Virus record (IMG/VR): IMGVR_UViG_3300048589_001254
Coordinates: 1-36,712 of that record
Source of the DNA: a virus
Direction: 5' to 3' (one strand)
Length of the DNA: 36,712 nucleotides
Shown: in pieces, positions 1-36,712 of the stretch
Numbering within the stretch: position 1 is the first letter of the stretch
Layout of the letters: each line of letters opens with the position of its first letter
The notes under the pieces: model-generated
The model's input: only the letters and a program-made list of their open reading frames with translations
The model's database searches: none
What the model was told of the DNA's origin: nothing
Made by a program: the position numbers and the translations under genes

Positions 1-195
1 TTCTGCTTCGAGGTTCTCTCTTGAGCTTACGCGGCGGGCAGGGCGGGAGTGAACGAGCGTGAATTGGCGATCTGCTGAAACCCTCGGCAAACGTCAAGAA
101 TGCGCCGGTTTTCGGTGGCTGCTAACAACCAGAAGCGACCGCTGCTCAAGCGCGCTTTTCTATAATGATTTCAGGAAGAAAATAGCGCCAAGACA

Positions 196-675
196 TCAGG
201 CAGACTCCAGAGCGACATGAAACAAGCGCCGCATCCAGCCAAGCCCGAAGGTCTTGAAGGTCGCAAGCGCTGCGTAGCGTCCGGCGCGCTCAGCCATAAA
301 GTCGACAACGAGCTTCTGGCAATCAGCCTTCGCGGCTGCGCTCAGCGTCTTAGGCCCTATGATGCCGTCGACGGGGACGCCCAAGACCTTCTGCAGGGTG
401 CGGATGGCTGTCCTCACCCCTTGGTTGATCGCTGCATCAAACACTGCCAGGCGCATCTCAGCCGGCAGCTCGCTACAGCGAGCCGCATCCCAGAAATCAC
501 GCCGGTAGATAGCGCGCGCTTCGTCGAGGGTCAGCTCAAGAATCCCCTGCCGGCCGAGCTTCGGGTAGGCCGCGAGCGAAATGCCATACTTCGTCAACCC
601 GCCCGGGTCGCGCGGGTCGTCAACCAGGCCGCCTTCCAGCTCCAAAATGATCGAGACAGCCTTGCGAAACTGCAC
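196..675 (-). CDS. Phage endolysin, glycoside hydrolase 108-type N-acetylmuramidase
   Basis: This 159-residue protein matches the GH108 (N-acetylmuramidase) plan with a C-terminal peptidoglycan-binding part. The N-terminus has the catalytic signature LELEGGLVDDPRDPGG followed by LTKYGIS; Glu14 in the EGG motif is the expected acid. A middle segment (VFDAAINQG, then TLQKVLGVPVDGIIGPKT around residues 80-112) is the family's usual link to the binding domain. It would cut the glycan backbone of peptidoglycan for lysis. There is no signal peptide, so it would need a holin or another exit route; none is recognised nearby, although the 40-residue hydrophobic ORF at 822-944 is a weak candidate. The start is GTG with a GGGAGG ribosome site about nine bases upstream. 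It is downstream of the primase gene on the same strand rather than inside the tail operon. Confidence 0.88.
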   Translation of the reverse strand: MQFRKAVSIILELEGGLVDDPRDPGGLTKYGISLAAYPKLGRQGILELTLDEARAIYRRDFWDAARCSELPAEMRLAVFDAAINQGVRTAIRTLQKVLGVPVDGIIGPKTLSAAAKADCQKLVVDFMAERAGRYAALATFKTFGLGWMRRLFHVALESA

Positions 676-785
676 TGCGCCAAGCCTCCCAGAGCCAACG
701 ATTTCGTGTGATCTCCAAGATTTTGGAACATTCTTTGCTCTTTGTCTCGCTGGCGGCCGGGGGGTGTCCCCGAACCCGAGAAAAA

Positions 786-2732
786 TCAGGGAAGTAAGCT
801 GACAAGACAGGGAGCAGTGTCATGCGTTTCGACATCAACGAGATGTTTCAAAACATCTGGAAGGCAGTCCCAGCCGGAATCGGCATCGGTGCTGGAATGA
901 AGATCTTCAACTGGGTCTACGCCGTCATCGACAAGCTCATCTAGGGCGCTAGCCCTCGAGAGACTCTTCTCGACCCGCCACGCTGCGAGCTTTTCGGCGT
1001 AGGTTTTCCGCTCGCCAAGGACGAGTCCAGACTGCAAGACGTCGTCGCAAGCCTCGATTGCGTTGCGATAAGCGACCTGTCGTCCGCTGTGCGGCGTGTA
1101 GACCTTAAGCCGTGCCCCCTGGTACTCAGGCTTGCCAGACAAAAACTCCAGCACCGCTTGCGCCCGGTAGTGCCGTTTGGTGAGGCACAGCACCAACCTG
1201 TTCCCCTCGAAGAGGGCGACCCGCTGCCGCCAGCGAATCGCCGCCAGAGAAACCTCTCTGTCCGTACTGCCGAGCGGTGGTTGAGCCTCAAAACTCAGCT
1301 TCTCTTCGAACGCCGTCGAATCCGCAGCCTCTGCGGCGAACCCTCCTGCGAGACGGCTTTGAAGACAAGGCGCAACAAGGGCGAGCTTAGGCGCAGTCGC
1401 CTCTCGCTCCGTCCCCTCTTGGATCAAACCCTCCGTCCCCCGGGGGTATAACCCCCTTCTTAAGCTTGTTCTCTCACCAAAAAGAGCATCATCGATCAGC
1501 CACTCGGGAAGGGGGCGCTCCGAAAAACGCCCCGCCATATGGGGAAGGTTGCGATAGACAGCCTTCACGATTGAACGGGCCTGACGGCAGTTGCGCGAAT
1601 ACTCGCACCCTGGAATATCGGCCATGCGGAGCTGAGTCTTGGCCTGAGCATCTTCCCGCGAGTAGCCATGCCACTTGTAGGCAAGGGCAAGTGAGGTCAG
1701 CCACGCGTTACGCTCCCCGTCCTCGACTAGCTCGGGTCTCTTGATCGAACTCACCGAGCAGAGAAACCTGCCCCGAGCTCCTCTCCGAGAGGCCCGCTCC
1801 AAAAGCTCCTCGGCTCGAGGAAGAAGCCTCTGCACGCTGCCGCCAAGAGGAATCGAAAGCCGCCAGGCGGCTTCCACGTACTCTGCACGCAGCCAGGGCG
1901 GAGGAGACTTCAGAAACCGCCGCAGAAACTTCCCGGAAAGCCCCGTCAGCTCCTCGAGCTGGGCTGTCGAGATCCAAAGCGCCTCGCCCGACAAGAAGCT
2001 TGCCTGCGGGAGACCCTCCTGGCCGTCGCTGGCTCCGAGAAGCCAGACCACCAAACGAGCAAGCCCTCCCTCGGCGCGAGCGTCGTTATAAATCCGGTCC
2101 CGTCGCCGCTCAGAAGCTTCCAGTTCGTTCAGATAGCGGTGAAGGCTCCGCAGCACGGGCTCGCGGCCCTGTTCGGCGCGGCGTTGGGCCAGGCGGTTCT
2201 CGTAGAGACAGCGCTCCGGGTTCAGGAAGTTCGGAAAGTCCCGAACCACCCCACGTGCCCCAGGGTCTGCGCCCATCTCCAGCCGGGTCAGCAGAGCTAT
2301 AAGCCGGCTCTGGAGGTTGAGCGCCACCTGCTGGTTTTTCTCGGTCGACCTCTGGATGGGCAGAGGATTGATCGCCAGGAGAAGGGCAAGGCCCCGGCCC
2401 CCGCTGCTGCGGATGACGTGCGAGATCTGGGAAAAAACCTGTCCGTGCGTCTCGGCTAGGTGGGCACTGATCTTGGGCCAATCAAGCCTGCCGGCAGAGT
2501 CCAGCCACTTGGGATGAGCCCGGTGGGCATCCAAGTCGAAAACGATCCCGTAAACGGTCTCGGAGCCATCGCTGTTGCGGTAAGCCGTGCTGATCAGATC
2601 CGGGTAGCGACCAGTCCAGTTTGCGGGAGCGCGGCGAAGAGCAAGCCGCCCTCCCTTGCTGTCGGTGTGCCAGAAGCGAAACTGATAACGCCCAGACTGC
2701 GTCTCGTAAGTGTTCTCAGCAGCAGCAACCAT
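786..2732 (-). CDS. Primase-like replication protein (AEP fold with PriCT-like region)
   Basis: From the ATG at 2732 the protein has 648 residues. It shows an archaeo-eukaryotic primase arrangement: YGIVFDLDAH (residues 61-70, the paired metal-binding aspartates), SSGGRGLALLLAI (109-121, motif II position) and VRDFPNFLNPE (163-173, the nucleotide-binding R..N motif). A later segment beginning RNAWLTSLALAYKWHGYSRE resembles the PriCT helical domain that follows such primases in plasmid and phage proteins. It would prime or initiate replication of this element, fitting its place near the repeats and parA. The usual histidine of motif II is not obvious. The start chosen has a GGGAG site; an in-frame GTG at 2777 lacks one. 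The acidic C-terminal 50 residues overlap the antisense 40-codon frame at 822-944. No helicase domain was recognised. Confidence 0.62.
   Translation of the reverse strand: MVAAAENTYETQSGRYQFRFWHTDSKGGRLALRRAPANWTGRYPDLISTAYRNSDGSETVYGIVFDLDAHRAHPKWLDSAGRLDWPKISAHLAETHGQVFSQISHVIRSSGGRGLALLLAINPLPIQRSTEKNQQVALNLQSRLIALLTRLEMGADPGARGVVRDFPNFLNPERCLYENRLAQRRAEQGREPVLRSLHRYLNELEASERRRDRIYNDARAEGGLARLVVWLLGASDGQEGLPQASFLSGEALWISTAQLEELTGLSGKFLRRFLKSPPPWLRAEYVEAAWRLSIPLGGSVQRLLPRAEELLERASRRGARGRFLCSVSSIKRPELVEDGERNAWLTSLALAYKWHGYSREDAQAKTQLRMADIPGCEYSRNCRQARSIVKAVYRNLPHMAGRFSERPLPEWLIDDALFGERTSLRRGLYPRGTEGLIQEGTEREATAPKLALVAPCLQSRLAGGFAAEAADSTAFEEKLSFEAQPPLGSTDREVSLAAIRWRQRVALFEGNRLVLCLTKRHYRAQAVLEFLSGKPEYQGARLKVYTPHSGRQVAYRNAIEACDDVLQSGLVLGERKTYAEKLAAWRVEKSLSRASALDELVDDGVDPVEDLHSSTDADSGWDCLPDVLKHLVDVETHDTAPCLVSLLP
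822..944 (+). CDS. Small hydrophobic protein, 40 residues, antisense to primase 3' end
   Basis: An ATG with a good ribosome site (GGGAG, seven bases away) opens a 40-codon frame: an amphipathic start (MRFDINEMFQNIWKAV), a glycine-rich hydrophobic stretch (PAGIGIGAGMKIFNWVYAVI) and a short charged end. The third codon positions are nearly all C or G (ATC, GTC, GAC, AAC, TAC, CTC), as in the phage structural genes, whereas the opposite strand here, which encodes the acidic C-terminus of the primase ORF, is less biased. It is the only plus-strand candidate in the first 25 kb. It looks like a single-span membrane peptide; a holin-like role next to the endolysin is possible but not shown. Alternatively it is a chance frame inside the primase gene. 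Confidence 0.45.
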   Translation: MRFDINEMFQNIWKAVPAGIGIGAGMKIFNWVYAVIDKLI

Positions 2733-2817
2733 CCCATCAACTCCCAAACCGGCAGCAACACCCCTGGCCTCTGGCACAAGCCAGCGACATGGAACAAAAA
2801 CATCCCTAGAGGGGGTT

Positions 2818-2902
2818 GCGAAGCGCCGACCGGGCGAGCTATCGTGGGAGTTGCGGAGTCCCTTGATATGGCTCGTAAGGGCCTTTTTGGTCGGCGCTTC
2901 GC
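2818..2902. repeat. 14-bp perfect inverted repeat between membrane-protein and primase genes
   Basis: GCGAAGCGCCGACC at 2818-2831 is repeated inverted at 2889-2902, with a smaller dyad (CCCTT...AAGGG) in the loop. It lies in the gap between two minus-strand genes, just upstream of the primase start, so in RNA it would form a long two-level hairpin. There is no T-run, so a simple terminator is unlikely. A replication-control structure, a leader affecting primase expression, or a protein-binding pair are all possible. Confidence 0.6.
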
Positions 2903-2936
2903 TTCCCTCGTGAGGAAAGCGAGCTGTCTGATGTAC

Positions 2937-3839
2937 TTATCTGGTCGTGTGGTCCTCCAAAGCGGAGGATCTTACACGCCGGATCAGACCATGCGCGAAG
3001 CTGATGTTGAGAAACATCAGCGCGCCGCGCATCAGCGCCTCAACCATATAGTGGCGCTCAATCGCCTGGACAGTGGCGCTTTCCTCGGAGCGAGTCCGAG
3101 CACCATGCAAACGCTCGGAGTTTTCGCTGAGAAGGCGAACGACCCCTTCGCGCCGCGTTAGGTGCTCTTTCGGTAGGGTCTCCAGTAGGGCTTCGAGGTG
3201 AGACCTCTCCTTGCGAAGATCCTCCACTTCGGCGCTTGAACTCATAGCGGCCGCGACAGCCTGCGTGGCATCGCTTTTGATCCCCGCATGCAGGACAAGC
3301 AACGAAAGAGCGATCAGGAGCAGCGCGCCGCCGCGCGAGACGAAAAACTGGGCAAGCCCCGTCGGCCGATAAACCGAAAGGCCGACGATTCCAACCTCCA
3401 GAAGAATCGCCTTCAGCCAACCTTCCCAGGTCTGGCCGAAAACTGTCGCCGATGACCTGACGAGCAGAGTCGATGCGCCGAGAACGACTGCGGCACAGAC
3501 GACAACCTGTAGAGCATCAGCCCCGTGGCATTTCTGCGGCATCCGATTTTCGGTAGCGCAGATTTTCAGCGCCTTCGCTACGTCAGCGGGCCTGGAGGCG
3601 GGGAACGGCGCGACGTCTGGTGCGAGGCAGGTTTTCGTCTCGTCAGGTTTTCGGCTCTCTATCCGTTCATCCCAGCTGGTTTTCTGCTCGGGAGCCGGTG
3701 CCAACGACAGAATTTGACTTCTCACGCTGGCACGCCGATAAGCCTCTTCAGCGGGAAACCCTTTGGCCTGCCAGTAGGCGACGCGCTGCCTGAAAGCCTT
3801 GTTTTGACGCGCCGCCCCATCTATGGAACGCTGTCCCAT
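2937..3839 (-). CDS. Membrane protein with coiled coil, unknown function
   Basis: I do not recognise a family. From the ATG at 3839 (AAGGAG five bases upstream, much better than the upstream in-frame starts) the product is 300 residues. Residues 1-45 are basic and helical (RQNKAFRQRVAYWQAKGF). Residues 45-105 look disordered. Hydrophobic segments lie near 109-127, 142-157 and 170-187, then a charged coiled coil near 203-224 (VEDLRKERSHLEALLETL) and a further weakly hydrophobic stretch near 266-285. The plan suggests an inner-membrane protein with a cytoplasmic coiled coil. It lies between the repeat array and the primase gene on the same strand, so a role in anchoring replication or partition, or in entry exclusion, is conceivable; nothing in the sequence proves it. 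Confidence 0.6.
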   Translation of the reverse strand: MGQRSIDGAARQNKAFRQRVAYWQAKGFPAEEAYRRASVRSQILSLAPAPEQKTSWDERIESRKPDETKTCLAPDVAPFPASRPADVAKALKICATENRMPQKCHGADALQVVVCAAVVLGASTLLVRSSATVFGQTWEGWLKAILLEVGIVGLSVYRPTGLAQFFVSRGGALLLIALSLLVLHAGIKSDATQAVAAAMSSSAEVEDLRKERSHLEALLETLPKEHLTRREGVVRLLSENSERLHGARTRSEESATVQAIERHYMVEALMRGALMFLNISFAHGLIRRVRSSALEDHTTR

Positions 3840-3900
3840 GTCATCTCCTTGCTTCCTAAGGTGATGGCAGATCGTCCCCCCTTCAGCCGGGAGGCCGATA

Positions 3901-3935
3901 ATCGGCACGTTGTGCTCGCAACACAGCGTGCCGAT
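3901..3935. repeat. Hairpin upstream of the membrane-protein gene
   Basis: ATCGGCACG (3901-3909) and CGTGCCGAT (3927-3935) form a nine-base perfect stem, with further pairing (GTTG/CAAC) inside. It sits 62 bases upstream of the start at 3839, between that gene and the repeat array, in a gene-free stretch. The bases next to it (about 4016-4050) are A-rich. It could be a leader hairpin, a terminator for transcripts leaving the partition genes, or part of an origin. Confidence 0.55.
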
Positions 3936-4059
3936 CTCATTTAGAGGATTCAGTACTCCTGCTGCATCTCGTTCAAAATCTTACGGCAGCAGCCCCGTCA
4001 CCACAACGGCTAAGTTCAAAAAAAATCCAGCAAAAACAAATAGCTATGGTTCACTTGAT

Positions 4060-4599
4060 AGGTTCCTATTTGCTAGGAGCCTATGAGTTAGACGCCTAGC
4101 TGTTAGGAGCCTACAGAGTAGGAGCCTAGCAACTGAGAGCCTATGAAGTAGGAGCCTACGAAATAGGGGTCTGCGAAGTAGGTGCCTACGAAATAGGGGT
4201 CTGCGAAGTAGGAGCCTGCGAAGTAGGAGCCTACGAAGCAGGAGCCTACGAAGCAGGAGCCTACGAAGTAGGAGCCTACGAAGTAGGAGCCTACGAAGCA
4301 GGAGCCTACACAGTAGGAGCCTACACAGTAGGAGCCTACGAATTAGGAGCCTACGAAGCAGGAGCCTACGAAGTAGGAGCCTACGAAGTAGGAGCCTACG
4401 AAGTAGGAGCCTACGAAGTAGGAGCCTACGAAGTAGGAGCCTACGAAGCAGGAGCCTACGAAGTAGGAGCCTACGAAGTAGGAGCCTACGCAGTAGGAGC
4501 CTACGAAGTAGGAGCCTACGAAGTAGGAGCCTACGCAGTAGGAGCCTACAAAGTAGGGGCCTGCGAAGTAGGGACCTACACAGTAGGGACCTACAAACT
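4060..4599. repeat. Array of 36 tandem 15-bp units (iteron or centromere candidate)
   Basis: The whole gene-free stretch is a tandem array with consensus AGGAGCCTACGAAGT, starting every 15 bases from 4060 with no insertion or deletion; a partial unit follows at 4600. Each unit holds the half-sites GTAGG and CCTAC in alternating inverted orientation (GTAGG-AG-CCTAC-GAA-GTAGG), so the array is a ladder of overlapping dyads. The first six or so and last three or four units are degenerate and the centre is nearly identical, as expected if unequal exchange keeps the middle uniform. It lies directly downstream of the parA and ParB-like genes, where plasmids such as F keep a repeated centromere, and next to an A-rich stretch (about 4016-4050). 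It may be parS, an iteron origin, or both. The GTAGG half-site recurs in the dyad upstream of parA. Confidence 0.92.
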
Positions 4600-5254
4600 A
4601 GGACTCAGATGTATTTACTGAGTTTTTCCACGGGTCGCGGAGATAAAAGTATGTGCCAGGCTGGTTCTCTCGACGCCCCAGGTTGCCTACAACATGCACG
4701 GTGAACATACCGTACTGCTCACCAAGCTTTCGATACTTCGTAAACGTAGCGCGCGCCCTGTCTCCAAGAGCGTCACTAATCATCTTCTTCGTGAAAAAAA
4801 CTCTGGCACAACCTGTCCGAGCCGCCTCCGCATACAAGAAGCGATAAAAATGAAAAAAACGCTCCTGCGACCGAGGCAGGCCTCCCAATGTCGGGTCAAA
4901 CCAATATCTAGCTAGAAAACGCTCATCCCTCGTAAGATCCACCATTCGAGGGACATCAGGCAGTAATGGTGACTTACCGACGGTCACAGGTGGCGCACGT
5001 AGCGGCGATCGAAATGTAGCGCCCTGGAGCGGCTTGTTAGTCTCAACCTTTGGAGACACAACTGCCTTGTCCTTAGCTATATCCGCAGGCGGATTTTCCG
5101 CTTCAGCGTTGGTGCCCGGGGCGGCCTCTGCCTCCTGTACCGAAACCGTGCCATCTTCAGAACTGCTCGACCTATACAGCTTTTCATATTCCCGAGGAGT
5201 CAAACGCCCGGGTGCTTTACGCGTAGCGGCGAAAGGATTTCCCTTGATAGCCAT
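4598..5254 (-). CDS. ParB-like centromere-binding protein candidate
   Basis: The 218-residue product starts at the ATG two bases after the parA stop; the last codons of parA (GCG GAG GGG TAA) supply its ribosome site, so the two are translationally coupled. Residues 1-30 are basic (MAIKGNPFAATRKAPGRLTP), a short arm such as partner proteins use to touch ParA. Residues 30-105 are low-complexity linker. Residues 108-205 look like a compact winged-helix domain (TRDERFLARYWFD..., FFTKKMISDALGDRARATFTKYRKLGEQYGM, then strands). No classical ParB CTPase motif (GERRxRA) is present, so it would be an atypical centromere binder or a replication initiator. Its stop codon falls inside the last repeat unit, placing gene and array in direct contact. 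The function is inferred from position and fold impression. Confidence 0.6.
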   Translation of the reverse strand: MAIKGNPFAATRKAPGRLTPREYEKLYRSSSSEDGTVSVQEAEAAPGTNAEAENPPADIAKDKAVVSPKVETNKPLQGATFRSPLRAPPVTVGKSPLLPDVPRMVDLTRDERFLARYWFDPTLGGLPRSQERFFHFYRFLYAEAARTGCARVFFTKKMISDALGDRARATFTKYRKLGEQYGMFTVHVVGNLGRRENQPGTYFYLRDPWKNSVNTSES

Positions 5255-5256
5255 AT

Positions 5257-6264
5257 TTACCCCTCCGCCTTCAGGATCCTGCCCCAAACCTCTTTCACGA
5301 GATCATAGTAATCCCGCGCAAGATCACTCTTCGGGTCATACTCAGGGGCTGACTGTCGCATCGTAAGTGCCTCTTGACCACGCACTGCGCGACGAATCGC
5401 TGTATGAGTAACTAGATCTGGATGCTGAGTAAGATATGCTCCATAGATTTGCGAGCTGAGCTTGTTTTTTTCGAGAAGAGTGGGAACTAAAATGACGTTA
5501 TCCCACTTAATATGCATGTCCTTCTGGAAATCGAGCGTCGTCGAAAGATTCGTCGAGAGCGCTTGATAACTTCCAAGATCACACCCGATGGGAGAAATCA
5601 CGACATTAGCTGCAGTGAGGGCATTCTCGATCAAGAGATTCCAGTTCGGGCTGTTATCAAAAATAATCACTTGGTAGTCGTTCGCGAGAGGACCGACCAC
5701 CTGTTCTTTGAGAACGAATTCCCGCCGCTTTGTGTCGCGAATAAATTTTTCTAGAGGACCTAGCCCCGGTGTCTCCGGGATAATATCGAGCGTGGGCAAT
5801 GGTGTTTCGCGAATCACCTTCTTCAAGGGAGATTTTCGCAGCAAAACATCCGCCAGCCCCTTGTGCGTCGTCACTTCCTCTAGGGACTCAATCGCAATCG
5901 GATTGAGAGCAAGATCCGTCACCGTTCCCTGGATATCTAGGCCGATAATCAGGGTCTTAATGCCGTGCAAGGCTAAGAGCCGCCCCAATGAGTAGCTCAG
6001 CGTACTTTTGAGTACTCCTCCCTTCGCGGTATATACGCAGATCACCCGCAGGGACTTGGGTGGCTCAAGAAAACCGTACTTAGCGCCGATCGCTGGCACT
6101 TGAGCAAGTGTCCACTGCCGCACCTCTATACGACCGCGGTGAATGCGACGTGCCTTAGGAATGTGTCCCGCCTTCTCAGCGGCAATTAGCGTATTAGGCG
6201 CAACCGAATTCATCTGAAACAGCTTGTGCAGGTCAGTGCTGGTGAACAGATCTTTTTCGAGCAT
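5257..6264 (-). CDS. parA: ParA family partition ATPase with N-terminal MerR-like HTH
   Basis: This is a 335-residue ParA of the HTH-bearing type. Residues 8-65 (DLHKLFQMNSVAPNTLIAAE...HRGRIEVRQWTLAQV) form a MerR-like helix-turn-helix. The deviant Walker A motif is KGGVLKST (81-88) with the signature lysine 81; the second motif is GLDIQG (108-113) in place of the usual DPQG; Walker B is VIIFDNSP (199-206). ParA ATPases move DNA cargo over the nucleoid, and HTH-bearing members also repress their own operon. The start is the ATG at 6264, supported by the duplicate control region at 6791-6930, in which the same first 11 codons recur (MLEKDLFTSTD here, MLEKDLVTSTE there). No strong ribosome site precedes it. 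It forms an operon with the downstream ParB-like gene and repeat array. Confidence 0.9.
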   Translation of the reverse strand: MLEKDLFTSTDLHKLFQMNSVAPNTLIAAEKAGHIPKARRIHRGRIEVRQWTLAQVPAIGAKYGFLEPPKSLRVICVYTAKGGVLKSTLSYSLGRLLALHGIKTLIIGLDIQGTVTDLALNPIAIESLEEVTTHKGLADVLLRKSPLKKVIRETPLPTLDIIPETPGLGPLEKFIRDTKRREFVLKEQVVGPLANDYQVIIFDNSPNWNLLIENALTAANVVISPIGCDLGSYQALSTNLSTTLDFQKDMHIKWDNVILVPTLLEKNKLSSQIYGAYLTQHPDLVTHTAIRRAVRGQEALTMRQSAPEYDPKSDLARDYYDLVKEVWGRILKAEG

Positions 6265-6372
6265 GCTTCACACACCGCCATTGTAGGTATTTATTCTTAA
6301 TTGTCGGTAAAACCTACAATGCCAGTTTCTGTCCTAACTGTAAAGAAGGTGAGCTCGGCTCGATGATGAGCC
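6233..6372. repeat. Copy A of a 140-bp direct repeat: parA leader and first codons
   Basis: This 140-base block matches 6791-6930 at a constant offset of 558 bases with no gap, at roughly four identical bases in five by eye. It covers the first 11 codons of parA, the start codon, the dyad at 6279-6321 and upstream sequence including a shared CTGTAAAGAA. Nothing else in the window resembles it. Confidence 0.88.
6279..6321 (-). promoter_or_regulatory. Operator-like dyad upstream of parA
   Basis: CATTGTAGGT (6279-6288) and ACCTACAATG (6312-6321) are perfect ten-base inverted arms whose starts are 33 bases apart. A third, imperfect half-site GTCGGT lies at 6303-6308. On the minus strand TACAAT in the proximal arm could be a -10 box, with GACA 16 bases upstream, so a bound protein would block transcription. 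The GTAGG/CCTAC core is the same as in the 15-bp repeats, which suggests that one protein of the operon binds both. Promoter assignment is tentative; the dyad itself is plain. Confidence 0.65.
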
Positions 6373-6375
6373 TGC

Positions 6376-6822
6376 TCATTTGTCTATCGCTCTCTCAGTA
6401 AGTTCAGGCTTGCAGCGTTGCAGAGCCTCGTCTAAATGGGGGCCATCGCTGCCACGAAAAACAACGCCGATGACGATTTCCCCCCGATAAAAAACCTCCA
6501 AGAAGTCAGGATCGGCCGTGCTGCCGTCGTCGAAAACCCATAGCTGGCGCTCCTCGCTCCAAGAGCCCTGGAGCGTTTCCTGCCGGCGGCCGTTGTGTCC
6601 CTGGGGCTCAAGCAGCCAGCAGAGCTTCACCTGGCCGGTAGCGACATGAAACATCACCGTGCCTTCGTAGGGGGCCTCGGTCTCGTCGTCGCGAAACATC
6701 GCGGTGAAGCGATAGAACGGCGGCCCGTCACGCCCAGCTTTCATGCTCATACCTGAGGCGCTCCCCGAGACGCGCGACCTCGTCGTCGGCTCAGTGCTGG
6801 TGACTAGATCTTTTTCGAGCAT
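6376..6822 (-). CDS. Unknown protein expressed from a duplicated parA leader
   Basis: From the ATG at 6822, the position equivalent to the parA start, this is 148 residues. The first 11 (MLEKDLVTSTE) are nearly those of ParA (MLEKDLFTSTD); the rest is unrelated to ParA. The body has strand-rich text such as FYRFTAMFRDDETEAPYEG, TGQVKLCWLLEP, GSWSEERQLWVFDDGS and EIVIGVVFRGSDG, suggesting a small beta-sheet protein; I recognise no family. The gene body lies between the two 140-bp direct repeats, ending three bases before copy A, so it looks like a cassette that captured the parA promoter and start. A GTG three codons upstream is the alternative start. Under a parA-type operator it could be co-regulated with partition; its role is unknown. 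Confidence 0.65.
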   Translation of the reverse strand: MLEKDLVTSTEPTTRSRVSGSASGMSMKAGRDGPPFYRFTAMFRDDETEAPYEGTVMFHVATGQVKLCWLLEPQGHNGRRQETLQGSWSEERQLWVFDDGSTADPDFLEVFYRGEIVIGVVFRGSDGPHLDEALQRCKPELTERAIDK

Positions 6823-6930
6823 GACACGCACACCACCATTGTTGGTATTTCTTGTTTCTGATGGAAAAAACCAACAATGCCAGGTTCTGACCTATCTGTA
6901 AAGAAAGTGGCCGCGGCTCGCTGATGAGCC
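6791..6930. repeat. Copy B of the 140-bp direct repeat (second parA-type leader)
   Basis: Ungapped counterpart of 6233-6372. It supplies the start codon, first 11 codons and control region for the 148-residue protein gene. Relative to copy A the central base of both dyad arms has changed in a matched way, keeping the symmetry. Confidence 0.88.
6837..6879 (-). promoter_or_regulatory. Variant operator-like dyad upstream of the 148-residue gene
   Basis: CATTGTTGGT (6837-6846) and ACCAACAATG (6870-6879) have the same 33-base spacing as the parA dyad but with A-to-T and T-to-A changes at matching positions of the two arms, so each remains a perfect ten-base inverted repeat. The middle is much changed. 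A regulator specific to GTTGGT instead of GTAGGT would see this site. Confidence 0.62.
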
Positions 6931-7071
6931 GTGCATATGCGGCGCCGAATGCTAAACTGAGGCACTCTTCAGGACGAATTCTCGGCATGGTTATGGTGAG
7001 AAAACTGAGCATCGCGCGTGCTGTTTACACGCTAGAGACGCCGCCTCCAGCCCGTCGAATTTCGGCCGGCC

Positions 7072-8079
7072 TTATACTGACCATTCTTGCTGTTGCCACC
7101 GGTCTAGCAGCCGCTCGCATGAGAGGCTGACGGTGTAGGCCGCCTCTGGCGCCACCGTGTGCGTCGCTGATGTCACGTTCCAAAGACCATCGACGGCCGC
7201 GCGAAACCCCGAAAGTCTGAGCCTGCAGTCCGCAGAAATCCTCGGGTCGCCTTCTAGCTCAAGCCTTCCCGTAACGCCCTGCTTCAGCGTCAGAGAGAGC
7301 TTAGCGGTGGCTGCCTGCTCAGCCCGCTCTCTAGACGAAAACACCTCCCGAAAGCGAAAAACGGGCTTTCCGCTGCCGACGACGACCTTCTCGCTTTGCG
7401 CAGATGTGAGATCGAAGGCCTCCGCTTCAACCGCCCCATAAAGCGGCCTGCTCACGAAATCAAAATCCCAAGAGAGAACCTTGCCGCCCAAGGCCTCAAT
7501 CTCGACAACAGGCAGCGCCTCGCCTGACACGCTCAACCCAGAGCCCTGCGGCATGACAAGCACCGTCTCGTCCTGAATCTTGAGCGAGAGCGCGTGCTCG
7601 CCGGCAAGCCTCGAGAGAAAGTGGACGGCCGACTCGTTTCTCTGGGAGATCTCAAAGACTGGCACGCGAGAAAGCTCGGCCGAGGCCTTCACCTTAAGCC
7701 CGTAGGCTCGGCCGAGCTCGTCCAAAACTCCTTTGAGGTCTTGTGCCGCATAAAGCCTGGAGGAGGCGGTTTTCAGATCTTTTAGGGTGTCAAAGCCCTT
7801 GCCGGTAAGGCGCATAACGCCGCGGCTTGAGATCGACACCTCGTCGACAAAAAAGCTCCCCATGGGGGTGAGGCTTTCGCCCCAGCCAAGCGCCACGCTG
7901 ATCCGGTGGCCTCTTTCTGGGACAGCGAGCCGGCCGTCTGAGTCGTCAAAGACAAGCTCGAGTTGATCGGAGAGAAGACCACGCTCGTCTCTCAGGACAA
8001 GCCGCTGAAGCCTCTCGCGGTAGACCCCTTCTTTCTCCTCGCCGTCGATTGTGACAAGAACCCCCGGCTTTAGTCCCAA
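7072..8079 (-). CDS. D: Tail protein gpD (P2 late-control D family, baseplate hub)
   Basis: At 335 residues this is close to P2 gpD and is the last gene of the tail operon, as in P2. The family forms the hub at the centre of the baseplate (gp27-like), on which the gpV spike sits. Family text includes LGWGESLTPMGSFFVDEVSIS, RGVMRLTGKGFDTLKDLKTASSRLY, ISQRNESAVHFLSRLAGEHAL and WNVTSATHTV. The start is TTG overlapping the last codons of the gpX gene by ten bases. No terminator with a T-run was seen after its stop. Confidence 0.88.
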   Translation of the reverse strand: MGLKPGVLVTIDGEEKEGVYRERLQRLVLRDERGLLSDQLELVFDDSDGRLAVPERGHRISVALGWGESLTPMGSFFVDEVSISSRGVMRLTGKGFDTLKDLKTASSRLYAAQDLKGVLDELGRAYGLKVKASAELSRVPVFEISQRNESAVHFLSRLAGEHALSLKIQDETVLVMPQGSGLSVSGEALPVVEIEALGGKVLSWDFDFVSRPLYGAVEAEAFDLTSAQSEKVVVGSGKPVFRFREVFSSRERAEQAATAKLSLTLKQGVTGRLELEGDPRISADCRLRLSGFRAAVDGLWNVTSATHTVAPEAAYTVSLSCERLLDRWQQQEWSV

Positions 8080-8279
8080 AGCGAGATCTCTCTACGCTCT
8101 GGCCGCGCGCTGCGCGGCGGACTTGGGAGAACAATCTCGACCCCCTCAGGCAGCACGGCAGGCAGCTCTGCAAGGTGCGGATTTAGCTCAAGCACCTCTT
8201 CGACGACGCTGGCCGTCTTGCCAAAGACCGTGTGGCAGATGAAGTCCAGCACCTCGCCCCCTCGCGTCACGTAGATCAT
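8070..8279 (-). CDS. X: Tail protein gpX (LysM-like)
   Basis: A 69-residue protein of the P2 gpX family, a small LysM-like tail protein between U and D. Recognisable text is RGGEVLDFICHTVFGKTASVVEEVLELNPHLA split over residues 6-37, with hydrophobic PEGVEIVLP near the end. It overlaps the upstream U gene by ATGA. In P2-like phages it helps to assemble the tail end, probably as an adaptor between tube and hub. Confidence 0.88.
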   Translation of the reverse strand: MIYVTRGGEVLDFICHTVFGKTASVVEEVLELNPHLAELPAVLPEGVEIVLPSPPRSARPERREISLWD

Positions 8280-8698
8280 AGGGCCTTGGCCGGACTGGCA
8301 GCGTCATCGACTGTCACGCTTTTAAGGGAAAGCCTAAAGGCCACCTTCCGCGCCTTGCCGTCACCGCGAAAACTCGAAAGATCCTCGCTGAGCGAGACCA
8401 CCGCCCAGCTGCCAAGGGACCGCCCTTCGGAGTCGACCAGAAGCAGTGGCTCCCCCCTGTAAGCCTCGTCTTTCAGAGCCTTCAACGGGTCATCGGTGGA
8501 GGCCCTTTCTGCATAGGTCTCGCCCACCACGTCGACCTCAAGCGTCCTGCGGCCCATGTAGCTTAGCGCTGACACGCCGCCAAGCCTCTCCTGCTCTGTC
8601 CAATTAAAGCTCTCGCCCCTTGTCAGCCTCTCAAACATGCTTTTTCCGGCCAGAAAGCGAAAGGATCCCAGCGCAAAGAGGGCTTTCCCTTCAGTCAT
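8276..8698 (-). CDS. U: Tail protein gpU
   Basis: A 140-residue protein of the P2 gpU family, following the tape measure gene with an eight-base overlap and preceding gpX, as in P2. Typical text is LFALGSFRFLAGKSMFERL, SFNWTEQERLGGVSALSYMG, RRTLEVDVVGETY and LVDSEGRSLGSWAVVSLSE. It is a structural tail protein that acts with gpD and gpX at the baseplate end of the tube. Confidence 0.88.
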   Translation of the reverse strand: MTEGKALFALGSFRFLAGKSMFERLTRGESFNWTEQERLGGVSALSYMGRRTLEVDVVGETYAERASTDDPLKALKDEAYRGEPLLLVDSEGRSLGSWAVVSLSEDLSSFRGDGKARKVAFRLSLKSVTVDDAASPAKAL

Positions 8699-10865
8699 AA
8701 AGCCTTGCCCTCCAGGCCTTGGCCTCTTCGTCTTTGACCTCGCGCAAGACGTCTTTGAGCTTGGCTGCGATCTCGGCAGTCGTGGCCTTAGGCTCTGTGA
8801 CGTTGACGGTGATGGGGGCGTTTAGGATCGACTGACTCGGCCCGCCGCGAGGGCCTGCTCCGGCCGCCGCCAGCGGCACCGTACCGGTGGCCTTGAGCGA
8901 GGTCATGCGGGTCATGAAGTCTGCCACCGACCGGCCGCCCGCCTGCAGGCTTTGCGTGATCTTGTCCCAGTTGTCGTAGACAAGGTAGGAGGCCGCGGCG
9001 AGCCCTGCGATGGCAAGCCCGATCCCAGAGCCAATCAGCGCCACTTCAAGCGCGCCGACTCCCGCCGTAGCGGCCGCCATCGCTCCCGAAGCTACCGCCC
9101 CGAAACTGAGCCAGGCCCCTTTAAAGAGGGCAACCGCCCCGACGGCCGTTGAGATCGGGATAAAAAGGGCGCCGATTGCTGCTGCCGCGCCGCCCACGCC
9201 AAGCGCCACGCTCGAAAGAGCCTTTGTGACCTGTGGATTGGCAAGCGCCCAGTCGCGTGTTTTGTCGACCACTCCTGCCAGTCCCCCGGCAAGCTGCGCG
9301 AGGTCTGAAAGGAGAGGCTTGCCGAGCACGTTTAAAAGATCCGACAGCGAGGCTTTGAGCCTGAGAAGTGAGGCGCTCGCCGTGGCGGCCTCAAGCCCAA
9401 GCTTCCCCAGTGCTGTCCCCTCGGAAAGGGTCCTTATCTCAGCCTCGCGCGACCGCAGGGCCGACAGCCGCGAGGCGGCCCCGCTGTCGCCGCGAGCCGC
9501 CTTGACGGCGACATTTACAAGCTCCGAGATGCCGGCCAGACCTTCGCGCCCGAAAAGCTTCTCGAGGATTTTGAGCCGCTGGCCTGAGCCCATGGGGGCA
9601 AGCTTGGCGCCGAGCTCCTCCATGACCGAGATAAAAGGCCGCATGCCGCGTGTTTTTGGGTCGACGACCCGAATGCCCAGCGCCCGGAGAAGCTTGGCCT
9701 GCTCGGTCTTTGGCGTGCCGCCGACACTGTCGTGAACAAGCGGATCGAGAAAAGCTCCCTTGAGCGCTGTGGCCGCAACCGAGCCCTTCACCCCGACATC
9801 CGCCAGCATCGCCACCGACGCCATCACCGTCTCAAGCGGGATCTTGGCGGCGTTGGCGACCGAGCCGACGTGCTTTAGGACGTCTGCGATCTCGGTGAGG
9901 TTGGTGTCGGAGACGTCGGCTGTGTACTGAACGACATCCCCAATGCGCGAGAGCCGCGAGATCGGCAGCTCGAAGGCATGCGCGATGCCGGTGAGCAGAC
10001 TTACCGACTGCTGGGGCAAAATGTCACCGACCTTGGACACCGCGAGGATGGCCTTGAGGTTGGCTTCGGTGATGTCTTTAAACTGAAGGCCGGCTGTCCC
10101 CATCTGGATCATGGCGGAGGCAACCTCTTCGCCCGTGTAGCCAAACTGGGTCGAAACCCGCGCTGCCATGCGCTCTAGGGTCGCAAGGTCTCTCTCCTGG
10201 CGCGCTGTGTCCTTGTAGTCTGGCCCCGACAACACCCGCGAGCGAACGCGCGCCATGACAGCCTCAAGGCTCATGGCCGTCTGAAGCGGCAGCGACGCCC
10301 CACTCAGCACCCCCCTGCCAAATCCCGAAGCAGCACCGCCGATCATGGCAAGCTGAGACGCCCTGCTGCTCAAGGCCTCAGCCGACCTCCGCAGAGCCAA
10401 GTGCCGATCCGACTTGGCTCTCAGCCGGTCAAAGACATTCTCCTGATCGGAAAGCCTCTCGGAGAGCCCCCGAATCGAGAGCCCCGCCTCCCGCGCCTCG
10501 CGCTTTAGGACTCGAAGCCGGGTGGTCTTCCCCTCAAAGGCGTCTTTGAGCCGCGAGGCTGAGACTCTTGCCGCGTCAAACTCTCTGGCCAGGCGCCGAC
10601 TCGGCTCGCCGGCAGCCTTGATCTCGGCGGCCAGCGCCCTCACCCGCCCCTCGGCTGTCTTCCACTGGGAGTGGGCCTCAAGCGTGGCCTTGGCCTGCCC
10701 CCGCATCTGGCCAGCAAGCTTGTCGTGGCGGCGCAGCTCGTCGAGCGCCAGGCTTGCCCGCTTGAGCTCACCGCCAAGCCCGCGCGTCACCCCCGAGAGA
10801 TTCTTGAGCGGAAGGGAGAGAAGGTCCTTGGCGGCAAGGCTTACCCTTATTTTGAAATCGGCCAT
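8691..10865 (-). CDS. T: Tail tape measure protein gpT
   Basis: At 724 residues this sets tail length and may assist DNA passage. Residues 1-180 are heptad-rich coiled coil (for example LKRASLALDELRRHDKLAGQ). About 200-430 matches the minor-tail/tape-measure conserved core (GYTGEEVASAMIQMGTAGLQ; TNLTEIADVLKHVGSVANAA; VAMLADVGVKGSVAATALKG). About 535-635 contains hydrophobic glycine/alanine-rich segments expected to enter the host inner membrane. The ATG lies inside the end of the E' frame, so the two overlap by 19 bases. Tape measure size suggests a tail of about P2 length. Confidence 0.93.
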   Translation of the reverse strand: MADFKIRVSLAAKDLLSLPLKNLSGVTRGLGGELKRASLALDELRRHDKLAGQMRGQAKATLEAHSQWKTAEGRVRALAAEIKAAGEPSRRLAREFDAARVSASRLKDAFEGKTTRLRVLKREAREAGLSIRGLSERLSDQENVFDRLRAKSDRHLALRRSAEALSSRASQLAMIGGAASGFGRGVLSGASLPLQTAMSLEAVMARVRSRVLSGPDYKDTARQERDLATLERMAARVSTQFGYTGEEVASAMIQMGTAGLQFKDITEANLKAILAVSKVGDILPQQSVSLLTGIAHAFELPISRLSRIGDVVQYTADVSDTNLTEIADVLKHVGSVANAAKIPLETVMASVAMLADVGVKGSVAATALKGAFLDPLVHDSVGGTPKTEQAKLLRALGIRVVDPKTRGMRPFISVMEELGAKLAPMGSGQRLKILEKLFGREGLAGISELVNVAVKAARGDSGAASRLSALRSREAEIRTLSEGTALGKLGLEAATASASLLRLKASLSDLLNVLGKPLLSDLAQLAGGLAGVVDKTRDWALANPQVTKALSSVALGVGGAAAAIGALFIPISTAVGAVALFKGAWLSFGAVASGAMAAATAGVGALEVALIGSGIGLAIAGLAAASYLVYDNWDKITQSLQAGGRSVADFMTRMTSLKATGTVPLAAAGAGPRGGPSQSILNAPITVNVTEPKATTAEIAAKLKDVLREVKDEEAKAWRARLYD

Positions 10866-11277
10866 GTCGCCTTGAGCCTCTCAAGCGCTAGCTGGTGGTA
10901 GAGGGAAAGCTCGTCGGCCGCCAGCGCGTCAATCGCCTCGATCGTCCAGTGAAAGACAAAAGCTAGATCCGCTTTGACCTCAAGCAGTGCCCGCCTCCCG
11001 TCTGGCAGCTCCTCTAGGGAGCAAGGCCTAAAAAACCAGCTACCTTGTCAGACACCTTCCGGTAGTCGGCAAAGTCGAGTTCTCTCACCTCATCCGGGCT
11101 CCACTCGGCCAGGTGGCTAATCAGATGCAAGGTCTTGGCGGCCTCCGTGTCGTAGCGGTCGACCATCTCGAGGTCTTTTACCTTGGCCCTGCGAAGCTCA
11201 ATCGTGCGAACAAGCCCCCGGCCCGAAAGCTCGACGGGATAGGAAAGCTCGATTACCTCTTTTTTCATGCCCTTCAT
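10847..11277 (-). CDS. E': Tail assembly chaperone gpE+E' (programmed -1 frameshift product)
   Basis: Ribosomes that slip back one base at TTTTTTA (11035-11029, minus strand) leave the E frame after codon 83 and add 60 codons, ending at TAA 10849-10847, for 143 residues in total; P2 gpE+E' is 142. The added part reads SLEELPDGRRALLEVKADLA, then HWTIEAIDALAADELSLYHQ, typical of the helical E' end. The extension covers the gap 10866-11013, which otherwise has no gene. The long form binds the tape measure during tail assembly; the short gpE binds the tube subunit. Confidence 0.85.
11008..11035 (-). promoter_or_regulatory. -1 ribosomal frameshift signal in E
   Basis: The heptamer TTTTTTA lies in the correct phase (GGT TTT TTA). 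Six bases later comes a hairpin, GCTCC-CTAGA-GGAGC (minus strand, 11022 to 11008), whose loop holds the E stop codon TAG. Heptamer, short spacer and stem are the standard parts of a bacterial -1 frameshift site. P2 uses TTTTTTG at the same place. Confidence 0.85.
11014..11277 (-). CDS. E: Tail assembly chaperone gpE (short form)
   Basis: An 87-residue protein of the P2 gpE family, between tube (FII) and tape measure (T). Text such as VIELSYPVELSGRGLVRTIE and LRRAKVKDLEMVDRYD is typical. It starts at ATG 11277, overlapping the tube stop by four bases, and ends with TAG just past the slippery site. The strand-rich first half and helical second half fit a chaperone for tube subunits. Confidence 0.88.
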   Translation of the reverse strand: MKGMKKEVIELSYPVELSGRGLVRTIELRRAKVKDLEMVDRYDTEAAKTLHLISHLAEWSPDEVRELDFADYRKVSDKVAGFLGLAP

Positions 11278-11792
11278 CCCCTCAGGAGGGCAGCCTTAAC
11301 GGCTGCCAGTTGGTCAACGCCGTTGATGCGGCGCACCATGTTGTCGGCGTCGATCTCAACAAGCACCTCTTCGGCATGCGCGTAGCGGTAGTAGGTGCAG
11401 TAGAGGCGAAACTTCATGGCCGTGTTCTCGCCGGCCTTCCAGGCGCCAAAGTCGATCTCGGTGATGATGCCCCGCATGTGGCAGCTCACCGGAATGGCCA
11501 GCGTGTGGCGCTTCAGGGCACCGCGGACGTGAAGGGCAATGGGGCCGCCCTCCTGGAAGCCAAGCTGCTGGATCACAAAGCGGTCGTACTCGCCGAGCGT
11601 AAATTCGGCCTCGAGCTTCTCCATGCCCATCTCGATGGGAATGGGAAGGTCCATGCCGCCGGCGCGGTAGTCTTCGACCTTGTAGGTGAGCTTGGGCAGA
11701 ACGATCTCGTCGACCATGCCCGCGTAGCCGCGGCCGTCGACAAAGAGCGTAAAATGCGTGAGCTTCTGCGGGAGATTGCTAAGTAGCGTCAC
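11274..11792 (-). CDS. FII: Tail tube protein gpFII
   Basis: This 172-residue protein matches the P2 gpFII tube family in length and text: PQKLTHFTLFVDGRGYAGMV, DEIVLPKLTYKVEDYRAGGM, DLPIPIEMGMEKLEAEFTLG and SCHMRGIITEIDFGAWKAGE. The GTG start has a GGAGG site ten bases away, directly after the sheath stop. Subunits stack as hexameric rings inside the sheath. Confidence 0.93.
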   Translation of the reverse strand: MTLLSNLPQKLTHFTLFVDGRGYAGMVDEIVLPKLTYKVEDYRAGGMDLPIPIEMGMEKLEAEFTLGEYDRFVIQQLGFQEGGPIALHVRGALKRHTLAIPVSCHMRGIITEIDFGAWKAGENTAMKFRLYCTYYRYAHAEEVLVEIDADNMVRRINGVDQLAAVKAALLRG

Positions 11793-11794
11793 CT

Positions 11795-12958
11795 TTAGAA
11801 GACCTCCTTGATGTGATCGTCCGACAGAAGGGAGCGGAAGGTGATCCGCTCGGCCGGGTAGGGCGGCGTAAACTCATAGTCAAACGTGACGTGGCCTTCG
11901 GTGATCTGCGAGACAGAGTTCACCTCTGGGTCTATCCAGCAGTGGCCACCGAGGATCGCCTCCTGGGCCTTGAGGTCGCGGAAGTAGTTGTTGATGCTCT
12001 CTGTGACCTGCGCGACGTAGCTTTTGGTGATGTTGCGGTCGACGGCCCAAAGGTGGCTAGCGAGGATGGCATCATCGATAAAATCCCTGAGGCGCCGCAC
12101 GTTGATGAACTTGTGCCGCGCGTCGAGCGCGTCGGCCTCATCAAAAAGGGTCCGGTTGCCCCACAGGCGAAAGCCCTGCTCGTTCACAAAGGTGGCGATT
12201 TTATTTTTGTTCAAAAGGTTGGCACCGGACTCGCCCGACGAGGGGTCGAGCGAAAACTCGACCGGATGGCTCACCCCGACCACCGACGAGCAAAGCCGGT
12301 TAGACGGCGACACCCAAAAGCCCAGCTCAGCATCAGTCTTGGCGATCACGGCGGCTACCAGAGCCGAGCCGCCGACACTCCCGATCGGGGCGGCCAGGCG
12401 GACGTTGGGATAGACGGGATAGAGCCTTGAGCCGCGAAGGCTTGCAAAGCTGCCGATCACCGCTTGCAGATCCCCGCTGTCGGGGCTCTCAATCGGTGCC
12501 ACAGCGCGCAGCCGCCCTGCCACGACATTGAGGGCGGCCCTCACCGACTCGTCGGCGGAAAACTCGGGCGCGATCACAATGCGCGGCTGAGCGCCAAGCG
12601 TTGCCTTGGCCTTAAGCAGGCTGTAAACCCCCGTCAGCTCGCCTTGGACCCCTGCCACCTGGGTCGCCGGCGCGTCAGCTTCGCCAGGCCCGACTGAGAC
12701 GACGACACAGACAGCCTGCGTCTCCTCGTAGATCGCAGCCAGAGTCTTGGGCAGACTCCCCGGCGCGTCGAGCCCGCCGAAAAGCTCTCTGGCTTGCCTC
12801 GCCCCTCTCACGAGAAAGGGTGTGTGGGCTGTCAGCTTGTCTGACAGAGCCGACGTGCCGACGACGCCAATGACCGACGTGGCGGGGGTTCTGACGGCCG
12901 GGGCAGCTCTCGTCGTAACCGGCACGACTTCGATTCCATGCCAAAAACCTTCAGCCAC
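11795..12958 (-). CDS. FI: Contractile tail sheath protein gpFI
   Basis: A 387-residue sheath protein, near the 396 of P2 gpFI. The N-terminal part (TTRAAPAVRTPATSVIGVVG; FLVRGARQARELFG; GVYSLLKAKATLGAQPRIVI) and the C-terminal part (RLCSSVVGVSHPVEFSLD; RDFIDDAILASHLWAVDRNI; GGHCWIDPEVNS) are family hallmarks. It forms the contracting outer sheath, so the particle is a myovirus. The start is GTG with AGGAGG upstream, overlapping by eight bases the stop of a 50-codon gene. Confidence 0.95.
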   Translation of the reverse strand: MAEGFWHGIEVVPVTTRAAPAVRTPATSVIGVVGTSALSDKLTAHTPFLVRGARQARELFGGLDAPGSLPKTLAAIYEETQAVCVVVSVGPGEADAPATQVAGVQGELTGVYSLLKAKATLGAQPRIVIAPEFSADESVRAALNVVAGRLRAVAPIESPDSGDLQAVIGSFASLRGSRLYPVYPNVRLAAPIGSVGGSALVAAVIAKTDAELGFWVSPSNRLCSSVVGVSHPVEFSLDPSSGESGANLLNKNKIATFVNEQGFRLWGNRTLFDEADALDARHKFINVRRLRDFIDDAILASHLWAVDRNITKSYVAQVTESINNYFRDLKAQEAILGGHCWIDPEVNSVSQITEGHVTFDYEFTPPYPAERITFRSLLSDDHIKEVF

Positions 12959-13103
12959 CTGGCAACCTCCTCTGTTCGAGTGCCGTGATCCTGGCTTCCT
13001 GCTCGGTGACTTTCGTCTGAAGGGCTCTAACCTCGCCTGCCATCAGCTCTTGAAGCCTTCTGGCCTCGTCGACCAGGAGCGCTATCTGCTCTTCGAGAGT
13101 CAC
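12951..13103 (-). CDS. 50-residue coiled-coil protein between fibre and sheath genes
   Basis: A GTG at 13103, four bases after the tail-fibre stop and with GGAG upstream, opens a 50-codon frame that fills the gap exactly and ends by overlapping the sheath start. The product is highly charged and heptad-like throughout (EEQIALLVDEARRLQELM, then VRALQTKVTEQEARITALEQ), so a parallel coiled coil is likely. I know no family. In P2 this slot holds the fibre assembly gene G; this is far too short for gpG. It may be a fibre accessory or a tail completion peptide. Confidence 0.72.
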   Translation of the reverse strand: MTLEEQIALLVDEARRLQELMAGEVRALQTKVTEQEARITALEQRRLPGG

Positions 13104-13107
13104 GTCC

Positions 13108-14229
13108 CTACTCCATAAAGAAAATGGCAGGCTTTCGCGCTGCCCGAGAAAAAAGGGCGCCGTCTGGTATCTCTAGACGCAGCAGTCCCGCCTTTGGACC
13201 AACAGAGGCAAGGTCTGCCTCGGAGAACTCAAACTCGACAAGTCCGCCGCTCATATAGAGATACTTCTCGCTGTAGCCAGCCGTTTCGAGGCGAAAGCGA
13301 CGCTGAATGTTGTCGAGATAGAGATCAAGCGTCAGCTCGCGCGGAAAAGTCGCGCCTGCGGGAAGGAGCCAGAAATCTCGAAGCCCGACCCTGAGGCTTC
13401 CTCCTGTCTTCTTGGTAAACTCGAACTCGATCAATTCCGTACCCCGGGCGGGAGACAAGAAGTTGAGCTCGATTTCCAGTAGGAGAGCTTGAGCCCCTTC
13501 CCCGGCAGGCCAGCCAAGGAGCGCTCCAAGCCGCCCCTTGTAGCGGGCAAGTTCCTCCCGAGCCTCAGCCTTCACGGCTAAAAGCTCACCTTTGACCCCC
13601 TGAACAAGCCTCTCTGTCTCGGCTTTTTGGGCCTGAAGCTCGCCCTTGAGAGAGACAAGCGAGGCCTTGGCAACCTCCTTGAAGGTCAAAAGCTCCTCTC
13701 TGGTGGCCGCGAGGTCTCGCATCAGCTCGAGCGTGTGGCGCTGGCCTTGAGTGAGAGACAGCGCCACCGTGGCAAGCTCTCTTGCCAAGGAGAGGTTGAG
13801 GCGCTCTCCGACCCCATCGACAGCAATGAGAGAGTCCGGGATCTCGTCGAGGATGAGGTCGATGCCAAAGAGAAGATCCTCGGACGGAAGCCGCTTGGCG
13901 ATGATCTCGCCTGCCTTGGAGAGGACGGCAAAGAGGATCGGCCCGTCCACCCCCTCGAGGCTTGCCACAATGCCCATTTCGCCGACGTCATAGGCCTCAA
14001 GGCCGCCGCGAAACTCGGCTGTGAGGTGAACGCGGTTTCCGGAAACCCGGTTTGAGTCGGCAAGCGCCGAGCCCTCGACTCTTTCCTTGAGAGCCTCCTC
14101 CAAGCCGGTGGGGTCATAGGAGGCCCGGCCCAGCTCAATGCCGACAAAGCGAAGCCTCTTGCCCCTGGCCTCGGCCTCGGCCAAGGCCTCAAGCCCGCGT
14201 CTTGTAATCCTCGGGCGCTCTATCGCCAT
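13108..14229 (-). CDS. H: Tail fibre protein, gpH-like with tail-collar N-terminus
   Basis: From the ATG at 14229 (TGATG overlap with the gpI stop) this has 373 residues. Residues 1-150 match the N-terminal tail-collar/baseplate-attachment domain of P2-type fibres (ITRRGLEALAEAEARGKRLR; RFVGIELGRASYDPTGLE; AYDVGEMGIVASLEGVDGPI; LPSEDLLFGIDLILD). Residues about 150-225 form a long coiled coil. The final 140 residues are a beta-rich tip (FWLLPAGATFPRELTLDLYL). It is short for a fibre, since P2 gpH has 669 residues, and no repeat shaft is present. The C-terminal part would decide host binding. Confidence 0.85.
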   Translation of the reverse strand: MAIERPRITRRGLEALAEAEARGKRLRFVGIELGRASYDPTGLEEALKERVEGSALADSNRVSGNRVHLTAEFRGGLEAYDVGEMGIVASLEGVDGPILFAVLSKAGEIIAKRLPSEDLLFGIDLILDEIPDSLIAVDGVGERLNLSLARELATVALSLTQGQRHTLELMRDLAATREELLTFKEVAKASLVSLKGELQAQKAETERLVQGVKGELLAVKAEAREELARYKGRLGALLGWPAGEGAQALLLEIELNFLSPARGTELIEFEFTKKTGGSLRVGLRDFWLLPAGATFPRELTLDLYLDNIQRRFRLETAGYSEKYLYMSGGLVEFEFSEADLASVGPKAGLLRLEIPDGALFSRAARKPAIFFME

Positions 14230-14795
14230 CAACGCCCCACGACCGCTGTGAGACGCTTGACGCTCGTCACCCGCGCCAGCATCGCTGCCCCGACTGTGGC
14301 CTCGGCCTCAAACATGATGTCGAGGTCAAAGCGGGCTCTAAGGGGCTTTAGCGACTCGATCACGCGCAGGATGCGGCGTCTTTCTGCCTCGCCGACAGGC
14401 CGGTTATCCTTACTCAGGAGGATGACCTTGAAGGTGTAGGGCTCCCTCGGCTCTGGGTAGTCCCACCACTCGCGGATCCTCGCCCTGACCCCAATCGTCT
14501 CCATTGCCAAGTCGATGGCAGCAAGGGTGCCGCGCAGCCTTCTGATCTTCTCAAAACGCCGTATGATCTCTCGGCGACGGCTTATCAGATCACCTTCGCT
14601 CTCCACCCCGACAAAGTCTTCGTCCCACAGCTCGACCCCCTTTTCCCAAGCCAGATACGGCAGAAAGGCCGACGGGCAGGTGTCGGTGTCAAAAAGCGAG
14701 GCAAAGTCAAAGGAAAGCCCCTCGAGCCTGCGCCCTGCGACATCTTCCAGCGCCTTCTCAAGCGGCGTAGAATTTTTCGGCAGAAGGCTTGTCAC
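14229..14795 (-). CDS. I: Baseplate protein gpI
   Basis: A 188-residue member of the P2 gpI (phage tail protein I) family, in the P2 order J-I-H. Typical text: LLPKNSTPLEKALEDVAGRR, CPSAFLPYLAWEKGVELWDE, RREIIRRFEKIRRLRGTLAA and the end VIESLKPLRARFDLDIMFEA. It builds the outer baseplate ring with gpJ and carries the fibres. The start is GTG, overlapping the gpJ stop as GTGA. Confidence 0.9.
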   Translation of the reverse strand: MTSLLPKNSTPLEKALEDVAGRRLEGLSFDFASLFDTDTCPSAFLPYLAWEKGVELWDEDFVGVESEGDLISRRREIIRRFEKIRRLRGTLAAIDLAMETIGVRARIREWWDYPEPREPYTFKVILLSKDNRPVGEAERRRILRVIESLKPLRARFDLDIMFEAEATVGAAMLARVTSVKRLTAVVGR

Positions 14796-15655
14796 GAGGA
14801 GATCTCCAGCTTGAGGCTGTCCTGACTGTCTTCAAGAAGCGGCGCCTCGAAGGCCTCGCACAAGACGCCGCCCTCCGGCTCGATCACCTCGGCCGACGTG
14901 ACGTCGTTTTTGGCATGCAGTGCGGCGTAGAGAACCGACAGCTCGAGGCTTGCCCCTACGCGAAAGCGCGTCCTAAAAAGCTCTCTGAGTGAGGCCTCGG
15001 CCTGCCCCCGAACCAGCGCCCAGTCGGCGCCGTAGGGCACCTTAAGACGCGCACGCAGGCGAAAGCGCCTCAGGCTTGCCTCCTCGACTGTCAGCTGATC
15101 AGTCAGCGCCCGGACGTAGGCCATCTTCTCGCGAAGAAGCGCCAGGTCGGCGGCCCGCACTGGCGCTTCAGCTTTGGGGTCAAAAAGAACCCACAGCTTG
15201 ACCCGCGCCGGCCCCACTTCGGCAGCATTGGCATCAACGATGTAACCGCCGCCTGAGAGCCTGACGGCCTTGGCCTGAGCGATGTAGCCGACTTTTGATC
15301 CGGCAGCCGAAAAGAGATCATCCTCGTCCAAAAACCGCCCCAGAAGGCTCTCGTCACTCTCGCCGGATGCCCTGGCGAGGCCGCGGCGCGAGACCACGTG
15401 GTCGAGGTTTGCCCCCCGGGCAAAGGCTGGCATGGTGGCGCGGGCAGCCGCATTGACCCGGGCACGCAGGAGCAGCTCGCGGTAGGCAGAGACCTCGAGC
15501 AGCTTGACGGCGGGGTCTGACTCGAAAAGGTCGACCGCCTCGCCGTAGCGAGCGCGAAAGTCCTCGAGCATCTCACGCTTGATCGCCTCAAAGCTCAAGG
15601 TCTCCAAGACCTCGGGCGCTGGCAGGCGGCGCAGGTCGATGACACCGGCTTTCAC
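14792..15655 (-). CDS. J: Baseplate wedge protein gpJ
   Basis: A 287-residue protein of the baseplate J (gp47/gpJ) family. Text includes KREMLEDFRARYGEAVDLFE, LLEVSAYRELLLRARVNAAA, ARGANLDHVVSRRGLARASG and RLRARLKVPYGADWALVRGQ. Family members form the wedge arms of the baseplate. GTG start overlapping the W stop (GTGA); flanked by W and I as in P2. Confidence 0.9.
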   Translation of the reverse strand: MKAGVIDLRRLPAPEVLETLSFEAIKREMLEDFRARYGEAVDLFESDPAVKLLEVSAYRELLLRARVNAAARATMPAFARGANLDHVVSRRGLARASGESDESLLGRFLDEDDLFSAAGSKVGYIAQAKAVRLSGGGYIVDANAAEVGPARVKLWVLFDPKAEAPVRAADLALLREKMAYVRALTDQLTVEEASLRRFRLRARLKVPYGADWALVRGQAEASLRELFRTRFRVGASLELSVLYAALHAKNDVTSAEVIEPEGGVLCEAFEAPLLEDSQDSLKLEISS

Positions 15656-15996
15656 CGCTCAAGCCTCACAGCCCAGGAAAACGGCGTGTCTGTCACCTTG
15701 ATGACCCCATCAAGGAGAATCGAGACGTTCCCCTCGGAGAGCTTTTTCTCCTCGTCTGGCCCATCGAGCACCTTCACAGCATTAAGCCTCACCCGAGGCT
15801 CCCAGCGGGCTATGGCCTCGTGGACGGCCGTAAAGATCGACATCTTGTCGACCCCCTTGCCAAGCAGCTCAAAAAGCCTCGACCCGTAGTCGCGCAGCAT
15901 GACGCGCGAGCCCTTTGGCGTGGTGAGGATGTCCTCAAGGCTTTGGCGAATATGCTCTTCGGGAGAGACTCTCTTTCCCGTGTGGCGCGACATCAT
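15652..15996 (-). CDS. W: Baseplate wedge protein gpW (gp25-like)
   Basis: A 114-residue gpW/gp25 family protein. The conserved core is DILTTPKGSRVMLRDYGSRL followed by FELLGKGVD and an acidic end with the wedge-binding strand VSILLDGVIKV. It joins the sheath's first ring to the baseplate wedge. ATG start overlapping the stop of the 61-codon gene; a second ATG follows immediately. Confidence 0.9.
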   Translation of the reverse strand: MMSRHTGKRVSPEEHIRQSLEDILTTPKGSRVMLRDYGSRLFELLGKGVDKMSIFTAVHEAIARWEPRVRLNAVKVLDGPDEEKKLSEGNVSILLDGVIKVTDTPFSWAVRLER

Positions 15997-16178
15997 CCAA
16001 ACTTCCCCTTCCCGCTGCCAGGGTCGACCTGAACCTCGTTTTTCTCGACGATATAGGCGACAAGCTCGGCGAGCAGATCGGCCAAAAGCGCTGCTTTAGC
16101 CCCCTCGGCGTCGAGCTTGAAGCCAAGGTCTTTCATCTTGGCGAGTATCCTCTCTCTGGCTTCGGCTTCGTTAAGCAT
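15993..16178 (-). CDS. Small baseplate-region protein, 61 residues
   Basis: The ATG at 16178 overlaps the gpV stop by eight bases and the frame ends by overlapping the gpW start, so it is held tightly in the baseplate operon. The product is helical and acidic (LNEAEARERILAKMKDLGFK; KAALLADLLAELVAYIVEK) with a short glycine/lysine tail. P2 has no gene between V and W; small genes in this slot occur in other P2-like tails. Function unknown; a structural or assembly adaptor is plausible. Confidence 0.75.
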   Translation of the reverse strand: MLNEAEARERILAKMKDLGFKLDAEGAKAALLADLLAELVAYIVEKNEVQVDPGSGKGKFG

Positions 16179-16728
16179 GCTTGGCCTTGCAGCGAGCTGA
16201 ACCCTGGGGATGCGGCCCCCCGGTGAAGGCACAGACGGCTTCTGTTGTCACAATCCCGGCGACAGCGTCGGCGCCGCCGAGAGCGACGCTTTCGGCCTCG
16301 ACAACGACCGTCTTGGCCTTAACGACAACGCTTGTCCCGCCTTGGACTTCAAGCCTTGCCCCCTCGGGCAGAACAACCCGCATGGCCTTGGCCTCCTTGT
16401 CGTAGGACACGCTCGTGCCGTCGCTGTAGGTGACGCGGTGGCCGCCTTCTTTGGGCAAGCTCTCGCGCGTCATGACAGAGCCAAGGATCACCCCCTGGGC
16501 GGTGGATCCTCCCGGGAAAAGGCAAAGGACCTGCTCGCCGACCTCAAGCGGCCAGTTCTCTTTGTCGCCCCGCCCGCGCCGCTTCAAAGTCGAAAGCGGC
16601 GGAGTCTCCATGCCGCCTTCGATCAAAACCCGTGCCCTTGCCCCAAAGTCTTCGACGGCGGTGACAACGCCAAAGCTTATGAGACTTGCGAGCTGGCGGC
16701 GCATTTCTGCCATCTCAAAGGGGTTCAT
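16171..16728 (-). CDS. V: Tail spike/baseplate assembly protein gpV
   Basis: From the ATG at 16728 (GGGGAG upstream, ATGA overlap with the preceding gene) this has 185 residues. Residues 1-100 match the gpV OB-fold region (RRQLASLISFGVVTAVEDFG; GARARVLIEGGMETPPLS; GEQVLCLFPGGSTAQGVILG). The rest is a beta-helix-like repeat (RLEVQGGTSVVVKAKTVVVE) ending near FTGGPHPQGS, the apex of the spike. It is the trimeric needle that pierces the outer membrane, again indicating a Gram-negative host. The longer in-frame extension to 16827 has no good start. Confidence 0.88.
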   Translation of the reverse strand: MNPFEMAEMRRQLASLISFGVVTAVEDFGARARVLIEGGMETPPLSTLKRRGRGDKENWPLEVGEQVLCLFPGGSTAQGVILGSVMTRESLPKEGGHRVTYSDGTSVSYDKEAKAMRVVLPEGARLEVQGGTSVVVKAKTVVVEAESVALGGADAVAGIVTTEAVCAFTGGPHPQGSARCKAKHA

Positions 16729-17195
16729 CCTTCTCCCCTCGCCTCGGGAAGCCTTTGTGCCTCGGGATACATGGCCCAGCTGTCCCAGTCGTTGGCGCCA
16801 AGACGCACCACCTGCGCCCATTCGCACGTCCAGACCTCGTAGCCAGCCACGACAAGATCAAAGCGGGCGTCGCTGCAGCGAAGAACCCGCGACGGGTGTG
16901 CGTAGTCAACAAACGTCTGGTTATGGACAGCAAGGGCGATCCTGGCTGCCACGTCGCGGGCTGTCACCTGCTGACGGCCGCGAGCGGGCGGCAACACAGC
17001 CAGGGCCTCCCAGCGCGTTTCAAAGTCCATCTCGCCCGTCATGGGATCGCCCTCAGGCTCAAAGTCGGTCATCTCAAAGAAGATGGCCGGCACCTTCTCG
17101 ATCTTTTTGGTCTCGGGATAGGCGTCATAGACGGGGATCTTAGGAAAAACCCGCCTAAGCTCATCACCAACTTTCTGGTAGATCTCGCCAAACAT
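16725..17195 (-). CDS. Tail terminator-like protein
   Basis: From the ATG at 17195, 156 residues. N-terminus FGEIYQKVGDELRRVFPKIP and text PAIFFEMTDFEPEGDP, DFETRWEALAVLP, TARDVAARIALAVHNQTFV are typical of small tail-end proteins that sit between the gpZ/gpS-like gene and gpV and cap the tail for head joining (P2 gpR or lambda gpU role). Exact family uncertain. It starts four bases after the preceding stop and overlaps gpV by ATGA. The extra upstream frame to 17411 overlaps the gpZ-like gene and is not used. Confidence 0.72.
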   Translation of the reverse strand: MFGEIYQKVGDELRRVFPKIPVYDAYPETKKIEKVPAIFFEMTDFEPEGDPMTGEMDFETRWEALAVLPPARGRQQVTARDVAARIALAVHNQTFVDYAHPSRVLRCSDARFDLVVAGYEVWTCEWAQVVRLGANDWDSWAMYPEAQRLPEARGEG

Positions 17196-17199
17196 GTGT

Positions 17200-17706
17200 C
17201 TACCCGAGAAGGCCTCCGCGGTATTTGACCTCGTGCAGGAGGTTTTTGAGAAAAACCTCCCTAAGGTCGATCCCACCGACTGCCGAGCTGGCGGCCTCGT
17301 GAAGCGCCACTTTCTCGGCGCCAAGCGGGTGGCGCGCTCTTGCGAGACGTCGGTAGACCTTTCTTTCAAGCCGTCCGAGCCTGGCGCGAGCAATAAAGGC
17401 TCCCTCGACAAACCGCCCCTGCCTTGTCGTCACCCCTGTCCCCCCTTGCCTGGCGCCGGCCAAGATCAACGGCAGGTCGTGGGTGATCATCGAGAGCGAG
17501 GCGGAAAGCCCGCGGCCTCTTGTTTTGATTCTCTGCCTCACGGGCCTCACGGGTAGCCTTGCCCCCTCTGCCGTCTCTTTGGCAAGGAGCGCGGCAAAAG
17601 TCCGAATGGTCCTCGAAAGAGCCCGCGCGACGGCCTTCTCGAGTGTCTTTTCAGACATCGAAAGGGCCTCTGCGAGGCCTTCGATTTCCTTTTCGAGACT
17701 GCTCAC
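17200..17706 (-). CDS. Minor tail protein, gpZ-like
   Basis: A 168-residue basic protein resembling lambda gpZ: helical start (LEKAVARALSRTIRTFAALL), basic middle (RLPVRPVRQRIKTRGRG), then the family-like VEGAFIARARLGRLERKVY and RHPLGAEKVALHEAASSA. The lambda protein helps to finish the tail end that meets the head. GTG start overlaps the previous stop (GTGA). It marks the boundary between the lambda-type head genes upstream and the P2-type tail genes downstream. Confidence 0.78.
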   Translation of the reverse strand: MSSLEKEIEGLAEALSMSEKTLEKAVARALSRTIRTFAALLAKETAEGARLPVRPVRQRIKTRGRGLSASLSMITHDLPLILAGARQGGTGVTTRQGRFVEGAFIARARLGRLERKVYRRLARARHPLGAEKVALHEAASSAVGGIDLREVFLKNLLHEVKYRGGLLG

Positions 17707-18044
17707 GAAAAATCCTCGCTCACCTGCGTTTCGATCTCTTCAGCAAGATCAAGGAGACTCATCCCGGTCAGGTCGTCGTGGCAGGCGGCCACCCGGTAGC
17801 GTCTGCCTTCGACGGCAAAGACATCTCCGGCCGCCGCCCCCCCCAGATCATCCGTCAGGCCAAGAAACTGGCTGTTTTCTGCCGAAACGCGCATTGAGCC
17901 GAGATCCTGGTCGAAGAATTTGACGTCAAAGACGCCGGCCACCTTTTTGCCGGCAAGCTTCCCAGTTTCGAACTCCCCCCTGTGGACGAGGCCAGTCCCT
18001 CTAAAAAAAAAGGTAAGGTCGCCCACTCGGAAGGGGTCAGCCAT
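17703..18044 (-). CDS. Head-tail joining protein, gpFII-like (lambda)
   Basis: A 113-residue protein with the position and size of lambda gpFII-type connector proteins: MADPFRVGDLTFFFRGTGLV, FDVKFFDQDLGSMRVSAENS, VEGRRYRVAACHDDLTGMSL. These complete the connector below the portal and form the tail-binding surface. The ATG lies three bases after the capsid stop, which overlaps the TGAGGG ribosome site. Confidence 0.75.
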   Translation of the reverse strand: MADPFRVGDLTFFFRGTGLVHRGEFETGKLAGKKVAGVFDVKFFDQDLGSMRVSAENSQFLGLTDDLGGAAAGDVFAVEGRRYRVAACHDDLTGMSLLDLAEEIETQVSEDFS

Positions 18045-18047
18045 CCC

Positions 18048-19949
18048 TCAACTGTCCCCCCGGCTACGGCCACGCGAGCGGGTGGGCGCCGCAGAGGTCG
18101 GCGTTGGCACCGAGTCGTAGAAGCTGAAGGACTCGGGGTGGCGAACGGCGACGTCGACGTCTTGGAGGACGCGCACCCGCACCGTGCCGGAGGTGCCCTT
18201 CAGATAGGGGTTCACCTGAACGTCGAGGATGCCCCACTCGCCGATTACGAGATCGGCCCAGTTGCCAAAGATGATGGCGCTCTTGCCGCCGCCGCCAAGG
18301 TTGTCGGGGACGATGGTCGATACGTCAGCCGGGTAGCCGTTGACGGTGCCGCGTCCGTTGGCGCCGCTTCCCCAGATGAAGACACTCGAGTTGGAGTTGA
18401 CGAGCGTTGTCTTTAGAAGCCCGGAAACCCGGGGGTTTGTGAGATAGGCAAGCGAGCCGAAGTTGGCGTTGCTTGTGGCGATCGCCGTCTCTAGCGCGAC
18501 GACAGCGGTAAAGTCGAGGCTGGCGTCGAGATTGAGGGCCGACACCCCTTCCGTGAAGAGAAGGCCTTTGGGCTGGTTGTCCTTGCCGCTGCCGGCAATC
18601 GCCGCCAGGTCGATGCCGATGGCCACGGCCGAGGCCAGGTCTTCGCGGATCACCTCTTCGACGTCGATGGAGCTTTGGAGGATGAGACGCCGCGAGATGT
18701 CGGTAAAGGCACCAACCGACTTGGGCGAGAGCGGCACCTGGTCGGTCGTAAAGGGCTGCTCCTCGACGTCCTTGGTCTCGGCCACCCAGAAGGCTTTGGC
18801 GCCGCCTGCCATCCTCGGCAAGGTGACGTTGCCGTCGAGACCCGAGAGGATCTTGGCTCCGAGCTGGCGGATGATCAGCTTGGCGCGCAGGGCCTCAATG
18901 AAGCTTCCCGGCGGGATATTGGTGGCAACCAGCGAGCCGGCCGACCCCCCCGCGGTGGTCGTCTCAAAGCGCGAGGCAAAAATCACGTCTGACGGCACAA
19001 GAAAGCCGCTGGTCTGGCGCTTGAACTTAGAAGCCGCGGCCTCCGACACCTCGCGCTCAAACTCGGCCCCCCGCCAGTCGTTGTTGAGGGCAGCGCGCAT
19101 GGCCTTGAGGAAGGAAAACTTCTTGGCTTCATCCCTAGAGAGGCCGATGTTCTCGCGCGCCGAGGTCGGCGCCGCCGGCGGCACCTCGGGGCGTGACTCC
19201 ATCGAGACGAGAAGCTTTCTTGAGAACTCGTCGACCGAAAGGCCTTCGACGAGCGCGGCCCGCGCTAGCTCGGGCTTTTGAAACCTGTCGCCGAGCGAAA
19301 TGATCTCGAGCGCCCTTTTGCGCTCATCCTCGGCGGTTCTTTCGACTGGCACAGCTTCCTCCCTTGTGGGCAGAGCAGCTTCCTCGTCGAAGCCGCCTGG
19401 GGTGAGATTGATGTCTTCAAAGTGACTGCCCCGGCCGACCCCGACCGACGGGTCTGCCGGCACGGCCTCAAGCGAGATCTCCAGCGGCTCCCAGTCGGTC
19501 ACCCGGTAGGTGTCGGGGCCGTCCGTCTTCTGCTCCTCGAGCTTGAGCTCGTGGTAGCGGTAGGAGACCGACACGTTGCCTTTGATGCCGTCTTTGACGT
19601 CCTGGAAGGCTTCCTCGCCGAGCTGGTTTCTCGAAAATTTGACCAGCGCCTTGCCGCGGCGCCCCTCGACGGTGGCCTCCAGCACGACTCCGATCTGCTG
19701 GTTTCGGTCGTGGTTTAGGAGAAAGGCCCCGCCGCGATTGATCCTCGAAAGGCGCACCGCTCCCGCCCCGTGATCGAGGATCTCTTTGCCAAACCAGCGG
19801 TCAACGGGTGCTTCCGACGAAAACGTGAGGACCACCGTTCGGGCCTCTTCGTTGATCTCGCCCGAGGCAAGCTGCGAGAGCTTATGAGAGATACTGCTCG
19901 CTTGACTCAGGAGTCTCTGCCGGATCTTCTGCTCCGGGATCTTCTTCAC
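18048..19949 (-). CDS. HK97-type prohead protease fused to major capsid protein
   Basis: Using the GTG at 19949 (GGAGAGG upstream) the product has 633 residues. Residues about 35-180 are the protease: GGAFLLNHDRNQQIG gives the catalytic histidine (His80) and GIKGNVSVSYRYHE the catalytic serine. A glutamate-rich linker (about 185-270) is the likely scaffold. From about 280 onward the HK97-fold capsid follows: RQTSGFLVPSDVI, ISRRLILQSSIDVEEVIRED, AIGIDLAAIAGSGKDNQPKG and a typical C-terminus. HK97 encodes these as two genes; the fusion would deliver one protease per shell subunit, so processing must cut between them. A TTG four codons upstream is the alternative start. The first 68 bases overlap the portal's end. 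Confidence 0.9.
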   Translation of the reverse strand: MKKIPEQKIRQRLLSQASSISHKLSQLASGEINEEARTVVLTFSSEAPVDRWFGKEILDHGAGAVRLSRINRGGAFLLNHDRNQQIGVVLEATVEGRRGKALVKFSRNQLGEEAFQDVKDGIKGNVSVSYRYHELKLEEQKTDGPDTYRVTDWEPLEISLEAVPADPSVGVGRGSHFEDINLTPGGFDEEAALPTREEAVPVERTAEDERKRALEIISLGDRFQKPELARAALVEGLSVDEFSRKLLVSMESRPEVPPAAPTSARENIGLSRDEAKKFSFLKAMRAALNNDWRGAEFEREVSEAAASKFKRQTSGFLVPSDVIFASRFETTTAGGSAGSLVATNIPPGSFIEALRAKLIIRQLGAKILSGLDGNVTLPRMAGGAKAFWVAETKDVEEQPFTTDQVPLSPKSVGAFTDISRRLILQSSIDVEEVIREDLASAVAIGIDLAAIAGSGKDNQPKGLLFTEGVSALNLDASLDFTAVVALETAIATSNANFGSLAYLTNPRVSGLLKTTLVNSNSSVFIWGSGANGRGTVNGYPADVSTIVPDNLGGGGKSAIIFGNWADLVIGEWGILDVQVNPYLKGTSGTVRVRVLQDVDVAVRHPESFSFYDSVPTPTSAAPTRSRGRSRGDS

Positions 19950-21363
19950 TGTCCTCTCCAAAGCTCAGGCCGAATTTTTCGGCCTTGGCCTTCTCGGCAA
20001 CGATTTCTGAAAAGACGTCCTCAACCGACCGGCCCTGCTCGGAGATGATCTCGGTGCGCGATTTGAGCCCGGCCTGGAGGGCAAGGATGTTGGCCTTTGT
20101 GTCTTTGAGCGGGTCGACCCATGCCCAGCGTCTGGCAACAAATTGCGGCGTGTCGAAGCGGTCCATGTTGATGGTTGTAATTTTTGTAAATTTCTTGGAA
20201 AGAACGGCTCCTGTCAACCACTTGCGGTAGACAGTCTCGCACAGGTTTTCGACGAGCCAGTTTTGCAGGCAGACGTAGTGGTCCCTTTCTTCGAGAAGGC
20301 TCGAGCGAAGCGACGAGTAGCTGACGCTTTCGACGTCGTTGGCCAGCGAGTTGTAGGAGATGCCAAGGCCTGCCGAGATGCCTCTCAGACAGGCTTTGAC
20401 GAAGGGGCCGAAGTTTCCAGCCGGGTGCTCGGGGTCCCAGGTTTGAAACTCAACCCCCTCGGGCAAAATCTCGAAGCTTCCCGGCTCGGCTCTGGTGATG
20501 ACGTTGCCGTCCTCGTCAGACTTGAGGTCATCTCCAGCATAGGGAGAGCCGCCGGTCTGCTTGAAAAAACCCATCTTGGAGCTGGCGACCCGGGCAGCCA
20601 CCAGCTCGGCCTCCTCGTAGCCGCCAAGCATCTTAAGGCGACTCATGGCCGTGTGGATCCACGGCACCCCGCGGGTTTGCTGGGGCATGTCCTGCATGAA
20701 GACGTGCAGGATCTCGTCGGCTCCAATGCGGCGGTAGTGCTTGCCGGCGACAGTCTCGCCCTTTTCCCGGTCGCTGGTCTTGAAGTAGTAGGCCGTCGGC
20801 TTTCCCCACTCGTCGAGCTCGACTCCCATCGAGATGAGGCGTGTCCCCTTGCTGTCGGAAAGCGTCTCGTCGAGAAGAGCCGGGTCTAGCACCTGCAGCG
20901 CCATGCCGTAGGGGTAGCGCTCGCCGTAGACAAAGCGCACGAGAGCCTCGCCGTCGCGCGCCACCCCTTGAAGCACAAGCCTCTGCACGTCGCGCCAGGA
21001 AAGCCGTCCTGTGACGTCGCAGGCCCCCTTTTTGCCCCAGCGGCGAAACTGCTCTTCGATCTCGTCGTTCACCTGGTGGTCGATTTCGCCCTGCACCTTG
21101 AAGGCGCACCTGAGCTGAATGCCCTTTGGCCCGACGACATGCGTGTTGAGCAGCGCCAGAAAGCGCTTCACGTAGTCGTTGTTTTGGGCCAAATCCCTGG
21201 AGCGAGATCTGAGCCTGGCGAGTGAGGCGAGAATGTCCTTGTCGTAGGGGGCGTCTGACCCCCAACCCGACTGAAGGCGCGAGGTCTTGGCGCCGTCAAA
21301 CCCCCGTCTTGCTGCCTTTTCCTTGCGTGTGCGGCCGAGAAACACCCTGGCAAACCAGCCCAC
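19882..21363 (-). CDS. Portal protein, lambda gpB-type
   Basis: A 493-residue lambda-family portal. Text: YDKDILASLARLRSRSRDLA, FLALLNTHVVGPKGIQLRCA, GEALVRFVYGERYPYGMALQ, FMQDMPQQTRGVPWIHTAMS and GISYNSLANDVESVSYSSLR, the last a strong family hallmark. It forms the dodecameric DNA gate of the head. GTG start just after the small gpW-like gene. The C-terminal acidic tail (GEDSEEDPGAEDPAETPESS) is disordered and overlaps the capsid gene start. Confidence 0.94.
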   Translation of the reverse strand: MGWFARVFLGRTRKEKAARRGFDGAKTSRLQSGWGSDAPYDKDILASLARLRSRSRDLAQNNDYVKRFLALLNTHVVGPKGIQLRCAFKVQGEIDHQVNDEIEEQFRRWGKKGACDVTGRLSWRDVQRLVLQGVARDGEALVRFVYGERYPYGMALQVLDPALLDETLSDSKGTRLISMGVELDEWGKPTAYYFKTSDREKGETVAGKHYRRIGADEILHVFMQDMPQQTRGVPWIHTAMSRLKMLGGYEEAELVAARVASSKMGFFKQTGGSPYAGDDLKSDEDGNVITRAEPGSFEILPEGVEFQTWDPEHPAGNFGPFVKACLRGISAGLGISYNSLANDVESVSYSSLRSSLLEERDHYVCLQNWLVENLCETVYRKWLTGAVLSKKFTKITTINMDRFDTPQFVARRWAWVDPLKDTKANILALQAGLKSRTEIISEQGRSVEDVFSEIVAEKAKAEKFGLSFGEDSEEDPGAEDPAETPESSEQYLS

Positions 21364-21366
21364 GCT

Positions 21367-21624
21367 TTAAAACCTCACAAGGACTTGCCGGGCAGCCGGC
21401 ATCTCGCCGCGCCTCAGCCGAGCCTCGAGCCGGGTGATCTCTTTTTGGTAGTAGTCGCGAGTTTTAAGAAGCTCTGTGAGCGGGATCTTGTCGAGCCGAC
21501 GCTTGCCGAGATTGGTCTGAATCTCAAACGAGTCGACGTCGGCGTTGACTCGCCCTGCGACCGCCTCGTCGATAGCTCGGTAGATGGCTTTCGCCTTCTC
21601 AAGCTCTGCTTTGACCTCTTCCAT
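21367..21624 (-). CDS. Head completion protein, gpW-like (lambda)
   Basis: This 85-residue protein lies between terminase and portal, the lambda W position. Helical N-terminus (EEVKAELEKAKAIYRAIDE), then a strand pair (VDSFEIQTNLGKRRLDKIPL) and a final helix (RDYYQKEITRLEARLRRG), which fits the lambda gpW/Phage head-tail joining fold. It would close the portal after packaging. ATG start, six bases after the terminase stop. Confidence 0.75.
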   Translation of the reverse strand: MEEVKAELEKAKAIYRAIDEAVAGRVNADVDSFEIQTNLGKRRLDKIPLTELLKTRDYYQKEITRLEARLRRGEMPAARQVLVRF

Positions 21625-21630
21625 GAGGAC

Positions 21631-23475
21631 TTAGTTTCTCCAAGCGTTAACAAAGCCGCCGTTGTCGCGGCTTTTGCGAGAAGGCGCTGCTGGCCTCTCT
21701 TCCTCGATGCCGTCGCGAAGCCGCTCCATCTTGGCTGTGATCTGGCGAAAGAGCGGATTCAAAATGACAGCAGCTGCGTGCGCATAGACGGCCGTGTCGA
21801 GCGCTTCGTTTCTCCTGTGACGCGGCAGCTCCCACACCTTGATGGGGTGACCGTTCTGGTAGTGGATCTTCACTCGTTCGGATGTAAGTTGTTTAAAGTA
21901 TTCACCAGAAAGCGCTATGGGTAGATGTACGTAGCCGGGGCCTGGCTCAGTGATTTTGAGGCGCTGGTAGAGGAGCGTTTTGCCCTCGTCGACGCCAAGC
22001 GGATAGAGAAGCATCTCGCGCCCATCCTCGGGGCTCTTGCGCCGTGTCGGCGGTCCGACAACCGGCCTACCTGTCCCCCGCACACCTTTGACGGCAAACA
22101 CCCTCTGGCCGGCCTTACCGCGCACGTAGTCGTAGACAAGCTTCGTGTTGTCGCCTGTGTCGACGGCTGTTGAGACGATCCTGACGGGAAAGCCCCACTC
22201 GTGGCGAAACTCCTTTGACCTAAGCTCGTCGAGCGCAGCCCACGGCGCCTCGGTCGCGACGTCACCCCAAAGGACGTGGTAGCTGATGACCCACGCCTCC
22301 CAGTCTTCGCCGTAGCCAACGACTTGGGCTTCCAGGCGGTCGTCTTGGACGTCGACTCCAAGGACAAGCACCCTCACGCCAGCAGGCACCTCGGCCTCGT
22401 AAGCCTCAGCTCTGGCCTCGAGGATGTTGGAGGCAACCGAGTCGACCTCCTCCTCGTAGGGCTCGCCAAGGAAGGTGTTGTACCAAACCTTGAGCTTCTC
22501 GGTGTCGCGCTGGGCTGCCACGTACTCGGCGGCAGTCTCGCCAAAGGACACCCACGGCGAGTAGAGGGCCGAGACGTGAAAGCCAAGCGTCGCTCCCTTC
22601 TTCTCGGGGTCAAGACAGCGCCAGCGGCCCCCCTTGAGGGCTTTGAGCTTGTGGCCGTCAAAGATCGAGGCGGCGCAGAGCTGGCAGCGGTAGTAGGCCT
22701 GCTCGGGCCTCCCGTCAGGCCAGACGACCCCCTCCCATTCGAGCGAAATAAATTCCTGGCAGTGCGGGCAGGCGATCTCGAAGACGTGGCGTTTGGAAGC
22801 CTCGTAGAGGCGATGAATCTTGGACGTCCTCAGGTCTCTTGACGGTGAGCTGGTCGCGATAAACTTGCGGTTGTAGAAGGTCGACGACCTCTTCCTCGCA
22901 AGATCGAGCGGATTTCCCTCCGAGCCTGCCGAGTCGGGCATCCGGTCGACCTCGTCGGCGTAGACGATGCGAATCGGCCGTGACGAAAGCGAGGCGGGCG
23001 AGTTGGCCCCGGCCAGCGAGATGTGACCGCCGGCAAAACGCTTGTGCAGCATGGTGTTGGAGCTGTCCTTGGCCTTTGGATCCTCGACAATCCGAGACAG
23101 GACGTCTGAGTCGCGGATCATGGTGGCCAGGCGGTCCTTGCTCCAGATCTCGGCCAGCTCAAGGGTTGGCAGTAGCACCAGCTGGGGGCTTGGCTCCTGA
23201 TGCGTGTAGTAGCCGATGCAGTTGAGGATAAACTCAGTCTTTCCGACCTGGGCGGCCGCCTTGACGACGACCTCTTTGACGTGTGGGGCCTTGACGGCCT
23301 CCATGATGCCTCTCAGATATGGCACTGCCTCTGTCCGCCAGCGACCTGGCGCCGCCGTCGCCTCGCCCGAGAGCACGCGGTAGCGCTCGGCCCAATCGGA
23401 GATGGAGAGCCTTGGCGGCGGGGCAAAGGCCTGCTGAGCAGCAGCGAGCAGCTCCTTTCTCGCCTCCCCTTTCAA
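21631..23475 (-). CDS. Terminase large subunit, lambda gpA-type
   Basis: A 614-residue packaging motor of the GpA family (lambda gpA is 641). The ATPase has Walker A AAAQVGKTE (73-81) and Walker B IVYADEVDR (170-178); a zinc-binding pair ACPHC ... RCQLC lies around residue 240-270; the nuclease domain follows with LVLGVDVQDDRLE and STAVDTGDNT, giving the metal-binding aspartates. It cuts and pumps DNA into the prohead, implying cos-type packaging by analogy with lambda. TTG start with GGGGAG upstream, overlapping the small subunit stop. Confidence 0.94.
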   Translation of the reverse strand: MKGEARKELLAAAQQAFAPPPRLSISDWAERYRVLSGEATAAPGRWRTEAVPYLRGIMEAVKAPHVKEVVVKAAAQVGKTEFILNCIGYYTHQEPSPQLVLLPTLELAEIWSKDRLATMIRDSDVLSRIVEDPKAKDSSNTMLHKRFAGGHISLAGANSPASLSSRPIRIVYADEVDRMPDSAGSEGNPLDLARKRSSTFYNRKFIATSSPSRDLRTSKIHRLYEASKRHVFEIACPHCQEFISLEWEGVVWPDGRPEQAYYRCQLCAASIFDGHKLKALKGGRWRCLDPEKKGATLGFHVSALYSPWVSFGETAAEYVAAQRDTEKLKVWYNTFLGEPYEEEVDSVASNILEARAEAYEAEVPAGVRVLVLGVDVQDDRLEAQVVGYGEDWEAWVISYHVLWGDVATEAPWAALDELRSKEFRHEWGFPVRIVSTAVDTGDNTKLVYDYVRGKAGQRVFAVKGVRGTGRPVVGPPTRRKSPEDGREMLLYPLGVDEGKTLLYQRLKITEPGPGYVHLPIALSGEYFKQLTSERVKIHYQNGHPIKVWELPRHRRNEALDTAVYAHAAAVILNPLFRQITAKMERLRDGIEEERPAAPSRKSRDNGGFVNAWRN

Positions 23476-23771
23476 AAGACTTCTCCCCGGGAAAGCTCAG
23501 AGAGGGCGTCGTCGATGGCCCGCTCGATCAGCTCTTGGACCTCTGCCGGCTCGCCAAGCAGCGCTGCCGTCGGTGCCACAGCCGCCGGGATGGCAAGCAG
23601 CCGAGCCTTGGCGGCCAGGGTCACGCTGGCCCAGAGCCTTTTCACCTCGTCGACCGGGACGAGCTGCCGCTCACGCTCTCTTAGCTCGAGCTCGAGCTTG
23701 TCGGCTCTGACCTTGGTGAGCCTCACCTGTTCCTGCGTCAGCTCGTCATCAGCGGCTTCGCCCTTTTTCAA
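23472..23771 (-). CDS. Terminase small subunit, Nu1-like, short
   Basis: A 99-residue protein directly upstream of the large subunit. LTQEQVRLTKVRADKLELEL, RERERQLVPVDEVKRLWASV, LAAKARLLAIPAAVAP is the oligomerisation and gpA-binding region of Nu1-like proteins. Lambda gpNu1 has 181 residues with an N-terminal winged helix for cos recognition; that domain is absent here. The TTG start overlaps the recombinase stop (TTGA), so the two are translationally coupled. DNA recognition may be provided by another protein. Confidence 0.78.
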   Translation of the reverse strand: MKKGEAADDELTQEQVRLTKVRADKLELELRERERQLVPVDEVKRLWASVTLAAKARLLAIPAAVAPTAALLGEPAEVQELIERAIDDALSELSRGEVF

Positions 23772-25363
23772 TGGCTCACCCCCCTGTCGCGGCTATAGGT
23801 GACCCTGAGCCTCGGGAGCCACTCGGTCTCGACCTCTTTTTCGTCGATTTTGAGGTAGGCGTAGGTCTGCTCGATGTTCTTGTGGTTCATCTTCATCTGA
23901 ATGGTGCGGATGTCGACGCCGGTCTCGTAGGCAAAGCGCGCCCAAGAGACTCTGAGGCTGTGGGCTCTTCTGAGCTTGGCGCCGGGGACTCGCGGCGTGA
24001 TGCCTGCGCGGTCGAAGACGGCGGCAATGCGCAGACTGCTGGCAGCCAGAGTAATCGGCCGGTCTTTGGTAAGTGGCGTCGGGTGGAACAGATAGGACTC
24101 GGGCGGATCCTCGGCCAAGTAGCGATCGATGTAGGCCTCGACGGCCTCGGCCACATAGCGCGAGACAGAGACGATGTAGCGATCGGCGTTGGCCTTGCTG
24201 GCAACGGAGAGAGTCTTGCCGCGCCCTGAGGCGACGTAGTCGCACTTTCGAAGCGACAGCAGCCCAGCGTGCCGCATGCCAACCCCCGACAGCAGGTAGA
24301 TCGCAAGCAGATCCCGGTGGGCCTTCCAGCGCGCACCCGCATTGAGGGAGGCTGCCTCGCGCAGCATGTCCTCGGCTGCGGCGATCACCTTGGCGGTTTC
24401 GTCCTTGGTCAGAGGGTCAGTGAGGATTTGGCGCTCCACACGCGGGACCTTGATGCGCGCGAGCGGGTTTTTGGCAATCGCCCCCTCGCCTACACAAAAC
24501 TCGAGAAAGGAGCGAAGCACCTTTACCTCGCCGGCCACCGTGGTCGTCTGCTTGCCGACGGCAAGGCGGTGCTCCTTGAAGCGAACGGCCCTGTCGAGAG
24601 TGATCTTCTCGACCTCGTCGAGCCCCTCGCCGAGGACATGCCGGCAGTAGGCTTTAAAGGTCGCCAGGTGCTTTCGGTAGAGCTTGGCGGTGTTGACCTT
24701 CCTCTGGCTGGCAATGAAAAGCTCGACAAGCCCGTCGAGCCGCTCCTTGGGGCTCGTCAGGGCTTTGATCTCGCCTGGGGGAGAGGAAGGCGCCTGGAGC
24801 GCGGCAACAGCCTCGGCCCTGGCCTTGGCCCTTAAGTCTTTTGTGTAAGCGTGAACGCACGACACCGAGACGCCGTGCTTGGCTGCGATCTCGCGCAGCG
24901 GCTTGCCGTCCATCCGTTCGCGGCGAAGCGTCTCGATAAACTCCGCCCCGTTGGTCTCGACAAGGCTTGGCCCCCGTCCGCCGCGGGATTTTTGGGCGGC
25001 AGTGCTCAGGATGGCCTGAAGAAAACCCGTGGTGCTCTGCTCGTGGGGGGAGAGCAGGACATTTTCCTTGAGCAGCCTAATCGAGACGCCGTCGAGACGC
25101 CTTTTCTCGTAAGCCCGAGCAAACTCGGCGTTGCAGATCCCCATAGCCTCGAGACTGTCGACGACGATGCGCGAGTTGTCCTCGGCCGAGGAGAGCAGCG
25201 TGCGAAAGGTGGTTGTCCTTGCAAGGACGACCCGCACCTGGTGGAGGCGCTCATCAAGATGCTGGAGGATGCGGCCGGGGTGGCGCCTTTCGTCCTGCTC
25301 GCGGTAGATGCGCTTCATCTCGTCGAGCGAACCGCCCAGCTCCACAAAGTAGATCGTAAGCAC
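23768..25363 (-). CDS. int: Tyrosine recombinase/integrase with a long N-terminal extension
   Basis: A 531-residue protein whose last 320 residues are a phage-type tyrosine recombinase: core-binding domain from about 205 (RLDGLVELFIASQRKVNTAK), catalytic Arg364 (SGVGMRHAGLLSL), probable Lys390, His468-x-x-Arg471 (HSLR), His494 and nucleophile Tyr503 (MNHKNIEQTYAYL). Residues 1-200 are extra: a helical part and an HTH near 152-178 (GKPLREIAAKHGVSVSCVHA). It would integrate and excise the element, or resolve multimers. Oddly it is the first gene of the structural operon and is coupled to the terminase small subunit. GTG start with GGAGG ten bases upstream; ATG codon 16 is an alternative. Confidence 0.88.
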   Translation of the reverse strand: MLTIYFVELGGSLDEMKRIYREQDERRHPGRILQHLDERLHQVRVVLARTTTFRTLLSSAEDNSRIVVDSLEAMGICNAEFARAYEKRRLDGVSIRLLKENVLLSPHEQSTTGFLQAILSTAAQKSRGGRGPSLVETNGAEFIETLRRERMDGKPLREIAAKHGVSVSCVHAYTKDLRAKARAEAVAALQAPSSPPGEIKALTSPKERLDGLVELFIASQRKVNTAKLYRKHLATFKAYCRHVLGEGLDEVEKITLDRAVRFKEHRLAVGKQTTTVAGEVKVLRSFLEFCVGEGAIAKNPLARIKVPRVERQILTDPLTKDETAKVIAAAEDMLREAASLNAGARWKAHRDLLAIYLLSGVGMRHAGLLSLRKCDYVASGRGKTLSVASKANADRYIVSVSRYVAEAVEAYIDRYLAEDPPESYLFHPTPLTKDRPITLAASSLRIAAVFDRAGITPRVPGAKLRRAHSLRVSWARFAYETGVDIRTIQMKMNHKNIEQTYAYLKIDEKEVETEWLPRLRVTYSRDRGVSH

Positions 25364-26106
25364 TCGCGGACGTCCTCCCTCTCGGCCGCCGCCCCCTTTA
25401 GGTCCGCGTTGCTGCCCAACGCTTAGGCGGGCGTGGCAGCTTTGAGAAGCAAGGAGGAGGTGGCAATGCAGGCGAGGATAGCCTGAGGTCTACGTCGCGG
25501 CAGCAGGTTTTTGCTGACGCTCTCGGCACTTAAGGAGCAGCGCGCCGCGCTCTCCGTTGCTTTGAGTTAACCGCAGCGCGAACACGCCTTGTTCTGAGCC
25601 CGAGAAAATTTGAGTCAACGTCTGTTTACCAGAAACCCAGAACGCGCCCTCGATGATGAGACGCGAAAGCTATGCAGCTCAAGGGTCGGTGTCGGCCCGG
25701 GGTGTGTTCTTGGAGAACAAAGACCGATCTCGATGAGATCACTAGAGGAAGGCGGATTTTCGCTAAAAGCACCAACGAAAACAGATACTCAAAAAGTCTG
25801 CTTAATCGGTGAGCAAAGCGGGTCCTTTTCAGCCCAACCGTTTGCGGTGCCGGCGGCGCCGCACCAGCTCACTAGAAAATGAAAAAATTTACGAAGAGAC
25901 AGAGTGGCGGTGGGTCACTTACCAGAATTGCTGCTTGCTGAGATGCTGAGCATAGGACGCTCGCCTTCTCCAAAGAAGGCAGTAATCTTTTTGGAAGCTG
26001 ATGCCGACGACTAGGCCATTCAGCCACAACGCTTCCTTGTGAGTCGCGTTGGCAACCAGTGCTCAGATTTACGAGAACGCCTTTCGGAAACGATGGGGGA
26101 TTCAGC
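25364..26106. other. Gene-free control region between recombinase and lipoprotein genes
   Basis: No convincing gene in 743 bases; the longest frames (for example a plus-strand frame at 25610-25882) lack a ribosome site and recognisable protein character. It separates the divergent structural operon and lipoprotein gene, so promoters for both should be here. It contains two short perfect dyads, GTTCT-TGG-AGAAC (25706-25718) and GATCTC-GAT-GAGATC (25726-25740), with centres 21 bases apart, so on the same helix face; they are operator candidates. An attachment site for the adjacent recombinase would be expected here, but I cannot identify it. Confidence 0.5.
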
Positions 26107-26850
26107 GTGAGAAGATTTGTTTTAGCATCCGCAGCGCTTGTGGCTATGGGTTGCGCCGCCCCTCGCCGTAATAGTGTTCCCACTAGTAGCGATACTGGTA
26201 CGCGAACCGATGTCTCACCGGTGCCCGCCGAACAGCAACCACCTGAGGCTTCTGAACCTGATACTGCCGCCCAAGAAAAAACCAATACATCCAGTGATTT
26301 ATCAGATAATCGGAAAAAACCTACGTATACAAACCCCTTTTCCTCATCGAAGACCGCAACGAACACTGCACCAAACACGACGCCTCAGCCTCAGCCTCAG
26401 CCTCAGCCTCAGCTGCCACTACCTGGCCTGCCATCCCCGTCACCTCCGCCGAAGCCCGAAGAAACAGTATCGGTCCGTGTCGAATACTTAGAAGGCGAAT
26501 CCCGCTTCGTTCAAGATCTCGACGGCATTTTAAAATCGCGTGTCGCCGGACAAGTCGAGTTTGCAAAGACAAAATCTGTAACCGTGACGATAAATAAGTC
26601 TGGTCTAGATAGCGTGACAAGCTCTGGCTGCATCGTGAAGCAACAGTCTCCAACGTACTACCTCTGCGACTTCAAGCAGACCTACTGGAATTGTAGTCTC
26701 AAGCATGAATCCAGGAGTGACCTCGCTGGACGTCATGAGTACTTCACTGAATCGTGGGCAACGATGTCTGTGCTTGCCGTTCAGGGAACTTTGGCAGTGA
26801 CAAAGGCCGCGGACGCTTATCAGCAACGCTGCGCACCCAAATACCCCTAA
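26107..26850 (+). CDS. Lipoprotein with Pro-Gln tract, unknown function
   Basis: From the GTG at 26107 (GGGGGA upstream) 247 residues. The start RRFVLASAALVAMGCAAP is a lipoprotein signal with cysteine at residue 17. A disordered Ser/Thr/Pro-rich stretch (about 20-115) contains a PQ dipeptide tract encoded by repeated CCTCAG, then a folded C-terminal domain of about 130 residues with four or more cysteines (SGCIVKQQSPTYYLCDFKQT, YWNCSLKHESRS). No family recognised. Being surface anchored, it could be a cargo gene altering the lysogen's envelope (for example blocking a receptor), but this is a guess. It is convergent with the mcrC-like gene. Confidence 0.78.
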   Translation: MRRFVLASAALVAMGCAAPRRNSVPTSSDTGTRTDVSPVPAEQQPPEASEPDTAAQEKTNTSSDLSDNRKKPTYTNPFSSSKTATNTAPNTTPQPQPQPQPQLPLPGLPSPSPPPKPEETVSVRVEYLEGESRFVQDLDGILKSRVAGQVEFAKTKSVTVTINKSGLDSVTSSGCIVKQQSPTYYLCDFKQTYWNCSLKHESRSDLAGRHEYFTESWATMSVLAVQGTLAVTKAADAYQQRCAPKYP

Positions 26851-26957
26851 AAGCACATTGGGATCGTCGCCACAGAGTCACTAACCAAAATTAAGCGTTT
26901 CGCACCACTCACCAAAACAAGAGGCGCAACATATCCCGCTGTCAACCAGGGGAGAGT

Positions 26958-28379
26958 CTACGCCGAGCGCACCGAGCCCCGCTCTGGTGCAAGAGTCCCC
27001 AAAAGCGTGAAGAACTGATCGAGATCAGATCCTTTGGTGACTACACCTGTATCAAGCAGTTCGAGGCATCGCAGCACTCTTATCCCAACAAAAAATATGC
27101 GAACAGCATCATGAGAAGGTGGCTTCGAATTGGTCCAAATAACGCCAGCACTACGCCCATTCTGCGAAGTCGTTGCTGCAAACGTCAGAGTCTGGACCTT
27201 TATTCCATCATCATCTTCATCAAGAGGGTAGATGACCATCATAGCGTTGGTATTGAACATGAGGTCTTCATTACGGCTCAGGAGAAACGCAAGGAGTTGA
27301 TTGCGATCCGATGTTCCGAGTTCAAGTCGAGCGTCGCCAGAGCGGCGTAGAAACTTGTACTTGCATTCGAGCAACAACGAACGATTACCATCTAACTGCA
27401 GAAGCAGGTCCGGGCGACTACCCATTCTCGCGACGCGCTCTTCCGCAAAATCCTCCTCCTGATCAGACTCCCAAAAGGCCCCTCCAAGAATTTTTTCCGC
27501 CACAATTTGACGCCGAACTGTACCAAGTCTCGAACCAACGACAATCTCATACACCGCTTGCTCAAAAAATCTCCACGTTTGAAACTCGAAGTCGATTCCC
27601 ATTCCGGACGACAGAAGGCCCCTAGCGCCTCTGCACCTTATCGCGACTAAATCAAGCGCTCTCAGCCATGGAATCCACCTAGAAAATCTACGATCAGACA
27701 TAGCAAGACGCTTTGCAGCATCATAGGCAAACAGCACATCCTTCGGACACTCTACGAAGGAGGATAGCAATGCATCCCATTCCAAAAGAGAGCGTCTAAT
27801 AGCCCTGCTTTCGCAGAGAGCCAGCATGTCTCGACAGTAACGAAGGGCCAATCTCAGAATGGGATGATTGCGATCACACTCATCAACATCGCAGGAAAAT
27901 TCAATGGGCATGTGCGTTCGAGCAAGATCGACATGCGACAGCCACTTTCCTCGCATGGCATGAACAATCTGATGCTCGCTACGAAAAACCCGGTCACGAA
28001 GGGATTTTTTCAGCAGGTCCACGAAAGCCAGAAAGAATGCGTATCGCACAAACTCACCGGCGCTGCCAACCTCGAGCACTTCCCCAAAATGCTTCTCGAG
28101 AAGAGACTTCATAAAGACCAGCGAGCGCAGAAGCTGCCTTGCATCTGAATCATTCCCGCCTTCTGGAAGCGCCGCTAAATTTCTAAGTATTTTTGGAAGA
28201 ACAACGAAAACATCCAGATTTCCCGTGAAAACTCCAGACCTAGAAAAGCACATACTGCCGTCGCTCGATCTCTGAATAATCCCTTTCGCATCCAGAGATG
28301 CGACCTCTAGCCGGGGCAATTCAGCTAGTGCCGACGACCGCTCAAATTCGTAGAATGGCCCTCTAACAGTCCGATTCAT
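26958..28379 (-). CDS. mcrC: McrC-like restriction nuclease subunit
   Basis: A 473-residue McrC/LlaJI-type protein. The C-terminal PD-(D/E)xK nuclease site is SRPDLLLQLDGNRSLLLECK with Asp324, Glu338 and Lys340; MRGKW near residue 142-146 and the LVFMKSLL helix fit the N-terminal McrC part that docks on McrB. The partner of a GTP-driven McrB ring, it cuts DNA when the motor is stimulated. ATG start three bases after the mcrB stop, so same operon. E. coli McrC has 348 residues; this one is longer in its middle. Confidence 0.85.
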   Translation of the reverse strand: MNRTVRGPFYEFERSSALAELPRLEVASLDAKGIIQRSSDGSMCFSRSGVFTGNLDVFVVLPKILRNLAALPEGGNDSDARQLLRSLVFMKSLLEKHFGEVLEVGSAGEFVRYAFFLAFVDLLKKSLRDRVFRSEHQIVHAMRGKWLSHVDLARTHMPIEFSCDVDECDRNHPILRLALRYCRDMLALCESRAIRRSLLEWDALLSSFVECPKDVLFAYDAAKRLAMSDRRFSRWIPWLRALDLVAIRCRGARGLLSSGMGIDFEFQTWRFFEQAVYEIVVGSRLGTVRRQIVAEKILGGAFWESDQEEDFAEERVARMGSRPDLLLQLDGNRSLLLECKYKFLRRSGDARLELGTSDRNQLLAFLLSRNEDLMFNTNAMMVIYPLDEDDDGIKVQTLTFAATTSQNGRSAGVIWTNSKPPSHDAVRIFFVGIRVLRCLELLDTGVVTKGSDLDQFFTLLGTLAPERGSVRSA

Positions 28380-28382
28380 GCG

Positions 28383-30488
28383 TTAAGCTGCCTTGACAGA
28401 AGCCGCACTACCAAGGAGCGCTTCTTCAATACCATTGACTTCGATAACCCTAGTGCCTGCCTTTGCTGCCATTTCCTCATATATGGTCTTAAAATGATGG
28501 GCAAAATCTCGGGCAAGCTGCTCATCTGACCCAATAAGCTCTCGAATCAACGAATGGAGATGCAAGTTCCAAAGCGAGGCCACCGAATCTTCAATCCGGC
28601 GAAACTCACCGCGGTAGAACGCGCCTAATGCTTCAATCGGATAAAAATGTCCAATATGCCGGTCGGACGAGATCCCAATCTGTTTGAGCGTGGCGTTAAT
28701 TGCTTCGATGTGAGAAGCAACACGTTTATTGACCGCCAAGTCGCCAGAATTTCGATCTCCAAATCTGACTTTGCCGTCTCTTATAAGATCGAGTCTTGGG
28801 AGCAACGTTACGGTCTCAAAGCGGCGTCTGAATGCTTGATCGAGTGGGGCAAGGCTTCTGTCGGCCGGATTCATCGTGCATAGAACATGGAAGTTCAGGG
28901 GGAGAACAAACTCCTCTTTCGAATAAGGCAGAAGAATAGGTGCCGACTCCCCACTCTTGGCATCCAATCGCTTTGATCGCTCAAGCAGATACAGTAGCTC
29001 ACCAAAAACCTTCGCCGGATTACCACGATTTAGCTCATCGATCACAAGAACGAAATTTGTGGTCTCACCCGGCTTAATAGATGGCTTCCACTGAACCTCG
29101 AGATAACCAATATCCGAATTGTATGAAACATTGGGAGAGACTACTCCCTCGCCAGTTGTCGCAACGCGAACTCCTTTATGGTCAAAGAGTTCCCCTGCTC
29201 TATGGGAAATCCCATAGGAGTCGAATTCCTTCGGAACCGTTATACCGTCTCCAGTCCGATACACTTGGAGGCCAATGGCGAATGGCTTCTTCCGATCGTG
29301 CTCGGCATCCCAGTATGCACGGGCCAAGTGAGCCATTGCCTTCAACGGACCAGGAACAATGGCATATCGGATTGCTTGTGATGAGTCATACGACTTAACA
29401 GGCCGCAATCCCTCCACGAAGTCTTCGTATCCGTACGACGGATGAAATTGGATCACACGAAGGTTCGGGGTCGAAATCTGTTCAGTGCCAAGCGATGACT
29501 CTTCGACTGCATGAACATGACTCACGACAAAGTCGCGCTTAACAACCGTCGCCTGCGTAAGCCGTCGCGCCACCTCTACTGCAGCTCGAGTTTTCCCTGT
29601 CCCGGGTGGGCCTTGGAAAATTACGTTCTGAGGGTCGCATAGACGGGTCGGCTTCTCTATTTCCATATTCACTCTGAGCTGGATGGCTTCGATAATATCT
29701 TTTGGAGGCAATTCATCCCGCCATTTCCCTGATGACTCGATTGTCGGTGCAGGGAGAGTCTCCAACCATTGCTTGTCTATGGCGAACTCATATGGCTCGC
29801 TCTCCTTAAGCTTATTTTCGCCATGCAGAGGCTTTTTGGTTACTGCATGCAGAAAAATGCGCACGACAGAGTGCCAATGCTCCTTCCCGATCACATCGGA
29901 TTTTATATGCGATTTTATATCGCCCGGAGCATTGATTGCAGCAATCACCTTGCGTGGCGCATTCAGCAACCCCTGTATAGTGCTGCTCTTAAGTGACAGG
30001 AGCCGTCCTAAAAGAAGGACAGCTGCATTCCCCCCCCCCTGTTCCAAAAGTGCGTCAAAAAATTTAGACGGCTCGGTGTCGCGAAGTTCACCTCCGGAAC
30101 TGCTGCGGAACTGAATCAGACCCATTGCTTCGCAGGCATCGAGTGTTTTCCGGTCGACACGGGCTGTATGCAGGAAAAGCTTGGTCATACCTCTGCCGCC
30201 GTCGCCGCTCTCGATAAATTCTGAGAGAGACTTCTTACTTTCGAAGCTTGTATGCGCGGCAACTTTTTTTGAAAAACCCTCGTCCCAAAACGGGCCGTCT
30301 ACCACAAATCCAATCTTTTCAAGGATTTTCGTAAACTCCTGCTCCCATCTCGGAACGAAGTCTTTATCCATGATATACTTCGAATACACCCCTGCATTTT
30401 TGTTGCGCAGAAGCAACCAGTAGATCTGAGGCAGATACAGCGGCCAAACGATCACTGGGTTTTGCGGAGTAGACGTCACTTCAGTCAT
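28383..30488 (-). CDS. mcrB: McrB-like GTPase/AAA+ restriction motor
   Basis: From the ATG at 30488 (GAGG upstream) 701 residues. Residues about 1-270 are a DNA-recognition part of unknown specificity; residues 292-299 are GPPGTGKT (Walker A), about 481-488 VIDELNRG (Walker B), and near 538 MNPADRS, equivalent to the McrB GTP-recognition motif MNTADRS. LDQAFRRRFE follows as sensor/arginine finger text. McrB rings bind modified or specific sites and drive McrC. The in-frame extension to 30665 would run into the divergent methyltransferase gene and lacks a ribosome site. The N-terminal part is larger than E. coli McrB's, fitting a different target. Confidence 0.88.
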   Translation of the reverse strand: MTEVTSTPQNPVIVWPLYLPQIYWLLLRNKNAGVYSKYIMDKDFVPRWEQEFTKILEKIGFVVDGPFWDEGFSKKVAAHTSFESKKSLSEFIESGDGGRGMTKLFLHTARVDRKTLDACEAMGLIQFRSSSGGELRDTEPSKFFDALLEQGGGNAAVLLLGRLLSLKSSTIQGLLNAPRKVIAAINAPGDIKSHIKSDVIGKEHWHSVVRIFLHAVTKKPLHGENKLKESEPYEFAIDKQWLETLPAPTIESSGKWRDELPPKDIIEAIQLRVNMEIEKPTRLCDPQNVIFQGPPGTGKTRAAVEVARRLTQATVVKRDFVVSHVHAVEESSLGTEQISTPNLRVIQFHPSYGYEDFVEGLRPVKSYDSSQAIRYAIVPGPLKAMAHLARAYWDAEHDRKKPFAIGLQVYRTGDGITVPKEFDSYGISHRAGELFDHKGVRVATTGEGVVSPNVSYNSDIGYLEVQWKPSIKPGETTNFVLVIDELNRGNPAKVFGELLYLLERSKRLDAKSGESAPILLPYSKEEFVLPLNFHVLCTMNPADRSLAPLDQAFRRRFETVTLLPRLDLIRDGKVRFGDRNSGDLAVNKRVASHIEAINATLKQIGISSDRHIGHFYPIEALGAFYRGEFRRIEDSVASLWNLHLHSLIRELIGSDEQLARDFAHHFKTIYEEMAAKAGTRVIEVNGIEEALLGSAASVKAA

Positions 30489-30595
30489 CGCGTTTCCCTC
30501 ACGGAATTCCACGAAGCCTCTCGTCCAGCTGCGCAGTAACTTTAGAAAATCCGCAAGTTTTCCAACAACACCCAATAATGCCGAGGACTTGCTAA

Positions 30596-31969
30596 GTGGC
30601 AACCAGCGGCTCGAAAAAGCGAACATCGACGACTGCGGTCGCTCCGCGAAATTCGCAATCCCCATTTGAATGCATCAGTGGGGATCCTGCGGCGCAAAAC
30701 GCCGTCATCCAGGCGGATAATCTGTCCGCACTTCCACATCTGCATTCCCTATGGAATGGAAATCGAGGAATCGACGTTATCTACATCGACCCTCCATACA
30801 ACGTTGGTGGAACAACGGAGTATCGCAATGAGTGGAAGGGTGAAGCTTCGAGCGAACGCTTAAGATGGGCAGGTCCTCACGGATCGTTTCTGGAATTCAT
30901 TGAGCCACGCTTACGTGCTGCACGAGAGTTAATGTGCCGTGATGGGATTTGCTTCGTCTCGATCTGCGATCAAGAATACGCACACCTAAAAATTCTTATG
31001 GACGAGATTTTTGGTCCAGAAAATTGCCTTGGCACGATCGTTTGGAACAAAAACCAGGGTGCTGCAGGGTCACACTTAACGGTCGTGCACGAATATATTC
31101 TTGCTTACGCTCGCGAAGCAGCGATGGCGCCGCCGCTCAAACGCGAGAAACAGGGCGTGCAGCTGATGCTGCAGAAAGCAGCAGAACTAAAGAGATCTCA
31201 AGTTAGCTATGAGCAGGCTCAGCACGAGTACAAGAAGTGGGTAGCGAGTTCACTCGCAAAGGGCCTAATCGGAACCGGCGAAGCACCCTATAACATGCTT
31301 CACCCAAAAACATTTCGCCCATTTCAGGCAACGCCAAGCTGTGCTCACGATAAGCCCGAGACTCGCTGTCGCCTCGCGCTCAAGCATCCTGTCACGAAAC
31401 GATCATGCAAAATCCCAGCAAAGGGCTGGAAGTGGAGTGAGCCAACGCTACGCAAGATGGCCGAGTTTAGCGAAGTGGTTATCGGCGACGGCTTCGTCAT
31501 TGCGGGATCGCTTTGCTACGGCCAAGACGAAACAACGGTTCCTCGCAAGCTACAGTATCTTGACGAGAAAATGTTTCAGTCGTTCCCCTCAGTACTCACA
31601 CTTGGCTATGGGGGACAGCGAGACCTACCAGATGGCGTTTCGTTCTCGACCCCAAAACCGGTCGATCTAATAATGCAACTATTGAAGACGTTTCCTCAAC
31701 CTGATGCTCTCGTACTTGATTTCTTCGCCGGCTCTGGAGCTACCGCTCAGGCGGTTGCCCGGCTGAACGAAGCTGACGGAGGGAAACGTCGCTGGATTCT
31801 CATCGAAGAAATGGGGAGCACAATACGCAAGGTATTGATTCCTCGACTAAAATCAACCAAAGGAACAAGTTCCTTCGGCGTCTTCCTTTTCGAGGATCGT
31901 GCTGGTGCCAATGCAGTTCTATCGAGCAAACGTAGACGTGTTGGGACATCACGCGGAGATGCTGCATAG
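30596..31969 (+). CDS. Beta-class DNA methyltransferase (N6-adenine or N4-cytosine)
   Basis: 457 residues in the beta order: motif IV DPPYN (65-69) first, motif I DFFAGSGATAQA near 374-385 last, with TPKPVDLIMQLLKTFP before it, as in Type III Mod and related site-specific enzymes. The DPPY motif predicts methylation of an exocyclic amino group, most likely adenine N6. The middle (about 190-340) is the recognition region. Divergent from mcrB by 107 bases, so the three genes look like one restriction-modification locus. GTG start with GAGG about nine bases upstream. The WNKNQGAAGSH text fits the family. Confidence 0.88.
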   Translation: MATSGSKKRTSTTAVAPRNSQSPFECISGDPAAQNAVIQADNLSALPHLHSLWNGNRGIDVIYIDPPYNVGGTTEYRNEWKGEASSERLRWAGPHGSFLEFIEPRLRAARELMCRDGICFVSICDQEYAHLKILMDEIFGPENCLGTIVWNKNQGAAGSHLTVVHEYILAYAREAAMAPPLKREKQGVQLMLQKAAELKRSQVSYEQAQHEYKKWVASSLAKGLIGTGEAPYNMLHPKTFRPFQATPSCAHDKPETRCRLALKHPVTKRSCKIPAKGWKWSEPTLRKMAEFSEVVIGDGFVIAGSLCYGQDETTVPRKLQYLDEKMFQSFPSVLTLGYGGQRDLPDGVSFSTPKPVDLIMQLLKTFPQPDALVLDFFAGSGATAQAVARLNEADGGKRRWILIEEMGSTIRKVLIPRLKSTKGTSSFGVFLFEDRAGANAVLSSKRRRVGTSRGDAA

Positions 31970-32068
31970 GCATCAAGGTGCTTGTCCGCTTCGACGACTA
32001 GCTACGCTCCGGCGATGCGGACGTCGAATAAAGTAATATCGGTTTGAGAACACCGCTTGGGGGACCCC

Positions 32069-32482
32069 ATGGCCAGAGCAAGTGAGAAGCTCAAGTCGAT
32101 AGACGAGCTGAAGTCGGAGATCGATGAGGATGCAACCATCTACGAACTTATGGAGTCGATCTGCAGCATGAAACCGGACGAGAAGGACTTCCGCTTCGGA
32201 TTCAAGTTCGTGGACGAAGTTCGCCTCGCCGGTTTCACGTGGTTTCGGAGCCAGGAGCACTTAAACTTCGTTCTATCTGAATTTCCCACGAGGGTGGAGA
32301 GCGATTGCGAAGAAGTGCTATGGTCCGGAACGTTCGACGACCTTGTTCGCGGTGAACATCCAGTTTGCGTCGAAACGCGCGAGGCCTTTTGGGAGCTGAC
32401 GACTGACGAACCATCGGAACGCGCAATCCCGAAGGATAACGTCGAGGAGTTCGCTGAGTTCGTAGCCGAGATTGGGTCCTAA
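32069..32482 (+). CDS. Small acidic protein, unknown
   Basis: From the ATG at 32069 (GGGGGA eight bases away) 137 residues, very acidic (LKSEIDEDATIYELMESICS; VESDCEEVLWSGTFDD; DNVEEFAEFVAEIGS). No motif or family recognised. Acidic proteins of this size next to restriction loci are sometimes DNA-mimic inhibitors or immunity proteins, but nothing here proves it. It follows the methyltransferase by 99 bases on the same strand and ends next to a broken patatin copy. Confidence 0.62.
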   Translation: MARASEKLKSIDELKSEIDEDATIYELMESICSMKPDEKDFRFGFKFVDEVRLAGFTWFRSQEHLNFVLSEFPTRVESDCEEVLWSGTFDDLVRGEHPVCVETREAFWELTTDEPSERAIPKDNVEEFAEFVAEIGS

Positions 32483-32496
32483 CGGACTGGTCGCCC

Positions 32497-32787
32497 CATC
32501 AAGTTTGCCAGCGGCCAAACCCACTGGACGAAGCCCCAAGCCAGGGTCTTACCGTAGATCCACTGCGCATTGCTCCCGCTTGACAGCGAGAAGACGCGCA
32601 GCGAGCTAAGATCGCGCCCCGGATAGTTGTGGAAAAACTCATTTTCCACGTCCGAGGAGAGCCCTCGTTGTCGAGTTCGAAGCTCGGAACGAGGACGCGC
32701 CGCGTCAGACCGAAGAGGAGCCGGTCGCCGAAGGTTCGCTCGAGAACCCGTTTGAGGTACCTCTGGTCATTATCAGCGCCGATGACC
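32497..32787 (-). pseudogene. Degenerate internal fragment of a patatin-like phospholipase gene
   Basis: This stretch matches 35561-36014 inside the intact patatin gene at roughly nine identical bases in ten by eye, in the same orientation. About 165 bases of the intact gene (about 35677-35842, including the part coding the catalytic aspartate) are deleted, and both gene ends, including the nucleophile region, are missing. Matching landmarks are ATCCACTGCGCATTGCTCCC and TTTTCCACGTCCGAGGAGAG. It explains the gap between the acidic protein gene and the exported proteins. Confidence 0.85.
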
Positions 32788-32889
32788 TAAGCTCTCGCGC
32801 AGTGGCGCTGGCGTGCACTCACAGCTGTTATCTGGCACCGAAACAGCCCTGCTCGTTAAAGCATTTCGCGCCACAAGAGCATCGTCGGC

Positions 32890-33501
32890 TTAGGGCGGAG
32901 AAGATGAGAGGGCCAATACGCCGCGGGCCAGGTCGTGCGAACAGTCTTTAGCGTTGTCAGAAGCAGTCGCACCGTCGATGCAGTCGAGAAACTTGCCCCA
33001 AGCCCCATCGTACACCGAAAGATCAGGTGTTAGGCCGCCGTTATAGTTGCCGTTAGAGACGTCCATACCCTCGACGAAAAACATCTGCGACTGGCCTCGA
33101 CTAAGCCAAGCCTTCTTCCATTCTGGTGCATTGTTCAGAACAGCCGCGACTTCCGAGCTTTGCTTCACTGCTCGAACAGTAAACAGATCAAGAGTTGTGA
33201 CGGCCAGATCGTATGCCGCGGTCTGTGTGCAAATCCTATTCAATATCGACACGGAATGACGATCCATCATGTCTTTTAGATCGGTCGGCACTTCTCCCCA
33301 GGTTTGCTGCCACGCTTCACTCACGCGCCTGGTGGATTCAGAGATTTCATCTAAAAAGTCAGCCGCTTCACAAGGTTGACCATCCGAAGCCGATTGCTTG
33401 GACTTCGGATAGTCACACGCAACAAAAGCAACTGAGCTAACTGCCAGGGACAACCGAAGCAGGACTTTGACGGCTTTGAGCTCTACAGGGATTTGCAGCA
33501 T
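32890..33501 (-). CDS. Exported lipoprotein, paralogue of the next gene
   Basis: 203 residues from the ATG at 33501 (GGGAG upstream). A basic start then LLRLSLAVSSVAFVACDYP looks like a lipoprotein signal, cysteine at residue 29. The mature part (WQQTWGEVPTDLKDMMDRHS; TLDLFTVRAVKQSS; NAPEWKKAWLSRGQSQMFFV; EGMDVSNGNYNGGLTPDLS; WGKFLDCIDGA) aligns over its full length with the protein at 33525-34151. Family unknown. Mostly helical with a conserved WGEVP and PDLS-Y signature, and a likely disulfide pair near the end. The two genes are in tandem, 23 bases apart. Confidence 0.75.
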   Translation of the reverse strand: MLQIPVELKAVKVLLRLSLAVSSVAFVACDYPKSKQSASDGQPCEAADFLDEISESTRRVSEAWQQTWGEVPTDLKDMMDRHSVSILNRICTQTAAYDLAVTTLDLFTVRAVKQSSEVAAVLNNAPEWKKAWLSRGQSQMFFVEGMDVSNGNYNGGLTPDLSVYDGAWGKFLDCIDGATASDNAKDCSHDLARGVLALSSSPP

Positions 33502-33524
33502 GTCCGGTCTCCCTCTCTCCCTAG

Positions 33525-34151
33525 TCAGCTACCGGTTGAAATAAGCAGTGCTTGGCGTGTTAGACCGTCTACGCAGGATTTACCTGCGAGGTAATCTTGC
33601 GCCGCATCCATGCAGACGAGAAACCGCCTCCACGGCATATCATATTTAGACAGATCAGGGGGTAGCTCTCGCGGATAGTCGGCATTTGACGTGTCGCGTC
33701 CCTCGAGCAAAAGCAATACAGCTTGGCCATCATTCAGCTGCTTTTGCTTCCACTCTGGTGCCTGAGCCGCGATTTCCTGCGCCTCGTTATTCCTGCGAAT
33801 CGCCCGGGCAGCATATTGTTCGATCGCTGCTATGGCAAGGGCGTAGGCCCGTGTCTCGGGGTATACGGCAGCAAGTATCGCTACTGGATACTGCTCCAAA
33901 ACTTGCCGTAGGGGCGCCGGCACCTCTCCCCAGGTCCGATGCCACTCTACTGTCATCCGGCTTACAGCTTGTCGAACATCTTGTTCAAAGCTTGCAACTG
34001 CCGCAGCAGGATCCTCTAGATCGCACACTCGCACGTAGCGACCACAGCTGCCGCCCACAGGATTGGGCAGCACGCACTCATTCCAGCAGCGCGCATATGC
34101 AGCACTCGAGTTGATGACAACCAACGCTCCTAGGAGCCCGCGTTTCAGCAT
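33525..34151 (-). CDS. Exported protein, paralogue of the preceding lipoprotein
   Basis: 208 residues from the ATG at 34151 (GGAGG upstream). The signal MLKRGLLGALVVINSSAAYA should be cut before a cysteine-rich start (RCWNECVLPNPVGGSCGRY). The rest parallels the neighbour: WHRTWGEVPAPLRQVLEQYP, AAIEQYAARAIRRNNEAQ, APEWKQKQLNDGQAVLLLLE, GRDTSNADYPRELPPDLSKY, RFLVCMDAA. One is lipid-anchored and one soluble, so a duplicated periplasmic protein has taken two locations. Function unknown. A promoter is proposed at 34195-34223. Confidence 0.75.
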   Translation of the reverse strand: MLKRGLLGALVVINSSAAYARCWNECVLPNPVGGSCGRYVRVCDLEDPAAAVASFEQDVRQAVSRMTVEWHRTWGEVPAPLRQVLEQYPVAILAAVYPETRAYALAIAAIEQYAARAIRRNNEAQEIAAQAPEWKQKQLNDGQAVLLLLEGRDTSNADYPRELPPDLSKYDMPWRRFLVCMDAAQDYLAGKSCVDGLTRQALLISTGS

Positions 34152-34175
34152 GTCGAAGCCTCCAAACCAAGTTTC

Positions 34176-34243
34176 TAAAAACAGTCGTGCGCGTTTTGTA
34201 CGGCCATCCGCAAACAGGCTCAATGCTTAAATGTCTGTTTTTA
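34176..34243. repeat. Nine-base inverted repeat in the divergent intergenic region
   Basis: TAAAAACAG (34176-34184) and CTGTTTTTA (34235-34243) are perfect inverted arms flanking the proposed minus-strand promoter between the exported-protein gene and the HTH regulator gene. Possible looping operator for the regulator. Confidence 0.5.
34195..34223 (-). promoter_or_regulatory. Sigma70-like promoter of the tandem exported-protein genes
   Basis: On the minus strand TTGAGC (34223-34218) and TACAAA (34200-34195) are 17 bases apart, four of six consensus bases each. The expected start near 34188 leaves a leader of about 37 bases before the ATG at 34151. The inverted repeat arms lie just outside. 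Confidence 0.4.
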
Positions 34244-34362
34244 CTGGATTTTTCTTCTAGGAGAAAATAGAGGCAAGAATTTTTCCGTCGAGAAGAAACT
34301 GCTGCGTTGACCAGCCGCAGCGTCCTTACTAGAAATCCAGGACCGAAATTCGGAGAAAATCT

Positions 34363-35088
34363 GTGATCACCGAGCTTCGCGAGAAAATCGAAGGATACCT
34401 GCAAGGCGGAAAGCATCGCACGCTAACAGAGCTTGCGGGGAAATCTGGCGTGTCCTATTCGACGCTGAGACGAATCGCGCAGGGCGAGTGTAAGTCGGTC
34501 GAGCTGTCCAGTGCTGTTGGACTGCTTCGCGTCGTGGCCTCCTGGGAGGAGACCCTTCACTTTCTTGACAAATACTTTCCTGAATCCGGGAAGCATTTCA
34601 GAGCCACAACCGCGCCCTATACTTCTGACTTCGCTACAGAAGAGCTTGAACGCTCCCTCCTGTCCTTCGAGAAGTTTGTCGCCATCTCGATGGCCTCGAC
34701 GCCACGGGGTACCACCGAAGCAGAGGTGGTGGCCGCTGTCGGGCACCATGCCAAAGCGCGGCTCGAGGAACTGCTCGACCGCGGTGTGCTTGAGGTAAGG
34801 AACGGACGACTTTTTACGCGCGAAAAGGGCTTTGCTTCTATTGATCTTGAAAAAGTGGTCGTCCAGCTTAGCCACTGCCTTCGTCTAATCCGACCTGAGA
34901 ACACGGGAAAAAGAAAGCAGATTGCCGCGTTGCATAGTAACGGCGTATCCCGCGCAGGACAGCTTGCAGTTCACGAGCTTTTCGCCTCGACACTCGCCAA
35001 GGCCGACGAGATAGTCACTGCCAACCCCGGCGGCACCCCGATCTTTTTTGGGGTGGCCTTGGGAGAATTCGCCGGAGGGGAGTTGTGA
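34363..35088 (+). CDS. HTH transcription regulator coupled to a small exported peptide
   Basis: 241 residues from a GTG at 34363 with GGAG seven to eight bases away. Residues about 18-50 are a helix-turn-helix of the phage-repressor type (RTLTELAGKSGVSYSTLRRI, AQGECKSVELSSAVGLL). Residues 50-130 are helical; about 130-170 may be a second winged helix (ARLEELLDRGVLEVRNGRLF); the rest is helical with a hydrophobic end (GGTPIFFGVALGEFAGG). The plan recalls regulators common in Bdellovibrio-like bacteria, but I cannot assign the family with certainty. The stop TGA overlaps the ATG of a signal-peptide-bearing gene. Divergent from the exported-protein pair, it may control both. It is the only conventional stand-alone regulator in the window. 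Confidence 0.8.
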   Translation: MITELREKIEGYLQGGKHRTLTELAGKSGVSYSTLRRIAQGECKSVELSSAVGLLRVVASWEETLHFLDKYFPESGKHFRATTAPYTSDFATEELERSLLSFEKFVAISMASTPRGTTEAEVVAAVGHHAKARLEELLDRGVLEVRNGRLFTREKGFASIDLEKVVVQLSHCLRLIRPENTGKRKQIAALHSNGVSRAGQLAVHELFASTLAKADEIVTANPGGTPIFFGVALGEFAGGEL

Positions 35089-35219
35089 TGATCAAAATCG
35101 TCATGCTCGTGGCTACATTGATCGCAGCCACAGTGGCCTCGGCTGGCAATGGTTCGGGGGTCTTCCGCGATGCCGGGCCAACGAGTGGTTCGGACAGGAC
35201 TCGCTCGTCAGGAAAATAA
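35088..35219 (+). CDS. 43-residue exported peptide precursor
   Basis: The ATG overlaps the regulator stop (TGATG) with a very strong ribosome site (GGAGGGGAG), so translation is coupled. The product begins with a textbook signal peptide, MIKIVMLVATLIAATVASA, predicted to be cut before Gly20, leaving a 24-residue, basic, Gly/Ser-rich peptide containing VFRDAGPTSG. No lipobox. A regulator gene followed at once by a small secreted peptide gene is the layout of peptide-signalling pairs such as Rap-Phr and AimR-AimP in Gram-positive bacteria and phages; a Gram-negative version would be unusual. Alternatives: a small envelope peptide or a stress sensor. Three dyads follow its stop. Confidence 0.72.
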   Translation: MIKIVMLVATLIAATVASAGNGSGVFRDAGPTSGSDRTRSSGK

Positions 35220-35220
35220 G

Positions 35221-35287
35221 TCGCCGACTGGTTATGGTCACCATAATCCACGTGGCTCGTCTTACGGACGTATCTAGCAGTCGGCGA
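35221..35287. repeat. Nested dyads after the peptide gene
   Basis: TCGCCGACTG (35221-35230) is repeated inverted at 35278-35287; inside is TTATGGT-C-ACCATAA (35232-35246), itself a perfect palindrome. It begins one base after the peptide stop. No T-run follows. Confidence 0.55.
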
Positions 35288-35298
35288 TAGAAGCGGGC

Positions 35299-35325
35299 GC
35301 CTCAAGATCACGCGTGACTTGAGGC
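35299..35325. terminator. Strong hairpin between convergent genes
   Basis: GCCTCAAG (35299-35306) and CTTGAGGC (35318-35325) enclose TCACGCGTGA, also palindromic, giving an almost continuous stem. It lies between the convergent peptide and patatin genes, where a two-way terminator is expected, but there is no T-run on either side, so it may depend on Rho or act otherwise. Confidence 0.4.
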
Positions 35326-35359
35326 TCCAGTTCACACTTCTCCGCGAAGTTCAAAACTT

Positions 35360-36292
35360 CTATCCGCCCAAAAAATGCGTCTCAATCCATCCGACAGCCT
35401 CTCCAATGTCCGCTTCCCGAGCAAGATGCATCACCTCATCCAGACGTGCCGAATCATCAGTGGCTATCCGGTTTGGCATCGCGTTTTCAAAGCGAAAATA
35501 GGCTTTTTCACCGAGAATCTGTCGGCACTGGTAATCGGCAATGCCGACGTTGGCGTCGATCATCAGGTTTGCCATCGGCCGAGCCCACTGGGCGAAGCCC
35601 CAATCCAGGGTCTTGCCAGAAATCCACTGCGCATTGCTCCCGCTCGACAGCGAGAAAACGCGCAGCGAGCCTAGATCCTGGCGTCCAATGTCGGGGTTTA
35701 TGGCAATCGCCACGGCCGCCATCGCCGGGTTGTTGCACCCTACCCCACCATCGACATAGCCCTGGTAGCTCGGAAAGTAGGTCGGCGCTGCGCTTGAGCG
35801 CAAGGCTACATCAACCAGCCGTTCCGCCCCGTCCGAGTCAGCCCCAGGATAATTGTGGAAGAACTTCATTTTCCACGTCCGAGGAGAGCCCTCGTTGTCG
35901 AGATCGAAGCTCGGAATCAGCACGCGCCGCTTCAGACCCGAGAGCTGCCGGTCGCCGAAAGTTCGCTCGAGAACCCGTTTGAGGTAGCCTTGGTCATAGT
36001 CAGCGCCGATGACCTTGCCCATATCCTGTAGGTCGTCGCACCAAGAGTCGTCAAAAACCTTGGCCGCGTGATTTTCGAAGAAAGTGACGAGCTCGCTTGC
36101 CCGCATGCCCGATGCCAGGGACATGGCGCTGATGCCGCCAATCGAGGTACCTGCAAAAAGACGTACCGAGGGCAAGAACGCAGGCACGGCGTCCGCCAGA
36201 CGAGCCAGAAGCACCGCTTGATAGGCTCCGCGGATTCCGCCCCCATCAAGGGACAAGATCCGATAGGGCCGCATTCTCTGCTCAAGACTCAT
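35360..36292 (-). CDS. Patatin-like phospholipase
   Basis: 310 residues with all patatin landmarks: oxyanion loop DGGGIRG (16-22), nucleophile elbow GTSIGG with Ser50, and catalytic Asp181 in YVDGGVGCNNP. These serine-aspartate lipases release fatty acids from membrane phospholipids. CapV effectors of CBASS are of this type, but no cyclase gene is near. No signal peptide, so cytoplasmic. ATG start with GAGGAG upstream, eight bases after a small gene on the same strand. A broken copy of its middle lies at 32497-32787. Possible roles are membrane attack in defence, a lysogen trait or host-lipid use. Confidence 0.88.
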   Translation of the reverse strand: MSLEQRMRPYRILSLDGGGIRGAYQAVLLARLADAVPAFLPSVRLFAGTSIGGISAMSLASGMRASELVTFFENHAAKVFDDSWCDDLQDMGKVIGADYDQGYLKRVLERTFGDRQLSGLKRRVLIPSFDLDNEGSPRTWKMKFFHNYPGADSDGAERLVDVALRSSAAPTYFPSYQGYVDGGVGCNNPAMAAVAIAINPDIGRQDLGSLRVFSLSSGSNAQWISGKTLDWGFAQWARPMANLMIDANVGIADYQCRQILGEKAYFRFENAMPNRIATDDSARLDEVMHLAREADIGEAVGWIETHFLGG

Positions 36293-36300
36293 CTAGCTCC

Positions 36301-36531
36301 TCACTGGTTATGGTTTGTTTTTTTGCCGGTGCTCCAGACTAACCGTAGGGCGGGCTGTGGCATTCGCGCGGCTTCGGTCCCACCCCTTCTCCGGCATCTC
36401 AAAACCTGACGGCTGCGCTCACGTATGCCGTCCAGATCGAGCACAAATCCGACATCAAAGCGGATGCACTCCCACTCAGTCATCAGCCAGCAGCCTGCGA
36501 TTTGCAGAGACTCGCGAACCCAAAGGATCAC
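36301..36531 (-). CDS. Small protein upstream of patatin, 76 residues
   Basis: A GTG at 36531 with a strong AGGAGG site opens this frame, which ends eight bases before the patatin start, so the two are likely co-transcribed. Text: ILWVRESLQIAGCWLMTEWE, CIRFDVGFVLDLDGIRE, then a basic arginine-rich end. No family. A partner or antidote for the phospholipase is possible from position only. Confidence 0.5.
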   Translation of the reverse strand: MILWVRESLQIAGCWLMTEWECIRFDVGFVLDLDGIRERSRQVLRCRRRGGTEAARMPQPALRLVWSTGKKTNHNQ

Positions 36532-36626
36532 AGCTTTGCCCTCCTAGAAATTCCGGGAGGACCTTCCCAAATAGAGCCGCCGACCAGTGTCGGCAGCCAC
36601 GAAGAAACGGCGCTTTTTTGACGCGA

Positions 36627-36650
36627 GCCGGGCGGCGGAAGCCGCCCGGC
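36627..36650. terminator. GC-rich hairpin after the gene at the right edge
   Basis: GCCGGGCGGC-GGAA-GCCGCCCGGC is a perfect ten-base stem with a four-base loop, eight bases downstream of the minus-strand stop at 36659. It has terminator shape, but on the minus strand it is followed by an A-run rather than a T-run. Confidence 0.45.
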
Positions 36651-36658
36651 AGGGCGTC

Positions 36659-36712
36659 CTAAAAGAGTTCATCCGTCTCTTCGGCCTGCATGTTGGCGAG
36701 CAAGGCGGCGAG
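36659..36712 (-). CDS. C-terminal end of a gene cut by the window edge
   Basis: The last 17 codons of a minus-strand frame (LAALLANMQAEETDELF, stop TAG at 36661-36659) with helical, acidic, protein-like character, followed by a hairpin. If the window is circular the frame continues from position 3 up to a TGA at 96-94, adding up to 31 codons (for example SSRENLEAE just before the join), but there is no clear start with a ribosome site there. The left edge (1-195) holds nothing else I can support. Confidence 0.4.
   Translation of the reverse strand, partial: LAALLANMQAEETDELF

Follow-up and report, generated by a model that had tools for sequence, protein, structure and literature searches.

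A candidate ParA operator duplicated ahead of an orphan gene and altered alike in both half-sites in a virus genome

The stretch of DNA analysed here, a virus record of 36,712 bases that we call the window, carries phage structural genes together with parA, a parB-like gene and an iteron array, as well as a second copy of the parA promoter region in front of an orphan open reading frame (Table 1). The same genome that holds ParA and the centromere-like array also encodes a tyrosine recombinase with a Phage_integrase match (23768-25363), which may serve phage integration or plasmid dimer resolution. Two parts of a patatin-like phospholipase gene (35360-36292), 117 and 150 nt long, recur about 3 kb away at 88-90% identity, the repeats lying at 32497-32788 and 35561-36015 and possibly representing a decayed duplicate. 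A distant DNA search with region 4500-8000 gave no match in phages or plasmids.

Table 1. Position, strand and main characteristics of the features of the window.
Feature	Positions	Strand	Characteristics
Iteron array	4059..4603	.	About 35 units of 15 bp in tandem (GTAGGCTCCTACTTC on the - strand), immediately following the parB-like gene
parB-like gene	4598..5254	-	Between parA and the iteron array
parA, 335 aa	5257..6264	-	N-terminal winged-HTH part and ParA/SopA-type ATPase
parA promoter-operator (copy 1)	6265..6372	-	Upstream of the parA start codon; repeat, with TTTACA-N17-CATTGT in both copies and four relatives
Operator dyad 1	6279..6321	.	CATTGTAGGT-N23-ACCTACAATG (+ strand order), perfect 10-bp arms, before parA
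Orphan ORF, 148 aa	6376..6822	-	First 11 codons copied from parA; alternative start 6750
Second promoter-operator (copy 2)	6823..6930	-	Upstream of the orphan ORF; repeat; upstream synteny of the relatives kept
Operator dyad 2	6837..6879	.	CATTGTTGGT-N23-ACCAACAATG, perfect 10-bp arms, matched A/T change in both
Structural genes			Terminase gpA, lambda-family portal, capsid, tail sheath, tape measure, GPD-type baseplate hub

ParA was matched by Pfam AAA_31 and by the PHROG ParA-like family, with SopA as the best NCBIfam match, below the cut-off. Its structural model (pLDDT 86.7) aligned with P1 ParA (3ez2; Z 29.3, 3.5 Å, 326 aligned) over the full length including the N-terminal part, and with ParA2 of V. 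cholerae (7npe; Z 30.9, 3.8 Å, 320 aligned). By prediction, the fold is that of a ParA protein, with an N-terminal part of about 70 residues that is shorter than in 3ez2 and 7npe. The modelled winged-HTH part in front of the Walker ATPase domain points to type Ia. A deviant Walker A motif with the signature lysine is a further criterion of type Ia ParA proteins, and ParA carries it as KGGVLKS (residues 81-87), of which K81, G82, G83 and K86 are invariant in 13 of 13 homologues. The long-spacer inverted repeat in the parA promoter likewise has type Ia geometry, with arm centres 33 apart in the two window copies and 34 in the four relatives.

Blocks 6233-6372 and 6791-6930 form a direct repeat of 140 nt at an offset of 558, which aligns without a gap and is identical at 114 of 140 positions, the other 26 differing. 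The original prediction of a duplicated parA control region, aligning gaplessly at this offset, is borne out. Read in the direction of parA, each copy has TTTACA-N17-CATTGT, the 10-bp dyad and 14 nt to the ATG, CATTGT being the outer portion of the dyad's left arm, and the duplicate extends into the first 11 ParA codons, a detail absent from the original prediction. In both dyads 23 nt separate the arms and the arm centres are 33 apart, a value that denotes the start-to-start distance of the 10-bp arms (29 for the hexamers GTAGGT/ACCTAC). The symmetric change predicted for the two arms, from GTAGGT/ACCTAC to GTTGGT/ACCAAC, was found as described: an A is replaced by T in the TAGG of each half-site, and the arms of dyad 2 are still perfect. 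Exact CATTGTWGGT occurs in the window only in these four arms, with no further dyad of this kind, and none of 200 dinucleotide shuffles reached a dyad as good as that of copy 1. Between the copies, 2 of 20 arm positions differ vs 22 of 88 in the rest of the non-coding block, which is not significant (Fisher p 0.23); for the copied ParA codons the figures are 2/32 vs 24/108 in the rest of the block (Fisher p 0.04).

The 11 copied ParA codons run in frame into the orphan ORF downstream of copy 2. This ORF had no match in Pfam, PHROGs or NCBIfam and none in plasmids, and its sole match in viral contigs was its 100% identical twin. Its frame scored best of the six for codon usage and has a GC3 of 0.70, like the phage genes. 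The lower divergence of the copied codons would weakly favour initiation at the copied ATG, with 6750 as a possible alternative start. An empty site was seen in the related contig L005, in which 6907-7026 aligns with both window copies and nothing resembling the orphan ORF lies between. Copy 2 retains the upstream neighbour and copy 1 retains parA. Since four relatives have a single promoter and no orphan ORF, copy 2 arrived with the insertion.

Close relatives of ParA were found in five IMG/VR contigs, one of which matches the window at 100% over 13,960 bases and is hence not independent; the only further copy of the matched change lies in this contig. The other four (L006, L009, L010 and L011, with the 700 bases upstream of parA reading the same in L006 and L011) encode a ParA that is 97% identical, at a nucleotide identity of 89-90% in the three compared. 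All four have the left arm CATTGTAGGT, and three share the right arm of dyad 1. The right arm of L010 reads ACATACAATG, so that an asymmetric arm change, which the original prediction had named as evidence against itself, is present in one of the four relatives. The arms were kept while the spacers diverged, 10 of 10 pairs being intact in three of the four relative contigs. The spacing, predicted to be kept at 33, is indeed the same in the two window copies, but the arm centres are 34 apart in all four relatives.

With L009, L010 and L011 as outgroups, 10 of the block changes fall on copy 2, 10 on copy 1 and 6 could not be placed; the two arm changes are both derived and lie on the copy-2 branch, with zero on copy 1. 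Another 11 states are common to both copies and differ from these three outgroups, which dates the duplication, or else the sequence that the duplicate came from, to after the split from the relatives. A mosaic origin of the copies from donor and recipient halves was considered and rejected, as the branch-specific changes overlap along the block. At the level of sequence, the duplication, the insertion, the two dyads and the polarity of the change are established. The matched arm change is derived and unusual; it is no proof of selection.

The product of the parB-like gene is probably a centromere-binding protein. At the limits used it matched nothing in Pfam, PHROGs or NCBIfam, a search of phages gave no match either, and its model was of low confidence (pLDDT 52), with no PDB match at E <= 0.001. 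The 15-bp unit array at 4059-4603, in which each unit carries the short dyad GTAGG-CT-CCTAC, is probably the centromere. Arrays are present in relatives too, where the units end in CCTAT and not CCTAC; that of L005 comprises about 19 units. The A and G of the iteron GTAGG are invariant in 35/35 units of the window and 19/19 in L005. Nearly all iterons share GTAGG with the arm of dyad 1, and GTTGG is absent from the array of the window. This common word prompted the idea of a ParB contact with dyad 1 that the matched change would abolish, which we retained as no more than a lead: 12-13% of random 10-mers have a 5-mer in common with the array, and by inspection operator and iteron words did not match in distant homologues. 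In three aligned relatives the ParB-like protein is 71-74% identical, vs 97% for ParA. Because ParA and the arms are conserved together while the ParB-like protein and the iteron end have diverged, ParA is the likelier of the two to occupy the arms.

TTTACA-N17-CATTGT is kept in all six sequences (the two copies and four relatives) and is untouched by the arm change. As a -10-like element CATTGT is weak, with three of six consensus bases, and a consensus scan found another weak promoter-like site and not this one. In the right arm, TACAAT, a possible -10 box of copy 1 in the consensus scan, becomes AACAAT in copy 2. The matched change could possibly lower ParA affinity, promoter strength, or both. 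Small operator changes can matter, since four RepA proteins bind only their own operators, as reported in PMC4492784; by analogy, an altered operator specificity of copy 2 is a fair inference, and its predicted escape from ParA control is plausible.

Taken together, we propose, with a probability of roughly 55%, that a type Ia-like parA gene is autoregulated through copy 1, its operator-promoter, and that copy 2, captured with the orphan gene, is still an operator of the ParA type, in which ParA control is altered and probably weaker. In this model each arm would receive one winged-HTH domain of a ParA dimer, with three helical turns between them, and the promoter would be blocked. In this lineage the orphan gene was inserted together with the duplicate operator-promoter and the first 11 ParA codons, and copy 2, with dyad, spacing and promoter-like elements kept and one base per half-site changed alike, would now drive it. 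ParA binding, the direction of the affinity change and the expression of the orphan gene are steps that we infer.

The origin of the matched change itself was considered with simulations in which 140 bases received 10 to 16 random substitutions. An altered dyad that was nonetheless perfect arose in 0.5-0.7% of them and, given exactly two arm changes, a matched pair in 1.8-2.4%, a low chance which concerns one case picked after the fact and is suggestive only. An unconstrained dyad remained perfect in 8-21%, so that the symmetry of copy 2, taken by itself, argues weakly for function. The expectation that drift would not alter both arms together agrees with the low chance under random substitution and leaves aside template switching, which would do so neutrally; for the further proposal that the second site was selected for another regulator, nothing was found in favour. 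Two independent chance substitutions in an operator freed of constraint would agree with the rate of change, 2 of 20 arm positions being about average for a branch total of 10 to 16 in 140, but given the rarity of matched pairs we regard them as improbable. Neutral homogenisation by template switching, in which a mutation arose in one arm of copy 2 and was then copied into the second arm during replication, is a tentative alternative that we consider possible yet rather unlikely. The symmetry would then reflect a mutational mechanism and not selection, and copy 2 may lack function. According to two articles, template switching homogenises short inverted-repeat arms, with a bacterial data set cited there favouring transversions (PMC8604942), and compensatory double changes can stem from one such event (PMC8794818); the copy-2 arm change is an A/T transversion, and the matched pair is obtainable in one or two steps without selection. 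On the other hand, the 23-nt spacer is long for events that have short spacers in PMC8604942, and by inspection there is no spacer inversion and the arm identity stops at the arms instead of continuing further inward.

Re-tuning of dyad 2 for a different repressor, such as another replicon's ParA or a regulator of host or phage origin, could account for the survival of perfect symmetry and spacing, and RepA-type operators are described as replicon-specific in PMC4492784. We nevertheless judge it improbable to the same degree as chance substitution, as the ORFs scanned included no other recognisable ParA, the scans of viral contigs turned up no further GTTGGT dyad of this group, and a single base of ten differs per arm. 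The dyad could also act as an RNA hairpin in the leader, with the matched change as a compensatory pair, and the 10-bp stem folds well in copy 1 (z -4.2), L009 (-5.2) and L011 (-4.2). This explanation is slightly less probable still: copy 2 and L010 are unremarkable (z -1.4 and -1.2), the left arm falls in the -10 region and would be transcribed only in part if TTTACA-N17-CATTGT is the promoter, and the dyad geometry suits a ParA dimer.

The pair represents two natural operators in one genome, one matched base apart per half-site, for which outgroups give the direction of change, and thereby allows changes in the specificity of ParA-type operators to be tested directly on a small scale. It also bears on whether symmetric changes stem from selection or from template switching, and the duplication shows how a cargo gene can capture a partition promoter. 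The symmetric half-site change might, although we hold this to be quite unlikely, have given a new specificity, with the cargo gene answering to a different ParA (e.g., that of a competing replicon) or escaping ParA; if true, a phage-plasmid cargo gene would report partition state or competition.

Beyond the close relatives, one scan of genome contigs found 24 ParA relatives, none of more than 53% identity. The nearest nine GTDB homologues are 44-53% identical over most of the length, and a plasmid ParA of Piscirickettsia salmonis 49%; these homologues have a second gene after parA and mostly 11-bp iteron arrays, compared with 15-bp units here. In several the array lies inside the second gene, and the upstream dyads are different or undetectable. 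In L025, L026, L027, L028 and L030 the 11-bp arrays fall within the reading frame of the second gene, so that the repeats are also translated. By eye, the ParA partner looks like a canonical ParB in L031 and L032, and in L025-L030 it is a different wHTH-like sequence. L029 has an iteron-like array upstream of parA (upstream of 3989) and not downstream. As to the dyads, those of three of the nine (L028, L029 and L032) were reached by at most 5 of 200 shuffles, the other six had none that stood out from the shuffles, and all three distant viral homologues were without a dyad of score >=7. A scan of viral contigs for the dyad pattern gave 11 stretches, four of this group and seven of low GC without a parA-like leader, which look unrelated as judged by their GC and flanking sequence; with a second pattern nine were obtained, five of this group and four unrelated-looking by the same measures. 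Generality of the dyad in the wider ParA family is therefore not shown by these homologues.

Among the reports listed in our literature searches, none of a duplicated parA operator in a phage turned up. The closest likeness is to the type Ia promoters of F, P1, P7 and N15, which, according to PMC8465637, have a perfect long-spacer inverted repeat with centres about 33-34 bp apart that overlaps or adjoins the parA promoter, and a ParA with an N-terminal winged HTH, as at the present locus. There, the primary ParA site of the F plasmid is given as two hexamers in perfect inverted repeat, separated by a 28-bp spacer and 34 bp from centre to centre, and P1 and P7 are proposed to have a similar arrangement. 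In contrast to these promoters, the arms described here differ in sequence and measure 10 bp and not 6 bp, and where the F operator has overlapping degenerate motifs (PMC8465637), the element recognised at our locus is the 10-bp dyad. A further parallel, predicted on our side, is repABC of Rhizobium leguminosarum, where, according to PMC4492784, a ParA-type protein represses its own operon via an imperfect palindrome, and the RepA proteins of four plasmids bind their own palindromic operators and not each other's, with no cross-binding between paralogous operators. These divergent operators belong to different plasmids, each with its own RepA (PMC4492784), whereas here one ParA faces two operators in one genome. 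Compared with the type Ia promoters, the locus finally differs in that a duplicate of the operator precedes an orphan gene.
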